Positions 1 through 64,000 of a DNA stretch of 64,000 nt are shown in pieces. The stretch comes from Rhodospirillaceae bacterium (GTDB lineage Bacteria; Pseudomonadota; Alphaproteobacteria; UBA6615). The first letter of the stretch is position 1. Each line of letters starts with the position of its first letter. The stretch is taken from assembly GCA_002713365.1 (NCBI GenBank), contig PASR01000011.1:406110-470109 (forward strand). Direction: 5' to 3'. The notes beneath the pieces were generated by a model, which saw nothing but the letters and a program-made list of their open reading frames with translations, was not told the origin of the DNA and searched no databases. The translations under genes and the position numbers were made by a program.

Positions 1-242
1 GCCCATGGAAATGTACATATAAGTTTACTAACACAGCCTACGTCCATTAATCTTGCAACTCCCGATTTATCGGTACCTGCATTGTTACTAACTATAGTTA
101 GGTTTTTAACTCCAAGTTCACAAACACCATCTATTAGTATTTCTGGAACTCCTGGTCCACCAAATCCTCCAATTAGTATAGTCATACCGTCAGTGATAAC
201 ATTGACAGCTTCGACCAGAGTATGGGCACGTTTGTTTTGCAT
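1..242 (-). CDS. CoA-transferase family I, alpha subunit (partial)
   Basis: This is the N-terminal 80 codons of a family I CoA-transferase alpha subunit (3-oxoacid, 3-oxoadipate or glutaconate type); the rest lies beyond the left edge. Such enzymes move CoA between carboxylic acids as an alpha/beta heterodimer in the cytoplasm. The reading frame opens with ATG at 242 and soon shows the glycine-rich CoA-binding loop IGGFGGPGVPE, followed by the VSNNAG strand typical of the fold. It lies 90 nt downstream of the DUF35 gene and in the same direction, so it probably belongs to the same catabolic operon. The acid substrate cannot be told from this fragment. The beta subunit would be expected further left. 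Confidence 0.85.
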   Translation of the reverse strand, partial: MQNKRAHTLVEAVNVITDGMTILIGGFGGPGVPEILIDGVCELGVKNLTIVSNNAGTDKSGVARLMDVGCVSKLICTFPW

Positions 243-331
243 ATACGTATGATCCTAATCGTAATTAAGTTAGCTTATAGATCAAAAATTACTAATACCA
301 AAAGTGAAAGTATATTCAGACGGTTTAATTA

Positions 332-727
332 TTATGAATTATGTAGAGTGAAATAAGGGATACGGTTTCCCGTGTTATCTTTACGATAAACAACATCGAC
401 TTCTTGACCTACTTTTACGGAGTTTGTATCACAATCTATTATTCTGCTCATCATTCGAAACCCCTCGGCTAAATCTACTAAAGCTACAACATAAGGAGTA
501 TCCTCTTTATAGGCTGGCGGTGCTCGATGTATTACTGAGCAAGCATAAATAGTGCCTTTTCCTTTAGAGGTTTGCCATATTGGATCTGGTTTTCCACAGT
601 TTGGACAAATAGAGCGAGGATAAAATATAGAAATGTTACAGTGATTACATTGCTGGTACCTCAGTTCTTCTATGTTGATCCCCTCCCAATAAGGACTTGA
701 ATCAGGATCTGGCAGTTCTTCGGCCAT
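332..727 (-). CDS. DUF35 zinc-ribbon/OB-fold acyl-CoA-binding protein
   Basis: This 131-aa protein has the two parts of the DUF35 family. The N-terminal rubredoxin-like zinc ribbon has Cys27, Cys30, Cys41 and Cys44, and a C-terminal OB-fold follows (about residues 55-131). DUF35 proteins bind acyl-CoA and act as partners of thiolase-fold enzymes, as ChsH2 does for the aldolase Ltp2 in steroid side-chain breakdown. The thiolase-fold gene lies directly upstream with a 16-nt gap, which supports a complex between the two products. The length is normal for the family. The particular acyl-CoA is unknown. Confidence 0.88.
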   Translation of the reverse strand: MAEELPDPDSSPYWEGINIEELRYQQCNHCNISIFYPRSICPNCGKPDPIWQTSKGKGTIYACSVIHRAPPAYKEDTPYVVALVDLAEGFRMMSRIIDCDTNSVKVGQEVDVVYRKDNTGNRIPYFTLHNS

Positions 728-743
728 ATATTTTACTCCAATG

Positions 744-1889
744 TTATTCTAGTCCTAATATACAAGTGCTATTTGATGATAATACCCCACCTGTTCCACT
801 AGCTAAAGCTAAAGTAGCATTATTAACTTGGCGATCGCCACATTCTCCTCTTAGTTGACGCACAGATTCAATAAGTAAAAAGATTCCGTATTGCCCGGGA
901 TGACAGTATGATAGACCCCCACCATTGGTGTTCAGAGGAAATTCACCGCCTGGTGCTGTCCGATTACTACTAACAAATTCTCCACCCTCTCCGGGAGCAC
1001 AAAAACCAAGAGATTCTAAAGTTAATATTACAGTTATTGTAAATGAATCATAAATTTCAACTACATCTAAATCGCTATGTTTTATACCGGCCATTGCAAA
1101 AGCACGTTTTCCTGATTCTGCTGCAGGGGTAATTGTTAAGTCAGGCATTTCTGATATTTGTGCATGCGAGTGGGACTCGCCTTGACCTAAAAGCCAAACT
1201 GGTGGCTTAGGCAGAGATTTTGCTAATTCAGGACTAACTACTACGACGCATCCTCCACCATCTGTAACCAAACAGCAGTCCAAGCGGTGTAGTGGAGAAG
1301 CAATCATTTGTGAGTCTAATACTTCATCTACAGTTAACTTTTCTCTTCGGTAAGCTGAGGGATTTAAAGATGCCCAAGCTCTGGTTGATACTGCTAATTC
1401 AGCCAGTTGTTGTGATGTTGTGCCATACTGAGCCATATGCCTGGAAGCTGCTAGAGCATAAGCTCCCACAGGTATGGGTAGTCCGTAAGGAGTTTCATAT
1501 TGATATCCCAAGTCGGAATGTGCTTCGAATATACGACGTTCCCGCCGTGATCTCTGAGTACTTCCATATAGTATGATTGCTACCTTACACAGCCCCGCCT
1601 GGATTGCTGCAGCTGCGTGTCCTAGATGAAATTCGAAGGAAGCTCCACCGACAGAAGTATTATCTGAATAAACGGGATTAATACCTAGATATTCAGCGAC
1701 CTGTAATTGCGGCAACCTTCCCCAGTTACCGCTACTAAATACTGCATCTACATCCTTCTTTTCTAGGCCGGCTTCAGCTAATGCCTTAACCATTGCCTCA
1801 GCTTGAAGAGTCATAACTGTAGAATCTGGAACTACACCAAGTCGAGATTCCGCAACTCCAGCAATAGCGCAGGCATATTTTAAACTCAT
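744..1889 (-). CDS. Thiolase-superfamily protein, Ltp2/SCP-x-like, without the usual active-site Cys
   Basis: This 381-aa protein has a thiolase fold throughout. The C-terminal block NTNGGGLSYCHPGQYG (near residue 320) carries the conserved Cys-His region. The N-terminal nucleophile region instead reads DNTSVGGAS (residues 76-84), with Gly where thiolases have the acylated Cys. Members of this branch, such as Ltp2, work as retro-aldolases on acyl-CoA thioesters together with a DUF35 partner rather than as Claisen thiolases. The partner gene is immediately downstream and a luciferase-like oxidoreductase gene lies 21 nt upstream. A retro-aldol step in a CoA-bound side-chain pathway is therefore the best reading. 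Plain thiolase activity is less likely. Confidence 0.82.
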   Translation of the reverse strand: MSLKYACAIAGVAESRLGVVPDSTVMTLQAEAMVKALAEAGLEKKDVDAVFSSGNWGRLPQLQVAEYLGINPVYSDNTSVGGASFEFHLGHAAAAIQAGLCKVAIILYGSTQRSRRERRIFEAHSDLGYQYETPYGLPIPVGAYALAASRHMAQYGTTSQQLAELAVSTRAWASLNPSAYRREKLTVDEVLDSQMIASPLHRLDCCLVTDGGGCVVVVSPELAKSLPKPPVWLLGQGESHSHAQISEMPDLTITPAAESGKRAFAMAGIKHSDLDVVEIYDSFTITVILTLESLGFCAPGEGGEFVSSNRTAPGGEFPLNTNGGGLSYCHPGQYGIFLLIESVRQLRGECGDRQVNNATLALASGTGGVLSSNSTCILGLE

Positions 1890-1910
1890 ATTATTAGTCC
1901 TATTTTATTA

Positions 1911-3143
1911 TTATTCTGCAGCAGTTGCATAATCGGGCACTTCTAACTCCGGCAGTACTTTAGTCATAAATAGTTCAATTTCTTCTAGCAAATCTTCTTT
2001 TGGCTGCTGTGCCCAATGAAAAATAAGAGTGATGTATTCTGCAGGGACTTGTTCATAAGTTGCCCTCCACTTCTGTATAGATTCTTCTACTGTTCCACCT
2101 ATGAAAAAACCCGAATTTTTTATGTCTTGTATGTGTTCAGAATCAGATTTACCTCCCTGTGGCCAAAAAGGAAAAAATGGCCCATAGAGATTTTTATAGA
2201 TGTCTAAATCATACTCTAGTAGTTTGCGATCGTAGTCTTGAGGTGTCTTAGTTATATGAGGCCAACGTACCATATTTTGTTTTTGTCCACGAACTAAGTG
2301 GCGTCCATATTTCGCTGCTTCTTCAACGTATAAATCAACGAATTCCGTCATTCCCTCGGTTGTCATGAAGTATGTCGGGATTAGGTCGTTTTTTGCACAA
2401 AAGCGAATTCCCTCCGGGCTCTTATTAACTCCAACAAATACTGGAGGTCTAGGATTCTGGTAGGGCTTTGGCACAACACATACCCTTTGCACGGTACCGT
2501 TTTCGTCAACTTCACCAATTACTCCAGCATCGCGAGCAATTTTCCATGCTGGATAATTCTCGATGCCAGTCTCTATGGGGTATGGAGCCTGATAGTGATT
2601 GCCTTCTAATCTTACAGATTCTTCAGTCCAACATTTTAATAGCATTTCGACTCGTTCTTCAAATATTTCTCTATTACGTTTATCGTCATCACTTCCGTGA
2701 ATAGTCGTTGCTGGTGTATCGCTAAACTGACCTATAATATTGGTCCAACGTTTTTGGTATCCTCTCGCAACTCCGCAAAAGAAGCGTCCATTTGATAAAT
2801 GATCAATTATTGCGGTTTCTTCTGCCACCCGTATAGGGTCGCGAGTAGCCATTACATAACCTAAGGCACCTACATTAATTTTATTTGTTTGTGATGCCCA
2901 ATGGGCATTAAGTATGCCAGGATTCGGTCCTATCTCATAACCCTCAGAATGAAGATGATGCTCTATAGTTGCCATACCCCATACGCCCAATTCTTCGCAG
3001 GCTTTTACTATTTCAGTCCACTCATGCACAATCCACTGATAGGTATCAGAATTATTACCCATGCCACGGTTAGCTTTGCGACCTTGTTCGCCCTTAGAAG
3101 GGAACATCGGATAAAGTTGTATGATTACTTTAGGCAATGTCAT
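1911..3143 (-). CDS. LLM-class flavin-dependent oxidoreductase
   Basis: This 410-aa protein belongs to the bacterial luciferase-like monooxygenase superfamily, TIM-barrel enzymes that use reduced flavin and O2. Visible family features are the early barrel strand ending in IEHH (near residue 60), the segment DHLSNGRFFCGVARG (about 115-129), and the late VFVGVNKSPEG block. It is the first gene of the apparent operon leading into the Cys-less thiolase and DUF35 genes, so it probably oxidises a precursor that is later handled as a CoA ester. The substrate cannot be read from the sequence, and this family is over-annotated in general. Length is slightly above the usual 330-380 residues. Confidence 0.85.
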   Translation of the reverse strand: MTLPKVIIQLYPMFPSKGEQGRKANRGMGNNSDTYQWIVHEWTEIVKACEELGVWGMATIEHHLHSEGYEIGPNPGILNAHWASQTNKINVGALGYVMATRDPIRVAEETAIIDHLSNGRFFCGVARGYQKRWTNIIGQFSDTPATTIHGSDDDKRNREIFEERVEMLLKCWTEESVRLEGNHYQAPYPIETGIENYPAWKIARDAGVIGEVDENGTVQRVCVVPKPYQNPRPPVFVGVNKSPEGIRFCAKNDLIPTYFMTTEGMTEFVDLYVEEAAKYGRHLVRGQKQNMVRWPHITKTPQDYDRKLLEYDLDIYKNLYGPFFPFWPQGGKSDSEHIQDIKNSGFFIGGTVEESIQKWRATYEQVPAEYITLIFHWAQQPKEDLLEEIELFMTKVLPELEVPDYATAAE

Positions 3144-3222
3144 TTGAATTTCCTATAGATATATTGGTTATAATTTGTTGATATTTACTATGGTTTATTC
3201 CTATATTTATCTTTGTTATTTG

Positions 3223-4386
3223 CTAATTAATACCTGATAAGTCTAGTCCAAATATTTCGGCTGCCCAGTCAGACATAACGTCTCCAATTAACTGACGGTT
3301 ATCTATTTGGCAGTGCTCGGCTCCTCCTTCTTCTAAAGTAAATATTTTTAGCTTTCGATTAGGGCTGTTTATTGCTTCTTCATATGTTTTTGTCGCCATC
3401 CATAATGGAACTTGGCGATCATTTTCCCCATGAGCTACAAGCAATGGACAAGTAATTTTTTCAACTATTCCTTGAAGTGTCATTTTACGTGTTACTTCAA
3501 GCGCAGCTTCGGGAGTTTTTTGCCCTGTTACCCACATCCCGTGACTAACTACATCTGGTACTGAGGGAGCGGACATTTCTTTATTAGTTGCACTTTCAAA
3601 TAACATTCCAAAATCGTATAATGCTCCCCAAGCGATACAACATTTAAGACGCTTTTCAAATGCGGCTGCCCTTGGAGCATAATATCCTCCTAAACTATTA
3701 CCTGAGAGACCTATACGGTCTATATCAACGTCGTTTCTAGTTTGCACATAGTCCACTAGCACTTTTACACAGTGTTCCGTTTGATGGTCAGTTGTTAGGT
3801 TATGAAGACGAAGAGCTCCACCGGATCCTGGTTGATCAACTATTAACATGTGCATGCCACGTTTGCGATACTCTTCACCTATGATTGGATAATGAAATTC
3901 CTTTAATGAATCAAAACCTTGTATATGAATCATAACAGGGGCGGGACCATCTCCATTCGCTTTGACAAAAATACATGGCATAAGGCCGTCTTGAAACGGG
4001 ATATCAATATATTCCACTGGGTCGCGTCCCACTTCTCTGGCTTTTCTATATATGTTAATTCCACGATTGTAGGTCATTAATTCTCTAGGGTCACTGTGAT
4101 GAAGAAACCTTTCGGCTCGTAAATAATATATTCCTGCACGATGATATTTACGAGCAGCTGTTAAAGGATGACCTTCATTAAGATCAACATCTCCCAATCT
4201 CTCCAGTTTTTCTGCTAGTTTCATAAAAGCCTCGAACCAAGCCTCATTTGCAGTTGCCTTATCACCCCCAGCAAGATGCTTGACTGCTCTAAGAGCCTCT
4301 TCAGGTTCACTTATAGTGCCTACTTCATCAAATAAAGTAGCTGTAGTAAGACTCCAAGAATAATTATCTGGAAAATATTCAAACAT
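3223..4386 (-). CDS. Alpha/beta hydrolase of the FrsA/DHPON-hydrolase type
   Basis: This 387-aa protein has a helical N-terminal cap domain (about residues 1-120) followed by an alpha/beta-hydrolase core. The nucleophile elbow GNSLGG places the catalytic Ser at 231. The acid is in the HGENDRQVP loop and the His in GGAEHCQ near the C-terminus, so the triad looks complete. The helical cap plus late core resembles 2,6-dihydroxypseudooxynicotine hydrolase and FrsA-like C-C hydrolases rather than lipases. It lies 79 nt upstream of the luciferase-like gene on the same strand and may feed the same pathway. A C-C or ester bond hydrolase role is inferred; the substrate is unknown. Confidence 0.8.
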   Translation of the reverse strand: MFEYFPDNYSWSLTTATLFDEVGTISEPEEALRAVKHLAGGDKATANEAWFEAFMKLAEKLERLGDVDLNEGHPLTAARKYHRAGIYYLRAERFLHHSDPRELMTYNRGINIYRKAREVGRDPVEYIDIPFQDGLMPCIFVKANGDGPAPVMIHIQGFDSLKEFHYPIIGEEYRKRGMHMLIVDQPGSGGALRLHNLTTDHQTEHCVKVLVDYVQTRNDVDIDRIGLSGNSLGGYYAPRAAAFEKRLKCCIAWGALYDFGMLFESATNKEMSAPSVPDVVSHGMWVTGQKTPEAALEVTRKMTLQGIVEKITCPLLVAHGENDRQVPLWMATKTYEEAINSPNRKLKIFTLEEGGAEHCQIDNRQLIGDVMSDWAAEIFGLDLSGIN

Positions 4387-4524
4387 AATGTGCCTTCTAG
4401 GGTTACCTGAGGTTTAAGCAGTTTATTAGACTGAAATAAATACAAAATATCAATGTAAGAGTCTTACAAGCTATATAATAAACTTAGTTAATAATACTTT
4501 AGCGAGAAATGTTCTCAGTAATTA

Positions 4525-5697
4525 TTATTTAGTTTTAAGCCTTGTAAATGATTTATCTAGATCTGTAATAAGATCATCTGAGTTTTCTAGGCCTATATGA
4601 AGACGTAATAGAGTACCTTGGGGGTCCCAACTAGTCGCTGTTCGCGGTGGTGATCCAGGTAGAATTAGTGATTCATATCCACCCCAGCTAGCGCCCATAG
4701 CAAATAAATCCATATGATCAAGCATAGAACCCAGAGCTATATCATCATAATGTTTATCCAGAATTATGGAAAATAGACCGCTAGCCCCTAAAAAATCACG
4801 TTTCCACAATTCGTGCCCTGGGTGGCTTTCTAAGGCGGGATATAAAACTTGTTTAACTTCTGGCCTGCTCTCTAACCAATTTGCTACAATAATTGCATTT
4901 TCTTGATGTTGATTTAGACGAACACTCATTGTTCGCAGCCCTCTTAGCGCTAAATAACAATCATCAGGTGCAGCATGTTGTCCAGAATACCTAAATCCTT
5001 TAAATAAAGTTTCAAAGTGTTTTTCTTTAGTTACCAAAACACCTAACATTGCATCAGAATGGCCAACTATATATTTAGTTGCAGCATGTATTGAAACATC
5101 TATCCCCATTTGAAATGATTTGTAAAATAGCGGTGTACCCCATGTGTTATCATGCAGCACAACTGCACCTCTTTCGTGGGCAGCGTTGGCTATGGCTGGT
5201 ATATCTTGCATTTCGAAAGTTAATGAACCAGGGGTTTCTGTGTAAACTATGGTTGTATTGTCTTGAATAAGGTCCGCTATTCCAGCACCAATTTGGGGAT
5301 CATAGAAACTAGTTTCTACTCCATATTTAGCCAGTACATTATTGCAGAAATTGCGTGCAGGGAAGTAGGCACTATCAGTCATTAAAATATGATCACCAGA
5401 TTTTGTAAAAGATGTTAAAGCAACCGTAATTGCGCCTAGTCCGGACGCCGTAGTAATTGCACGGTCTCCTTCCTCAACCAATGCTACAGCTTCCTCTAGC
5501 GCCCTTTGCGTTGGGGTGCCGACTCGTCCGTAGACTATATCATTCATCGGATCACGATTTCTCCAACTTTTTAAAGTTGAAGATATTACAGTAGAAGCAT
5601 GGTAAACTGGAGGGTTTACGATACCATGATTTTCTTTTGGGTTTCGTCCGCCGCTAACTAATTTAGTCTCGTCATTCCTACTTATTTTTTTTGCCAA
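4525..5697 (-). CDS. metC: Cystathionine beta-lyase
   Basis: This 390-aa member of the PLP-dependent Cys/Met metabolism family splits cystathionine into homocysteine, pyruvate and ammonia. The cofactor lysine is Lys208 in SIHAATKYIVGHSD, with the PLP-contacting Asp in LHDNTWG (Asp183) and the phosphate-binding YGRVGTPT segment near residue 57. Local sequence (TETPGSLTFEMQD, GSWGG-type late block) fits beta-lyase MetC better than gamma-synthase. Only three bases separate its start from the sseA stop, so the two genes are co-transcribed. Other cystathionine or methionine gamma-lyase activities remain possible, as the family is hard to separate by sequence. Confidence 0.88.
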   Translation of the reverse strand: MAKKISRNDETKLVSGGRNPKENHGIVNPPVYHASTVISSTLKSWRNRDPMNDIVYGRVGTPTQRALEEAVALVEEGDRAITTASGLGAITVALTSFTKSGDHILMTDSAYFPARNFCNNVLAKYGVETSFYDPQIGAGIADLIQDNTTIVYTETPGSLTFEMQDIPAIANAAHERGAVVLHDNTWGTPLFYKSFQMGIDVSIHAATKYIVGHSDAMLGVLVTKEKHFETLFKGFRYSGQHAAPDDCYLALRGLRTMSVRLNQHQENAIIVANWLESRPEVKQVLYPALESHPGHELWKRDFLGASGLFSIILDKHYDDIALGSMLDHMDLFAMGASWGGYESLILPGSPPRTATSWDPQGTLLRLHIGLENSDDLITDLDKSFTRLKTK

Positions 5698-5700
5698 TTT

Positions 5701-6549
5701 TTAGACCTCTATTTCAACGTCTTTGTTGCTTCCCCATTCAGTCCATGAGCCATCATAAACAGTCCAGTTATTTCGACCGATAAGATGTAGGCCAAGACCT
5801 AGAATGCATGCGGTTATTCCTGAGCCGCAAGTTGTTATAACTGACTGTTCTTCATTAGCACCTAATTTATTAAAGACATCGACAAGCTCTTTGTTCGAAA
5901 TATAAGTTCCGTCATTATTAATGACCTTATCATATGGAAGATTAATGGATTTTGGTATATGTCCTGATCTAACTCCAGAACGGAATTCTGGTTCACTTCC
6001 GTTGAAGCGGTTTGTAGCTCTAGCATCTATGACGAGTTCTTTATTACTTACAATATTATTTTTAATATCAGATAATGATCTTATCACATCTGCATTTAAT
6101 TTCCCTAAAAAATCTCCCTCAGATATTTTGGGTAGATGATCTTCAATAGGTTTGTTTTCATTCATCCAGGATTTAAAGCCACCTGTCATTACTGATACGT
6201 TTTTATGCCCAAAGGCACGGAACATCCACCATACGCGAGGTGCAGAAAATATACCCTGGGAATCATATATAATAATTTTATGACTATTGGAAACTCCCAT
6301 TTCTCTCACTTTGGAACTAAATACCTCAGCCGAGGGCATCATGTGGGGCAGTGCAGAGCTAGAGTCCGAAATTTTATCTATGTCAAAATAAACAGCTCCT
6401 GGAATATGCATATCAAGATATTCTTTATAGCCGTCACGACCTGATGTTGGTAGATGCCAAGAGCCATCAATTATTTTTACGTTTGGATCATTTAAGTGAT
6501 CTACCAACCAAGAAGTACTTACTAGCGATTTATCGTTTACATATGACAT
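5701..6549 (-). CDS. sseA: 3-mercaptopyruvate/thiosulfate sulfurtransferase
   Basis: This 282-aa protein has two rhodanese domains (about 10-135 and 165-280). The active-site loop in the second domain is CGSGITA with the sulfur-accepting Cys at 241. The CGSG[IV]TA form marks mercaptopyruvate sulfurtransferases, whereas thiosulfate sulfurtransferases usually carry CRKGVTA. The enzyme makes pyruvate and a persulfide from 3-mercaptopyruvate. It lies between a cysteine synthase-like gene and metC on the same strand, which places it in cysteine and homocysteine turnover and sulfide handling. The length is that of the family. Confidence 0.9.
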   Translation of the reverse strand: MSYVNDKSLVSTSWLVDHLNDPNVKIIDGSWHLPTSGRDGYKEYLDMHIPGAVYFDIDKISDSSSALPHMMPSAEVFSSKVREMGVSNSHKIIIYDSQGIFSAPRVWWMFRAFGHKNVSVMTGGFKSWMNENKPIEDHLPKISEGDFLGKLNADVIRSLSDIKNNIVSNKELVIDARATNRFNGSEPEFRSGVRSGHIPKSINLPYDKVINNDGTYISNKELVDVFNKLGANEEQSVITTCGSGITACILGLGLHLIGRNNWTVYDGSWTEWGSNKDVEIEV

Positions 6550-6696
6550 TCAAAAAAACCCTATAATACATTACTAATTAAAATTTATACTTAGTTTAGT
6601 TAATATTTTTGAAACAATCACATTGATTTAAACACCGTATGATTAACGAGCATAAATAAATTTAATTACAAAATTTTATAACATTAGTTAAATATT

Positions 6697-7701
6697 TTAC
6701 TTGATCATCCAAGGTGGAAGTGGAAGGCCTTTTTCTTTTAGAAAAGTAAGATTAAAAATTTTTGATGCGTAACGGTGAGCTCCATCACATAAAATTGTAA
6801 CAATAGTATTACCAGGCCCCATTTCATTGGCCATACGGATTGCGCCTGCAACATTTATTGCGCTTGAAGTTCCCAAGCTTAGTCCCTCATGAATTATTAG
6901 ATCATATAATACAGGTAACATTTCTTTATCAGGGATTTGGAATGGCATATCAACTATAGTACCTTCTAGGTTTTTGGTGATGCGACCTTGACCAATTCCT
7001 TCGCTAATAGATGATCCCTCTGACTTAAGTTCGCCGTTTTTATAATAATTATAAATAGCTGCTCCCATAGGGTCGGCTAATCCAATTTTAACATTTGAGT
7101 TTTTTTCTTTAATGAATGAACTGACCCCAGCTAAAGTTCCTCCAGTACCCACAGCACATATAAAGCCATCTAATTTGCCTAATGTTTGTTGCCATATCTC
7201 GGGACCAGTAGACCTATAATGACCAAGCCGATTTGCTGTGTTGTCAAATTGATTTGCCCAAACTGCTCCTATAGAATCTTCATCATTTAGCTTTTTAGCT
7301 AGACGACCTGAGTATTTAATATAATTGTTATTGTCTTTATAGGGAACGGCAGGCACTTCTATAAGCTTTGCACCACAATTGCGTAGTGCATCCTTTTTCT
7401 CAGGAGTTTGAGTTTCTGGTATTACTATTACAGTTCTGTAACCGCGTGCATTGGCAACATGTGCAATTCCTATTCCGGTGTTTCCTGCAGTGCCTTCAAC
7501 TATAATACCTCCTGGTTTCAGAGTGCCTTTATCTTCGGCATCTTCAATTATAGCTAAGGCAGCCCGATCTTTAACCGAACCTGCTGGATTTAGAAATTCC
7601 GCTTTACCTAGTATTGTACAACCTGTTTTTTCAGAAGGTCCATTCAATTTTATTAGTGGAGTATTTCCAATAGAACCAACAATTCCATCTCGTAGATCCA
7701 T
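6697..7701 (-). CDS. Cysteine synthase-family PLP enzyme
   Basis: This 334-aa fold-type II PLP enzyme carries the lysine motif NPAGSVKDRAAL (cofactor Lys44), the carboxylate-binding loop GTAGNTG near residue 70, the glycine-rich GTGGTLAG phosphate cradle, and the late GTSSAINVAGA block. These define the O-acetylserine sulfhydrylase/cystathionine beta-synthase family. No CBS domain follows, so cysteine synthase is the likely role, making cysteine from activated serine and sulfide. It lies 147 nt upstream of sseA and metC in the same direction. It is somewhat longer than classic CysK, and a specialised cysteine beta-replacement enzyme is the main alternative. Confidence 0.82.
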   Translation of the reverse strand: MDLRDGIVGSIGNTPLIKLNGPSEKTGCTILGKAEFLNPAGSVKDRAALAIIEDAEDKGTLKPGGIIVEGTAGNTGIGIAHVANARGYRTVIVIPETQTPEKKDALRNCGAKLIEVPAVPYKDNNNYIKYSGRLAKKLNDEDSIGAVWANQFDNTANRLGHYRSTGPEIWQQTLGKLDGFICAVGTGGTLAGVSSFIKEKNSNVKIGLADPMGAAIYNYYKNGELKSEGSSISEGIGQGRITKNLEGTIVDMPFQIPDKEMLPVLYDLIIHEGLSLGTSSAINVAGAIRMANEMGPGNTIVTILCDGAHRYASKIFNLTFLKEKGLPLPPWMIK

Positions 7702-7771
7702 TAGACTGCCCTTTTATATATAAGTTAAGAAAATATTAGACTACTTTTTTATAGAGCAGCTCATTATAGTT

Positions 7772-8332
7772 TTATCTCACAGTTCTCTCAGGTCCGCGAC
7801 CACGAAAGGCATCAATAAAAAACGATGCTCTAACATCCATTTTTGAAAGATGCAGCCGAAGGCGCCAGGCAGTAAAAACTAAAGATTCGCCTAAATTACT
7901 ATGCGGTACTGCGATTACTCCATCAAAGCTACCTTTATATCTATCTGTCCATGATTTAATTTTTTTCATGGAATTTTCATCCGGTTTATCATAATAAATA
8001 ACAATGTTTCCATGTTCTAAAGCATGAACTATTTTTTCTAAAGGTTGTTTTTCCTTATAAAATCCTGGTCTGGTTGGATAAGGATAATGAGCGCCAGAGG
8101 TTGGAAATTCGGTATTATATTCTACTGGTCCTTCTACATGATCCCTTCCTTTGGACACCTCTTTTATAATATCTTTATATGCTGGATGATTTGCATCATA
8201 CTCATACATTGGATAATCGCTGCCGCCATGCATGTCTTTTTTTGAACTTTGGGCCTCTACCTCTATGACAGAAAAAACACTTAATAAACATATAACTGTC
8301 ATAATTCTAATCGAAGATGTAAGAAAAAACAT
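7772..8332 (-). CDS. Exported DUF3105-domain protein
   Basis: This 186-aa protein starts with a signal peptide (hydrophobic core about residues 8-24, probable cleavage after VEA). The mature part matches DUF3105 by its pattern of PTSGAHYP, a GFY segment, and VHALEHGNIVIYYDKP (His-Glu-His-Gly near residue 108). The function of the family is not known. The conserved His and acidic residues suggest metal binding, which is an inference. It lies 70 nt upstream of the cysteine synthase-like gene on the same strand but has no obvious role in sulfur metabolism. Confidence 0.75.
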   Translation of the reverse strand: MFFLTSSIRIMTVICLLSVFSVIEVEAQSSKKDMHGGSDYPMYEYDANHPAYKDIIKEVSKGRDHVEGPVEYNTEFPTSGAHYPYPTRPGFYKEKQPLEKIVHALEHGNIVIYYDKPDENSMKKIKSWTDRYKGSFDGVIAVPHSNLGESLVFTAWRLRLHLSKMDVRASFFIDAFRGRGPERTVR

Positions 8333-8523
8333 ATTATTTCTCGCTCTAAACTTTCTAAAAAATTAATCTACTAAATGATATAAGTATATCTAAAAAATTT
8401 ACTAAGTCCCAGACGGCACTGCTCTATAACATCCTTTCCATAGTATTAAGAATTACAAAAAATATAGTTAAGTAAATCAAGACAGCCGTTTTCTTCAATA
8501 AAATATTTATATGACTGTCATAG

Positions 8524-9969
8524 CTAAATTAGTAGCTTCACTGCATTTGAAGCGGGAATTTCATTACCTGTTATATAAGATTCGTGATTTTCAAGAATTT
8601 GTTCAACACCATAGAGATAATTAACCATCATTCCAGCGGACTGCTTAATTCCTCTATTAGAACAGTCAGCTAACCAATTTATTTTTTCAATCTGAGCTCC
8701 GTTACTAAGATGAAAGTGAGCAACAGAATCAAGTGCAGTGCCCTTATTCTCTCTTCGCTGATTTAGTAGGTAATCAGCTGCAAGTCTTAACATAATTGGC
8801 TCTAGAGCCTTACATATAGCGTCATTATTATACCAGTTTTTTTGATTTAGTAAGGAAATTAATACATGACTGTCGTTTTTAGTATCCGCTAAAGAATTGA
8901 GCTGACTTAGTTCGTCGCTACTAAGAAAACTTTTTCCTGAATTACATAGATTTTCGAGCCATTCACTTAATCCAGGTATAGGTGAGAGTGTTGCGAATTT
9001 TTTAATATTGGGGAGTTCATGAGATAATTTCTCAAGAACCTGCTTTATTAAAAAGTCCCCGAAACTTACTCCTGATAAACCTTCTTGTGCGTTAGATATT
9101 GAATAGAAAATAGCTGCATTTGCTTTTTCTGGGTTTTCTGTCGGAGCTGTTGCATCTAATAATTCTTGAACATTTCCAGCGATACCATCTACTAGAGCTA
9201 CTTCAACGAATATTAATGGCTCATCCGGCATATTAGGATGAAAAAACGCGTAGCATCTGCGATCAGATTCAAGTCTATTTTTGAGGTCTGTCCATGACTC
9301 TATTTCATGAACTGCTTCATAATCAATTAATTTTTCTAATAAATCTGCAGGGGCTGACCAAGTTACATTTCGTAATTCTAGAAAACCTGCATCAAACCAA
9401 CCACTAAGTAGAGAGCGTAACTCATTATCAACTGATCTTAATTCTGGATTAGTATTTATTAGTTGGCGAAGGTCTGCTCGCATATCAACTAAAAATTTAA
9501 TACCATGATCTAGACTATTAAATTGGCGGAATAATTTAGTTCTGGGTGATAAGAGACATTCACGTAGTTTATTTACCGCAAGTTCATAATCGACCGTGTT
9601 GTCTGCAGATATTTGCACAGCATCCATGGCTAACTTTAACTGATCTTTAATAACGCCATATTCTCTTGAAAGTAGATTGAAGAATTTAAGTTGTCCAATT
9701 TCATTTAGATCAAGATAATACCTACCCAGTTCTGCCGCATTTCCTCTTGCTAGCGCTTCGCCGCCACGACCTGACAGACTTACATCTATTAATTCTTTGA
9801 GAGTTATTAGATCATCTTCAGGCAAATCTGGCCTTAAAGTTTTGGCCCTGCCTAAATTTGTTACACTGATTACATCTTTTAATGCACGCCTGAGCATACT
9901 TCGCGTGCGACCCAAGAAACCATTATTTGGAATTATATCAGACATAATACTAGTAGAATGTATCACCAT
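8524..9969 (-). CDS. mcd: Malonyl-CoA decarboxylase
   Basis: This 481-aa protein matches single-chain malonyl-CoA decarboxylase, which turns malonyl-CoA into acetyl-CoA and CO2. An N-terminal helical domain (about 1-200) precedes a GNAT-like catalytic domain. Within the latter are FFHPNMPDEPLIFVEVAL, the LSPIPGLSEWL block with the likely catalytic Ser329, and HFHLSNGA with His420. Each matches the family blocks described for the human and rhizobial enzymes. It is transcribed away from the SDR gene at 10121. No malonate transporter or malonyl-CoA synthetase is next to it, so it may serve odd-chain or malonate turnover in general. Start choice between residues 1 and 9 is open. Confidence 0.9.
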   Translation of the reverse strand: MVIHSTSIMSDIIPNNGFLGRTRSMLRRALKDVISVTNLGRAKTLRPDLPEDDLITLKELIDVSLSGRGGEALARGNAAELGRYYLDLNEIGQLKFFNLLSREYGVIKDQLKLAMDAVQISADNTVDYELAVNKLRECLLSPRTKLFRQFNSLDHGIKFLVDMRADLRQLINTNPELRSVDNELRSLLSGWFDAGFLELRNVTWSAPADLLEKLIDYEAVHEIESWTDLKNRLESDRRCYAFFHPNMPDEPLIFVEVALVDGIAGNVQELLDATAPTENPEKANAAIFYSISNAQEGLSGVSFGDFLIKQVLEKLSHELPNIKKFATLSPIPGLSEWLENLCNSGKSFLSSDELSQLNSLADTKNDSHVLISLLNQKNWYNNDAICKALEPIMLRLAADYLLNQRRENKGTALDSVAHFHLSNGAQIEKINWLADCSNRGIKQSAGMMVNYLYGVEQILENHESYITGNEIPASNAVKLLI

Positions 9970-10120
9970 TAGAGTATATGCAAGTTAACTAATGATTAAA
10001 CATATAGTAATTTTAATACAAAACTTTCCAAGTCAATCTCTAAAAAGAAACAAAATTATTTATTGAAACCTTTTAACATAAATTAATCGCTTATATTAAG
10101 AATTATGATTGGGAAATAAC

Positions 10121-10846
10121 ATGTCAGATAAAGAAGTTGCACTAATCGTTGGAGCGGGCAGTGGCCTTAGTGCCTCCATAGCCAGATTATTTACAAAAAA
10201 TAATATGCAAGTGGCGTTAGCTTCGAGAAATATTAAAAATATAGAAGATGTATGTAAAGAAACTAACTCTAAGCCCTACACTTGTGATGCAGTAATGCCG
10301 GAACAAGTTGATGCCTTATTTGATAGCGTGACTAGAGAAATTGGTATACCAAATATTGTGATTTATAATGCTAGTGCGAGAGCTAGAGGGCCAATATTTG
10401 AAGTTGACCGTGAAGAATTTAAAAATGCTATTATGGTAAGTTGCTATGCAGGCTTTCTAGTGGGTCAGAAAGCAGCGCAATTGATGTTATCGCAGGGTAG
10501 TGGTTCAATATTTTTTACTGGTGCATCGGCAAGTGTTAAGGGTTATCCTCAATCCGCAGCTTTTGCTATGGGTAAGTTTGGTCTTCGTGGGCTTGCCCAA
10601 TCAATGGCCCGTGAACTTTCTCCAAAAAATATACATATAGGCCATTTCGTAATAGACGGTGGCATTCTAAAAGGACCAGATGATCCCCGTGTAAATAGAA
10701 GCTTATCTGATGAAGCAAAAGGGGTTGTAATTGACAGTTTATTAGATCCGGATGCTATCGCCAAAACTTATCTTGATGTTCATAATCAGCATCGAAGTGC
10801 ATGGACTTGGGAATTAGAACTTAGACCTTGGCTAGAAAAGTTTTAA
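10121..10846 (+). CDS. Atypical short-chain dehydrogenase/reductase (Tyr replaced by Phe)
   Basis: This 241-aa SDR-fold protein starts at the ATG at 10121, because GGGAAA lies just upstream and an in-frame TTG at 10109 has no ribosome site. The nucleotide loop GAGSGLSASIA (11-21) and NAS motif (about 83-85) are present, as is Ser near 136. The catalytic YxxxK is altered to FAMGK, with Phe148 in place of Tyr and Lys152 kept. This loss belongs to a recognisable SDR branch that ends in a HFVIDGGI-like segment. Classical Tyr-dependent redox chemistry is therefore doubtful, and the substrate is unknown. It is followed 17 nt later by a small membrane protein gene. Confidence 0.78.
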   Translation: MSDKEVALIVGAGSGLSASIARLFTKNNMQVALASRNIKNIEDVCKETNSKPYTCDAVMPEQVDALFDSVTREIGIPNIVIYNASARARGPIFEVDREEFKNAIMVSCYAGFLVGQKAAQLMLSQGSGSIFFTGASASVKGYPQSAAFAMGKFGLRGLAQSMARELSPKNIHIGHFVIDGGILKGPDDPRVNRSLSDEAKGVVIDSLLDPDAIAKTYLDVHNQHRSAWTWELELRPWLEKF

Positions 10847-10863
10847 AAAGAGTTATTATATAA

Positions 10864-11163
10864 ATGCGTATCATGATGCTTTGCATGATAAGATGGATCC
10901 TTACAGGGCTTTTTGTTCTTTTTTCAGCTGCATCAGTTGGTCTATTTGTTTATGCGATTTTACTTTTTGGATTGTGGTGGCCAAGTTTATTGGGGGTTAA
11001 CAGGGATATTGGATTGGTACTAGCCGCTATTACAATGCTTCCATTTCTCATTGTTTTCGTAAATCTAAAATGGTCTAGGCTTTTAAGTAAATTAATAATT
11101 ATTTTTACCATCCTGATACAGCCACTTAATAAAGCAATTGATGAACTCAGTTGTAGAAATTGA
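10864..11163 (+). CDS. Small hypothetical membrane protein
   Basis: This 99-aa protein is not recognised. It is strongly hydrophobic, with probable membrane segments near residues 9-35, 47-64 and 70-88, and a short polar tail. The start at 10864 follows the SDR stop by 17 nt, so co-expression with it is likely. It has no clear motif. The stop at 11161-11163 faces the convergent reductase gene at 11218. Codon use looks like its neighbours, which favours a real gene. Confidence 0.5.
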   Translation: MRIMMLCMIRWILTGLFVLFSAASVGLFVYAILLFGLWWPSLLGVNRDIGLVLAAITMLPFLIVFVNLKWSRLLSKLIIIFTILIQPLNKAIDELSCRN

Positions 11164-11217
11164 TGTCAAACTAAGGCTCTATAAACATACTATTTTTATA
11201 AAAAAATACTGTAGTAA

Positions 11218-12219
11218 CTATCCATTGGGAAGAATAATAATTTTACCATTTCGTTGTCGCATGGCGTGTTCAACCGCATCTTTAATGTTTTCTAAAGTAT
11301 ATGTTGCTTCAATTTGTGCATGCATTTTTCCTTCTATTATATAGTTTCTCAATTCATTATAAACGCTAGCCCTTTGATCTTTAGTGGAATTACGTCCACG
11401 TAACCACATTGTTAGCCATACGCCATTTAAGCTTATATTTCGGAATATTATATCTTCTGGTGAAAGTTTACATGGTTCACCAGATAGTAGACCGTAGTTA
11501 GCAATCCGTGCATTATCTGCTATAGAGTCAGCTAAATATTGGGTTGAATCACCAGCTACTGCATCAATTGCTAACTTAATTTTCGCTCCATTAGTTTTTT
11601 CTTTAACACGTTCGCCTAGATCGGGGCCATCAATAACACATATATCTCCTTTTGACTGAGAGATCAGATTATCAAGACCTTCACGTCTAACCACATTTAC
11701 AGTCTTAAAATTATATATATGTGATAACTGCATTATGTATTGTCCAACTGCAGAATTAGCAGCATTTTGAATTAGCCAATCTCCTGGTTTAAGATTGACC
11801 ACTGTTTTTAGAAGTAACCAGGCCGTAGGGGGGTTAGCCATTATCATTGCCATTTGCATTGGGTTACCTTCAGAAGGGAAGGTAACCTCTATTTTATCTG
11901 CATCTACAACCACCTGTTGGCGCCATGTGCCCGAATAAGGCGGGATCATAATTCTATCTCCAACATTGACATTTGTTACCCCGTCGCCAACTTCTATAAT
12001 TTTACCAATTCCTTCTGCTCCAGGAATTGCCGGCAGATCAGGTTGAACGCCATAGCCTCCAGAAAGGGTTAATAGATGTGATGGATTTATTGCTGCAGCC
12101 TCTATGTCAATGAGAACTGTTCCTGATCTAATTTCAGGGGTTTCGAGCTCTATAATCTCAACTACATCAGAGGGTTTGCCTGTACGAGAGAATTGCACAG
12201 CTTTTTTTAATGAAGCCAT
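11218..12219 (-). CDS. Zinc-independent MDR oxidoreductase, MECR/ETR-like
   Basis: This 333-aa protein belongs to the medium-chain dehydrogenase/reductase superfamily. The GroES-like domain (about 1-130) has PAIPGAEGIGKI with the GDRIMIPP strand, and a Rossmann domain follows. The phrase NPPTAWLLL, then GDWLIQNAANSAVGQYIMQL, resembles mitochondrial 2-enoyl thioester reductase (MECR/ETR1) and differs from zinc alcohol dehydrogenases, whose Cys and His zinc ligands are missing here. NADPH-dependent reduction of an enoyl thioester or quinone-like substrate is the likely role. The 100-aa YdhR-like gene lies upstream on the same strand with a 58-nt gap. Confidence 0.75.
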   Translation of the reverse strand: MASLKKAVQFSRTGKPSDVVEIIELETPEIRSGTVLIDIEAAAINPSHLLTLSGGYGVQPDLPAIPGAEGIGKIIEVGDGVTNVNVGDRIMIPPYSGTWRQQVVVDADKIEVTFPSEGNPMQMAMIMANPPTAWLLLKTVVNLKPGDWLIQNAANSAVGQYIMQLSHIYNFKTVNVVRREGLDNLISQSKGDICVIDGPDLGERVKEKTNGAKIKLAIDAVAGDSTQYLADSIADNARIANYGLLSGEPCKLSPEDIIFRNISLNGVWLTMWLRGRNSTKDQRASVYNELRNYIIEGKMHAQIEATYTLENIKDAVEHAMRQRNGKIIILPNG

Positions 12220-12277
12220 AGTCTAATTCCTAAGTTTATTTATTTTAAATTAAATCGGTACAACTAAATAACAATCT

Positions 12278-12580
12278 TTAGTTTTTAGAATTATCCACTA
12301 TGAAAGGGGTTTCGAACCAAGTTATTTCAGGTTCGGCTCCGTATGCCTTGCGGATATATTCTCTCCAAGTACCTCCTTTAACATAGAGTTTTTCTGCTGA
12401 TTCTTTTGAATCCCAAGTATATACTCCACCACCAATACCATTTTTTTTGTCAAGTATAAAATTTTTACGAATTAGTCCACTAAGGTTTTTAAAGCGTTCC
12501 GTTGCATTAGCCATTCCATCTAATATTTCATCTTGGCTTAAATCATCAGCGACTTTAAACTTAACAATGGCTGTGATCAT
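12278..12580 (-). CDS. YdhR-like dimeric alpha/beta barrel (ABM) protein
   Basis: This 100-aa protein looks like the YdhR family of small ferredoxin-like ABM proteins. It starts MITAIVKFKV, then has a Leu-Ile-Arg-Lys turn after a helix, GGVYTWDSKESAEKLY near residues 51-66, and a WFETPFIVD-type last strand. ABM-fold proteins often act as cofactor-free monooxygenases, but YdhR itself has no settled reaction. Its position upstream of the reductase gene suggests a small two-gene operon. The function is inferred from the fold only. Confidence 0.7.
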   Translation of the reverse strand: MITAIVKFKVADDLSQDEILDGMANATERFKNLSGLIRKNFILDKKNGIGGGVYTWDSKESAEKLYVKGGTWREYIRKAYGAEPEITWFETPFIVDNSKN

Positions 12581-12685
12581 ATTTTATCTCCAGGTCTGGT
12601 TACTTTAATATAATAATAGCTGATTTATACTGCTCTAGCTACAAAGGTAATATAACCATTTAGCTAATGCTGTCGGAGAATTAGA

Positions 12686-13573
12686 TTGCCCGTATTTATT
12701 AGCAATATATTAAAGCGTTTAAATCCAAATATGCAGGGTATGTTGTTGATGTTTATGACATCAATAATGATAGTAACAATGCATACGTTTATTCGTGACT
12801 TAACTAGTCAATTGCCGCCTGTTGAAGTGGCTTTCTTTCGAAATTTATTTGGTCTTCCTATAGCCATTGGTCTTATCATTCATTATGGCTGGGGAGTATT
12901 TAGGACTGAACGGATACGTATACATGTCGTTAGGTCTGTGGGCCATTTTCTTGCAATGATTATGTTTTTTACCGGAATAGCAACTACTCCTTTGGCCACT
13001 GCTAATGCTCTGGGTTTTGCTGCCCCACTTTTTGCTGCTGCGCTTGCTACTCTCTTTCTTGGGGAATCATTTCGTTGGCGTAGATGGGGTGCTATGTTTT
13101 TTGGGTTTGCTGGTACTTTGGTGATATTACGCCCAGGTTTTGTTTCATTAGAATTTGGTCCATTAATGATATTATCATCGTCTTTCCTTTGGGGGGTAAT
13201 GTTAGTTGTAATTAAATCAATAGGGCGAAGTGATCCCTCGCCAACAATAGTGGTTTATATGCTGTTATTTATGACTCCATTATCTCTTGTCCCGGCTCTT
13301 TTCGTGTGGATTTGGCCTACTCCAGAACAAATTGTTATGCTGTTTATTATGGGAATGTTTGGCACAGCTGGCCAATTTGCATTAGCTCAGGCTTTGAGGT
13401 TGGCCGATACGGCAGTTGTCTTACCAATTGATTTTTTTAGATTAGTTTGGGCTTCATTATTTGGATATTTTTTATTTGCTGAAGTGCCAGATATTTTTAC
13501 ATGGATAGGTGGTATAATGATATTTACAGGGGCTACATATCTGGCCTTGCGTGAGAGAAATGAATCCCGTTAA
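12686..13573 (+). CDS. DMT-superfamily (EamA) transporter, TTG start
   Basis: This 295-aa membrane protein contains two EamA repeats, each of about five hydrophobic helices, as in drug/metabolite exporters. The first repeat carries the TPLATANALGFAAPLFAA segment and FRWRRWGA-type loop that mark this branch. The start is taken as TTG at 12686 because GGAG lies at 12675-12678 with a seven-base spacing, while the next ATG in frame (12731) lacks a ribosome site. Substrate and direction are not known. It is one of three DMT genes in 6.3 kb (see 13943-14848 and 18080-18964). Confidence 0.85.
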   Translation: MPVFISNILKRLNPNMQGMLLMFMTSIMIVTMHTFIRDLTSQLPPVEVAFFRNLFGLPIAIGLIIHYGWGVFRTERIRIHVVRSVGHFLAMIMFFTGIATTPLATANALGFAAPLFAAALATLFLGESFRWRRWGAMFFGFAGTLVILRPGFVSLEFGPLMILSSSFLWGVMLVVIKSIGRSDPSPTIVVYMLLFMTPLSLVPALFVWIWPTPEQIVMLFIMGMFGTAGQFALAQALRLADTAVVLPIDFFRLVWASLFGYFLFAEVPDIFTWIGGIMIFTGATYLALRERNESR

Positions 13574-13602
13574 CTAAAGACCATGATAGGGTTCTTTAGT
13601 TA
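13571..13602 (+). terminator. Weak hairpin after the DMT gene
   Basis: A 10-bp inverted repeat (TAACTAAAGA at 13571-13580 and TCTTTAGTTA at 13593-13602) starts at the stop codon of the DMT gene and is followed by an AT-rich run. The stem is A-T rich, so it would be a weak terminator. It lies between convergent genes. Confidence 0.35.
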
Positions 13603-13671
13603 TATATTATATTTATCAAGCGAGATTGTTTTAGCCAAATTAAATAGAAAATAAGTTAGGTGATATACGCT

Positions 13672-13905
13672 TTATGATACAGGTTTAGCGTTAACCCCTT
13701 CTTCAAATACATCTAAGGCGAGTTTCTTTAGATCTTCTAATGTTGCCTCGTCCGTTTCAGAACTCGCCACAGAGACAAAACGCCCTAGGTTAGCTGCAAC
13801 TGCTACAATTAATTCACTAGATGATAAATTCAATTTTTCGCCAACCTCCAAACAAGCATCACACATGGTTTGTAAAAGTTCCAGGTTATCATTTTCATCT
13901 TTCAT
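13672..13905 (-). CDS. Small acidic hypothetical protein
   Basis: This 77-aa protein is not recognised. It is acidic, predicted mainly helical, has Cys residues at about 15 and 18 (MCDAC), and an amphipathic middle (SSSELIVAVAANLGRFV). The ATG at 13905 is chosen over an upstream in-frame TTG because GGAGG (13911-13915) is five bases away, and the TTG overlaps that site. It lies downstream of the split DMT gene on the same strand, 37 nt from its end. No homologue family can be named. Confidence 0.6.
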   Translation of the reverse strand: MKDENDNLELLQTMCDACLEVGEKLNLSSSELIVAVAANLGRFVSVASSETDEATLEDLKKLALDVFEEGVNAKPVS

Positions 13906-13942
13906 ATAAACCTCCAATTAAATACACAGTTAGATAAACAAT

Positions 13943-14848
13943 TTATCGTAATAATAAGATAATTATTCCCAATACTACTAGAGAAATTCCAAATAATTCT
14001 ATTCTTGATATTTTTTCTTTAAAAATAAATGTAGATGTTATAATTGTGAAAACTAATTCGAGCTGTCCTAAAGCTCGGACTAAGGCAGCTTGTTGAATAG
14101 TCATTGCAGTGAACCAGCCAATAGATGCTAAAGCACCACACAAGCCCACCCACATAGAGATACGCCATGCTTTCAAACAATTAATAAGTTCTACTGGCTC
14201 CTTAATCCACATATATGTGGCCATAACAACTGTTTGAAATACCAATGCAAAAGCCAGTGTAAGTGAAGCTTGCATTATAAATCAACTTCCTCCCAGTGAG
14301 AGCGAAGCACCTCGATAAGAAACTGCCGCTATCCCAAATGATGCTCCTGAGGCTAGTCCTATTAGAGCTGGCTTTTCTGTCCACGAAGTAATTATTGCTT
14401 TGATCCCCAAAGGATTACGGGCGACAGAGATAAAAACTACTCCGACTAGGCTTACTAAAATCCCTATCGCCGCAAATAATGATATTGCTTCACCTAAGAA
14501 TATAATTCCAAATACAGCGGCTTGAACTGTTTCAGTCTTTGAGTATGTAGTGCCGACTGCAAAGTTACGTTTATCAAATAAGGATACAAGAAGTGCTGTA
14601 CCAAAGATTTGTGCCAGTCCTCCACTTATTACTATAAATAAAAATTGTAAATTTATTCTAGGTACTGTCAAATCAGTAAATATTATAAGCCCAAACAGGT
14701 ATAAAAGAGCGATAGGAAATCCATAGCCGAATCGTACGAAAGTTGCACCAGTAGTACCTAGCTGGTTTTTTAACTTCTTTTGTAGCATCATTCGCAAGTT
14801 CTGAAGAAATGCTGCAATAATAGTTAAAGGGATCCAGAGTAGGGACAT
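13943..14848 (-). pseudogene. DMT/EamA transporter interrupted by one in-frame TGA
   Basis: Two open segments (14282-14848, 188 aa, and 13943-14275, 110 aa) are in one reading frame, separated by TGA at 14282-14284 and two further codons. Joined, they give a protein of about 301 residues, the normal length of a ten-helix DMT transporter. The break falls in RGASLSLGGS-stop-FIMQASLTLAF, inside the second EamA repeat at the loop before the seventh helix. No base is missing or added. Neighbouring genes use TGA as an ordinary stop, so a nonsense mutation is the simplest reading. Translational readthrough, reinitiation at the ATG at 14275, or a base-call error are alternatives. It lies 37 nt upstream of the 77-aa gene. 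Confidence 0.78.
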
Positions 14849-14969
14849 AAAAATACCAATATTGTAAAAAACAATGATGATGAATTGTATCTATATTAAT
14901 GCTTTATTTATTAACTAAAGAAAACTAGTTTGAAATTTATCAATAATATTTTAAACAGAATTATGATGA

Positions 14970-15998
14970 TTAAATTGTGGGGTCTTTACTAACTCTAATA
15001 AGCTGTCGTCCCTTATTAAGTCCAGAATAGAGATTACATAAAGCTTGGGGCGCATTTTCTAGGCCTTCTGCAATATCCTCTCGATAATTTAACATACCTT
15101 TACTATACCAATCATATATATCTTTAAGAGCTTCTTCATATTTATCTCTATAATCAAATAGAATAAAGCCTTGAATACGTAAACGATTTACAAGCACATT
15201 ACGCTCAAAACGCAATCCTTTAGGAGGAGGGTTCCATCCCTCCGTAGCCGCTGTTCCGCAAATAACCACTCTTCCATTCTGATTCATTAAACTTAGTACA
15301 GAATCTAAAATGTCACCTCCGACATTATCATAATAAACGTCTATGCCATTTGGGCAGCATTTTGCTATTTCATTTATTAATTGATCAGTGCCTTTGTAGT
15401 TTATTGCATGGTCATAACCAAATTCATTTACGCATAGTTCAACCTTCTCATCGCTGCCTGTTAAACCTACTGTTTTACACCCTTTAATTTTTGCAAACTG
15501 TCCCACAGCGCTTCCTACCGACCCTCCTGCGGTAGAAACCAGAACGGTTTCTCCACTTTTAGGTTGACCAACGTGCAATAGACCAAAGTATGCCGTAAAA
15601 CCACTATGGCCTAATAGACCAAGAGAAGCAGAAAGGGGGCCATTATCAATATTGACCTTTCGGTAAGTGCTAGTTTCCGGATTTAATATTGAGTATTCCT
15701 GCCACCCTGTATTCATTGCTATGAATTCACCTATTACAAAGTTTGGATTATTAGAGTTAATAACGATGCCAACCCCGAATGAACTCATAGTAGCCCCAGT
15801 CTCTACGCTGGCATAATTTTTTGCGTTACTAATCCAACCTTTCATGCCAGGGTCAGCAGTTACGTAAATATTTTGTAAAAGTACTTCACCGGAACTAGGT
15901 TCAGGAGCATGATCTTCTATGACAGAGAACAATTCTGTTTTTGGCAGAGCCTTAGCTCTTTCAATTAGAATAACTCTTCGATTTTTATATTGAGACAT
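14970..15998 (-). CDS. NADP-dependent MDR oxidoreductase, YncB/CurA-like
   Basis: This 342-aa protein is in the leukotriene B4 12-hydroxydehydrogenase/CurA branch of the MDR superfamily, which reduces the double bond of alpha,beta-unsaturated ketones or aldehydes with NADPH. Family marks are the N-terminal DPGMKGWI segment (about 49-56), the cofactor loop VSTAGGSVGSAVGQ near residue 152, and the late GFILFDYRDKYEEAL block. Zinc ligands are absent, as expected. The exact enone substrate is not visible. It is transcribed away from the PqiA-like gene. Confidence 0.85.
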   Translation of the reverse strand: MSQYKNRRVILIERAKALPKTELFSVIEDHAPEPSSGEVLLQNIYVTADPGMKGWISNAKNYASVETGATMSSFGVGIVINSNNPNFVIGEFIAMNTGWQEYSILNPETSTYRKVNIDNGPLSASLGLLGHSGFTAYFGLLHVGQPKSGETVLVSTAGGSVGSAVGQFAKIKGCKTVGLTGSDEKVELCVNEFGYDHAINYKGTDQLINEIAKCCPNGIDVYYDNVGGDILDSVLSLMNQNGRVVICGTAATEGWNPPPKGLRFERNVLVNRLRIQGFILFDYRDKYEEALKDIYDWYSKGMLNYREDIAEGLENAPQALCNLYSGLNKGRQLIRVSKDPTI

Positions 15999-16129
15999 CT
16001 TTTAGCCATTCCTTTTTAAAATTATGATATCGTGTATGAGATATAAATATGTTCATATATTTATTTTATTAGATAAGTTTGAATTCAAAATTTACATATT
16101 TCCTAATGTAAAAGTATATAAAGATTACT

Positions 16130-16624
16130 ATGCGATATTTACTAATGAACTTTGATAAGTGGATTATTTTTGTTTTATGGTTAGCATTATTGCTATTAAT
16201 TTTAGGGCTTTTAATGCCAGCTATTGAAATAAAGTCACTTATATTCATTAGGCGTGAATTATCATTAGTTGACAGCGTATTTACTTTTTTTCATTCGGGT
16301 AATTTCTTTTTGTTCTTAGTAACATTTTTATTTTCTATCATTTTTCCTGCATTGAAAACCATAGTTGGTTTGTATTTATGGTATACATATAAATATGGGT
16401 TTGGCTCGACTGATAAAATAATAATAATACTTTCGGCCATATCTAAATGGTCAATGCTTGACGTTTTTATTATAGCTTTAGTTATTCTTGTTGTTGATGG
16501 ACGTTTATTTTCTGAAGCCGATATAAAGCTCGGGGTAATAGTGTTCACTTTATCCGTTATTTTATCTAGTTTTGCTATATACCGCCTTAAGAAACTGATA
16601 CATAATTCACAATTGTTTAATTAA
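16130..16624 (+). CDS. PqiA-domain membrane protein
   Basis: This 164-aa protein has about four hydrophobic segments and the motif KWSMLDVFIIALV (near 106-118), the signature of the paraquat-inducible protein A domain. PqiA proteins work with MCE-type lipid transport systems at the cell envelope. Here a single PqiA domain occurs with no PqiB/MCE gene next to it, so it is a stand-alone member. An internal Met at 16145 is an alternative start; neither start has a strong ribosome site. Confidence 0.8.
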   Translation: MRYLLMNFDKWIIFVLWLALLLLILGLLMPAIEIKSLIFIRRELSLVDSVFTFFHSGNFFLFLVTFLFSIIFPALKTIVGLYLWYTYKYGFGSTDKIIIILSAISKWSMLDVFIIALVILVVDGRLFSEADIKLGVIVFTLSVILSSFAIYRLKKLIHNSQLFN

Positions 16625-16696
16625 GTTTTCAAAAAATTAGATATTTATATTAAATCTCAACATAGAAGTGCTCTTTTAATAAAGTTGTAATATTAG

Positions 16697-17044
16697 TTAT
16701 TTTAGTGAAGAAAATTCATCATAAATTTCTAGTGCGTTAGCTGAATAAACAGTTGCAGGCCCCCCTCCCATTTGGATAGCTACAGCTATAGTATCAAGAA
16801 TTTCTGTGCGACTGGCTCCTTTCTTATGTGCCATTTTAGTATGATAAACCACACAACCTTCGCAGCGTTGAGTAATAGCAATTGCTAGCGCCATTAGTTC
16901 TACGGTTTTTATATCAAGTTGCTTAGGGGATTGTGCGGCTTGCATCGTGGCCCTATGCGCTCGCATTGCATCGGGGTGGCTTCGAAAAAGTTCAGCGGCT
17001 CGAGAATCTTGTGCGTCGGAAATAGCGGTGTAGTGTTTCTCCAT
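16697..17044 (-). CDS. AhpD-like carboxymuconolactone decarboxylase-family protein
   Basis: This 115-aa protein is a small all-helical member of the CMD/AhpD family. The redox motif is CEGCVVYH (Cys61, Cys64, His68), and the GASRTEILDTIAVAIQMGGGPA block follows, both diagnostic. With Cys-x-x-Cys and His present, an alkylhydroperoxidase-type disulfide activity is likelier than lactone decarboxylation. It is transcribed away from the lactonase-like gene at 17193. GAGAGA just upstream of the ATG serves as a weak ribosome site. Confidence 0.86.
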   Translation of the reverse strand: MEKHYTAISDAQDSRAAELFRSHPDAMRAHRATMQAAQSPKQLDIKTVELMALAIAITQRCEGCVVYHTKMAHKKGASRTEILDTIAVAIQMGGGPATVYSANALEIYDEFSSLK

Positions 17045-17192
17045 TTTTTCTCTCTATAAATTAGTATTATATTAAATTTAAGTTTATCAGTAAGTTTTTT
17101 TAATTAAGTATTTTATCTATAACAGAATTATACAAGTTAAGAAGATATACATGATAGTAGATTTATTATAACGCGGACGGAACTAAGAGAAG

Positions 17193-18059
17193 ATGTTTGA
17201 TCAGAAGCAATCACCGCCACCTAACTCAACAGTAAAAACACCAGTGTTTAAAGCACCGGCTGGATCATGTGATTGCCATGTACATATATGGGGGCCTCAA
17301 TCAGAAGTTTCTTTAGATGATGGTTTTCCTCTAAAGTTTTATGATGCCCTTTTAGAAGACTACATTTCAGTAAGTGATAAAATAGGTATTGACCGGTCGG
17401 TTATTGTGCAAGCGATTCCGCAGGGACATGATCATCGCATCCTACTAAAATGTTTGAGGGCATATCCAAAAAAATTTCGTGGAGTTGCAGTACCTTCTCC
17501 ATACGCTAGTGATTCTGAAATAGATGAATTACATGAGGCTGGTTGTCGAGGCATTCGTGTTGCTTATACTTTCTCATCACATATTCCTATCAAGAATATA
17601 GAACGAGTAGCTGAACGAGGCTGGCACGTTCAGATAGTTATTCAGCCAGAAAACCTAGCCGAATGGTACAGCACTATTTTATCTTTACCATGCGATATTG
17701 TTATTGATCATATGGGATTACCCAATGCGGAAGACGGAATTAACAGCGAACATTTTAAAAAAATTTTATCCATAGTCGAAAGACCAAATGTATGGGTGAA
17801 ATTAACTGGAATGGATAAAGTTTCTAGTCAAGGGAAAGCGCCGTGGCTAGACACTATACCTTTCGCTAGAAAAATCTATGAAATGGCCCCGGAAAGGTGC
17901 TTATGGGGCACGGACTGGCCGCATCCAGGTACCTTTACAAATATGCCCGATGAAGGTGATCAACTTGACGTTTTAATAAAATGGTTTCCGAAAGAGTCAG
18001 ATCGATATAGAGTTCTTGTACAGAACCCCGAACGTCTATATGGCTTTACGCATATATAG
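17193..18059 (+). CDS. Amidohydrolase-2 family, LigI-like lactonase
   Basis: This 288-aa TIM-barrel hydrolase has the metal-binding DCHVHIWGP (His29, His31) near the N-terminus and the closing WGTDWPHPG block near residue 245, with IDHMGLP in between. This arrangement is that of 2-pyrone-4,6-dicarboxylate lactonase (LigI) and related enzymes that open lactones or hydrolyse small acids in aromatic breakdown. No other protocatechuate genes are nearby, so the real substrate may differ. The DMT gene follows after 20 nt and may export or import a related compound. Confidence 0.83.
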   Translation: MFDQKQSPPPNSTVKTPVFKAPAGSCDCHVHIWGPQSEVSLDDGFPLKFYDALLEDYISVSDKIGIDRSVIVQAIPQGHDHRILLKCLRAYPKKFRGVAVPSPYASDSEIDELHEAGCRGIRVAYTFSSHIPIKNIERVAERGWHVQIVIQPENLAEWYSTILSLPCDIVIDHMGLPNAEDGINSEHFKKILSIVERPNVWVKLTGMDKVSSQGKAPWLDTIPFARKIYEMAPERCLWGTDWPHPGTFTNMPDEGDQLDVLIKWFPKESDRYRVLVQNPERLYGFTHI

Positions 18060-18079
18060 ATATCTGGAGATACCTGAAG

Positions 18080-18964
18080 ATGACTAATGATTTACCGCGT
18101 CCAACGGATGCCCTTTCTCGAGGTATTTTCATGATGTGTTTTGCCGTATTGTCTTTTGCGGCTATGAATACTTTTACTAAAGAACTAAGGCCGGAGTTAC
18201 CGGTTATTGTTATAATTTGGGGGCGTTATTTTTTTCACTTATTACTCATATTTGTTATGTTTCCCAGACGTATTCCTACATTGCTTCATATCCAAGACAA
18301 ATATTTACAGATAGTTCGTTCTGTTTTAGTTTTGTTGGCAACTGCTTGTATGTTTTTTGCTCTTGGGTTCATGCCATTAGCCGATGCGGTTGCGATAACA
18401 TTTGTTGCTCCATTGTTGATAGTTGCTCTATCTGCAGTATTTTTGCGAGAGGCTGTTGGTACCAGGAGATGGGGAGCGGTTATAGTAGGCTTTATAGGGG
18501 TCATGGTAATTATTAGGCCAGGGGCAGGTGCTTTCCAAATAGCAGCTTTGCTTCCACTAGCTTGCGCTCTTTGCTATGCTATATTCCAGATTTTAACACG
18601 GCTAATAAGTCATCGGTCGGATCCCCTAAATATGTTGTTTTATACTGCTGTTACGGGGGCTATTTTGATGACAGCCATTGTGCCTTTTAGCTGGCAAACA
18701 CCATCAAATGATCAGTGGTTAATGTTAATGGCGATAGGCTTACTTGGCGGTTTGGGGCATTACGCCTTAATTAGAGCTTATGAACGAAGTGAGACATCTC
18801 TAGTAGCACCTTTTGCTTATACAGAAATTATTTGGGCAACATTACTAGGGTTTATCGTTTTTGGCGATTTCCCTGACATATATACGTTTGCTGGGACTGC
18901 CATAATTATTGCAAGTGGTGTTTATATATTGCAAAGAGAACGGAAAGCTCGCTCAATTGTATAA
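18080..18964 (+). CDS. DMT-superfamily (EamA) transporter
   Basis: This 294-aa protein has two EamA repeats with about ten membrane helices. The first repeat ends with ADAVAITFVAPLLIVALSA and the conserved RRWGAVIVGFIGVMVIIRPG loop region, typical of RhaT/S-adenosylmethionine-type exporters. GGAG lies at 18066-18069 ahead of the ATG at 18080. Only 20 nt separate it from the LigI-like gene, so the pair is probably one operon. The substrate is not visible. Confidence 0.86.
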   Translation: MTNDLPRPTDALSRGIFMMCFAVLSFAAMNTFTKELRPELPVIVIIWGRYFFHLLLIFVMFPRRIPTLLHIQDKYLQIVRSVLVLLATACMFFALGFMPLADAVAITFVAPLLIVALSAVFLREAVGTRRWGAVIVGFIGVMVIIRPGAGAFQIAALLPLACALCYAIFQILTRLISHRSDPLNMLFYTAVTGAILMTAIVPFSWQTPSNDQWLMLMAIGLLGGLGHYALIRAYERSETSLVAPFAYTEIIWATLLGFIVFGDFPDIYTFAGTAIIIASGVYILQRERKARSIV

Positions 18965-19013
18965 TGATTTGTGACTAACTTTATCTGTCTGTGTTATTAA
19001 AAAAAATTTTATT

Positions 19014-19796
19014 TTAAGCCGTATAACCGCCATCAGCTGAAATAATTTGGCCTGTTATTAGAGATGCTCTAGAAGAAGCAAGAAATGCTACTATTTCGGC
19101 AACTTCTTCAGCGGTGCCGATTCGGCGTAAAGCAGAAGCACGCTCAATAGACAGTCTTTCTCGTTCTGAAATTACATTCTCGAGGAGATGTTGGCCTAGT
19201 CCTGTAGATATAAAACCGGGGGCAACAACATTAGCCCTGATACCATTGCGACCTTCTTCTCTAGCTATGGCAGAAGTTAACAAATTAACGGAGGCCTTTG
19301 GAGCAGCTGATAAAATATCACGTGATGCGTAACGTATAGTTGCAGCGGAGGTAATAGCAACTATAGAGCCTTTGCTCGCTCGTAGGTGGGGTAAAGTTGC
19401 TTTTACTATGTTAAAATATCCAACTGGCTCTATAGACATAACCTTATTCCACTCTTGTGAAGAGACTTCACTAATAAATGGCTGGCCAATGTCTGGTCCT
19501 ACTGAGAATATCATTGTATGGATAGCTCCAAATTCATTAGCAACGTTGTTTACGATGTCTATTATCTCTTCAGATTTTGTGAGCTCCATGCAATAGCATT
19601 TAGATTTGTGTCCTATTTGTTTTACGGCTTGTTCCGCTGATAAAGCACCTTTATGGTTTTTATTATATGTTATAGCTACGTTACTTCCTTCACGTGCAAG
19701 TTTAGAGCATATAGCGTTACCTAAACCCCCACTTCCCCCAACAACTAAAGCTACTCCTGAAGGAAAGACATTTTCTGGATCTGGGTATTTCTCCAT
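19014..19796 (-). CDS. Atypical SDR (catalytic Tyr replaced by Ser)
   Basis: This 260-aa SDR has the nucleotide-binding GGSGGLGNAI (20-29), Ser150 in the catalytic strand, and Lys167. At the Tyr position of YxxxK there is Ser163 (SAAPK). The surrounding LSAAPKASVNLLTSAIAREEG is a known variant form in this superfamily. The end ITGQIISADGGYTA is typical of FabG-like SDRs. Without Tyr, standard carbonyl reduction is doubtful. It is preceded by the HMGL-family terminator and convergent to the DMT gene. Confidence 0.78.
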   Translation of the reverse strand: MEKYPDPENVFPSGVALVVGGSGGLGNAICSKLAREGSNVAITYNKNHKGALSAEQAVKQIGHKSKCYCMELTKSEEIIDIVNNVANEFGAIHTMIFSVGPDIGQPFISEVSSQEWNKVMSIEPVGYFNIVKATLPHLRASKGSIVAITSAATIRYASRDILSAAPKASVNLLTSAIAREEGRNGIRANVVAPGFISTGLGQHLLENVISERERLSIERASALRRIGTAEEVAEIVAFLASSRASLITGQIISADGGYTA

Positions 19797-19843
19797 AATC
19801 TTATTCCCTGAATAATTTTTATATTCAAATCTGATTATCTTAG

Positions 19844-19887
19844 TAAAAAAAACCCGGCCTAAATTCTTTATAGTATAGGCCGGGTTT
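19844..19887 (-). terminator. Rho-independent terminator of the HMGL-family gene
   Basis: A 12-bp perfect inverted repeat (AAACCCGGCCTA at 19850-19861, TAGGCCGGGTTT at 19876-19887) has a G+C-rich core, a 14-nt loop and, on the minus strand, a run of at least seven T right after the stem. It starts 21 nt past the stop codon of the gene at 19909-21135, in the right orientation to end its transcript. Confidence 0.9.
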
Positions 19888-19908
19888 GCTGATAAGTTAT
19901 TTTAGTTT

Positions 19909-21135
19909 TTATAGGTCTAGTACGTCCTTTGCCACAGCCTGGAATTCTTCTGATGTCATAAGTCGTTTATGAATTAGACCCCAATCTTTAACTGCCATCA
20001 GTACTTCCATTGATTTTTCGTCATCAACAACTACTTGAATTCGGGCTAACCATTCTTTCACTGTGTCAATTCCTGACCCTTTACCCATGACTGTTTCTGG
20101 TTCATCTTGACCTACCATGCGTGGTCGAAATGGCATCACTTCAGTTTGGTGTTCATCTCCACAGTTAAGCAGCCAAGTAGCGATTATTCCTGATTCTACT
20201 TTGAATAGGTTGTCGCCAACAACTGGACGATTGTCTGGAACGATCACTCCTGATACATCCCTGACTAAATCTGCTAGTTCTTTTAAATTTTCTAGTTTAA
20301 TGCCTATGTCGATATCATAAAGCGTACGTAGAGCCATCACTGTTTCTTCCATAGGTACATTTCCAGCGCGTTCGCCTACACCCATAACAGTCGACTGAAC
20401 AACCTCTACTCCTTCAGAGAGGGCCATAATCGTGTTAGCTACTCCCATTCCGTAGTCCATGTGGAAATGTGCCTCGAGAGGAATATCTGGAAATCTGTGC
20501 TTCATGGACCTCACAAAATATTGCATCGCATGTATTGAGGTAGCGCCCATATTATCTACTAGTGCAAGACCATCCATATGTCCTTCAGTTCCTACCCGAT
20601 CAATTAGATCTATTACCCATTCAAGATCAGAGCGGGTGAAGTCAATTGGAAAGAAAACTACCTCTAGGCCCTGTTCATGGGCATAATTTGTCGATTCTAT
20701 TGATAAGTCTATGGCTCTTTCTAGATCCCAGCGGTAACCAAGTTCAATAAGATGGGGGCTTGCCGGCACCTCCATAATTACTCCCTTTACACCAGAATCA
20801 ACTGCTCTTTTAACGTCATCAACCATGCATCTTGCGAAGGCATATACCTTAGGGCCAAAGTCCCTTCGAGCTAATTCTTGAACAACACGGGCATCATCTT
20901 TTGAAACAACTGGCATTCCGGCTTCTATTCGGTGAACACCAGCTTCTGCCAGAGCCTCTGCAATCCTTATCTTATCATCGAAGTTAAAGGCCAGACCAGC
21001 CTGTTGCTCTCCGTCCCTTAATGTCACATCATGAATTTGAATTTTTTCTGGGAACTTCCAGTCTTTAGTTACCTCGGGTGCAAAATTCCAAGGGCTAGTA
21101 AACCAATTTTCTGTTTTCCAAGGGGTGTTGGTCAT
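19909..21135 (-). CDS. HMGL/DRE-TIM metallolyase-family protein (isopropylmalate-synthase-like)
   Basis: This 408-aa protein belongs to the DRE-TIM metallolyase superfamily, which joins or splits C-C bonds of acyl-CoA and keto acids using a divalent metal. It has HDVTLRDGEQ (about 35-44) with the catalytic Arg and metal Asp, the metal site HFHMDYGMGVAN (near 222-233) and GVGERAGNVP. The C-terminal third lacks a clear LeuA regulatory domain, so feedback control by leucine is unlikely. It resembles homocitrate/citramalate-type enzymes and HMG-CoA lyases about equally. It stands alone with its own terminator. The start follows CGGAGA in the leader. Confidence 0.83.
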   Translation of the reverse strand: MTNTPWKTENWFTSPWNFAPEVTKDWKFPEKIQIHDVTLRDGEQQAGLAFNFDDKIRIAEALAEAGVHRIEAGMPVVSKDDARVVQELARRDFGPKVYAFARCMVDDVKRAVDSGVKGVIMEVPASPHLIELGYRWDLERAIDLSIESTNYAHEQGLEVVFFPIDFTRSDLEWVIDLIDRVGTEGHMDGLALVDNMGATSIHAMQYFVRSMKHRFPDIPLEAHFHMDYGMGVANTIMALSEGVEVVQSTVMGVGERAGNVPMEETVMALRTLYDIDIGIKLENLKELADLVRDVSGVIVPDNRPVVGDNLFKVESGIIATWLLNCGDEHQTEVMPFRPRMVGQDEPETVMGKGSGIDTVKEWLARIQVVVDDEKSMEVLMAVKDWGLIHKRLMTSEEFQAVAKDVLDL

Positions 21136-21315
21136 AAATAATATCTCCGCCGGTGGCTGGTCATAGCAGACTGCCGGTTTATTAAAAATTGTTAAATTAG
21201 AACCAGATGGCTCAATTAATCTTTATTATAAGCCAGAATGTAGAAAACACGAACCTACAAGTCAACGCGTCCATCTTATAAGAAATACAAGAAACTATAA
21301 TATATTTTTATTGAA

Positions 21316-21342
21316 GTCTTATGTATGACAATGCGATAAGAC
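21316..21342 (+). promoter_or_regulatory. Inverted repeat upstream of the NIPSNAP gene
   Basis: GTCTTAT at 21316-21322 and ATAAGAC at 21336-21342 form a 7-bp inverted repeat with a 13-nt spacer. It lies in the divergent intergenic region between the HMGL-family gene and the NIPSNAP gene. It could be a regulator binding site or a leader hairpin. The evidence is the symmetry alone. Confidence 0.3.
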
Positions 21343-21395
21343 AAAAATACTTAAACCATCACATCTTTGATTTTTAAAACTAATGGGGAAGAAAA

Positions 21396-22031
21396 ATGAT
21401 ATATGAGTTAAGAACATATACTCTTAAGGCTGGTTCTATTCCCGCTATGTTAAAGGCTAATGAAGATATAGGGCGTCCAGTTAGAGGTGATGACTATGGA
21501 AAATTAGAAGGTTATTGGTTTACCGACATAGGTCCACTAAATCAGGTTATGCATTTATGGAGTTATAATGATATGGTCGAACGCGATAAACTTCGCAAGG
21601 AACTTGGTAGCCTGGAAGCGTGGGTTAAAGAATATATTCCGATTATAAGGCCTTCCATAATTAAACAAGAGCTAAGATTTATGGAAGCTCATCGCGATCT
21701 TGTGCCGCCTAACGATCAGGGTAATTTTTATGAGTTTAGAAATTATAGAATTAAACCGGGTAATGCGGGCGAGTGGATGAAGAGGTTTGTAGGGGTAATG
21801 CCTACGCGTGAATTATATTCGAAAAATATTTGTGCTTGGATTACCCAATCTCCAGATCCTAATGAAGTTTCTCATCTATGGGCTTACAAGGATACAAATG
21901 AACGGAAAATAGCTAGAGATGGTGTTTTGCAAGAACCGGCATGGCAGGAATTCTCAGCTTATGGGGCTCAATTTCTAGAAGAGATGACTTCAACTCTTTT
22001 ATGGCCAGCTAGTTTTTCGCCACTTAAGTAA
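21396..22031 (+). CDS. NIPSNAP-family protein, two repeats
   Basis: This 211-aa protein contains two NIPSNAP domains, dimeric alpha/beta-barrel modules. The first starts MIYELRTYTLKAGS and the second FYEFRNYRIKPGN at about residue 112; each has a His-Leu-Trp strand (VMHLWSY, VSHLWAY). The family has no firm biochemical role; bacterial members are often found beside catabolic genes. GGGGAAG directly before the ATG is a good ribosome site. It lies between the divergent HMGL-family gene and the TRAP operon and may be part of the same metabolic unit. Confidence 0.86.
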   Translation: MIYELRTYTLKAGSIPAMLKANEDIGRPVRGDDYGKLEGYWFTDIGPLNQVMHLWSYNDMVERDKLRKELGSLEAWVKEYIPIIRPSIIKQELRFMEAHRDLVPPNDQGNFYEFRNYRIKPGNAGEWMKRFVGVMPTRELYSKNICAWITQSPDPNEVSHLWAYKDTNERKIARDGVLQEPAWQEFSAYGAQFLEEMTSTLLWPASFSPLK

Positions 22032-22126
22032 GTAAATCTAGAGTTGTATTTTAAATTTTATTAAAAAAAATGCAGAATTTATTTAAAAGATTTTCATGCA
22101 ATACTTAAGTATAATCTGCCTAAAGT

Positions 22127-22156
22127 TTGACAAGTGTGCTTACATCCGTACCTAAT
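22127..22156 (+). promoter_or_regulatory. Candidate sigma70 promoter of the TRAP operon
   Basis: TTGACA at 22127-22132 is followed after 18 bases by CCTAAT at 22151-22156. The -35 box is perfect and the -10 box is a partial match. The predicted start near 22163 would leave a leader of about 115 nt before dctP. Confidence 0.4.
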
Positions 22157-22279
22157 AACTGTCTAAATATATATTAACATACTTTTTAGACTAGGAAGAC
22201 CGAAGAAGTCTTCGAATAATTTGGTTATAGATACTGCTAGTTTGTAAATGTTTAATAACTAATAAAATGGGAGGTTAGA

Positions 22280-23362
22280 ATGAAATATAAGTTTTTACTA
22301 GGGTTAATGTCTGCAGCTCTACTTACCGCTACTTCATTTGGACTTAACGGTACAGTGAAAGCTGATCAAATAAATATACGTATCGCTTCGGGCCATCCGC
22401 CGACAGTTGTGTATGCCGGTTTAATGAAAAACTACTTTCAGTCGGAACTAAAAAAAGCTGTGGAATCTAAGACTAGTCATAAAGTCAAGTTTATAGAAGG
22501 TTATAGTGGCTCAATAGTTAAGGTCTTTGATACTTTTGAAGGTGTACAGAACGGTGTAGTTGATATTGGTGGATTTTGCTATTGCTTTGAAGCCTCAAAA
22601 TTACCAATGCACGCTTTTCAAATTATGCTTCCGTTTGGGACTATGGATCCCGTGCAGAGTGTGGGAGCTGCGGCAGATATATATAATAAGTACCCGAGTT
22701 TAGCTAAGCGTTTTCAAAATTATGGTCAAACTTTAATCGCAATTATTGGTGATGGTGGTTATAACTTAGGAACGAATTTTGCTTGGACAAAGCTTGAGGA
22801 TCTTAAGGGGCATAAGATTTTAGGGGCTGGTTTAAACCTAAACTGGATGAAGCAAGCAGGAGTAGGTATTGTACCCGTAACTGATGGCCTGCCAGGCTGG
22901 TATCAGAAAATAAAGACTGGTGTTGCTGAAGGTGGCATAATGTTCCCTAGCGCTTGGGGGCCGGTGTTTAAACTTCATGAGGTTGGTAAGTACTATACAA
23001 CTATTGGTTTCGGATCGATTACCTGGCATGGATTAACAGTAAATAATCGATTCTGGGAACGTCTTCCAGCTGATGTGAAGCCTGTTATACGAGAAGTGGC
23101 TGGACGTTTCCAGACATTGACTGGATCGGCTAATAAAGTTGGTTATGAAAAAGATATGGCTTGGTTAAGGAAAAATATTACTGTTACTGATCTACCAGCT
23201 GATGTCCGTCTCGGATGGGCTAAGGGACTAGCTCATTGGCCTCAGAAACATGCTAATGAACTTGAAGGAAAAGGTTTCCCTGCGAAGGCTATTCTCAATG
23301 ATTATTTATCAGCAGCTGAGAAACAAGGCTATAAATGGCCAGTCCGCTACGTAGTCAAGTAG
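22280..23362 (+). CDS. dctP: TRAP transporter substrate-binding protein
   Basis: This 360-aa periplasmic binding protein of the TRAP DctP family begins with a signal peptide (hydrophobic core about residues 4-22, cleavage probably after VKA). The mature protein opens with INIRIASGHPP. The central block with WYQKIKTGVAEGGIMFPSA corresponds to the ligand-arginine region of family members. It captures an organic acid or related solute for DctQM. GGGAGG before the ATG is a strong ribosome site. It is followed by a 19-bp hairpin and then the two permease genes. The ligand is not known. Confidence 0.9.
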   Translation: MKYKFLLGLMSAALLTATSFGLNGTVKADQINIRIASGHPPTVVYAGLMKNYFQSELKKAVESKTSHKVKFIEGYSGSIVKVFDTFEGVQNGVVDIGGFCYCFEASKLPMHAFQIMLPFGTMDPVQSVGAAADIYNKYPSLAKRFQNYGQTLIAIIGDGGYNLGTNFAWTKLEDLKGHKILGAGLNLNWMKQAGVGIVPVTDGLPGWYQKIKTGVAEGGIMFPSAWGPVFKLHEVGKYYTTIGFGSITWHGLTVNNRFWERLPADVKPVIREVAGRFQTLTGSANKVGYEKDMAWLRKNITVTDLPADVRLGWAKGLAHWPQKHANELEGKGFPAKAILNDYLSAAEKQGYKWPVRYVVK

Positions 23363-23390
23363 TACTAATCTTAGCTAATTATAAATTAGA

Positions 23391-23432
23391 AATTACTGGT
23401 CGACTAACTTTTTAGTTAGTCGACCAGTAATT
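23391..23432 (+). promoter_or_regulatory. Perfect 19-bp hairpin between dctP and dctQ
   Basis: The bases 23391-23409 and 23414-23432 are perfect reverse complements, giving a 19-bp stem with a four-T loop, 28 nt after the dctP stop. No long T run follows on the plus strand, so it is a weak terminator at most. In binding-protein operons such stems often protect the upstream mRNA or cut read-through, which gives more binding protein than permease. That role is inferred here. Confidence 0.8.
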
Positions 23433-23516
23433 ATTTAGTTGGTCATATATAGAATAATACTAATAGAAGCCATTAACATGTATTTTTAAAACATGTTTCG
23501 TTTATACGAGAGATAA

Positions 23517-24041
23517 ATGAATCTAATAACGCTCAGTGATCGTATTTCAAAGTTTCTTATGATAGTAGCTGCTATTTGGGCCTTTGGCCTAACCTTTCTA
23601 ATTCTAGCGGACATTATTGGTCGTGGAGCTTTTGATGCTCCTATAAATGGAACTGCGGAGCTTGTTACTGCTTCAATAGTGATTATTGTCTTTCTTCAAG
23701 CAGGTTATGCAATTCGAAGTCGATCAATGCTTCACGCTGATTTTCTTGTTATACACCTGCCATCAATAATACAGCGTATATTTTTAGCCTTTGGTTATCT
23801 CTTGGGAGCAGTTTTTTTCTTGATGATTATAACTGGTGGATTAGATGAAAGCATAAGGTCTTTCACTGAGGGTGAGTATGAAGGTGAGGGAGCAATACGT
23901 GTCCCGTCTTGGCCCGCCCGTTGGACTGTTATGATCGGTAGTGGATTGGCTATGATTAACTATCTTGTCATGGCCTATTTAGACATATTCAAACCTGAGA
24001 TGTTGGATACAGAACTTGATCCAGAAAGATCTGAGTTTTAA
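23517..24041 (+). CDS. dctQ: TRAP transporter small permease
   Basis: This 174-aa protein has four hydrophobic helices, the form of the DctQ subunit. Family marks are ADIIGRGAFDAPINGTAEL in the second segment (about 29-47) and the late WPARWTVMIGSGLAM block. It pairs with the large permease DctM to move substrate with a Na+ gradient. The gene lies 154 nt after dctP, beyond the hairpin, and 25 nt before dctM. Confidence 0.9.
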   Translation: MNLITLSDRISKFLMIVAAIWAFGLTFLILADIIGRGAFDAPINGTAELVTASIVIIVFLQAGYAIRSRSMLHADFLVIHLPSIIQRIFLAFGYLLGAVFFLMIITGGLDESIRSFTEGEYEGEGAIRVPSWPARWTVMIGSGLAMINYLVMAYLDIFKPEMLDTELDPERSEF

Positions 24042-24066
24042 GGCTTGGTAAAGGAGAATTCCTGGC

Positions 24067-25455
24067 GTGTTCGAGGTAAATATAGCCGTCCTTCTGATTG
24101 CCTGTCTCATTGGACTGGTTGCGATGGGTGTTCATATCGCAATCGCATTAGGAATGACTAGTGCTCTAGGAATATTTTTAGTAACTGGAGGAGACAGTTA
24201 TGCCTTCAGAACCGTCCAGACGATGCTTGCTGCAACGGCTTATGAAGCTATTCGTGATTATGTTTTCGCAGTAATTCCTTTGTTTCTATTGATGGGGGAA
24301 TTTATTAGTAAGTCTGGGACAGTAACGGATGTATACCGAGGAATAAATAGAATGCTGCGGAAGCTTCCAGGAAGGCTTGCGATTGCGACAGTATTTGGTA
24401 ACGCCCTTTTCTCGTTTGTAACTGGAGTAAGTATTGCTTCTGCAGCTACATTCTCTCGAATAGCTTATCCAGAAATGAAACGTTTTGGCTACCATAAGGG
24501 TTTTGCTTTAGGGGCGGTGGCTGGATCAAGTTGTTTAGGAATGCTGATTCCACCGAGTGTTTTGATGATCGTTTGGGGGATTCTTACCGAACAGTCAATT
24601 GGCCAATTATTTGCTGCAGGAGTTTTCCCAGGGCTCCTTCTTATGACGCTATTTATTATTTATGTATTTGGAATGGCTGTTATTAATCCCTCGGTTGTTG
24701 GGGGGGGCTTAATACAAAATAAAGATGGTCAAATCATTAACAATAAATCAGTTAGTTATGACGAACCTGATGCGGACCCAGACAATGTATCGACTAGACA
24801 ATTCATTATAAGCTTATGTGGTATCATAGCTGTTGTTGTAGCTGTTCTGGGGGGTATATGGTTTGGTGTGTTTTCTCCAACAGAGGGAGCGGGAGCAGGT
24901 GCATTTATTGGACTGATACTAGCTTTACTAAAAGGGTTGAGGTATCGCGAGTTTATAGATGCAATTTTATCTGTTGGTAAAACTTCGGCACCCATTTTAC
25001 TTTTACTAGTAGCAGCTTCTCTTTACTCACGTACGCTAGCAATGACAGGTATGGCTAATGCAATTGAAAGCCTCTTTATAGGTTCGGGCATGGCAACTTG
25101 GGCAATAATTGCGGTGATGGTTTTGATATGGTTTGCTTTGGGAATGATTATAGATTCGATCTCGATCATGCTTTTAACTGCCGCAATTTTTTCTCCAATA
25201 GCTGTTAAAGTTGGTTTTGATCCAATCGCCTTTGCTATAATTGCTATAATTGCTATTGAAGCAGGCCTTCTAACACCGCCGTTTGGCCTTTTGGTATACA
25301 CTGTTAAATCTGCGATCCAAGATATAGATCCAGAGATGAATGTTATGACTATTTTTAAGAGCTCAACACCTTATTGGATTATTATGCTTATAGGCATGGT
25401 GTTAATTGTGAGATTTCCAGAGATTGCAACTTACTTACCAGAAGCATTGTTTTAA
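24067..25455 (+). CDS. dctM: TRAP transporter large permease, GTG start
   Basis: This 462-aa multi-helix protein is the DctM channel subunit. It shows the segments PLFLLMGEFISKSG (about 71-84), GSSCLGMLIPPSVLMIVWG and the late GLLTPPFGLLVYTVK that define the family. A loop of about 35 polar residues sits near residue 230. The start is GTG at 24067, with GGAG at 24053-24056. The coding sequence around 25233-25258 contains a nine-base repeat that codes for an Ile-Ala-Ile run. It ends the operon; two tRNA genes on the other strand follow. Confidence 0.92.
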   Translation: MFEVNIAVLLIACLIGLVAMGVHIAIALGMTSALGIFLVTGGDSYAFRTVQTMLAATAYEAIRDYVFAVIPLFLLMGEFISKSGTVTDVYRGINRMLRKLPGRLAIATVFGNALFSFVTGVSIASAATFSRIAYPEMKRFGYHKGFALGAVAGSSCLGMLIPPSVLMIVWGILTEQSIGQLFAAGVFPGLLLMTLFIIYVFGMAVINPSVVGGGLIQNKDGQIINNKSVSYDEPDADPDNVSTRQFIISLCGIIAVVVAVLGGIWFGVFSPTEGAGAGAFIGLILALLKGLRYREFIDAILSVGKTSAPILLLLVAASLYSRTLAMTGMANAIESLFIGSGMATWAIIAVMVLIWFALGMIIDSISIMLLTAAIFSPIAVKVGFDPIAFAIIAIIAIEAGLLTPPFGLLVYTVKSAIQDIDPEMNVMTIFKSSTPYWIIMLIGMVLIVRFPEIATYLPEALF

Positions 25456-25502
25456 ATTTATTTTATGTAGTTCATACCTATAAATAAATTCAAACAAATT
25501 AG

Positions 25503-25578
25503 TGGCTCCGGCGGCAGGACTCGAACCTGCGACCCAGCGATTAACAGTCGCTTGCTCTACCAACTGAGCTACGCCGGA
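25503..25578 (-). tRNA. tRNA-Asn (GTT)
   Basis: Read on the minus strand, this folds as a complete cloverleaf. The acceptor arms are TCCGGCG and CGCCGGA, the D arm is GCTC/GAGC, the anticodon loop CTGTTAA gives anticodon GTT, and the T arm is GCAGG/CCTGC around TTCGAGT. The discriminator is G and the 3' CCA is encoded (25503-25505). Confidence 0.97.
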
Positions 25579-25630
25579 ATATATTATGCGGCTTTATAGC
25601 AAACGTAGCCCCATACGCAATAGTATTTAA

Positions 25631-25704
25631 TGGAGGCCCGGGCCGGAATCGAACCGGCATTAAAGGATTTGCAGTCCTCTGCATCACCACTCTGCCACCG
25701 GGCC
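25631..25704 (-). tRNA. tRNA-Cys (GCA)
   Basis: On the minus strand a full cloverleaf is visible. The acceptor arms are GGCCCGG and CCGGGCC, the anticodon loop CTGCAAA gives anticodon GCA, and the T arm is GCCGG/CCGGC around TTCGATT. The discriminator is T (U) and the 3' CCA is encoded (25631-25633). It lies 52 nt upstream of tRNA-Asn and is probably co-transcribed with it. Confidence 0.97.
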
Positions 25705-25960
25705 TTCTTTAAATACTACTTTTTCAATAGAAATTACTTCTTATACTCTCTTTTATATAGTATGTATGGGTGTTATTGCACCGTTGATACTTTCTCTTCA
25801 AGAGATTACGTGAATATGATTTTTTTCTGTAATTGAAATTTATTCATTTATATTAGTTTTAAATAAGATCAGATTACTATTTTTCTAGACTTAATAAGGT
25901 GTTTTTTGTCTACATTCAATTAGCCATTAAAATTTTAAAAAATAATATTGGGAGATAGAA

Positions 25961-26653
25961 ATGCAACTAATAGACCTCAGCCGTGAGATTTATCATAAAA
26001 TGCCTAGACTGGTTAACCATCCATCAATCGTTGTAACTGAGTATAGTAATCATGATGAAGTTAGAGAAGCTGACGGTTACAAATTTAGTTCTGCTACATT
26101 AAATTTGTCTTTAGGTGATCATGCGGGAACACATGTTGATGCACCTTGTCATTTTGACTCCAGTTCTGAGGCCTTATCAATTGATCAAATGCCTTTAGAT
26201 AATTTCTTTACAGAGGCTATATGTTTAGATTTATCATTTAAACCATTAAAATCTGATATAAGTATTGAAGATCTTGAAAATGCTGTTGAAAAAGCGGATG
26301 TGGAAATAAAACCTAAGGATATGGTCTTACTGCATATGGATTTTTATAATAGGTGTTTTGGTACGCCGGGATATCTCACAGACTTTCCCGGATTAACTAA
26401 AGAATCAGCGACTTGGCTAGGTGCTAAAGGTATAAATATGTTTGGTGTTGAAGCTGTTAGTCCTGGAAGGCCAGGCCGAAATAATTTTGAAGTTCATCAT
26501 GTCTGTAGAGATATGGGTTTTACACATGTGGAGGGACTAGTTAACCTCGAAAAACTAGTTGGTAAAGGAAGATTTCGGTTTATTGGCTTTCCTATTAAAA
26601 TACAAGGAGGAACGGGTGCGCCAATACGAGCTGTAGCTTGGTTAGAAGAATAG
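25961..26653 (+). CDS. Cyclase/kynurenine formamidase-like metal hydrolase
   Basis: This 230-aa protein is in the cyclase family of metal-dependent hydrolases. The metal motif is GDHAGTHVDAPCHF, with His54, His58, Asp60 and His64. Other family features are the FGVEAVSPGRPG segment and the closing GGTGAPIRAVAWL block. Members include bacterial kynurenine formamidase KynB and isatin hydrolase. No other kynurenine genes are nearby, so amide or lactam hydrolysis of some other compound is as likely. GGGAGA before the ATG is a good ribosome site. Confidence 0.85.
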   Translation: MQLIDLSREIYHKMPRLVNHPSIVVTEYSNHDEVREADGYKFSSATLNLSLGDHAGTHVDAPCHFDSSSEALSIDQMPLDNFFTEAICLDLSFKPLKSDISIEDLENAVEKADVEIKPKDMVLLHMDFYNRCFGTPGYLTDFPGLTKESATWLGAKGINMFGVEAVSPGRPGRNNFEVHHVCRDMGFTHVEGLVNLEKLVGKGRFRFIGFPIKIQGGTGAPIRAVAWLEE

Positions 26654-26701
26654 AAAAATTTATATATGTATTGGTAGTTTGTTTTATTTGGTAACACTTA
26701 T

Positions 26702-27847
26702 TTATTTGCGTGTTTTTATATCCTGTAGCCATAGAATTAATGTCATTATTAATCCCAATGCACTTATTAAAACCATTGCATAGAACGCTTGACCGCGAAA
26801 CAGTTCGTATAAACTACCAGCTCCGACCATAGCTAAACCCATAATTAGTCCTGAGATTGATGTATATATACCTTGAGCTGTAGCAGTCCGCCCAGCAGGC
26901 GCGTTACTTGCAATGAAATGCATGGCACCTAGGTGCACAGCACCGAAAGTTAGGGCATGTAAAACTTGTGTGCTTAGTAGAGCATAAATATCTGTTGATT
27001 GTGCAAGGACTGTCCATCTTACTAAACCACAAACGCCAGCAATTGCCAGGAGCTTTATGGGCCCAATGCGCGCAATCAGAAAACCACTAATACTAAATAA
27101 TAAGATCTCAGCAAAAACGCCTTCTACCCATAAGGCACCTATCAGTTGTTCTTTGATTCCTGATTCTTTCCAATGTAGAGTAGAAAACCCATTATATACT
27201 GCGTGACTAGCTTGTAATAAACTAGCTGATATTACAAACAAGATGAATCGTGGCTGTAATAGAATAGATACAATAGCATTTTTGGGGTAAATTCCACGTT
27301 CCTTGACTTCTCGTGGAAAAATCAAAGCTGCAAGCAGTGTTAATAATAAAGCAAAAATAATTAATATAAGGATAAAATCAGGGTTATTTTTTCCTATTAA
27401 AAAACCTGTACCAAGTGTTCCAATAATAAAGGTTAAAGAACCCCAAAGTCTGATCCGGCCGTAGTCTAAACTGTATTTTATAACAGATGACATCACCTGA
27501 CTTTCTGCGATTGGCAGCATCGCTGGAAAACATATTGCAGCTAATATGCTAACGCATAATATATATGGAAAACTTTCTGCAGGAAGGAATGATATAAAAG
27601 CTATTAAACTTAAAGCGGATAAAATCACTAATATAAGTTTAGGTCTTCCGCTTCTATCTGCAACCTGAGCAATGAGAGGGTTTGAAAATACTCGCATCCA
27701 CGGTCCCAAAGCAAGTATTAGCCCAATTTGTAAACTGCCTAGACCGCGGCTCTCCAGCCATAAGGGCCAAAAAGGTAGCATTATTCCAGCCGTTAGAAAA
27801 AACCCGCCATAGATAGCTGAATATCTAGTACTCAGATTAGTTTTCAT
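26702..27847 (-). CDS. MFS transporter, HcaT-like
   Basis: This 381-aa protein has about 12 hydrophobic helices and matches the MFS_1-like/HcaT branch (3-phenylpropionate-type permeases). Shared marks are LPFWPLWLESRGLGSLQIGL near residue 25, IAQVADRSGRPK in the loop after helix 2, and GRIRLWGSLTFIIGTLGTG. Import of an aromatic or similar acid is plausible but not proven. It follows the CocE-like hydrolase gene on the same strand with a 29-nt gap, so the two probably work on one substrate. Confidence 0.85.
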   Translation of the reverse strand: MKTNLSTRYSAIYGGFFLTAGIMLPFWPLWLESRGLGSLQIGLILALGPWMRVFSNPLIAQVADRSGRPKLILVILSALSLIAFISFLPAESFPYILCVSILAAICFPAMLPIAESQVMSSVIKYSLDYGRIRLWGSLTFIIGTLGTGFLIGKNNPDFILILIIFALLLTLLAALIFPREVKERGIYPKNAIVSILLQPRFILFVISASLLQASHAVYNGFSTLHWKESGIKEQLIGALWVEGVFAEILLFSISGFLIARIGPIKLLAIAGVCGLVRWTVLAQSTDIYALLSTQVLHALTFGAVHLGAMHFIASNAPAGRTATAQGIYTSISGLIMGLAMVGAGSLYELFRGQAFYAMVLISALGLIMTLILWLQDIKTRK

Positions 27848-27876
27848 TCTCTGTTTTACTGCTAATATTTAATAGA

Positions 27877-29667
27877 TTAATTATTAGGTATAATGGGTAA
27901 AAGTAATGAGGATTGATGATCAGGGCCACTGTATAGAGTTATTTTTCCATTAAAAATATTTTTGGGTCTATCAATTATGTCATCATGCAGAAATGGACCA
28001 ACACCAGTGAATGTATTTTTCATATTTGATAGTCGATGATTAGTTGAACAGGAGTATACATAGTCCTTGCCCCTAACACTTAAGGCCAGTCTATATCCTG
28101 GTGGGATTACAATGCAGGTTGGCCAAATCTCTATGTCAAGTTCGTAAATTTCACCTGGGCTTAGTAGCTGTTTTTCATCATGAGTATGATATGGCTGCCA
28201 TGGCATTGTTTTTTCTTTATCTAGCTTGCGATGAGATGCTCTTAACCATCCATTAGCTATAGGCGTATTAGGATCTAAGGTTCCTTGAAATACAACTTCT
28301 TTCATGTCAGGTGAAAATAATCTTACAATTAAAAATAAATCTGCATCAGTAGTTTCAGATGATATAAATAATTTTGAAGATATAGGACCAGTAATCTCTA
28401 TTTCTTTGTTCCACGGAGGTAGAAAAAAGGTTGCACCCTCTTCCATGCCCTTGTAGCTGGTTGATGTACTTTCTGTAAGGGGAGTTTTATCAAGAGTAAA
28501 ATTATTAGTGTCTAGGTAAAATCTTGTCCATTCTGTTCTTGCAATAGGCCATTCATCTTCGCCTCGGATAATAAATTTTTCTCCTATGTGCCTTACTTTT
28601 AGCTGAACACGAGGTTGAGAATTCCATCCAGTATCTTCAGACTTGAGGAAGTGTCCAAAAAACCTTTTTTGTAAGTCCAGTCCATAGCGAGTATAAAACT
28701 CTGTCCAGTGCTCAAGACCATGACATTCCAACCACTTCTGCTTGGAATTGGCATTTAGAAAACCTGAATAATTTCCCCTGGGATGTAAACCTTGTCCTCC
28801 CCAGCTAGCAGCGGATAAAAGAGGTGTGTCTATTTCGGTTAAATCTGCTGTTCGTTCACGATACCAATCGTTTATAAGTTCTTGTGATTGTAGGCGATTG
28901 CCGAGGTCAACACGGTTTTTACTCATTTCTTGTTCTGTTAATGTTTCAGGACCGCAAACCAGGCCTCCATGCGCTAAGCTGCGCGAACCGTTTTCTCCTA
29001 GCCCATGTTGTACAGTTTTAATTTGCATGTCGTACCAATTACTTTGGAAGGTGTTTAGAATACCACCATGATGCGTTCCATCACGGTAGTAATCAACTGA
29101 ACCTTCCCATACACATATTGCTTCAAGATGTTTAGGTTTTAAAGCTGCTACTTGCCACTGGTTAATTGCATAATAAGAAATTCCTGTTAGACCGACTTTA
29201 CCATTTGACCATGGTTGGACTCCAGCCCATTCAATGCAAGAACAGAAATCTTTCGTCTCGCGCGGACTACGGCAATCAATAACCCCTGGTGATCGACCGG
29301 CTCCTCTACTATCAACTCGTATACAAACATAGCCATCAGGAACCCACTTTTCAGGATCAACAGTTTCCCAGCTTTGATGAATGTTTGTTGAATTTTCGAT
29401 AGCTTCAGGGTGGGCTTTCGAAAATATATCCCAGGTGGTTTTATAGCCTTCTTGCCAAGCTAGGTCTTTTCCGTAGGGTCCATGACTCATTATAACCGGA
29501 AAAACACCTTCTGCATCTGGACGGTACACGTTAGCACGTAATATTAACCCATCGTCCATCTCAATTGGCGCATCCCATTCTATTACCATGCCTTCACGTT
29601 TTTCTATTCTGTGCTGAGAATCTGATGGTGAGTTATGGTTGTGAATATTCGATGTATTTTTATTCAT
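27877..29667 (-). CDS. CocE/NonD-family (peptidase S15-like) hydrolase
   Basis: This 596-aa protein resembles X-Pro dipeptidyl-peptidase/cocaine esterase hydrolases. An alpha/beta core carries GLTGISYYA with the nucleophile Ser, RVDSRGAGRSPG earlier, and LEHW with a probable His. A C-terminal beta-sandwich domain (from about residue 350) contains the GYRLALSVRGKDY strand typical of the family. No signal peptide is evident. The ATG at 29667 is preferred over an in-frame TTG at 29679, because GAGA lies at a suitable distance only from the ATG. Ester or amide hydrolysis is expected; the MFS gene follows. Confidence 0.85.
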   Translation of the reverse strand: MNKNTSNIHNHNSPSDSQHRIEKREGMVIEWDAPIEMDDGLILRANVYRPDAEGVFPVIMSHGPYGKDLAWQEGYKTTWDIFSKAHPEAIENSTNIHQSWETVDPEKWVPDGYVCIRVDSRGAGRSPGVIDCRSPRETKDFCSCIEWAGVQPWSNGKVGLTGISYYAINQWQVAALKPKHLEAICVWEGSVDYYRDGTHHGGILNTFQSNWYDMQIKTVQHGLGENGSRSLAHGGLVCGPETLTEQEMSKNRVDLGNRLQSQELINDWYRERTADLTEIDTPLLSAASWGGQGLHPRGNYSGFLNANSKQKWLECHGLEHWTEFYTRYGLDLQKRFFGHFLKSEDTGWNSQPRVQLKVRHIGEKFIIRGEDEWPIARTEWTRFYLDTNNFTLDKTPLTESTSTSYKGMEEGATFFLPPWNKEIEITGPISSKLFISSETTDADLFLIVRLFSPDMKEVVFQGTLDPNTPIANGWLRASHRKLDKEKTMPWQPYHTHDEKQLLSPGEIYELDIEIWPTCIVIPPGYRLALSVRGKDYVYSCSTNHRLSNMKNTFTGVGPFLHDDIIDRPKNIFNGKITLYSGPDHQSSLLLPIIPNN

Positions 29668-29912
29668 ATTTTTTCTCAAAATTATTAATTTTGCTTATAG
29701 ATTGTTGGATGAATACAGTTTATTAGTTTAACTTAATCAAATATTAAAACATCCATTATTCATGTAAAGTTATTAGCTCAGTAATTACTAGATTATAGAT
29801 ATTTAATTGTTATTACTAACGGTGGCTATTATAACTTTGACATAACCAATGTATGATTAATTTACCTAGTCTTTATTTTGGGCAATTTAAATATGTTTAG
29901 GAAATGTATCAA

Positions 29913-30584
29913 ATGAAACTGATAGTAGATGCGCGCCAAAATATGGTTGATAGTCAACTTCGTCCAAATCGTGTGACTAACCCAAATATTTTATCTGTTA
30001 TGTCCGATTTACCACGTGAATATTTTGTACCTACTGCTAAAAAAGATAGTGCCTATATAGATGAAGATATAGAAGTGTCTTCGGGACGTTATTTGATGGA
30101 GCCACTAGTAGTTGCCAGATTAATACAGGCTTTGGAAATTACGATTGATTCCACAGTTCTTAATGTGGGATGCGGAAGTGGGTATGATTCTGCTCTACTT
30201 TCTATGCTTGCTGGTTCGGTAGTCGCTTTGGAAAGTGATCCTCAATTGGTTTCACTAGCTACTGCAGTTCTAGAGAAATTAAAAATTGATAATGTAACTG
30301 TAATTGAAGCACCTATGACTAGAGGTTGTTCTATTCAATCTCCGTATGATGCAATACTTATTAGTGGTGCAATAGATGAGGTACCCAAGCAGATATTTAA
30401 TGATCTTGCAGAAGGAGGGAGATTAGCTGCAGTTATTGGAGGCGATCCTAGAGGAATACCCGGGCGAGCGCATATATTTATCAAAACTGGAGAAAGTTAT
30501 TCTAGTCGTCCGCTATTTGACGCGGGTACTAAGTTACTCCCAGGTTTTCAATCAGAGGAAAAATTTGTATTTAATACTGGATAA
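29913..30584 (+). CDS. PIMT-fold methyltransferase-like protein next to tolC
   Basis: This 223-aa protein has the L-isoaspartate methyltransferase fold. The SAM loop is VLNVGCGSGYDSALL (about 84-98), with VALESDP after it. The segment that in true PIMTs reads SQP or SxP, and supplies the active hydroxyl, is RYLMEPLVVA here, so repair of isoaspartate is doubtful. Alphaproteobacteria often have such a gene before tolC. The ATG at 29913 is chosen over 29904 because AGGA (29899-29902) is ten bases from it and only one base from the earlier ATG. A second, typical pcm lies at 49631. Confidence 0.78.
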   Translation: MKLIVDARQNMVDSQLRPNRVTNPNILSVMSDLPREYFVPTAKKDSAYIDEDIEVSSGRYLMEPLVVARLIQALEITIDSTVLNVGCGSGYDSALLSMLAGSVVALESDPQLVSLATAVLEKLKIDNVTVIEAPMTRGCSIQSPYDAILISGAIDEVPKQIFNDLAEGGRLAAVIGGDPRGIPGRAHIFIKTGESYSSRPLFDAGTKLLPGFQSEEKFVFNTG

Positions 30585-30676
30585 TAAAGTATTAATTTAA
30601 AGACTGGTTTGCAATTCATCTATTAGTGTAGCACGGTATAATTATTAGAAATATGTAATAGGGAGTAGAATCAAAA

Positions 30677-32050
30677 ATGATTGTCCGCAAATATAAAATT
30701 CTATTAGGTTTAGCGGTATTGTTAGGTTTTACACATCTAGGATGTCAGGCCTTGAGTGCTGAAACACTTAATCAGGCACTTATAGAAGCTTACAAAAGTA
30801 ATCCAAATTTGATTGCTCAAAGAGCAAAGTTAAGAGCGGTTGACGAGCAGGTGTCTCAAGCAGTTGCAAAATGGAGACCTACTGTAACTCTAAGCGGTTT
30901 ATATGGTAGCAAGAAACTCAGCCGTAAAAGTGCTTCTGGTTCTGAAGTAGACTATACAAATCAACCTCAAAGTATAGGGATAGAAGTATCTCAGAGTATA
31001 TTTAGAGGATATAGAAGCAAAGCTGAAAAGGAGCGGGCAGAGAATAGGGTAATGGGCTCTCGTGGCGCATTAATGATGACGGAACAGGAAATTCTGGGAG
31101 AGGTTATAAAATCCTATCTATCAGTATTACGTGATAGCGCTGTTTTAGAATTGAGAGAGAATAATATTGAGGTTATCACGCAGCAGCTTAATGCAACACG
31201 AGATCGATTTGAAGTTGGCGATTTAACACGTACTGACTTTGCACAGTCAGAGAGTCGACTTGCTAGGGCTGTAGCAGACCGAGCTTCAGCTAAAGCAGAT
31301 TTATTAAAATCACGAGCAGCTTATCTTAATGTAGTTGGTCATGAGCCGCAGAAATTAATACAACCTAAACTTCCGGAAAATTTGCCTAATACGAGACAAG
31401 AAACAATTGAGTCAGCCATAATCAATCATCCAAATGTTATAGCTGCCCTGTATAGTGAAAAAGCTGCTAGGTCAAATATTGACTTAATTAAAGGAAAATT
31501 ATTACCCACCGTTAGAATTGATGCCTCCATAAGCCGGAAAGAAGATGTTGTTGGCTCTGGTGTCACAGATACAGCGAGTGAGATAACTGCTCGTTTTAGT
31601 GTACCTTTATATCAGTCAGGCGCTGTCTATTCTGGAATACGCGAGGCAAAACAAATAGCGAGTCAAAGGGTATCAGAAGTAGCATTAAGAAAAAGAGATG
31701 TTGCAAGAATTGCTAGAGAATCATGGGAAAATTATCGTGTGGCTAAAGCTAGGATTACATCTTTCAAAGCAGCGGTGCGTGCCCAAGAAGTAGCTTTTGA
31801 AGGAGTAAAACAAGAAGCAAAGGTTGGTTCAAGAACTATACTGGATGTTTTAGACGCTGAACAAGAGTTAATGGACACACTTGTTAATCTGGTCAGTGCT
31901 CAGCGAAATCTTATTGTTAGCGGTTATTCTCTACTATCAGCAACCGGACAGTTAACTGCGAAAGGTCTCAGGCTAGATATTGATATATATGACCCTAGCC
32001 AAAACTTGCTATTAGTAAGAGATAAGTATTACGGATCAAATTTAGAATAA
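30677..32050 (+). CDS. tolC: TolC-family outer membrane channel
   Basis: This 457-aa outer membrane efflux protein forms the trimeric exit duct for RND pumps and type I secretion. A signal peptide covers about residues 1-28, with likely cleavage after LSA. Two repeated OEP halves follow, each with long helices; ARDRFEVGDLTRTDFAQSES-like sequence in the first and VGSRTILDVLDAEQELMD in the second are typical. A Cys in LGCQ lies in the signal region but the context does not make a convincing lipobox. The order with the PIMT-like gene, popZ and valS is standard for the class. Confidence 0.92.
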   Translation: MIVRKYKILLGLAVLLGFTHLGCQALSAETLNQALIEAYKSNPNLIAQRAKLRAVDEQVSQAVAKWRPTVTLSGLYGSKKLSRKSASGSEVDYTNQPQSIGIEVSQSIFRGYRSKAEKERAENRVMGSRGALMMTEQEILGEVIKSYLSVLRDSAVLELRENNIEVITQQLNATRDRFEVGDLTRTDFAQSESRLARAVADRASAKADLLKSRAAYLNVVGHEPQKLIQPKLPENLPNTRQETIESAIINHPNVIAALYSEKAARSNIDLIKGKLLPTVRIDASISRKEDVVGSGVTDTASEITARFSVPLYQSGAVYSGIREAKQIASQRVSEVALRKRDVARIARESWENYRVAKARITSFKAAVRAQEVAFEGVKQEAKVGSRTILDVLDAEQELMDTLVNLVSAQRNLIVSGYSLLSATGQLTAKGLRLDIDIYDPSQNLLLVRDKYYGSNLE

Positions 32051-32175
32051 GAATAGTTATTTATTTTAACTTATTTTTGTCTTAGTTTATATATATACAT
32101 AATTCCGAATACATTGAATTAGGAGTATAAATTGAATTATTATTTTCACTCGAATTATTTTTTTTAAATTTGGTC

Positions 32176-32682
32176 ATGAGCGATAATAATAAAGATCAAA
32201 CTGAAGCTTCTATGGAGGAGATATTAGCCTCGATACGTCGTATTATATCACAAGACGATAATGATGAATCATCTGATCATTTGCATCATGAAGATAAAAA
32301 TAAATCAACAGTTAATGACGAGGATGAAATACTAGTTCTGACTGATGTGGTTGATGAAGATGTTTCGATAGAGGTAAATAAGACGCAAGGAAAGTCAGAC
32401 ATAAACTTAAATGCTGAAACTATATCCACTAATGTTAGAGATAAATACGAAGAACCAATAATTTCTTCCAAGGTTGAAGAATTAAGTATTTCTTTGATAT
32501 CTGATTTGGTTTCAGCAATTGGTTCTGGTGCTACTATTGGAACTGAAAACAAGACCTTTGAGCAGCTAACTAAGGAGATGCTTCGTCCTATGTTAAAAGA
32601 ATGGTTGGATGCTAACTTACCAAAAACCGTAGAAAATATAGTTCGAGAAGAAATTAAACGAATAGTTGTAAAGTCAACATGA
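32176..32682 (+). CDS. popZ: Cell pole-organizing protein PopZ
   Basis: This 168-aa protein has the three parts of PopZ. An N-terminal helix contains SMEEILASIRRII and binds client proteins. A long acidic, disordered middle (about 25-110) is rich in Asp and Glu. C-terminal oligomerisation helices include LRPMLKEWLDANLP and REEIKRIV. PopZ builds the polar matrix that anchors the chromosome origin and organises ParB and kinases. The ATG at 32176 is used; the in-frame TTG two codons earlier has no support. It is a strong marker for Alphaproteobacteria. Confidence 0.9.
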   Translation: MSDNNKDQTEASMEEILASIRRIISQDDNDESSDHLHHEDKNKSTVNDEDEILVLTDVVDEDVSIEVNKTQGKSDINLNAETISTNVRDKYEEPIISSKVEELSISLISDLVSAIGSGATIGTENKTFEQLTKEMLRPMLKEWLDANLPKTVENIVREEIKRIVVKST

Positions 32683-32790
32683 CGCGATAATCTATTTCTT
32701 TTTTCTTGGCTAATTTGTTCTGATTATTTTCAGCGATCTGTTTAGGCTCCGTTAAATAATGAAGTTTTGAATTAATTTAAGTGGTTAACG

Positions 32791-35493
32791 ATGTTAGAAA
32801 AAACCTATAAACCAGTTATTATAGAGCTTAAACAGTATTCTAGATGGGAAGATGCCGGTAAGTTTGCTGTAAGTGAAGATACTAATAAAGAACCGTTCAC
32901 AATAGTTATTCCGCCACCTAACGTTACGGGTAGTCTACATATGGGACATGCGTTGAATAACACCTTACAGGATATTTTAATTCGCTATCGACGTATGCAA
33001 GGGCGAGCAGCGCTATGGCAGCCTGGCACTGATCATGCGGGTATTGCTACACAGATGGTTGTTGAGCGCCAGCTTTTAGCAGAGGGAACGGAACTAAATA
33101 GAGGAAGTAGCACTGCAGAAGGTAAATATAATAAAATTGGAAGAAAAGACTTTTTAGATAAAGTATGGGAGTGGAAAGAGGAATCTGGAGGAACTATTTT
33201 AGGTCAGTTGAAGAGGTTGGGCTCTTCATGTGATTGGAGTCGTGAACGTTTTACAATGGACGAAGGTCTTTCTAGAGCTGTTATAAAGGTTTTTGTAGAG
33301 TTACATCGACAAGGTTTGATTTATAAAGACCAACGTTTAGTTAATTGGGATCCAAAGTTACACACAGCTATATCCGATCTAGAAGTCATACAAAAGCCGG
33401 TTGATGGGAATCTATGGTATTTTCGTTACCCAATTGAAAATTACCCTAATCGATTTATAACAGTAGCTACAACTAGACCAGAAACTATGCTTGGGGATAC
33501 TGGTATTGCCGTTCACCCAGATGATACACGATACACAGATCTTATTGGAAAAAATGCTATACTACCTATAGTTGGTCGGAAAATAAAAATTATAGCAGAT
33601 CCCTATGCTGATCCGGAACAAGGATCAGGAGCTGTAAAAATAACTCCAGCTCATGATTTTAATGATTTTGAAGTTGGCCGTCGTCATGCCCTAGATGAAA
33701 TAAATATTTTTGATAAAAGCGCTGTGATTAATACTAACGCGCCAGCTTCCTATCAAGGATTAGATAGAGAGGAAGCGCGTAAAAAAGTCATATCTGAAAT
33801 TGAATCTCTTGGATTGTTAGAAAAGGTTGAAGATCACCCTCACACCGTTCCTTATGGGGATCGTTCAGATGTTGTAATAGAACCATGGCTAACCGAACAA
33901 TGGTACGTTGATGCGGCAACTTTAGCTAAACCTGCTATTGAGGCTGTTGAGCAGGGGCACACAAAATTTGTACCTCACAATTGGTCAAAAACATATTTTG
34001 AATGGCTAAAGAATATTCAGCCATGGTGCGTATCCCGGCAGCTTTGGTGGGGACATCAAATACCAGCTTGGTATGGTCCTGATGGAAAAGTATTTGTCGA
34101 ATTAAATGAAGCGGACGCATTTGAGGCTGCTAAAACATTTTATGGTTCAGATGTTAAGCTAACAAGAGATGAAGATGTTTTAGATACGTGGTTTTCTTCA
34201 GCTTTATGGCCTTTTTCTACTCTAGGCTGGCCAGATCAAACTAAGGAGCTCGAATTTCATTACCCTACTGATGTGCTAGTAACTGGATTTGATATTATAT
34301 TTTTTTGGGTGGCTAGAATGATGATGATGGGCCTACATTTTATGAAAAAAGCACCATTTCATACAGTCTATATACATGCCTTAGTTCGAGATGAAAAAGG
34401 ACAGAAAATGTCTAAATCTAAAGGTAATGTACTCGATCCTCTGGAAATAATTGATGAATATGGTGCTGATGCTTTGCGTTTTACATTAACGGCAATGGCT
34501 GCAATGGGTCGAGATATTAAACTATCTCCTCAAAGGGTTGCTGGTTATCGTAATTTTGGAACTAAGCTTTGGAACGCATCACGGTTTTGCGAAATTAATG
34601 AATGTAGAATTATAGAATATAAGTTTAATCCCGAGGCATGTCAGCTAACACTTAATAAGTGGATTGTTGGCAGCACTGCGGAGACAGTGAAGAGCTTTAC
34701 CAAATTATTAGATGAATTTAAGTTTGATCAAGCTGCTAATAAAATCTACCAGTTTGTTTGGCATACTTTTTGTGACTGGTATCTTGAGTTTGCTAAATCA
34801 ATTCTACAGGGAGAAAATGAATCCGAAAAAATAGAAACTAGAGAAACGGCTGCTTGGACATTAAATATTATTATGCGTCTACTGCATCCAATTATGCCAT
34901 TTATAACTGAGGAATTATGGGAAGAATTCGGAGGTGGTGATCTCTTAATTACTAGCTCTTGGCCAGATAGTGATTGTGCAAAAATAAACAATGATGCCAA
35001 CGAAGAAATGATTTGGGTTATTGAGTTAATTTCTGAGTTCAGAGCTGTTCGAAATGAGCTTAATGTTCCCGCAGGAGCAAAGGTGACTGTAAAAATAATT
35101 GGTTTAAATAATGAAAATAAGAAAAAACTAAAAAGCAATATGGCTCAAATATTGCGATTAGCCAACTTAGAGAAAGCCGAAGCAGTATTGGACGATTCTA
35201 CTGAGGTTTTACGAGAATTAGCTGAGGATACTATTCAATTTGTTTATAGGGAAGCTACAATATACATAGACGTTGCAGGATTGATCAATTTTGATAAAGA
35301 AAGATTAAGATTAAATAAGGATATTGGAAAACTTGACATTGATATTGCTGCGATAGATAAAAAATTGGCTAATAGTAACTTCATTAGTAAAGCCCCGAAA
35401 GAAGTAGTAGAGGAACAACATGAACGTAGAGCAATCGCGGTTCTTGCTAAAGAGAAATTAGAATTTGCTTTAACGAGGTTACAAAAAACGTAA
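32791..35493 (+). CDS. valS: Valine-tRNA ligase
   Basis: This 900-aa class I synthetase charges tRNA-Val. The HIGH motif is HMGH at 50-53 after PPPNVTGSL, and the KMSKS loop is KMSKSKGN near residue 540. The editing domain lies between them (about 190-390), with the TTRPETMLGDTG segment. Downstream come the anticodon-binding helical domain and a C-terminal coiled coil (about 835-900) specific to ValRS. The length matches the bacterial enzyme. Confidence 0.97.
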   Translation: MLEKTYKPVIIELKQYSRWEDAGKFAVSEDTNKEPFTIVIPPPNVTGSLHMGHALNNTLQDILIRYRRMQGRAALWQPGTDHAGIATQMVVERQLLAEGTELNRGSSTAEGKYNKIGRKDFLDKVWEWKEESGGTILGQLKRLGSSCDWSRERFTMDEGLSRAVIKVFVELHRQGLIYKDQRLVNWDPKLHTAISDLEVIQKPVDGNLWYFRYPIENYPNRFITVATTRPETMLGDTGIAVHPDDTRYTDLIGKNAILPIVGRKIKIIADPYADPEQGSGAVKITPAHDFNDFEVGRRHALDEINIFDKSAVINTNAPASYQGLDREEARKKVISEIESLGLLEKVEDHPHTVPYGDRSDVVIEPWLTEQWYVDAATLAKPAIEAVEQGHTKFVPHNWSKTYFEWLKNIQPWCVSRQLWWGHQIPAWYGPDGKVFVELNEADAFEAAKTFYGSDVKLTRDEDVLDTWFSSALWPFSTLGWPDQTKELEFHYPTDVLVTGFDIIFFWVARMMMMGLHFMKKAPFHTVYIHALVRDEKGQKMSKSKGNVLDPLEIIDEYGADALRFTLTAMAAMGRDIKLSPQRVAGYRNFGTKLWNASRFCEINECRIIEYKFNPEACQLTLNKWIVGSTAETVKSFTKLLDEFKFDQAANKIYQFVWHTFCDWYLEFAKSILQGENESEKIETRETAAWTLNIIMRLLHPIMPFITEELWEEFGGGDLLITSSWPDSDCAKINNDANEEMIWVIELISEFRAVRNELNVPAGAKVTVKIIGLNNENKKKLKSNMAQILRLANLEKAEAVLDDSTEVLRELAEDTIQFVYREATIYIDVAGLINFDKERLRLNKDIGKLDIDIAAIDKKLANSNFISKAPKEVVEEQHERRAIAVLAKEKLEFALTRLQKT

Positions 35494-35645
35494 TTATCTT
35501 TATTTTAATATTTAACATATTTTTAGCAGATATAATTTTATGTATATTTGATAATGAAAGAGTTAGCTTATTTGATCTATCTGATAATTAGTAATGATTA
35601 ATGCCATTACAAAAGATAGTATAGCGATCATTCAAGGAGAGTCAG

Positions 35646-37385
35646 ATGGAATGAAGTAAAACCGCTAATTATCAGTGGGATAAGTCAAAACTACCTAGTC
35701 GTCATGTATCGGTTGGAAACACTAGCGCTCCTCACAGAGCATTTTATTATGCCATGGGGATGACCGAGGAAGAAATTAGTCAACCTTTTGTGGGAGTAGT
35801 AACAACATGGAATGAAGCTGCTCCATGCAATATAGCTTTATCACGTCAAGCTCAGTCAGCTAAAAAAGGAGTGCAGGAAGCAGGTGGAACTCCTCGTGAG
35901 TTCACCACTATTACTGTTACTGATGGTATAGCTATGGGACATGATGGCATGAGGTCTTCTCTTGTTTCTCGTGAGGTTATTGCTGATTCGACGGAGTTGA
36001 CGGTCCGGGGACATGGTTATGATGCACTTGTAGGTTTAGCAGGATGTGATAAATCTTTGCCGGGACTTATGATGGCTATGTTACGACTTAATGTTCCATC
36101 AGTGTTTATGTATGGTGGAACAATTTTACCAGGAAAGTTCAAAGGAAAAGATATTACAATTATAGATGTCTTTGAGGGAGTGGGTGCAAATGCAGCAGGC
36201 AATATGTCACCAGAGGATTTACATGAACTAGAATGTTCTGCTTGTCCTTCTGCTGGAGCATGTGGTGGACAATTTACAGCTAATACTATGGCATGTGTTT
36301 CTGAAGCAATTGGATTAGCGCTTCCCGGCTCAGCCGGAGCGCCTGCGCCATATGAAAGCCGTGATGATTATGCAGTTGCAAGTGGTAAAGCGGTAATGGA
36401 GCTAATTAAGAAACAACTACTGCCGCGAAATATTGTAACTCGTAAATCATTCGAAAATGCTGCCGCTATAGTGGCTGCAACTGGAGGTTCAACCAATGCG
36501 GGCCTGCATCTTCCAGCTATGGCTAGTGAAGCGGGTATAGAATTTGATTTATTTGATGTATGTGATGTTATGCGCCGAACTCCCTTAATAGATGATTTAA
36601 AGCCTGGTGGCCGTTATGTTGCTAAAGATTTATTCGATGTTGGCGGGGTAGGTATTGTAATAAAGCAGCTCTTGGATGGTGGATTTATGCATGGAGACTG
36701 CATGACGGTTACAGGTAAAACGCTATCTGAAAATTATGAAAATGCTATTTTTCCAGAAAACCAGGATGTGGTAAGAAATATTAAAAACCCTATATCAGTG
36801 ACTGGTGGTGTGGTAGGCCTAAAAGGTAATTTAGCACCCCAAGGTGCTATTGTTAAAATTGCAGGTTTAAAATCATTAAAATTTACAGGGCCCGCACTAG
36901 TGTTTGAACGAGAAGAGGATTGTTTACAGGCAGTTTTAGAAGAAAATTATAAAGAAGGAGACGTCTTAGTCATAAGAAATGAAGGACCAAAGGGCGGACC
37001 TGGTATGCGCGAAATGCTCTCGACTACAGGAGCTTTGTATGGCCAAGAAATGGGAGAAAAGGTAGCTCTCATAACTGATGGTCGTTTTTCAGGGGGTACC
37101 CGTGGTTTTTGTATTGGACATGTGGGGCCTGAGTCGGCTTCAGGTGGCCCAATCGGTTTAATCGAGACTGGAGACATAATAACTATAGATGCGGAAGCTG
37201 GAACTTTATCGGTTGATTTGAGTGATCAAGAATTATCTGATCGATTTAATACCTGGAAATTAAGTCCTAATAACTACCAAGCTGGTACTCTATGGAAATA
37301 TGCTCAGACAGTTGGTGACGCAAGATATGGTGCTATTACACATCCAGGTGCAAAAGCAGAGACTCATACTTATGTCGATTTATAA
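35646..37385 (+). CDS. ilvD: Dihydroxy-acid dehydratase with an interrupted 5' end
   Basis: The open part from ATG 35754 encodes 543 aa of IlvD, which dehydrates dihydroxy-acids for valine, leucine and isoleucine. Fe-S ligands appear in [11 protein letters not shown] and [12 protein letters not shown], and the closing [16 protein letters not shown] block is intact. Family sequence continues upstream of 35754 for 33 codons (35655-35753), with [16 protein letters not shown], back to TGA at 35652-35654. Just before this is ATG GAA, placed six bases after AAGGAG. No usable start codon exists between the TGA and 35754. Either one base has been added or miscalled (ATGAAGTAAA for ATGAGTAAA), or the TGA is read through. 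Starting at 35754 would lose conserved residues. Confidence 0.85.
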
Positions 37386-37437
37386 TATACTTTAAAATCC
37401 ATAATTACCTTATCAAAATAAGCATAGAAAATAGGAA

Positions 37438-38223
37438 CTAAATGCTGATCTCACACCATACTGGTGTGTGATCAGAAGCCTTGGTCTGACCCCTAGGTTT
37501 TTTGTCAATTGTACAAGTTTCTAACTTATCTGCTGCCTGAGGAGATAATAGTAAATGGTCAATACGAATACCGTTATCTTTATGCCAAGCGCCAGCCTGG
37601 TAGTCCCAGAATGAATAAACATGCGTTTCTTTATTCAAGCTTCGCCATGCCTCTGTATAACCAAGATTAAGTAATGCCCGGAAACGAGAACGAGACTCAG
37701 GTCTTGTTAGCGCATCATTTTGCCAAGCTATAGGATCATAACAATCCTCATCAGCAGGAATAACATTATAGTCACCTCCTAAAACAACAACTTCTTCTTT
37801 ATTTAGTAGTGTCTTTGAATGTTCAATTAGATGATCCATCCAATCTATTTTATAGGAGAACTTTTCGCTATCAACGGGGTTTCCATTTGGCGCATATATA
37901 GAAGCTATACGAAGGCCAGTTTTATCAGTGATTCTTACCCATGCTTCTATATATCTTGCTTGTTGATCTTCATCATAATCCGGCAAACCAAAGTTTATTT
38001 CATCCATAGGATATTTAGATAATATAGCAACACCGTTATAAGCTTTTTGACCATTAATAGCACAATTATAGCCAAGGTTTTCCATCTCTGAAGTGGGAAA
38101 ATTTTCACTAATTCCCTTAAGTTCCTGCAGTAACAGTACCTCAGGCTGAGCAGATTCTAACCACTGTAGTACATTAGGAAGGCGAGCTTTAATAGAATTT
38201 ATATTCCAAGAAGCAATTTTCAC
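37438..38223 (-). CDS. xthA: Exodeoxyribonuclease III
   Basis: This 261-aa protein is an AP endonuclease/3'-exonuclease of base excision repair. Catalytic elements visible are MKIASWNINSIKARL at the start, the metal Glu34 in LLQELKG, GGDYNVIP with its Asp and Asn, and the terminal ASDHTPVWCEI with the catalytic His. Length is typical. It starts six nt downstream of erpA on the same strand, an arrangement shared by many alphaproteobacteria. Confidence 0.95.
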   Translation of the reverse strand: MKIASWNINSIKARLPNVLQWLESAQPEVLLLQELKGISENFPTSEMENLGYNCAINGQKAYNGVAILSKYPMDEINFGLPDYDEDQQARYIEAWVRITDKTGLRIASIYAPNGNPVDSEKFSYKIDWMDHLIEHSKTLLNKEEVVVLGGDYNVIPADEDCYDPIAWQNDALTRPESRSRFRALLNLGYTEAWRSLNKETHVYSFWDYQAGAWHKDNGIRIDHLLLSPQAADKLETCTIDKKPRGQTKASDHTPVWCEISI

Positions 38224-38229
38224 GGGATT

Positions 38230-38613
38230 CTATACTGAAAAGCTTGCGCCGCAACCACATTGTGCAGACGCATTGGGGTTTTTGAGCTGAAATGAGGCAC
38301 CGCCAAGACTTTCTACCCAGTCTAATTGGCTGCCTCCTATTAGATCAAGTGAAGCGTTATCTGAAACAACAGTTATTCCGTCTATTTCAAACAAATGATC
38401 ATCAGGCTCTACCTTATCATCGAATTCAAAACCGTAAGTAAATCCAGAGCAACCACCACCATTTACGTATACACGTAGCATCAAATTACTCTTAGTATTT
38501 TCTTTTTCAGCATCCAGTAAGTACCCGACTCGTGCTACAGCACTATCAGTTAGCGTTATTGAGCGTGGTAACGCAGTATTATTAATGTTAGAATTGGTTT
38601 TTATATTTGCCAT
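38230..38613 (-). CDS. erpA: A-type iron-sulfur carrier/insertion protein
   Basis: This 127-aa protein is a HesB/IscA-family carrier that delivers Fe-S clusters to target enzymes. The three cluster ligands are Cys55 (GGGCSGFTYGF), Cys119 and Cys121 (QCGCGASF). The family includes ErpA and IscA, and its stand-alone position away from an isc or suf operon favours ErpA. It is followed by xthA in the same operon and is divergent from dgt, an arrangement common in the class. Confidence 0.9.
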   Translation of the reverse strand: MANIKTNSNINNTALPRSITLTDSAVARVGYLLDAEKENTKSNLMLRVYVNGGGCSGFTYGFEFDDKVEPDDHLFEIDGITVVSDNASLDLIGGSQLDWVESLGGASFQLKNPNASAQCGCGASFSV

Positions 38614-38762
38614 AGTTTTTAAATTTTAGATCCAACTTTTTAATCGTAACAGTATCTATGAATGAATAAGTGGTAATTTGTCAATTTTCCTTTTTATAAA
38701 GAGCAAAGTGTGAATAATTTATATATTATGCTTTTAATTCTTAAACAAGGCTCTCGTAAGAA

Positions 38763-39956
38763 ATGGTAAAAACATTTTATGGTCAGGTTTTAGCTTCTTA
38801 TGCCAGTGATCCAAAGCACAGTCGTGGCCGTTTATACAATGAACCAGAGAGTAGTTACCGAAATATATTTCAGCGAGACCGGGATAGAATAATTCATTGT
38901 AGTGCATTTCGGCGTTTGAAACATAAGACTCAGGTATTTGTTTATCATGAAGGTGATTATTACAGGACAAGACTAACGCATTCATTAGAAGTTTCCCAGA
39001 TAGCTAGATCTATTAGTAGAGCTATAGGACTTAATGAAGATTTATCAGAGGCGCTCGCGCTAGTTCATGATTTTGGACATACCCCCTTTGGTCATGCAGG
39101 AGAAGATGCTCTGGCAGAGATGATGAAGCCGTATGGCGGTTTTGATCATAATGCCCAGTCGTTGCGTTTAGTTACTAAACTCGAGCGGCGATACCCAACC
39201 TTTGATGGACTTAATTTGTCCTGGGAAACTTTGGAAGGAATGGTCAAGCATAATGGCCCATTGGTTGGCCCCCTTTCTGTAAGTAAAAAGCCTATTCCTT
39301 TGGCAGTCTCTGAATATATTAACGAACATAATTTAGATCTTGACACCTTCCCATCTGCTGAAGCTCAAGTTGCTTCATTAGCAGATGATATTGCATATAA
39401 TTGTCATGATATTGATGATGGTCTTAGAGCCGGGTTATTCGATATAGATGATATGCAAGGTTTACCATTAGTTTGGCCAGCTTTTGAGGATATAAAACGC
39501 AGGTACGGAATTTTAGAAAGGTCAAGACTAATCCACATGGCTATAAGTCAAGTTATAGGTGTAATGGTTGAAGATATGATATCTGAAACAAGCGAGCGCT
39601 TAGAGAATCATAATATAGCTACTGTAGAAGATGTGAGAAATCTAAATAGACCAATAGTTGCGTTTACTGATAACCTATTATCTGCTGATAAAGCGGTAAA
39701 AAAATTCTTGTCGAAAAATATGTATCGTCATCACAGAGTAAATCGTATGACATCTAAAGCAAGAAGAGTTGTAAGAGAAATTTTTTTAATTCTTTTTGAT
39801 GAACCCGAGTTATTACCTGCTGAATGGAGAAACCAAGCTGAAAACCAGGAAGAAGGCAGTCGTGCAAGGGTGATAGCTGATTATATTTCTGGGATGACTG
39901 ATCGTTATGCCTTAGAAGTACATAAAAAGCTTTTTGCTCCGGATGCTCTATCATGA
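38763..39956 (+). CDS. dgt: dGTPase-like HD-domain triphosphohydrolase
   Basis: This 397-aa protein is a deoxyguanosinetriphosphate triphosphohydrolase-like enzyme that cuts dNTPs into nucleoside and triphosphate. The HD domain provides LTHSLEVSQIA with the first His and LVHDFGHTPFGHAG with the His-Asp pair. The N-terminal SRGRLYNEPES and AFRRLKHKTQVF segments are conserved in the bacterial type 2 family. The stop overlaps the argS start by four bases (ATGA), so translation of the two is coupled. Confidence 0.93.
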   Translation: MVKTFYGQVLASYASDPKHSRGRLYNEPESSYRNIFQRDRDRIIHCSAFRRLKHKTQVFVYHEGDYYRTRLTHSLEVSQIARSISRAIGLNEDLSEALALVHDFGHTPFGHAGEDALAEMMKPYGGFDHNAQSLRLVTKLERRYPTFDGLNLSWETLEGMVKHNGPLVGPLSVSKKPIPLAVSEYINEHNLDLDTFPSAEAQVASLADDIAYNCHDIDDGLRAGLFDIDDMQGLPLVWPAFEDIKRRYGILERSRLIHMAISQVIGVMVEDMISETSERLENHNIATVEDVRNLNRPIVAFTDNLLSADKAVKKFLSKNMYRHHRVNRMTSKARRVVREIFLILFDEPELLPAEWRNQAENQEEGSRARVIADYISGMTDRYALEVHKKLFAPDALS

Positions 39957-41710
39957 ATATTTTTTATAATTTTAGTGAATTTGTGAATGATGAGTTAGCA
40001 GCTCTTAAATTAGAAGGTGTATTACCTAAAAACCTTGATACATCGAATGTATCTGTGGACCCTCCTCGTGATACAGCCCATGGCGATATTGCTTGCAATG
40101 CAGCGATGGTTTTAGCAAAACCGTCGGGTAGTAAACCTCGTCAATTAGCTGAACTATTAGCAGAGCGATTAAAGAAACATCCTGCTGTGGAGGAAGTGGT
40201 AGTTGCTGGTCCTGGCTTTCTGAATTTTCGTTTAAATATTGAATTTTGGCATGCACATCTACGTACTGTTATTTTAGCTGGGGATTCTTATGGAAATTCT
40301 AGAATTGGTAAAGGAGAGCAAGTTAATGTCGAATATATATCTGCTAACCCCACGGGGCCTTTACATGTTGGTCATGCTCGAGGCGCAGTATTTGGAGATG
40401 TTTTAGCTTCATTATTAGAAAAAGCAGGGTATTTGGTCACGCGAGAGTACTACATTAACGATGCTGGAGCTCAAGTAGATGAATTAGCTAGGTCTTTGTA
40501 TTGGAGATATTGCGAGTTGTCAGGAAAAGTTGTTGGAGAAATGCCTGGCGGTTTATATCCAGGTGATTATTTAATTTCAGTAGCAAAACAACTTATGGAC
40601 CGAGACGGTGATTGCTGGAATAACTTACCTGAAAGTGAATGGCTTTCTGTTTTTAGGGGGTATGCAGTTGATTCTATGATGAAAAAAATTCGAGATGATT
40701 TATCAAATATCGGTATTAATCAGTCAACTTTTATATCAGAGAGGGCGCTGGTTGAATCAGGTATGGTCCAGCGAGTGGTAGATATTCTCGACGATAAAAA
40801 CTTGGTTTATAATGGTGTTCTAGAACCTCCTAAAGGAAAGAAAACTGCTGATTGGGAAGAAAGACCTCAGACACTATTCAAGTATAGTCAGTTTGGAGAT
40901 GATGTTGACAGACCGTTAAAAAAAGCAGATGGGACATGGACATACTTTGCCAGTGATCTGGCTTATCATTTAGATAAAAATAAACGAGGGTTTACCAACC
41001 TTATTAATATTTGGGGAGCGGATCACGGAGGATATGTAAAAAGGGTTTCAGCTGGTATTGAAGCTTTAACAGATGGTAAAGCAAACCTTGATGTTAAGCT
41101 GTGCCAATTGGTGAGATTACTAGAAGATGGCGAAACTGCCAAAATGTCTAAACGTGCAGGAAATTTTGTGACTTTGAGTGAATTGGTTAATTCTGTTGGA
41201 AAAGATGTTGTGAGGTTCATCATGTTAACCAGAAAAAATGACGCTCAGTTAGATTTTGATTTGGTTAAGGTCCTGGAGCAAAGTCGAGATAACCCTATAT
41301 TCTATGTGCAGTATGCTCATGCACGGAGTTATTCCGTAATAAGAATGGCCAATGAAATATTTCCCGAGAGCGATTTTTCTATAGAATCTCTTAAATCAAT
41401 AAACTTAGAACTTTTAAAAAATAAAGATGAAATAGCCTTAATTAAAATTATTGCATTATGGCCTCGCATTATAGAATCAGCTGCTGAATCTCATGAACCA
41501 CATAGGCTAGCTTTTTATCTATGCGAACTGGCAGCCGCATTTCATTCTTTATGGAGTAAAGCAAAAAGTGATGCATCGCTCAGGTTTGTTATTGATGACG
41601 ATCTAAGTTTAACCCAAACACGTATCGCTTTAGTTTTAGGAATGAGGACCGTAGTGGCCTCTGGTCTAGAAGTTATGGGAATTACCCCGTTAGAAGAGTT
41701 GCGAGCCTAA
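39953..41710 (+). CDS. argS: Arginine-tRNA ligase
   Basis: This 585-aa class I synthetase attaches arginine to its tRNA. An N-terminal Add-1 tRNA-recognition domain (about 1-95) is followed by SANPTGPLHVGHARG, with HVGH at 138-141, and by KMSKRAGN in the KMSKS position. The C-terminal DALR anticodon-binding domain contains YAHARSYSVIR. The start overlaps dgt by four bases and the SPOR-domain gene follows after nine nt. Confidence 0.97.
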   Translation: MNIFYNFSEFVNDELAALKLEGVLPKNLDTSNVSVDPPRDTAHGDIACNAAMVLAKPSGSKPRQLAELLAERLKKHPAVEEVVVAGPGFLNFRLNIEFWHAHLRTVILAGDSYGNSRIGKGEQVNVEYISANPTGPLHVGHARGAVFGDVLASLLEKAGYLVTREYYINDAGAQVDELARSLYWRYCELSGKVVGEMPGGLYPGDYLISVAKQLMDRDGDCWNNLPESEWLSVFRGYAVDSMMKKIRDDLSNIGINQSTFISERALVESGMVQRVVDILDDKNLVYNGVLEPPKGKKTADWEERPQTLFKYSQFGDDVDRPLKKADGTWTYFASDLAYHLDKNKRGFTNLINIWGADHGGYVKRVSAGIEALTDGKANLDVKLCQLVRLLEDGETAKMSKRAGNFVTLSELVNSVGKDVVRFIMLTRKNDAQLDFDLVKVLEQSRDNPIFYVQYAHARSYSVIRMANEIFPESDFSIESLKSINLELLKNKDEIALIKIIALWPRIIESAAESHEPHRLAFYLCELAAAFHSLWSKAKSDASLRFVIDDDLSLTQTRIALVLGMRTVVASGLEVMGITPLEELRA

Positions 41711-41719
41711 GAACAACTG

Positions 41720-42427
41720 ATGACTAACCATGATGATATGCCAAGTACAATTGATACTGATAGGCCCTTTGTAGAGCCAACTACTCAAAATAGTAGTTTT
41801 ATGAAAATAGTTTTTGTCGGTTTGTTTTGCTTTGTGTTGATAATATTTGTATGGCTAGTTTGGATTATATTTTATGAGGGAGTTAATTCTGGTTCTAATT
41901 CTAATAAGGACGTGCCGGTAATAAAAGCTAATACAAAACCTATTAAAAATAGACCCGATGACCCTGGGGGGCTGGTAATACGTCATAGAGATAAATCTGT
42001 GTTTAGGCATTTATCATCTGGCGATGAATACGAACCAATAGAACGCTTACTTCCCGCACCTGAAGAGCCTTTGCCTCTAGAGTTCAATAAGAATGAAAGC
42101 AATAAAACTAATGATAAAAGCATAAACTCTTCACATGCGCCTATTGAAGGGTTGTCTAAAGATATGAAAAATCATAGTAATCGGGTTTGGAAAGTACAAT
42201 TAGCTGCACTAAAAAACATAAAAGATGCAGAAAATGCGATGAGTAAGATATTAAGTTTAAATAAAGATATACTAGAAGAATTCGAGCTTAAACTAAAATC
42301 GGTTGAACTTCCTGATGGCCTGTATCACAGGATACAGGTAGGACCTCTAAAAAGCCGTTCTTCAGCAGAAGCACTATGCGATATATTAAAAACCAGAAAA
42401 CAGGATTGTTTGATTGTTGCGCCCTAA
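41720..42427 (+). CDS. SPOR-domain membrane protein
   Basis: This 235-aa protein has a short cytoplasmic N-terminus, one membrane helix (about residues 29-54), a low-complexity periplasmic linker rich in Asn, Lys and Pro, and a C-terminal SPOR domain (about 155-235). SPOR domains bind denuded glycan at the division septum. The domain is recognised by WKVQLAALKNIKDAENAM and YHRIQVGPLKSRSSAEALC. It lies between argS and nagZ, its usual place in alphaproteobacteria, and overlaps nagZ by 14 bases. Confidence 0.87.
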   Translation: MTNHDDMPSTIDTDRPFVEPTTQNSSFMKIVFVGLFCFVLIIFVWLVWIIFYEGVNSGSNSNKDVPVIKANTKPIKNRPDDPGGLVIRHRDKSVFRHLSSGDEYEPIERLLPAPEEPLPLEFNKNESNKTNDKSINSSHAPIEGLSKDMKNHSNRVWKVQLAALKNIKDAENAMSKILSLNKDILEEFELKLKSVELPDGLYHRIQVGPLKSRSSAEALCDILKTRKQDCLIVAP

Positions 42428-43472
42428 TGAAGTCCCAGGAGCAATAATTTATGGGCTTAGTGGTTTTGAATTAACCTCTGATGAAAAATATTTGTTTCAA
42501 GAAATTAATCCGTTTGGTTTCATTCTGTTTACTAGGAACTGTGCTAACCCTACACAAGTGACCCAATTGATAGACGAACTGCGTCGGTTAGTTAACCGTC
42601 CTGATGCACCGGTGTTTATAGATCAAGAAGGTGGTTCAGTTCGTAGACTGCGACCACCTCTTTGGCACACGAGCCCTGCAATACAAATATTTGGATCTAT
42701 ATATGGAGTTAATAAAAGTATAGCTTACAAAGCTGCAAATTTATCGGGACGTTTAATAGCTGGTCAGCTTTCACAAGTGGGTATTAATATAAACTGTGCA
42801 CCTGTACTTGATGTTTTGTTTTCGAAAACGACTAGTGCTATTAAAGGTCGTTCTTTTGGAAGTGATCCAAGTTTAATTATTGAGCTGGCCAATTCATTTT
42901 GTGAAGGTATGTTGAGCGGAGGAGTGTTACCAGTAATCAAACATATACCGGGCCATGGTCGTGCTACTGAAGATAGCCATCAACAAATGCCAATAGTTAG
43001 AGCGACTAGAAGAGAGTTGGGGAAAGCTGATTTTATGCCATTCCGGAGCTTAGCTTCAATGCCTTTCGGAATGACAGCCCATGTGCTTTATGAAAAACTT
43101 GATAAGAATAATGTTGCAACATTCTCTAAAACTATAGTGAAAGATATTATTCGTAATGAAATAGGTTTTAATGGTTTTTTAATTACAGATGATATTTGTA
43201 TGGGAGCACTTGATGGTAATTTAAGAACACGTTGTCTTAAGGCACTAGAAGCTGGTTGCGATGCAGTTTTACATTGTTCTGGTGATTATGATGAGATGGA
43301 ATTTATTGGAAGTATAGTTCCTAAATTATCTAATGAATCCAATACACGGTGGTTTGTGGCTAAATCTTTACAACGTAAATTGCCAAAACTAGAACATTCT
43401 GATTTGGAGGTTTTGTCTGAAGAGCTAGAAGAGTTAATAGGTTCATCTCCAGGGTATTATTATACTGATTGA
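42414..43472 (+). CDS. nagZ: Beta-N-acetylhexosaminidase, TTG start
   Basis: This 352-aa family GH3 enzyme removes N-acetylglucosamine from anhydromuropeptides in wall recycling. It shows PVFIDQEGGSVRRLRPP, the His loop KHIPGHGRATEDSH and FNGFLITDDICMGAL with the catalytic Asp. There is no ATG near the expected N-terminus. TTG at 42414 lies eight bases after AGGA (42402-42405) and gives the proper N-terminal GAIIYGLSG. It therefore starts inside the SPOR gene, overlapping by 14 bases. The stop overlaps the next gene by four bases. Confidence 0.92.
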   Translation: MLRPNEVPGAIIYGLSGFELTSDEKYLFQEINPFGFILFTRNCANPTQVTQLIDELRRLVNRPDAPVFIDQEGGSVRRLRPPLWHTSPAIQIFGSIYGVNKSIAYKAANLSGRLIAGQLSQVGININCAPVLDVLFSKTTSAIKGRSFGSDPSLIIELANSFCEGMLSGGVLPVIKHIPGHGRATEDSHQQMPIVRATRRELGKADFMPFRSLASMPFGMTAHVLYEKLDKNNVATFSKTIVKDIIRNEIGFNGFLITDDICMGALDGNLRTRCLKALEAGCDAVLHCSGDYDEMEFIGSIVPKLSNESNTRWFVAKSLQRKLPKLEHSDLEVLSEELEELIGSSPGYYYTD

Positions 43473-44158
43473 AAGAAAATAGATTGAGAGATTTCAATAT
43501 TATCACTGTTATATGTTGGGCTGTTCCAATCATTATTGCTGTTACATTACACGAAGCAGCTCACGGTTGGACTGCTTGGAAACTGGGCGATGATACTGCT
43601 TACAGATTGGGCAGAGTAAATTTTAACCCTTTTAGGCATATTGATCCTGTGGGAACAATTATTATTCCAGCTCTTCTTGTTGTGTTTGGAACCGGACTTA
43701 TATTTGGGTGGGCTAAGCCTGTTCCTGTTAATTTTAGCCGACTCGGGACACCCAGACGTGATATGATTTTAGTTGCAGCTGCAGGTCCCATCGTAAATAT
43801 ATTACTAGCATGTATATCAGTTCTCGTACTTGCTTTCATACATAATAATACATTGAATCCATTTGTTTTAGCGTTATATATATCTATTAATATCAATGTC
43901 TTATTAGCAATATTTAACCTTTTGCCTATGCCGCCGTTAGATGGTGGTAAGGTGCTCGCCGGGTTACTCCCATTACCGCTGGCTAGGGAGTTTTTAAAGC
44001 TTGAACGTTATGGGCTATTTATTATCATTGCTCTAATCTTTATCCTGCCAAGCGTAGCTGGAATTTTTGATTTAGTGGTTAATCCTTTTGATTGGCTGGT
44101 TGCTAGTCCTAAGAACTTTATAACGGATATGTTATTTAAAATAGTAGGAATATTATGA
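43469..44158 (+). CDS. Site-2 protease family (M50) membrane protein, TTG start
   Basis: This 229-aa membrane protein is an M50-type intramembrane metalloprotease. The zinc motif is HEAAH at 28-32, with a second site NLLPMPPLDGG near residue 149, where the Asp completes the site. About five to six hydrophobic segments are visible. Start is TTG at 43469, overlapping the nagZ stop as TTGA. The gene sits between nagZ and scpA, a conserved alphaproteobacterial order, and overlaps scpA by four bases. The target protein is unknown. Confidence 0.88.
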   Translation: MKENRLRDFNIITVICWAVPIIIAVTLHEAAHGWTAWKLGDDTAYRLGRVNFNPFRHIDPVGTIIIPALLVVFGTGLIFGWAKPVPVNFSRLGTPRRDMILVAAAGPIVNILLACISVLVLAFIHNNTLNPFVLALYISININVLLAIFNLLPMPPLDGGKVLAGLLPLPLAREFLKLERYGLFIIIALIFILPSVAGIFDLVVNPFDWLVASPKNFITDMLFKIVGIL

Positions 44159-45015
44159 GTAATGACGTAAACGGATTTGAATCCCCATTTCCTGATTACT
44201 CGAATTCTAATCAGGAAAGAAATCATGATAAATTATTTCTTCATTTAGATGGTTTTGAGGGACCTATTGACTTACTTTTAACCTTAGCGCGTGATCAAAA
44301 AGTTGATTTAACAAGTATATCTATACTTGGACTTGCTGAGCAGTACTTGAATTTTATTGAGCAGGCGCGTCTTATGAGCATAGAACTTGCCGCTGACTAT
44401 CTAGTCATGGCGGCCTGGTTAGCCTATCTCAAGTCTAGAATGTTAATTCCGGTTCCTGAAGATACAGATGAACCGTCGGGCGCTGAAATGGCAGCCGCTC
44501 TCAAATATCAATTGCAACGCCTTGAGGCTATGAGGAAGGTAGCAGAACAATTATTTGCTAGGCCTCTACTAGGCAGGGATGTTTTTCAACGTGGTGATCC
44601 TGAGGGTATTAGTATTAATGTTAGATCTTTATATAATTCTACATTATTCGAAATATTACAGGCCTATGGATCCGCTCAAAATAGACAGGCTCCGGCTCCC
44701 CTGCAGATTGAACAAATGGATCTTTTTTCAATGGATGAGGCTCTTGGACGTCTTAATATGTTCATTGGCGAGATGGTTGATTGGTCTGTACTGTCTAGTT
44801 TTTTGCCAGAAGGCCTTGAAAATGATTTGGTTAGGCGTTCTGCAGTTGCTGCTAACTTCGCGGCCAGTTTGGAACTCGTAAGAAGTGGAAAAGCAGAAAT
44901 TAAACAAGACCATCTATTTGGTCCCATATTTTTTCGAAGTCGTAGAGATAGAGATAACGCAGCAAATTCTACTAATCTAGCTATTGATGAAGAGGTTAAT
45001 AATGACGGGTTATAA
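44155..45015 (+). CDS. scpA: Segregation and condensation protein A
   Basis: This 286-aa kleisin links the two heads of SMC in the chromosome-condensing complex. Its N-terminal family block is DGFEGPIDLLLTLARDQKVDLT (about residues 32-53 include GFEGPIDLLL), with the ADYLVMAAWLAYLKSRMLIP helix. The C-terminal winged-helix region is present. The start overlaps the M50 gene and the end overlaps scpB by 14 bases, so the set is translationally coupled. Confidence 0.93.
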   Translation: MSNDVNGFESPFPDYSNSNQERNHDKLFLHLDGFEGPIDLLLTLARDQKVDLTSISILGLAEQYLNFIEQARLMSIELAADYLVMAAWLAYLKSRMLIPVPEDTDEPSGAEMAAALKYQLQRLEAMRKVAEQLFARPLLGRDVFQRGDPEGISINVRSLYNSTLFEILQAYGSAQNRQAPAPLQIEQMDLFSMDEALGRLNMFIGEMVDWSVLSSFLPEGLENDLVRRSAVAANFAASLELVRSGKAEIKQDHLFGPIFFRSRRDRDNAANSTNLAIDEEVNNDGL

Positions 45016-45664
45016 TAATATTGATGATTACCCTCCCGATAGTCTTCGTATGTTAGAGGCTATTTTATTTGCCGCTAAGGAGCCGTTAGATGAGATTTCT
45101 ATATCGGAAAGGTTACCAGGTGATAGTGACTTTTCTACTTTGATCGCGGACTTAATTAAAGCTTATGCTAGTAGAGGGGTCAATATTGTTAAAGTAGGTA
45201 ACAAATGGACGTTACGCACGGCTCCGGATCTTGCTAATAAATTGAAAATTGAGAAAGTAACTGAACGACGTTTATCGCGGGCTGCACAAGAAACATTAGC
45301 TATTATAGCATATCATCAACCTATAACACGGGCCGAAGTAGAAAGTATTCGTGGTGTGACTGTAAACCGGGGTACATTAGATGTTTTATTAGAAGCAGGA
45401 TGGATTAAACCGGGGCGCAGAAGAAATACTCCTGGGAGACCTACAACTTGGTTAACTAGCGAAGGGTTTTTATCTCATTTTGGAATTGAAAACCTTAATG
45501 ACCTTCCTGGTTTAAAAGAACTGAAAGACTCAGGATTACTTGATTCTCGACCAGCTGTTGACGTTTATGCATCCCGTGCACCTCAAGAGGAACTTCCTTT
45601 TATCTCTATTGAATCCTCAGCAGAAGAGGTAGAAGAAACTATCGAACCGCTAAATTCAGAATAA
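45002..45664 (+). CDS. scpB: Segregation and condensation protein B
   Basis: This 220-aa protein has the two winged-helix domains of ScpB, which binds ScpA in the SMC complex. Family marks are LRMLEAILFAAKEPL at the start, ETLAIIAYHQPITRAEVESI in the first half and GRPTTWLTSEGFLSHFG in the second. The ATG at 45002 is chosen because AGAGG (44991-44995) lies six bases away; earlier in-frame TTG and ATG at 44984 and 44987 lack a site. The last residues are acidic. Confidence 0.92.
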   Translation: MTGYNNIDDYPPDSLRMLEAILFAAKEPLDEISISERLPGDSDFSTLIADLIKAYASRGVNIVKVGNKWTLRTAPDLANKLKIEKVTERRLSRAAQETLAIIAYHQPITRAEVESIRGVTVNRGTLDVLLEAGWIKPGRRRNTPGRPTTWLTSEGFLSHFGIENLNDLPGLKELKDSGLLDSRPAVDVYASRAPQEELPFISIESSAEEVEETIEPLNSE

Positions 45665-45881
45665 ATGGCCCTCTATTAACCTAGGTTTCTAAATTTGTTA
45701 ATAAAACTGTAATAATATGAATTTACATAAATAACCTTTTAATAAATGTTTGATAATTATACGTTCATTTGAAAATAGTCTAATAGACATTTTGACTAAC
45801 ATTGCGATATAACCAGCTTTCTGTAATAATCTGCAGAAATGGGTTGACTACGACCGTTATAAAAATTGGAGAATTTGAGCA

Positions 45882-46115
45882 ATGGGTACATTCTCGATAT
45901 GGCACTGGGTCATAGTGTTGGTTGTTGTCCTTGTCCTTTTTGGAGGAAGAGGAAAAATTCCATCGCTAATGGGTGATGTAGCTAAAGGTATTAAGTCCTT
46001 TAAAAGTAATATGAAAGAAGAAAAATCCGGAGCTAATACGGCTCCTGAAATTGAAGCTGATAATGAAACTGATAAGCCACTGGCAAAAGATGATCAATCG
46101 ACAGCAAAAGATTAG
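45882..46115 (+). CDS. tatA: Sec-independent protein translocase TatA
   Basis: This 77-aa protein has one N-terminal membrane helix (about 6-22), the hinge [13 protein letters not shown], an amphipathic helix [12 protein letters not shown], and a charged tail, the classical TatA form. TatA assembles into the pore that passes folded proteins across the inner membrane. It begins the tatABC operon after a 217-nt gap that probably holds its promoter. GGAG lies shortly before the ATG. Confidence 0.93.
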
Positions 46116-46180
46116 TTTAGTTGTTTAAAGCCTTTTAGCCCAGTGAAGTTCAACGATAATATTACTCAGGTCATATAGAT

Positions 46181-46666
46181 ATGCTTGATATTGGCTGGCC
46201 AGAATTAATGTTAATAGCTGTCGTAGCTTTAATAGTTATCGGTCCAAAAGATCTCCCTGCAGCAATACGTACGGTAACTACGATTATCCGTAAAGTCAGG
46301 GGTATGGCTGCAGAGTTTCAGGGAGGATTAGAAGAAATAGCTAGAGATTCTGGAATTGATGATGTTAAGCAGAGCGTTGAAGACGTTATTTCTTATGATG
46401 CTGAAGCTGCCTTAAAAAATATTGCTGAAATAGAAGGTGATGAGTTTAACCTGGATAGTGAAGAAAATCAGGAATCAAATAATTCTATACTAGACCCTGA
46501 AATTCAATCGCAGTTATTAGAGAATGACCCAGAGTTAACAAGGGTAAGTGAAGATAATCCTAATAACAATCTTCATTCAGATTATGATTCTAATGAGGAT
46601 ACTAACGATGCAGACTTAGAAAGCTTATTACCTAATGTATCATCACCTTCGACAAGTAAAAGCTAA
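46181..46666 (+). CDS. tatB: Sec-independent protein translocase TatB
   Basis: This 161-aa protein resembles TatA in the first 60 residues but has WPELMLIAVVALIVIGPKDL (about 6-25) and a long amphipathic helix, and it ends in an acidic tail rich in Asn and Asp, all typical of TatB. With TatC it forms the receptor for twin-arginine signal peptides. The stop and the tatC start share one base (TAATG), which couples their translation. Confidence 0.92.
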   Translation: MLDIGWPELMLIAVVALIVIGPKDLPAAIRTVTTIIRKVRGMAAEFQGGLEEIARDSGIDDVKQSVEDVISYDAEAALKNIAEIEGDEFNLDSEENQESNNSILDPEIQSQLLENDPELTRVSEDNPNNNLHSDYDSNEDTNDADLESLLPNVSSPSTSKS

Positions 46667-47469
46667 TGGTTGAGGAAGCAGAAATAAATAGTGATGAGGA
46701 GCAGGTAGAAAAAAGCAGAATGCCCTTAGTAGCGCATTTGACTGAGCTCAGAAAACGTTTGCTTTTCTCTCTCATGGCTTTTTTAGTACTCTTTTTTGTC
46801 TGTTTTTACTTTGCTGGAACGTTTTTTAATTTTTTAGTAGAACCTCTTGCAGAGGTTTGGGAGGGTCAGGATGGTAGGCAGCTAATTTATACTGCTTTAA
46901 CAGAAAAGTTTTTTACTGAAATTAAGGTTGCTTTTTTTGCTGCATCTTTTTTGTCATTTCCTGTGCTAGCTACTCAGATATGGATCTTTGTTGCTCCAGG
47001 TTTATTTAAAAAAGAAAAAAGGGCATTTCTACCATTTTTATTGGCTACGCCAATATTATTTTTTGCAGGCGGTGTCTTTGTTTATTACTTTTTATTACCT
47101 GTAGCATGGCAGTTCTTTGCTAGTTTTGAACAGTTGGCTGGAGATGATGCCCTAGCTATATCACTGGTGCCAAAGGTTAATGAGTATTTGTCGCTAGTAA
47201 TGCGTTTAATATTTGCTTTTGGGCTAAGTTTTGAATTACCAGTAGGTCTTTTGATTCTTGTTAAAGTTGGTATTACTTCTGCTCAAGGGCTTCGCAAAAA
47301 AAGACGTTATGCAATTGTTGTGGCCTTTGTGGCGGCTGCAATTCTCACTCCTCCTGATCCTTTAAGCCAACTTGCTCTAGCTCTTCCGATTATCATGCTT
47401 TATGAAGCATCTATATTTATAGCAGTTTACATGATGCGTAAAAGAGACATACAGGATACTGAAGATTGA
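46666..47469 (+). CDS. tatC: Sec-independent protein translocase TatC
   Basis: This 267-aa protein has six membrane helices and is the core receptor of the Tat system. Conserved marks are MPLVAHLTELRKRLLFSL near residue 19, with the Glu that contacts the twin arginine, and the loop FVAPGLFKKEKR near residue 107. The end carries a short charged tail. It closes the tatABC group, with serS following after 88 nt. Confidence 0.95.
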   Translation: MVEEAEINSDEEQVEKSRMPLVAHLTELRKRLLFSLMAFLVLFFVCFYFAGTFFNFLVEPLAEVWEGQDGRQLIYTALTEKFFTEIKVAFFAASFLSFPVLATQIWIFVAPGLFKKEKRAFLPFLLATPILFFAGGVFVYYFLLPVAWQFFASFEQLAGDDALAISLVPKVNEYLSLVMRLIFAFGLSFELPVGLLILVKVGITSAQGLRKKRRYAIVVAFVAAAILTPPDPLSQLALALPIIMLYEASIFIAVYMMRKRDIQDTED

Positions 47470-47557
47470 TAAATTGATGCCTTTAGAAATGATCTTTACT
47501 AGACTAGAGCTGTTTCAATAAATATAAGGACTTCGAACTAACGGAACGCTATATATA

Positions 47558-48844
47558 ATGTTCGACCTCAAATGGATTCGAGAAAACCCTGAAGTACTAG
47601 ACGATAGCCTTCTAAGACGAGGTCTTAAGGCTGTGTCTGCTGAAATTATTAAAATTGATGCTGAAAGAAGGCTGGTGCTGACAAATCTTCAAGAATTACA
47701 GAGTCAAAGAAATGAAGCATCAAAACAAATCGGGGTAAAACTAGGTGCTGGGGCTGTTGAGGAAGTCGAGGCTTTAAAAAGCAAAGTTATTAAGCTTAAA
47801 GAATCTATACAAGAAAGTGAGCATTCTGAACGTCAATTAGGCGTGAATTTGCAAGACTTACTGATTGGTTTACCTAATATATTGGATGTATCAGTACCTA
47901 ATGGAGATACAGAAAACGATAATAATGAGTTACGTAGCTATGGTGAACAGAGAAATTTTCATTTTCAGCCTAAGCAGCATTATGATATTGGAGAAAATCT
48001 ATCTTTGATGGACTTTCAATCTGGAAGTAAGCTTAGTGGTTCTCGTTTTGTGGTTTTAAAAGGAGCTCTGGCTCGGATGGAGAGAGCACTTGCCCAATTT
48101 ATGCTTGATGTACAAACAACAGAATGGGGATATACAGAGATAGCGCCACCTCTTCTTGTGAAAGAGGCTGCCCTTTATGGTACAGGCCAGTTACCTAAAT
48201 TTTCTGATGATTTATTTCGTACTACCGGCGATCACTGGCTTATTCCGACGGCAGAAGTTCCCCTTACTAATATGGTTTCAGATAGTATTCTTGAGGAAGC
48301 TAACTTACCCATAAGATTTGTTGCTCATACTGCTTGTTTTCGATCTGAAGCTGGGGCAGCTGGTAAAGATACCAGAGGAATGATTCGGCAACATCAATTC
48401 TATAAAGTAGAACTGGTTTCAGTTGTGCATCCGGATCAGTCTGATAATGAGTTGGAACGTATGACAAAATGTGCGGAATCCATACTTAGGTATTTGGAGC
48501 TTCCATATCGAGTAATGCTACTCTGCAGCGGCGATACAGGATTTGCCGCAAGCAAAACGTATGATATAGAAGTTTGGCTCCCAGGTCAGGGCGCTTTTCG
48601 GGAAATATCTAGTTGTTCAAATACTCTTGATTTTCAAGCTAGACGTATGAAATCCCGTTTTCGTCCAAAAGCATTAAATAAAGGCAGCCTTCATGTGCAT
48701 ACACTAAACGGATCTGGAGTTGCTATTGGTCGAGCCTTAATTGCTATTATTGAAAATTATCAATGCGAAGACGGTTCTATAATGATTCCTGAGGCTCTTC
48801 GTCCTTATATGGGTGGCATAGAAGTAATAAATGCAAATGAATAA
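47558..48844 (+). CDS. serS: Serine-tRNA ligase
   Basis: This 428-aa class II synthetase starts with a long antiparallel coiled coil (about 30-105) that grips tRNA-Ser. The class II core contains motif 2 with [20 protein letters not shown] and motif 3 [15 protein letters not shown] near residue 388. The C-terminus reads PYMGG, as in bacterial SerRS. It overlaps surE by 14 bases; alphaproteobacteria usually keep tatABC-serS-surE-pcm together. Confidence 0.97.
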
Positions 48845-49634
48845 GTTTTCGCAGCAACATTCAAAGCTTCGTATATTAATCTCTAATGATGATGGTGTTC
48901 GTGCAACCGGTATCAAGGTGATGCAACGCATCGCTAAAACAATTAGTAAAGATGTTTGGGTTTGTGCTCCTATGAATGAACAAAGTGGAGCAGGGCATTC
49001 TTTATCTTTGAGAAACCCGTTGTGGCTAAGTCGTATATCCGCTCGTAAATATGCCGTTGAAGGAACACCAACAGATAGTGTGCTTATGGGTGTTCATCAA
49101 TTGCTTAAGGACCATAAACCTGACCTAGTGTTATCTGGTGTAAATAGAGGTAGTAATATGGCTGAATTTATTACTTATTCGGGCACTTGCGCGGTAGCCA
49201 TGGAAGCAACTTTATTGGGAATACCGGCTATTGCAGTTAGTCAGCAGATAAACCCTGAAGTGAAGAAGGTAAATTGGTCCACAGCAGAATCATTTTTGCC
49301 GAAGTTGATTGGTAAATTACTTAGGGCGGGTTGGCCAAAAAATACTTTTATTAATATTAATATACCTAATGTTTCACCGGAGAATCTAACTGGAATTGAA
49401 GTAACAAGCATGGGGCAGAGAAATATGGGTGATTCATTAGTTGAAAAGAATCACCCGATGGGACACAAATACTATTGGATTGGAGCATTACCTAAACAAA
49501 AACCAGGACTAAAGGGTACAGATCTTGCTGCTATAGAAAATCGCAAGATATCAGTTACACCAATAGATATGGACTTAACTAATTATACTGCTTTAAAAAA
49601 ATTGGGGTTGGCTGTTGGATCATCTAGATTATGA
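48831..49634 (+). CDS. surE: 5'/3'-nucleotidase SurE
   Basis: This 267-aa metal-dependent nucleotidase acts in stationary-phase survival and nucleotide turnover. Metal-site features are [11 protein letters not shown] (about 19-29, two Asp), the Ser in [11 protein letters not shown], and the Asn in [21 protein letters not shown] and [11 protein letters not shown] follow in the family order. The start at ATG 48831 overlaps serS; a second Met two codons later is an alternative. The stop overlaps pcm by four bases. Confidence 0.94.
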
Positions 49635-50269
49635 CCACTCCAGCTAACAAAGCTCGACTTATATTATCACTTCGTAGTGCTGGAATTACTAATATAACCG
49701 TATTATCTGCTATAGAAAGAATTCCGCGTGAGTATTTTGTACCGGAGACATTCAGAGACCAATCTTATGAAAATATCGCACTGCCTATTGGCTATGGACA
49801 GACTTTAAGTCAGCCATTAGTTGTTGCTTCTATGATAGAAGCATTAGAAGTTAATAATAGAGTTAAGTTATTAGAATTGGGTACGGGTTCGGGGTATCAT
49901 GCATCAATTTTAGCTCTACTGTGTAGAAGGGTTTATACTATTGAAAGACACCGACCACTTTTAGCAGAAGCTGAAAGTCGTTTTAAAAAACTAGACTTAA
50001 ATAATATAACTACTAAGGCGGGAGATGGCATGAAAGGTTGGCCAGAGCAGTCTCCATTTGAACGTATTAGTGTTACTGCTGCTTCAGATTCACCACCATC
50101 TGTTCTTTTGGAGCAGCTTGCAATTGGCGGTATAATGATAATACCAATAGGGGGACCAGACCGAACACAGGTTCTTACTAAAATTCGTCGTACAGAACAA
50201 GGATTTGATACAGAAGATTTAATGAAGGTGCGCTTTGTGCCATTGGTTTCAGGGTTAGCTGAGAACTGA
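49631..50269 (+). CDS. pcm: Protein-L-isoaspartate O-methyltransferase
   Basis: This 212-aa enzyme methylates L-isoaspartyl residues so that damaged proteins can be restored. It has the PIMT marks GYGQTLSQPLVVA, with the active-site Ser, and the SAM loop LLELGTGSGYHASILA. The gene order surE-pcm-LysM/M23 is classical. It is the more typical of the two PIMT-fold proteins here; compare 29913-30584, which lacks the Ser. Confidence 0.93.
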   Translation: MTTPANKARLILSLRSAGITNITVLSAIERIPREYFVPETFRDQSYENIALPIGYGQTLSQPLVVASMIEALEVNNRVKLLELGTGSGYHASILALLCRRVYTIERHRPLLAEAESRFKKLDLNNITTKAGDGMKGWPEQSPFERISVTAASDSPPSVLLEQLAIGGIMIIPIGGPDRTQVLTKIRRTEQGFDTEDLMKVRFVPLVSGLAEN

Positions 50270-50306
50270 AGTTTATGATGTGCTTTTACTAATATAGAAT
50301 AGAAGT

Positions 50307-51221
50307 ATGTATAAGCAATTAAGGACAGTACTGATAGTAACTATTAATGTCACTTTTTTGGCATCTTGTGATATATCAGACCGTCCAGCTCCTTTCATAG
50401 ATAAAAGTTATGGTGAACGTAAAAGCTCGTCGATAGATAAAACTAATTTTCACTTAGTTAAAAAAGGAGAAACTATTTATGAGATATCTCAGAGATATAA
50501 CCTTCCTACTCGCACTTTAATTGAGAGAAACAACCTAAATGCCCCATTTAAGTTAGCAGAAGGGCTACGTCTATATATACCAAATACTAGAACTCACCTA
50601 GTTAAGCGAGGAGAATCTTTACATTCAATAGCTATAAAATATGGAGTAAGTAATACTGCTTTAGCTAGACTTAATAATTTTAAATCCCCGTATATTATAT
50701 ATCCAGGACAAAGCTTGAAATTACCTTTTGGTAAAGAAAAATATATAAATAATGCGAGTACTAAAAACCTTATCTCGGGAGCTGAGTCGCCCCGCCCTAA
50801 GCCAACACCTAAATCGAAGCTATCGAATTCGATACAACGCACTAGTAGTTTTATTTGGCCAGTAGAGGGACGTCTTCTATCATCCTTTGGCATTAAAGAG
50901 GGATCAGCTCTTCATAATGATGGACTTAATATAGCTGCTCCTATGGGAGCTGCCGTTCGAGCTGCAGATAAAGGGGTTGTAGCATATGCGGGCAATCAAA
51001 TTCGTGGGTTCGGTAATATGCTTTTAATAAAACATTATGATGGCTTTATTACCGCTTATGCACATACGGAAAAGTTATTAGTTTCTAGAGGTGACATAGT
51101 ATCAAAAGGACAGGTAATAGCGCGTGTTGGTAAGAGTGGTGGTATTAGTGTGCCGCAGCTGCATTTTGAAGTCAGAAAAGGTAGTTTAGCCGTCGATCCT
51201 TTAAAATATTTACCTGGATAA
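50307..51221 (+). CDS. LysM/LytM lipoprotein, NlpD-like, degenerate metal site
   Basis: This 304-aa protein has a lipoprotein signal (lipobox LASC, Cys21), two LysM domains (about 48-92 and 97-141), a proline-rich linker, and a LytM/M23 domain (about 183-304). At the metal-binding HxxxD, the aligned positions are Asn204 and Asn208. The later HxH has Gln284 and His286. Several zinc ligands are therefore missing, as in E. coli NlpD, which activates an amidase instead of cutting wall itself. An amidase-activator role in division is the best inference. It closes the serS-surE-pcm group. Confidence 0.86.
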   Translation: MYKQLRTVLIVTINVTFLASCDISDRPAPFIDKSYGERKSSSIDKTNFHLVKKGETIYEISQRYNLPTRTLIERNNLNAPFKLAEGLRLYIPNTRTHLVKRGESLHSIAIKYGVSNTALARLNNFKSPYIIYPGQSLKLPFGKEKYINNASTKNLISGAESPRPKPTPKSKLSNSIQRTSSFIWPVEGRLLSSFGIKEGSALHNDGLNIAAPMGAAVRAADKGVVAYAGNQIRGFGNMLLIKHYDGFITAYAHTEKLLVSRGDIVSKGQVIARVGKSGGISVPQLHFEVRKGSLAVDPLKYLPG

Positions 51222-51237
51222 ATATTTTATCAAATAG

Positions 51238-52107
51238 TTAATCTAATTTTTTACCCTGTCTACCAGCTAAGTCTTGGATATATTGCCAGGCGACGCGACC
51301 TGAACGTGAGCCTCGAGTTACTGACCATTCTTTTGCTTCGGACATCAAAGTCTTTCTATCTAATTTTAAATCAAAGTGATTAACATAGGCATCAATCATA
51401 GCGAAGTATGTATCTTGATCAGTATGATGAAAACCAAGCCATAAGCCAAATCTATCAGACAATGATACTTTTTCCTCTACAGCTTCGGAAGGGTTTATAG
51501 CAGTTGACCTTTCATTTTCTATCATGTCACGAGGTAATAAATGTCGGCGATTAGAAGTAGCATAAAACACTACGTTTTCCGGTCGCCCTTCTATACCACC
51601 TTCTAAAACCGCTTTAAGCGACTTATAACTTGTATCTGCATCATCAAAGCTTAAGTCATCACAAAAAAGAATTACCTGATGTTTGTGATTGCGAAGTTTG
51701 CTAAGTAGTGAAGGTAAAGAGTGTATATCTTCGCGGTGTATTTCTACTAGGTTTAGAACTTTATCGCTGGTGTCGTTAATTAATGCATGTACTGATTTAA
51801 CTAAACTAGATTTACCTGTACCCCTAGCTCCCCATAAAAGAGCGTTATTAGCAGGAAGTCCAACTGAGAACCTTCTTGTATTTTCTAATAAAATGTCTGC
51901 TTGTCTATTTATACCCTTAAGTAAATCAAGTGGAAGTCTATTGACTTGTGGAACGGGCTCAAGCCAACCCCCGGAATCATTATTACTAGCGTGCCATACA
52001 AATGCATCTGCAGATGATAAATCGCCAGAATTATTTTGATCAGGTGCGATGCGTTCAAGTGCTACTGCAATACGACTTAATAAAGGGGTGATGTCGTTAT
52101 CATTCAT
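51238..52107 (-). CDS. AAA-type ATPase, DUF815 family
   Basis: This 289-aa protein is in the DUF815 family of AAA-like ATPases. The Walker A motif is GARGTGKS at 93-100, Walker B is ILFCDDLSFD near residue 148, and the sensor region reads VVFYATSNRRHLLP. The family is frequent beside nlpD-like and yajC-secDF genes in alphaproteobacteria. Its cellular role is not known. It converges with the LysM/LytM gene (16-nt gap) and diverges from yajC. Confidence 0.88.
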   Translation of the reverse strand: MNDNDITPLLSRIAVALERIAPDQNNSGDLSSADAFVWHASNNDSGGWLEPVPQVNRLPLDLLKGINRQADILLENTRRFSVGLPANNALLWGARGTGKSSLVKSVHALINDTSDKVLNLVEIHREDIHSLPSLLSKLRNHKHQVILFCDDLSFDDADTSYKSLKAVLEGGIEGRPENVVFYATSNRRHLLPRDMIENERSTAINPSEAVEEKVSLSDRFGLWLGFHHTDQDTYFAMIDAYVNHFDLKLDRKTLMSEAKEWSVTRGSRSGRVAWQYIQDLAGRQGKKLD

Positions 52108-52371
52108 TAATCATTCACTTTAATATTGTTATTGTTTTAAATATAGAAGCCTAATCTTTCGTCTTGGTAATGGTCAATGTTTAGTATTAATAACCAAAAT
52201 AGGTTTACTACGTGGATTGACGGAAGGACAAGTGGTCGGTAATAGAAGTTTAATATGCGTAATAATATAATTATGTGTATAATGTTAATTATATAAGTAA
52301 AGTTTATTGCATTTGAGCTACATTTTGCTATTTATTGGGCTTAGAAAAACTCGAAGATATGGAGACCAAAA

Positions 52372-52803
52372 ATGTTTATAACACCTGCTGTTGCGCAAAG
52401 TTTTTTAGGTGGTGAAGGAGGCGGAGGTCTCGGCGCATTCTTACCCATTATTTTAATATTTGCAGTTTTCTATTTTCTTCTTATTAGACCGCAGCAAAAA
52501 AAAGTAAAGCAACATCGTCAAATGCTCGGACAAGTTAAACGCGGTGACCGTGTATTAACGGGAGGTGGCATAATTGGCACTGTTACTCGTGTTAAAGAAA
52601 ACGATGAATTGGTAGTAGAAGTTGCAGACGGGGTAAAAGTAAACGTTATAAGAGGTACTCTTTCAGATGTTCTAACCCGTTCTGAGGCACCCTCCTCTGG
52701 TGGCAATGCATCGGCAAATGGTCCAACAGTTGTAGGGCCCAATGATGAAAAACCGGCAGGTTTGTTAGGCGGCCTTTTTGGCGGCTTCGCACCCAAGAAA
52801 TAA
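52372..52803 (+). CDS. yajC: Preprotein translocase subunit YajC
   Basis: This 143-aa protein has one membrane helix (about 22-42), then the conserved RPQQKKVKQHRQML and VKRGDRVLTGGGIIGTV, which identify YajC, an accessory subunit bound to SecDF. It is longer than the common 90-110 aa: the last 35 residues are a Ser/Gly/Ala/Pro-rich tail ending in a glycine-rich FGGFAPKK. GGAG lies before the ATG at 52372. secD follows after 20 nt. Confidence 0.93.
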   Translation: MFITPAVAQSFLGGEGGGGLGAFLPIILIFAVFYFLLIRPQQKKVKQHRQMLGQVKRGDRVLTGGGIIGTVTRVKENDELVVEVADGVKVNVIRGTLSDVLTRSEAPSSGGNASANGPTVVGPNDEKPAGLLGGLFGGFAPKK

Positions 52804-52823
52804 TAAAGAAGTAAGCGAAGAAA

Positions 52824-54383
52824 ATGGTTAACTATCCCCGGTGGGCGATTGCTTTTACGCTTATAATATGTGTTTGGGGTATTATTTTTGCTTCTGCTAA
52901 TTTTTTTAATGAATCAGCAAAATTTTTACCGGATTCAAAAGTCAGGCTTGGCCTTGATTTACAAGGCGGTGCCCATCTGCTGCTAGAAGTAGAGGTTGAT
53001 GAGGTTGTTAAGGCGACATTGGGATCAATAGAGTCATCAGCAAGACGTGAACTTCGTCGACGTAAACCAAGAATAAAGTACACTGGGGGTATTAGGACTG
53101 AGGGTAATACGGTTGTTATTAGAGGTGTAAATCCCGATGATATAGAAATAGCACTTGATAGATTGAGTTCGCTCGATAGGGATTTAGTTGTAACCAACAT
53201 AGATAATTCAATACTGATAAAATATACTAAAGAAGCTTTGTTGGCCAGACGGCAGCGTGCGATAGAACAATCAATTGAGGTTGTACGCAGAAGAGTTGAT
53301 GAAACTGGGGTTTCAGAACCTACTATCCAGCAGCAAGGTAGTAATAGGATTATAGTGCAAATGCCAGGCATAGAAGATCCTGAGCGAATAAAGAAACTTT
53401 TAGGACAAACAGCTAAACTAAATTTTCATATGGTTAATGAGGAAGCAGATGTTTCTGTTGCGGTACGTACAGGCATAGTGCCGCCCAGTTCAAAGCTAAT
53501 ATATGAAGAGAATGCTGGGCAGAATATACCGTATGTTGTCTATAGGGAAGTTGTAGTAAATGGAGAACGTCTTGTTGATGCACAAGCTACTTTTCAAGAT
53601 GGTCAACCTATAGTCTCTTTTAGGTTTGATGCACAAGGAGGTCAAACATTTGGCCGTGTTACCACTGAAAACGTTAATAAGAGGTTAGCTATTGTACTGG
53701 ATGGTAAGGTAGTAAGCGCTCCTAATATACAAACCCCTATTATGGGTGGGAGTGGCATTATAACCGGTAGATTTACAGTTCAGGAAACTGTTGATTTGGC
53801 TTTGGTTCTTCGGGCTGGAGCTTTACCAGCACCTTTAACAATATTGGAAGAGCGGACAGTTGGGCCAGGGCTAGGAGCTGATTCGATAGCGGCTGGAAAA
53901 CTTGCTAGTTTAGTTGGGTTTATAGCGGTAGTAATATTTATGGTCGCTAGCTATGGCCTGTTTGGCTTTATGGCTGCAATAGCATTGGTCTTTAACTTAG
54001 CCTTAATTATGGCACTTTTATCTGTGTTGGGGGCAACACTAACTTTGCCGGGAATAGCTGGTATTGTTCTAACTATTGGTATGGCAGTGGACGCTAACGT
54101 ACTCATACTTGAGAGAATTAAGGAAGAGGTAAGGAATGGTAGATCTCCAATATCCGCTATAGATGCTGGTTATAGACGAGCTTTGACTACTATTATAGAT
54201 TCGAATCTGACAACTCTAATAGCTGCGCTATTATTGTTTAATTTTGGTACCGGACCCATTAAAGGGTTTGCTGTAACACTATCTATGGGGATAGTAAGCT
54301 CAATGTTTACGGCTATTATGCTTACTCGATTCCTTATCGTTATTTGGTTGCGTCAGAAAAGACCATCCAAATTACCTATTTAG
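52824..54383 (+). CDS. secD: Protein translocase subunit SecD
   Basis: This 519-aa protein with SecF helps drive proteins through the Sec channel using the proton motive force. It has one N-terminal helix, then the large periplasmic domain with LGLDLQGGAHLLLEV (about 40-54), and a C-terminal block of five helices with GMAVDANVLILERIKEE. The length is typical of the separate SecD of proteobacteria. secF begins nine nt later. Confidence 0.96.
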   Translation: MVNYPRWAIAFTLIICVWGIIFASANFFNESAKFLPDSKVRLGLDLQGGAHLLLEVEVDEVVKATLGSIESSARRELRRRKPRIKYTGGIRTEGNTVVIRGVNPDDIEIALDRLSSLDRDLVVTNIDNSILIKYTKEALLARRQRAIEQSIEVVRRRVDETGVSEPTIQQQGSNRIIVQMPGIEDPERIKKLLGQTAKLNFHMVNEEADVSVAVRTGIVPPSSKLIYEENAGQNIPYVVYREVVVNGERLVDAQATFQDGQPIVSFRFDAQGGQTFGRVTTENVNKRLAIVLDGKVVSAPNIQTPIMGGSGIITGRFTVQETVDLALVLRAGALPAPLTILEERTVGPGLGADSIAAGKLASLVGFIAVVIFMVASYGLFGFMAAIALVFNLALIMALLSVLGATLTLPGIAGIVLTIGMAVDANVLILERIKEEVRNGRSPISAIDAGYRRALTTIIDSNLTTLIAALLLFNFGTGPIKGFAVTLSMGIVSSMFTAIMLTRFLIVIWLRQKRPSKLPI

Positions 54384-54392
54384 GAATAAAAG

Positions 54393-55334
54393 ATGCGGCT
54401 ATTAAGAATTGTTCCCTCTGATACTAAAATTGATTTTGTTAGCAAACGTCCATTTGCATTTGGCTTTTCAATTTTACTAATACTCATTTCTATCAGTACA
54501 TTTCTAGTTCAGGGACTAAATCTTGGCATTGACTTCCGTGGAGGGGTATTAATTGAAGTAGAAACAAACGGACCTGCTGATATTGAAAAACTAAGAGATG
54601 TTTTAGGAAATTTGGGTTTAGGAGAAATCCAGGTTCAAGAATTTGGTAATCCAAATGATGTGCTTATTCGTGTACAACAACAAGATGGTGGCGAAAAGGC
54701 TCAGCAAGACGCTGTAGTACTTATTAAAGAAGCACTTGGTGACTATGCAAAAGAATATCGGCGAACTGAATCTGTTGGCCCAACTGTTGGAGCTGAATTA
54801 ATAAGGGCTGCAATATTAGCAGTGAGCTTGGCTTTAGGGGCTATTTTAATCTATATTTGGATAAGATTTGAATGGCAATTTGGTGTTGGTGCAATAATTG
54901 CATTAAGTCATGATGTATTGACCACTGTGGGTCTTTTTGCTGTAACGCAGCTAGAGTTTAACTTAGCAACTGTGGCAGCAGTATTAACTATAGCGGGATA
55001 TTCTATTAATGATACGGTTGTTATTTACGATCGTGTAAGAGAGGAATTAAGACGTTATAAAAAATTATCCATTCCAGATTTATTAAATCTATCTGTGAAC
55101 AAAACTTTATCTCGAACATTTCTTACTAGTATGACAACACTTATAGCTCTTGTTGCATTAGCTACATTAGGAGGTCCCATTATTCGTGATTTCTCGTTAG
55201 CTATGATATGGGGTGTTTTAATTGGTACTTATTCTTCAATATTTGTCGCTGTACCAGCGTTATTAGTATTCAAGCTTAGTCGTGAATCTTTTTCTAGCTC
55301 TGATTCCGTTGACGGGGGAGAACAAGACACTTAA
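54393..55334 (+). CDS. secF: Protein translocase subunit SecF
   Basis: This 313-aa partner of SecD has an N-terminal helix, the GIDFRGGVLIEVE segment near residue 47, a smaller periplasmic domain, and a helical block with GYSINDTVVIYDRVREE. The last residues are polar and acidic. It shares the yajC-secD-secF operon. AGGA ahead of the ATG is a normal ribosome site. Confidence 0.96.
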   Translation: MRLLRIVPSDTKIDFVSKRPFAFGFSILLILISISTFLVQGLNLGIDFRGGVLIEVETNGPADIEKLRDVLGNLGLGEIQVQEFGNPNDVLIRVQQQDGGEKAQQDAVVLIKEALGDYAKEYRRTESVGPTVGAELIRAAILAVSLALGAILIYIWIRFEWQFGVGAIIALSHDVLTTVGLFAVTQLEFNLATVAAVLTIAGYSINDTVVIYDRVREELRRYKKLSIPDLLNLSVNKTLSRTFLTSMTTLIALVALATLGGPIIRDFSLAMIWGVLIGTYSSIFVAVPALLVFKLSRESFSSSDSVDGGEQDT

Positions 55335-55391
55335 GCAACTGAAGAAATAAGATTAACGTTTATATATTAATTTAATAGCAGGAAATAAAAG

Positions 55392-55772
55392 ATTAAATTA
55401 AACAGTAACCAAGAAAATATTCGGGCGCCATCGATTGAAGGTTATGGTAATGGAAAGTTTTATGTAAATGGAACCGCTTATGACGGTTCACTGTTAATTT
55501 TGCCGAATAAAGTTATTAGCTGGCCTGTGCGAGAGTTTTCAGAGATTAATGGGAGTACATTACTCCCTCATATTAATACTAATATTAATGTAGACTTATT
55601 ATTGCTGGGTTGTGGAACTAGTATGTGGCAACTTTCCAAGTCTTTGAAAAAATCATTAGATGAAATTGAGATTACTGTAGAAGCTATGTCAACTGGTGCT
55701 GCAGTTAGGACTTATAATGTATTGACTGGGGAAAAACGTCGGGTTGCTGCGGCACTTATTTCTGTTGAGTAG
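55392..55772 (+). CDS. Mth938-domain (DUF498) protein with probable ATT start
   Basis: This protein matches the Mth938/NDUFAF3-like family found after secDF in alphaproteobacteria. The core starts EGYGNGKFYVNGTAYDGSLL and continues with WPV, LLLLGCGTSMWQLSKSL and MSTGAAVRTYNVLTGEKRRVAAALI. The frame is open from 55389 but has no ATG, GTG or TTG before the core; the first TTG (55500) would remove it. ATT at 55392 is eight bases after AGGA (55380-55383), so an ATT start, known from infC, giving 126 aa is the best choice. The family helps complex I assembly in mitochondria; a similar role here is inferred. Confidence 0.72.
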   Translation: MKLNSNQENIRAPSIEGYGNGKFYVNGTAYDGSLLILPNKVISWPVREFSEINGSTLLPHINTNINVDLLLLGCGTSMWQLSKSLKKSLDEIEITVEAMSTGAAVRTYNVLTGEKRRVAAALISVE

Positions 55773-55812
55773 AAGGATACATAATTCAAATATAAATATT
55801 TATAAAAATAAA

Positions 55813-55834
55813 AACGGGGCCAATAGGCCCCGTT
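55813..55834 (-). terminator. Terminator between convergent genes
   Basis: AACGGGGCC (55813-55821) and GGCCCCGTT (55826-55834) form a 9-bp G+C-rich stem with a four-base loop. On the minus strand the stem is followed by TTTATTTTTA, so it should end the membrane-protein transcript coming from 56360. It may also slow plus-strand transcription from the Mth938-like gene. Confidence 0.82.
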
Positions 55835-55856
55835 AGTATATTACTAAAATATAATT

Positions 55857-56360
55857 TTAGAATGGTGGATTCTGATATGCTACCATACCGTATAGCATAG
55901 GAATGGATAGAAGCGTATTTGTCCTCGAGAAAAGCATTGCTTTTCTGGCTGATTTTGGCTTCAGAGTATCATCTGATACTTCTATTAACCCCAAGGCAAC
56001 TTTTTGATTTGGCCATATTACAAACCATACATTAAATGCCATAATTAAACCGAACCACATTGCTATACCAAGTAAAACGGTTTCAGGGCTACTAGCTCCA
56101 TTTAAGCCTATAGAAAGTGCTTCTCCTATATAACCTTCCATCCATGCAAGGATTAGTCCGAAAAGTACGGTTGAGGCTGCACTCCAACGAAACCAGAATA
56201 ATACTGCTGGTGCAATATGCTTTCCTACAGCTGGTTTCAATTCATCAGGAATTTTTGGCATTGTTGGAACCTGTACAAAGTTTAGGTACCACAAGAGTCC
56301 TATCCACATAACGCCACTGAGGACGTGGAACCATCGAATTAAATGTTCAGCGAATTCCAT
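55857..56360 (-). CDS. Urate hydroxylase PuuD-like membrane protein (short form)
   Basis: This 167-aa protein has about four to five membrane helices. It resembles the membrane domain of bacterial urate hydroxylase PuuD, with HLIRWFHVLSGVMWIGLLWYLNF... where only the first 20 residues of that block (about 6-25) need to match, and NVWFVIWPNQKVALG near residue 110. Full PuuD has an extra C-terminal cytochrome c domain, missing here, so urate oxidation is uncertain. A small peptide gene lies just upstream on the same strand. Confidence 0.68.
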   Translation of the reverse strand: MEFAEHLIRWFHVLSGVMWIGLLWYLNFVQVPTMPKIPDELKPAVGKHIAPAVLFWFRWSAASTVLFGLILAWMEGYIGEALSIGLNGASSPETVLLGIAMWFGLIMAFNVWFVIWPNQKVALGLIEVSDDTLKPKSARKAMLFSRTNTLLSIPMLYGMVAYQNPPF

Positions 56361-56378
56361 TTTAATATCCTCTACTGT

Positions 56379-56474
56379 TTAAGAACCGATTGCTACAGCT
56401 ACTATAACCATAAGTACGGTCATAACTACGCCAAGAGCAACAGTTTTGTGTAATGATTCTAAAGGGTTTTTCAT
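56379..56474 (-). CDS. 31-aa single-helix membrane peptide
   Basis: This short gene has ATG at 56474 and TAA at 56379-56381, with a strong GGGAGG site (56483-56488) eight bases upstream. It encodes 31 aa. A polar start (MKNPLESLHK) is followed by one hydrophobic helix of about 19 residues and a Gly-Ser end. It lies 18 nt upstream of the PuuD-like gene on the same strand, so they are probably co-expressed. It may be a small subunit of the membrane protein. No known family can be named. Confidence 0.68.
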   Translation of the reverse strand: MKNPLESLHKTVALGVVMTVLMVIVAVAIGS

Positions 56475-56611
56475 ATTTGGGCCCTCCCGTTAATAAAACC
56501 GAATCAAAGTATAGCAAATATATACATTTGGTCCTACGATTACATTCTTAAATTTTGTTTTATTTTTAAATAAAACCTTATAATGTTAGTTTAGATATGA
56601 GTAAATGCTAG

Positions 56612-57442
56612 ATGGTTCAATCATATTGCGCAAACGAATTAAGATCAAATGACTATGAACGCTATTTATCAGCACTTTTCATTCCAAATCATCATCGTGA
56701 GGCCGTATTTACTATATATGCCTTTAATTCAGAAGTATCACGTACCAGAGAAATGGTTAGTGAATCTATATTGGGAGAAATTCGTTTACAGTGGTGGCGA
56801 GAAGCTATTCAAAAAATATATCAAAATGAGATTGTAGAGCATCCTATTCTTGAGAGTTTAAGAAAAACTTTGGGTGATTATGACTTACCCATAGATTTTT
56901 TTGAGGATTTACTTGATGCAAGGTTAAGTGATTTTAAAAAGACACCTTCTGAAGATATGGAAGGCTTGATAGACTATGCAAGGAGTACTTCAGGCACGCT
57001 GGGCATGATGGTTATGAAATTACTCGGCTTTAATGACACGGTAAGTATAAGGGTGGCTAGCTTAGTGAGTACTGCTTGGGCATTAATTGGTTTAATACGA
57101 GCAATTCACTTTCATGCCAAAAGCGAAAGAATATATTTACCAAGAGAATTATTGATCAAAAACAATGTTGACAATATTTCTATACTTAGTTTTCAATCAT
57201 CTCCGCAGTTAAGTTTGATAGTAAACGAGGTGATTGATAATGCGCGTGCTTTATTAACTGAAGCTCGTTCTCTAAGAAATGAGGTGCCGCGACCAGCCCG
57301 CAGGGGGCTTTTGTTAGGTCCGCTTGCTGATTGCTATATAAGAGACATTATACGTGCCAACTATGACCCATTTTCATTAAGAAAATTAGGATTAACACTC
57401 CCGTCCAGATTGATTTTAGCCTCCATAAAAGGACGATACTGA
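56612..57442 (+). CDS. NDUFAF6-like squalene/phytoene synthase-family protein
   Basis: This 276-aa protein has the squalene/phytoene synthase fold but not its Asp-rich motifs. Where catalytic members have DDxxD, it reads YAFNSEVSRTREMVSE, and the next block is IRLQWWREAIQKIY (about 57-70). This pattern is that of NDUFAF6, the mitochondrial complex I assembly factor, and not of prenyl synthases. Loss of the metal-binding Asp residues makes terpene synthesis unlikely. The gene lies between the secDF group and trmFO, as in other alphaproteobacteria. Its role in respiratory complex I assembly is inferred. Confidence 0.78.
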   Translation: MVQSYCANELRSNDYERYLSALFIPNHHREAVFTIYAFNSEVSRTREMVSESILGEIRLQWWREAIQKIYQNEIVEHPILESLRKTLGDYDLPIDFFEDLLDARLSDFKKTPSEDMEGLIDYARSTSGTLGMMVMKLLGFNDTVSIRVASLVSTAWALIGLIRAIHFHAKSERIYLPRELLIKNNVDNISILSFQSSPQLSLIVNEVIDNARALLTEARSLRNEVPRPARRGLLLGPLADCYIRDIIRANYDPFSLRKLGLTLPSRLILASIKGRY

Positions 57443-57513
57443 ATTATTTAGTTCATAGATAAAGATATTAAATTATAATTTTATTAATATACCTTTGAGT
57501 ATATATGCAGGCA

Positions 57514-58899
57514 TTAATTCAAAAAATTTTGGTAAGTAGTTTTCCACAAGCCTAAATCAAAAAGTGCTCGCTCCGAAATTAATTTTCTTTTTTCTTTTTT
57601 TCGTAATTTTTTAGGTATATTGGTTAAACTATTTTCATTAGCAGCTGGTAATAAACCAAAGTTTATATTCATAGGTTGAAATGTTTCTGCTTTTGCTCCC
57701 TCAGTGATATATGATAAAAGAGCGCCGTGAGCAGTAGTCTCTGGCGGTCTTATAGACTTTAAATCAAATGACTTATTTAATTTTTCAGCAGCAGCAAATT
57801 TACCTGCTAGTAAACCTATAGCAGAGCTTTCAACATATCCTTCAACACCTGTTATCTGACCTGCAAAACGAAAACGTGGTGATTTTTTTAATCTTAATGT
57901 GCTATCAAGCAACCTTGGGCTATTTATAAAGGTATTTCTATGAATTCCTCCTAAACGAGAAAATTCAGCATTATTTAAACCAGGTATTGTTCGAAAAATA
58001 GTTTCTTGGGCGCCATATTTTAATTTGGTTTGAAAACCAACCATATTATAGAGGGTTCCTAGAGCATTATCCTGTCGCAGCTGGACCACGGCATGCGAGC
58101 GTTTTCCTGTATTGGGGTTAGTTAATCCTATTGGTTTCATAGGGCCAAAACGTAAAGTTTCACGGCCACGTTCAGCCATTACTTCTATTGGTAAACATCC
58201 TTCGAAATAAGGTGTTGATTTTTCCCAATCCTTGAAATCGACTTTATCTCCTTGTATCAGATTATCAATAAATCCCTCAAATTGTTCCTTGCTAAGCGGA
58301 CAGTTAATATAGTCTTTTCCATTTCCACCAGGACCAGCTTTATCATATCTTGATTGATACCAGGCTATATCGAAGTCGATCGAATTAATCTGAATTATGG
58401 GCGCAATCGCATCAAAAAAAGCAAGGTTCTTTTCTCCTGTTAGTTTAATGATTTCATCGGTTAATGCTGGAGAGGTGAGTGGGCCCGTTGCAATAATAAC
58501 TTGTTCCCAATCATCTGGAAGAGTGGTGATTTCATTATAGTCTAAAGTAACCATTGGATGATTTATTAGTGTCTTAGAAACCTGTTGAGAAAAATCGTCT
58601 CGATCAACGGCCAGTGCACCGCCTGCTGGAACTTTATTTGAATCAGCCGATAGCATTATTAACGAGTTTAAACGTCTCATCTCTTCGTGCAATAAACCAA
58701 CAGCATTGAAATATGTATCATCTGATCTAAATGAATTGGAACAAACGAGCTCAGCTAGATTGCTGCTTTTATGTGCTTGAGTATTTCTGTTAGGGCGCAT
58801 TTCATGCAAAACTACATGAATTCCAGATTCCGCTAGTTGCCAGGCTGCTTCAGAACCAGCTAAGCCTCCTCCGATAATATGTATGGGATTAATTTTCAT
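57514..58899 (-). CDS. trmFO: Folate-dependent tRNA (uracil-54) methyltransferase
   Basis: This 461-aa flavoprotein methylates U54 of tRNA using methylene-tetrahydrofolate and NAD(P)H. The N-terminal FAD-binding loop is [19 protein letters not shown] (about residues 8-26 hold GGGLAGSEA), then [19 protein letters not shown] with the catalytic Cys region, and [17 protein letters not shown] near the end. The C-terminus is basic. The length is usual for the family. It is convergent with the NDUFAF6-like gene. Confidence 0.94.
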
Positions 58900-59053
58900 T
58901 TCGTGTATTTACTTATTTTTACTTAATATAAAAACCCTACTGATTATAAATTTTAAAATATAGCACTTAGTTTAATAGAAAATTAAATAATCAGTTAGAC
59001 AAAACAATTAACTGGAATAAACTATAGTCCTGATATTTCTAAGGTAGCGCGAT

Positions 59054-60562
59054 ATGGTTAAAAGATATGCAGACGATGAAAGATTTTCTCTCGGACTTCG
59101 TGACGGTGAGAAGTATATTAATGGTCTCAAAAATGATGGAAGAAGTGTTTTTATTGATGGAGAAAAAGTAGATGATGTAACGGTTCATCCAGCTTTTTAT
59201 CAAGCTGTTAGGTCCATTGCAAATTTATATGATATATCAAGTAATCCTGCTAATAGGGAATTAATGACCTTTAAGTCTCCCAACACTGACTTACCCGTTA
59301 ATAAAATATGGATGGTCCCTAAATCCAAAGAAGACCTGGAGGAAAGAAGGGCAGCAATAGAATGTTGGGCTGAGGCCACATTTGGTTTAATGGGACGTAC
59401 TCCAGATCATGTGGCTGGCTTCTTTGTTGGTTGGGCAGCTGGATTAGATGTTTTTGATCGAAATATAAATATGCGCAGGTCAAAAAATTTATTAAATTTT
59501 TTTAATTATCTCCGTGATTATGATCTTTTTATAACTTATACAATTGTTCCGCCCCAGGTTGATCGTTCTAAACCAATGCATGGACAGAATCCCTCTGATT
59601 TATATGCAGGTGTAATAGATGAATGCGATGACGGAGTAATTATTCACGGGGCCCAGATGCTTGGAACTGCTACGGCCCTTTCAGATTATTTATGTCTTAG
59701 TCAAATAACACCGCTTAAAAAAGGAGATGAGAATCACGCCGTAAATGTTGTTGTAGCTTGTAATGCTCCGGGTGTTCGCATTTATTCAAGGCGATCATAT
59801 GCTGCTGCGGCTAGTAGTGTTTATGATTATCCTTTGTCTTCTAGGTTTGATGAAACAGATTCTCTTGTAGTATTTGATAAAGTATTTATTCCCTGGGAAC
59901 AGGTGTTTGTTTATAAAGACCTAGAAATCTGCAGAGATCAGTGGTGGGATACAGGCGCCCACGCCTTCGGCAATCATCAAGCTCAAATACGTCTTTGTGT
60001 TAAGCTAAAGCTTTTGATGGGGTTGGCTAAACGCGTGGTCCAGATGAACGGTATTGAAAATATACCATCTGTGCAAACCCTTTTAGGTGATATGGCAAGC
60101 TATGCTGCTATGCTCGAGGGGCTTTTGGATGCACAAATTGCAACTTGTACTAGTAATTCTGATGGTGTTGTAGAGCCAGGAAGGCAGGCATTATATGCGT
60201 CTATAGTTTTACAAACAGAGGCTTATCCTAAAATGTTAGATTGGATTAGGGAGTTATGTGGAGGGGGTATAATACAACTACCTTCAAGTGCCCAAGATTT
60301 ATTAAACCCTAATATTAGAGCTGATATTGACCGTTATATTCAATCTCCAGATTATAGTGGCGAAGAAAGAGTAAAATTAATGAAGCTTATCTGGGATCTT
60401 GTGGGTTCAGAATTTGCTGGTCGCCACGAACAATATGAAAAATTTTATGCTGGACCACCATTTGTAGTTAAATCTCGTATGTATAAAGAATATGACTTTG
60501 AAAAAAGTGAATATTTGGTTGATTCGGCTTTATCTGGTTATAATTTAAAGGGACGTCTATAG
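59054..60562 (+). CDS. 4-hydroxyphenylacetate 3-monooxygenase-like (HpaB family)
   Basis: This 502-aa protein matches the oxygenase component of two-component flavin monooxygenases such as HpaB, which take reduced FAD from a separate reductase and hydroxylate aromatics. Family marks are DGRSVFIDGEKV at the start (about 28-39), the HGAQMLGTATALSDY block, and VFIPWEQVFVY near residue 283. Length is normal. No hpaC reductase gene is near, so it uses a reductase coded elsewhere. AAGG (59041-59044) is nine bases before the ATG. The aromatic substrate is unknown. Confidence 0.87.
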   Translation: MVKRYADDERFSLGLRDGEKYINGLKNDGRSVFIDGEKVDDVTVHPAFYQAVRSIANLYDISSNPANRELMTFKSPNTDLPVNKIWMVPKSKEDLEERRAAIECWAEATFGLMGRTPDHVAGFFVGWAAGLDVFDRNINMRRSKNLLNFFNYLRDYDLFITYTIVPPQVDRSKPMHGQNPSDLYAGVIDECDDGVIIHGAQMLGTATALSDYLCLSQITPLKKGDENHAVNVVVACNAPGVRIYSRRSYAAAASSVYDYPLSSRFDETDSLVVFDKVFIPWEQVFVYKDLEICRDQWWDTGAHAFGNHQAQIRLCVKLKLLMGLAKRVVQMNGIENIPSVQTLLGDMASYAAMLEGLLDAQIATCTSNSDGVVEPGRQALYASIVLQTEAYPKMLDWIRELCGGGIIQLPSSAQDLLNPNIRADIDRYIQSPDYSGEERVKLMKLIWDLVGSEFAGRHEQYEKFYAGPPFVVKSRMYKEYDFEKSEYLVDSALSGYNLKGRL

Positions 60563-60581
60563 CTTAGATAAAATATAATGT

Positions 60582-63413
60582 TTATATTGTAAGGTAAGAC
60601 TTTAGATAATTACCGGTGAAACTAGCTTCATACTGAGAAACTTTTTCTGGAGTACCTGAGACAATTATTTTGCCACCTTTGTTACCACCTTCAGGGCCTA
60701 GGTCTATAATCCAATCAGCAGTCTTAATAACTTCCATGTTATGCTCAATAACTATGACGGTATTTCCTTGATTAACTAATTCTTGCAATACGTCTAGTAG
60801 CTTTCTTACGTCATCATAATGTAGACCAGTAGTTGGTTCATCTAGTATGTAAAGTGTTTTTCCGGTAGCTCTTCTAGCTAACTCTTTTGCTAGTTTAACA
60901 CGTTGGGCTTCACCTCCAGATAAAGTTGTGGCTCGTTGTCCAATCTTTACATAGTCAAGACCCACACGCGAGAGAGCATCAAGTTTATTACAAATTGATG
61001 GTACGGCCTTAAAAAAATTTCGGCCTTCTTCAACAGTCATATCTAGTACATCAGAAATTGATTTATTTCGGAATAAAATTTCAAGTGTTTCTCTGTTATA
61101 ACGTCTTCCCTTACACATTTCACACTCTACATATACGTCTGGAAGAAAATGCATTTCTATTTTAATTACTCCGTCTCCTTGACAGGCTTCGCAACGACCA
61201 CCTTTGACATTGAATGAAAATCTACCTGGTTTATATCCCCTGGCTTTAGACTCTGGTAGATTGCTGTACCAGTCTCTAATGGGTGAAAAGGCTCCTGTAT
61301 ATGTTGCTGGGTTAGACCTTGGAGTCCTACCAATTGGAGACTGGTTTATGTCTATTACTTTATCCAGAAACTCCAGTCCTTCTATATGTTTGAAGGGGCC
61401 AGGATTAGTTCGGGCTTTCATTAATTGTCGAGCAACGATACGAAACAGGGTGTCTATTATTAGTGATGATTTGCCACTTCCTGAAACGCCTGTAATACAA
61501 CTAAATGTTCCTAAAGGTATTGATGCGTCGACTTTTTGTAGATTATTAGCTGAAGCCTCAAACAGCTTAAGTGTTTGGTTTTTTTTACCTTTTCTTCGTA
61601 TTTTAGGGACAGGAATATATTTTATGCCTGTAAGATATTGTGCAGTTAAGCTTTTTTTAGTTTGTTGTTTAATTTTTTTTGGTGAACCTGATGCAACCAC
61701 TTCGCCGCCATGAATTCCGGCCCCTGGGCCCATATCAATAATATAGTCGGCATTTAAAATTGCTTCTTCATCATGTTCAACAACTATAACCGTGTTGCCT
61801 AGGTCACGTAGTCTTTTTAAGGTTTCTAGTAGCCGTGTATTATCTCTTTGATGTAAACCGATTGATGGTTCATCTAATACGTATAGAACGCCTGTAAGAC
61901 CTGAGCCAATTTGTGATGCCAAACGAATTCTTTGGCTTTCACCGCCAGAAAGTGTTCCTGCGGAACGGTCAAGAGTTAAATATTCAAGTCCTACATCGTT
62001 AAGAAAAGTTAACCTTTCATTTACTTCCCGTAAAATACGTTTAGCTATTTCATTTTCTTTATTAGTTAATATTGATGGAAGTTGTTTGAACCAGTCTGCG
62101 GCAGTAGTTATTGACATTTCTGTAATTTGACTAATATGCAAATTACTTATTTTTACAGCTAAAGCTTCAGTATTCAAACGTGCTCCCCCGCAAATATCGC
62201 AAGTTAAAGAGGTTTGAAATTTTGCTATTTCTTCGCGTATTATTGGACTATCTGTTTCGCTAAATCGTCTTTCTAAATTATTTATGATGCCTTCAAATGG
62301 CTTATTGGTTTGATAAGACTTTAGGCCATCATCATAATTAATTTTTATTGATGTTGTTCCTGATCCATATAAAATTATCTGTTGAACTTTCTTTCCTAGT
62401 TTACTCCATGGGAGGTCAGGAGATTTTTTATAGTGATCAGCTAGTGCTTTAAGCGCCTGTTGATAATATGGGCTGGCTGTTTCAGCCCAAGGTGCTATAG
62501 CTCCTTGACTTAGACTTATATCTTTATCTGGAACCACTAAATCTGGATCTAAAACAAGTTTTGTACCTAGACCATCGCAACTTTTACAGGCGCCATACGG
62601 ATTATTGAAAGAAAAGAGACGTGGTTCTATTTCTTCAATGGTAAACCCAGAGACCGGACAGGAGAATTTGGCAGAAAATATAGTTTGTTCACTAGTGTCT
62701 GCATTTTCAGCAAAGACTAATCCATCCGATAGATCGAGTGCAGTTTCTATCGAGTCAGCTAGGCGTGCTTCGAGACCTGATCTGATAACTACCCGGTCAA
62801 CTATAACCTCTATATCGTGCCAGAGATTTTTTTCAAGGCTAGGAACATTATCAATATCGTATACCTCACCATCTACTTTGATACGCTGAAAGCCGCGTTT
62901 TTGTAGTTCTAATATCTCACGGCGATATTCGCCTTTACGTCTTCTTACTATTGGAGCCAATATGTATAAACGTGTCCCTTCTTTCATTTCCATCATTCCA
63001 TCAACCATCTGGCTTACTGTTTGGGCTTCAATTGGTAGGCCAGTTTCTGGTGAATATGGAATTCCTATACGTGCATATAAAAGTCGGAGGTAGTCGTAAA
63101 TTTCTGTAACTGTACCTACTGTTGAGCGTGGATTACGACTTGTCGTTTTTTGTTCTATTGATATAGCTGGTGATAAGCCTTCTATAGAATCAACATTAGG
63201 TTTTTGCATCAGCTCTAGGAATTGTCGCGCGTAAGCAGATAGGCTTTCGACGTAACGTCTTTGTCCTTCAGCGTAAATAGTATCAAAAGCTAACGAAGAT
63301 TTACCCGATCCTGATAGCCCCGTAATAACAATTAACTTGTCTCTGGGTAAATCAATATCCACATTCCTTAGATTATGTTCTCGTGCTCCACGCACGATTA
63401 TATTTTTAATCAT
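60582..63413 (-). CDS. uvrA: Excinuclease ABC subunit A
   Basis: This 943-aa protein detects DNA damage in nucleotide excision repair. It has two ABC ATPase halves. The first carries [16 protein letters not shown] near residue 31 and [16 protein letters not shown]; the second carries [16 protein letters not shown] and [17 protein letters not shown]. Zinc-finger pairs are visible as CDICGG and CEACQGDG with CEMCKG. Length and order match the bacterial enzyme. It is divergent from ssb across a 245-nt region with two dyads. Confidence 0.97.
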
Positions 63414-63510
63414 TTATCTATAATCTTTTGTCAAACCCAAGTGAGTTGCTAGCAGATGTTGATGTCAAAAAATATTAAATTTTACTTTAGCGTAATGAGA
63501 CTAAGCAGAG

Positions 63511-63536
63511 TTCTTGTAAAGAGAATAATACAAGAA
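63511..63536 (+). promoter_or_regulatory. 8-bp dyad in the uvrA/ssb region
   Basis: TTCTTGTA (63511-63518) and TACAAGAA (63529-63536) form a perfect 8-bp inverted repeat with a ten-base spacer. It overlaps the -35 and spacer of the candidate ssb promoter. It is placed as a repressor site would be, and the location between two DNA-repair genes makes a LexA-type site plausible, though the sequence is not the GTTC-N7-GTTC form usual in Alphaproteobacteria. Confidence 0.5.
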
Positions 63537-63543
63537 ATATAAT
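63514..63543 (+). promoter_or_regulatory. Candidate sigma70 promoter of ssb
   Basis: TTGTAA at 63514-63519 and TATAAT at 63538-63543 are 18 bases apart. The -10 box is perfect. Transcription would start near 63550, about 108 nt before the ssb ATG. The dyad at 63511-63536 covers most of it. Confidence 0.5.
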
Positions 63544-63557
63544 GTATATATGTGGAC

Positions 63558-63572
63558 AAGTTGTGACAACTT
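63558..63572 (+). promoter_or_regulatory. 15-bp palindrome AAGTTGTGACAACTT
   Basis: Two 6-bp arms (63558-63563, 63567-63572) are perfect reverse complements around TGA. It lies just downstream of the predicted ssb transcription start. A transcription-factor site is possible. It does not look like a terminator. Confidence 0.4.
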
Positions 63573-63658
63573 TCCTTGTTAGAAGTTGGTTCTGCATGTA
63601 AATTTAGAAGATACTCAAAGAGATTTACTCATTATTCCAAAGGTCGGGAGAAATATTA

Positions 63659-64000
63659 ATGGCAGGAAGTGTTAATAAGGTTATTCTGGTGGGGAATTTG
63701 GGAAGAGACCCAGAAGTGCGCTCTATGAATTCAGGAGATAAGGTCTGTAACTTATCAGTAGCAACATCCGAATCATGGAATGATAAAAACACAGGTGAAC
63801 GACAAGAGCGTACGGAATGGCACCGAGTAGTTATTTTTGACCAAAGATTGATAGATGTTTGCGAAAAATATGTAAAAAAAGGGTCTAAGCTTTATATTGA
63901 AGGTCAACTACAAACCCGAAAATGGACAGATCAGCAAGGTATAGAGAAATACTCCACTGAAGTTGTACTACAACGTTTTAGAGGAGAGTTAACGATGCTA
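63659..64000 (+). CDS. ssb: Single-stranded DNA-binding protein (partial)
   Basis: The first 114 codons of SSB are present, and the gene runs off the right edge. The OB-fold is complete, starting [20 protein letters not shown] and including [12 protein letters not shown] and [19 protein letters not shown]. The acidic C-terminal tip that recruits repair proteins lies outside the window. SSB coats single-stranded DNA in replication and repair. GGGAG (63646-63650) is eight bases before the ATG. It is divergent from uvrA, as in many proteobacteria. Confidence 0.96.

Follow-up and report, generated by a model that had tools for sequence, protein, structure and literature searches.

Transporters of the EamA/DMT family (PF00892) have about ten membrane helices, about 300 residues and two EamA repeats, and split EamA transporters exist in nature as pairs. 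In-frame UGA codons are a feature of bacterial selenoproteins, in which UGA is accompanied by a bSECIS, and of the Absconditabacteria/Gracilibacteria, in which UGA has been recoded to glycine. G>T base-call artefacts arising from oxidised guanine are treated, for example, in PMC12390751. Against this background we describe a transporter gene of the DMT family that is interrupted by one in-frame TGA in a 64-kb window (the whole stretch of DNA analyzed) of an alphaproteobacterial genome. We favor the view that this codon is a G>T consensus error of the assembly, a reading that comparison of sequences makes reasonably probable.

Reading frame of the interrupted transporter

The features of the gene are as follows.

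13943..14848, minus strand: EamA/DMT-family transporter frame of 301 codons with a single interruption, supported by Pfam matches and full-length unsplit orthologues
14282..14284, minus strand: in-frame TGA at codon 189, where the closest relatives encode Gly (GGG, GGC, GGA)
14273..14275, minus strand: ATG (Met191), the first possible restart codon 3' of the TGA
14286..14293, minus strand: GGAGGAAG, a Shine-Dalgarno-like sequence 10 nt before ATG 14275

The first piece runs on the minus strand from ATG 14848 to the TGA at 14284-14282 (188 codons), after which the frame resumes in the same phase (TTT ATA ATG...) and continues to a TAA at 13943. Joined, the two pieces give 301 residues with 1 internal stop, and no second lesion besides the TGA is visible in the frame. 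This agrees with an earlier note on the same DNA, which had reported one frame on both sides of the TGA, a joined product of about 301 aa and no further lesion; its coordinates and its description are correct. Each piece matched the Pfam EamA profile (PF00892) above the gathering score. The read-through frame is collinear with its orthologues and can be aligned over its whole length with 301-residue relatives, and hence the two open reading frames are not paired by chance. The window contains three DMT-family transporter genes, two of them intact, in a span of ~6.3 kb (12686-13573, 13943-14848, and 18080-18964).

The position of ATG 14275, six bases past the TGA and preceded by GGAGGAAG, could be taken to mean that translation stops and restarts, so that the halves are made separately and form a working split transporter of 6+4 helices, as in the natural pairs mentioned above. 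We consider this improbable. The cut falls within the second EamA repeat rather than at a repeat boundary, and the match of the second piece to the profile does not begin until position 33. The Met191 column is a conserved coding position (Met, Ile, or Val in most relatives) and not a conserved start; neither a split nor a conserved start at ATG 14275 occurs in any relative found (~100). GGAGGAAG encodes a conserved Gly-Gly, and its likeness to a Shine-Dalgarno sequence may for that reason be due to chance. Two other interrupted genes described below, ilvD and topA, are without a comparable restart that would preserve their conserved parts.

The transporter in related genomes

Orthologue searches covered 60 related genomes and a species-level genome collection and returned ~100 transporter orthologues of equal length, stop-free throughout. 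As the earlier note had proposed, we compared the codon in close relatives: it is GGG in G008 (78% identical) and GGC and GGA in the two congeners, versus TGA here. Across 105 informative relatives, in a count where a few loci represent the same genome present in two collections, the column holds Gly (90), Asp (7), His (4), Ala (2), Leu (1), and Thr (1). Relatives with the same split and a conserved second start, which that note had named as the evidence that would count against its account, were looked for, and 0 of the ~100 were split. Gene order around the transporter is common to the source genome and the congener MarineAlpha12_Bin1, and in both congeners the gene is unsplit and lies in conserved order. 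Because the relatives are unsplit and mostly carry Gly at the column, the stop is private to this assembly.

A stop confined to one genome could also be a recent and real nonsense mutation, either a strain polymorphism or a young pseudogene, in which case the gene is being lost and its product, truncated after six of ~ten membrane helices, would be non-functional. The single lesion in an otherwise well conserved frame is compatible with such an event, and the transporter looks dispensable, given three DMT genes within 6.3 kb. Four departures from near-invariant residues, compared with 0 to 1 in relatives, would fit a slight relaxation of constraint, but under a stricter invariance criterion and with more relatives only one departure besides the stop was left. 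We regard a real mutation as possible but unlikely, chiefly in view of the genes described next.

Stops in other genes of the source genome

The survey of the source genome comprised ~890 kb of sampled stretches. The interval C9:1-470109 was compared with orthologues in the congener G002 (291 orthologues, ~100,000 aligned residues), C6:1-400000 was scanned by composition, and a 20-kb stretch of C2 had been taken for another reason. The C9 comparison revealed single in-frame stops with conserved flanks in topA, gatA, ilvD, the DMT gene, and an mrpD-like gene; the reciprocal comparison found no mid-gene stop in G002. Judged against congener genes, the only in-gene stops within the 64-kb window are the transporter TGA and that of ilvD, which has the following features.

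35646..37385, plus strand: ilvD (dihydroxy-acid dehydratase) frame including the interrupted first codons
35652..35654, plus strand: in-frame TGA interrupting ilvD at its third codon, which is GGA in both congeners

The ilvD gene begins ATG GAA TGA AGT here and ATG GAA GGA AGT in both congeners. The earlier note had described a TGA interrupting the ilvD leader; the TGA is present, but its site is codon 3 of the coding region. The proposed comparison with the transporter was well founded, since both TGAs stand in place of a glycine codon and differ from it by a single G>T change. After the TGA there is no in-frame ATG, GTG, or TTG before ATG 35754, and a start at that codon would cost the protein a conserved stretch.

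In topA, a TGA is located at codon 118, C9:291268, in a column that is Gly in the five nearest relatives and Asn and Thr in the two congeners. Codon 83 of the same gene is CTA, which changes the invariant DPDREGE motif (R83L) and is also of the G>T type. The gatA stop is a TAA (C9:299337) at a glutamate invariant in 21 relatives. Both genes were identified by NCBIfam models on read-through, each is single-copy in the source genome, and both are normally essential. Two further cases came from the other contigs: livH has a TGA at C6:160914, within an invariant GGIGSIRGA motif where two homologues have Gly, and in a coxL-like gene on C2 a TGA occupies the position of a Gly in the large subunit of quinoline oxidoreductase. 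In two genes the change is not clearly G>T, namely the mrpD-like gene (stop at C9:388618, 15 codons before the gene end) and an mtnA-like gene (in-frame TAA at C9:340062). The latter looks degenerate, is diverged and under the NCBIfam cut-off, and may be a genuine pseudogene. An XdhC-like locus (C9:377261), at first a candidate for another lesion, was excluded as two normally separate genes.

No frameshift- or indel-type lesion stood out in the comparison of C9 with G002, which indicates that the error is of the substitution type. Misassembly or a frameshift was rejected as an explanation on the same grounds, together with intact synteny. It is the presence of the same class of stop in single-copy, normally essential topA and gatA, genes that cannot be lost, that places a consensus error ahead of the other readings. 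Gene decay, plausible for the transporter taken singly, would have to extend to topA, gatA, and ilvD, and the loss of all three is impossible.

A common G>T signature

The ancestral residue is clear for six genes, and in 6 of 6 a single G>T substitution would convert its codon into the stop (GGA>TGA in five and GAA>TAA in one); the mrpD-like and mtnA-like genes, being unclear, are left out of this count. Given the codon usage of the source genome, ~21% of the single-base routes that lead to a stop are G>T changes, and six of six has a probability of ~9e-5, a post hoc value that assumes equal rates per route and inferred ancestral codons. The share of GGA>TGA (five of six) is itself above the expectation for uniform G>T error (P ~0.009, post hoc). 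Where two guanines are adjacent, the 5' one is the better-known oxidation target, and its preferential oxidation would account for the excess of Gly-to-TGA changes.

Ordinary mutation would be expected to yield transitions, whereas there are 0 among the clear cases, all of which are G>T. Loss of MutY and Fpg produces a G>T mutator, but both genes were found with open frames, and a MutY/Fpg-deficient mutator was rejected. Missense changes of the G>T/C>A type within the window numbered 30 of 144 in the source genome and 5 of 86 in G008, a comparison confounded by AT-ward drift in base composition and not used as a test.

Isolated runs of N, 1 to 2 bases long, numbered 246 in a sampled 870 kb of the source genome, compared with none in G002. 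They cluster at C9:137-182 kb, at C9:293.9-295.9 kb, which lies between topA and gatA, and at C6:1-148 kb; the 64-kb window contains 0. At these sites G is the commonest readable congener base (16 of 43). By our own estimate, the observed rate would correspond to ~250 G>T errors genome-wide, or ~1 per 10,000 bases, which is a believable consensus error rate.

We therefore postulate that a single G>T change turned the glycine codon 189 (probably GGA) of an intact DMT gene into TGA, and that it was introduced in the sequence consensus through a damaged-base, low-depth, or strain-mixture base call. The TGA would then most likely be absent from the living cell and without function, and the same process appears to be the source of the stops in ilvD, topA, gatA, livH, and the coxL-like gene. 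We infer a technical rather than mutational origin and GGA as the ancestral codon. The earlier note had offered a fresh nonsense mutation, a strain polymorphism, or a readthrough codon: nonsense mutation stays the main rival, readthrough fares poorly for the reasons given below, and a consensus error, which that list did not contain, leads.

UGA decoding in the source genome

The source genome encodes SelA, SelB, SelD, and tRNA-Sec, and five of the six clear stops are UGA at a Gly position. These observations could be cited for reading the UGA through as selenocysteine, or for leaky UGA decoding tolerated at glycine codons. So could one credible selenoprotein in the genome, a PrdB/GrdB-like reductase subunit (G000:C2:61337-62569) whose in-frame TGA is read as U154 in the motif VPUPQC, of the form VPUPxC. 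Its gene lies near selA, selB, a SelD-oxidoreductase fusion, and tRNA-Sec, and it is probably a selenoprotein in a marine alphaproteobacterium.

For the transporter we judge readthrough of either kind very unlikely. The codon-189 column is Gly in relatives, with Cys or Sec in none, and on this composition selenocysteine was rejected. Folding after the transporter UGA gave a z of -1.37, which is weak evidence, as the plausible genuine Sec site gave +0.24 by the same test. RF2 is intact (SPF and GGQ present), and prfB (G000:C15) keeps its UGA-dependent programmed frameshift site, CGGAGGCATCTTTGAC (CTT TGA C), with the RF2 frame opening just after it. TGA terminates 44 of 242 orthologous genes at a place conserved with the congener. 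Among the 42 tRNA hits read, a UCA anticodon occurs in tRNA-Sec only. Thus neither a non-Sec UCA tRNA nor a loss or change of RF2 accompanies these codons, and glycine recoding was rejected on the basis of tRNAs, RF2, and gene ends. The gatA stop is a TAA, which is beyond what UGA decoding explains. Recoding, selenocysteine, and programmed readthrough are all poorly supported. A variant in which the stops are real and fixed and some UGA codons are read as glycine (or efficiently misread at glycine positions) while RF2 ends genes at other UGAs seems to us barely credible; if true, it would mean that an alphaproteobacterium possessing a full Sec system puts UGA to dual use.

Comparison with known systems

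The transporter stop is most likely ordinary and not new biology. If it is a consensus error, G>T errors in this assembly make false pseudogenes out of essential genes, and a screen for reassigned codons might take TGA at glycine positions, wrongly, as the mark of a new code. Were the stops real, the occurrence of UGA within topA and ilvD would make this alphaproteobacterium a striking case.

Among EamA/DMT transporters, the gene resembles its orthologues in bacteria of the same family (301 residues, 66 to 78% identical) in having EamA in both halves, and differs in the TGA at codon 189, the relatives found being uninterrupted. With bacterial selenoproteins it shares a source genome that holds the Sec machinery, but its column lacks a Cys or Sec homologue and no significant structure follows the UGA in a test of low power. 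Five genes with UGA at a position that is Gly in relatives recall the recoding of the Absconditabacteria/Gracilibacteria; here, however, RF2 is present and autoregulated through UGA, UGA serves as an ordinary stop, there is no tRNA-Gly(UCA), and one of the stops is a TAA. Artefacts of oxidised guanine have strand asymmetry among reads as their defining test; to appear in an assembly, such errors must have persisted into its consensus. The likeness lies in lesions that are substitutions only, in clear cases that are all G>T/C>A, and in their scatter through an assembly that also holds isolated ambiguous bases.
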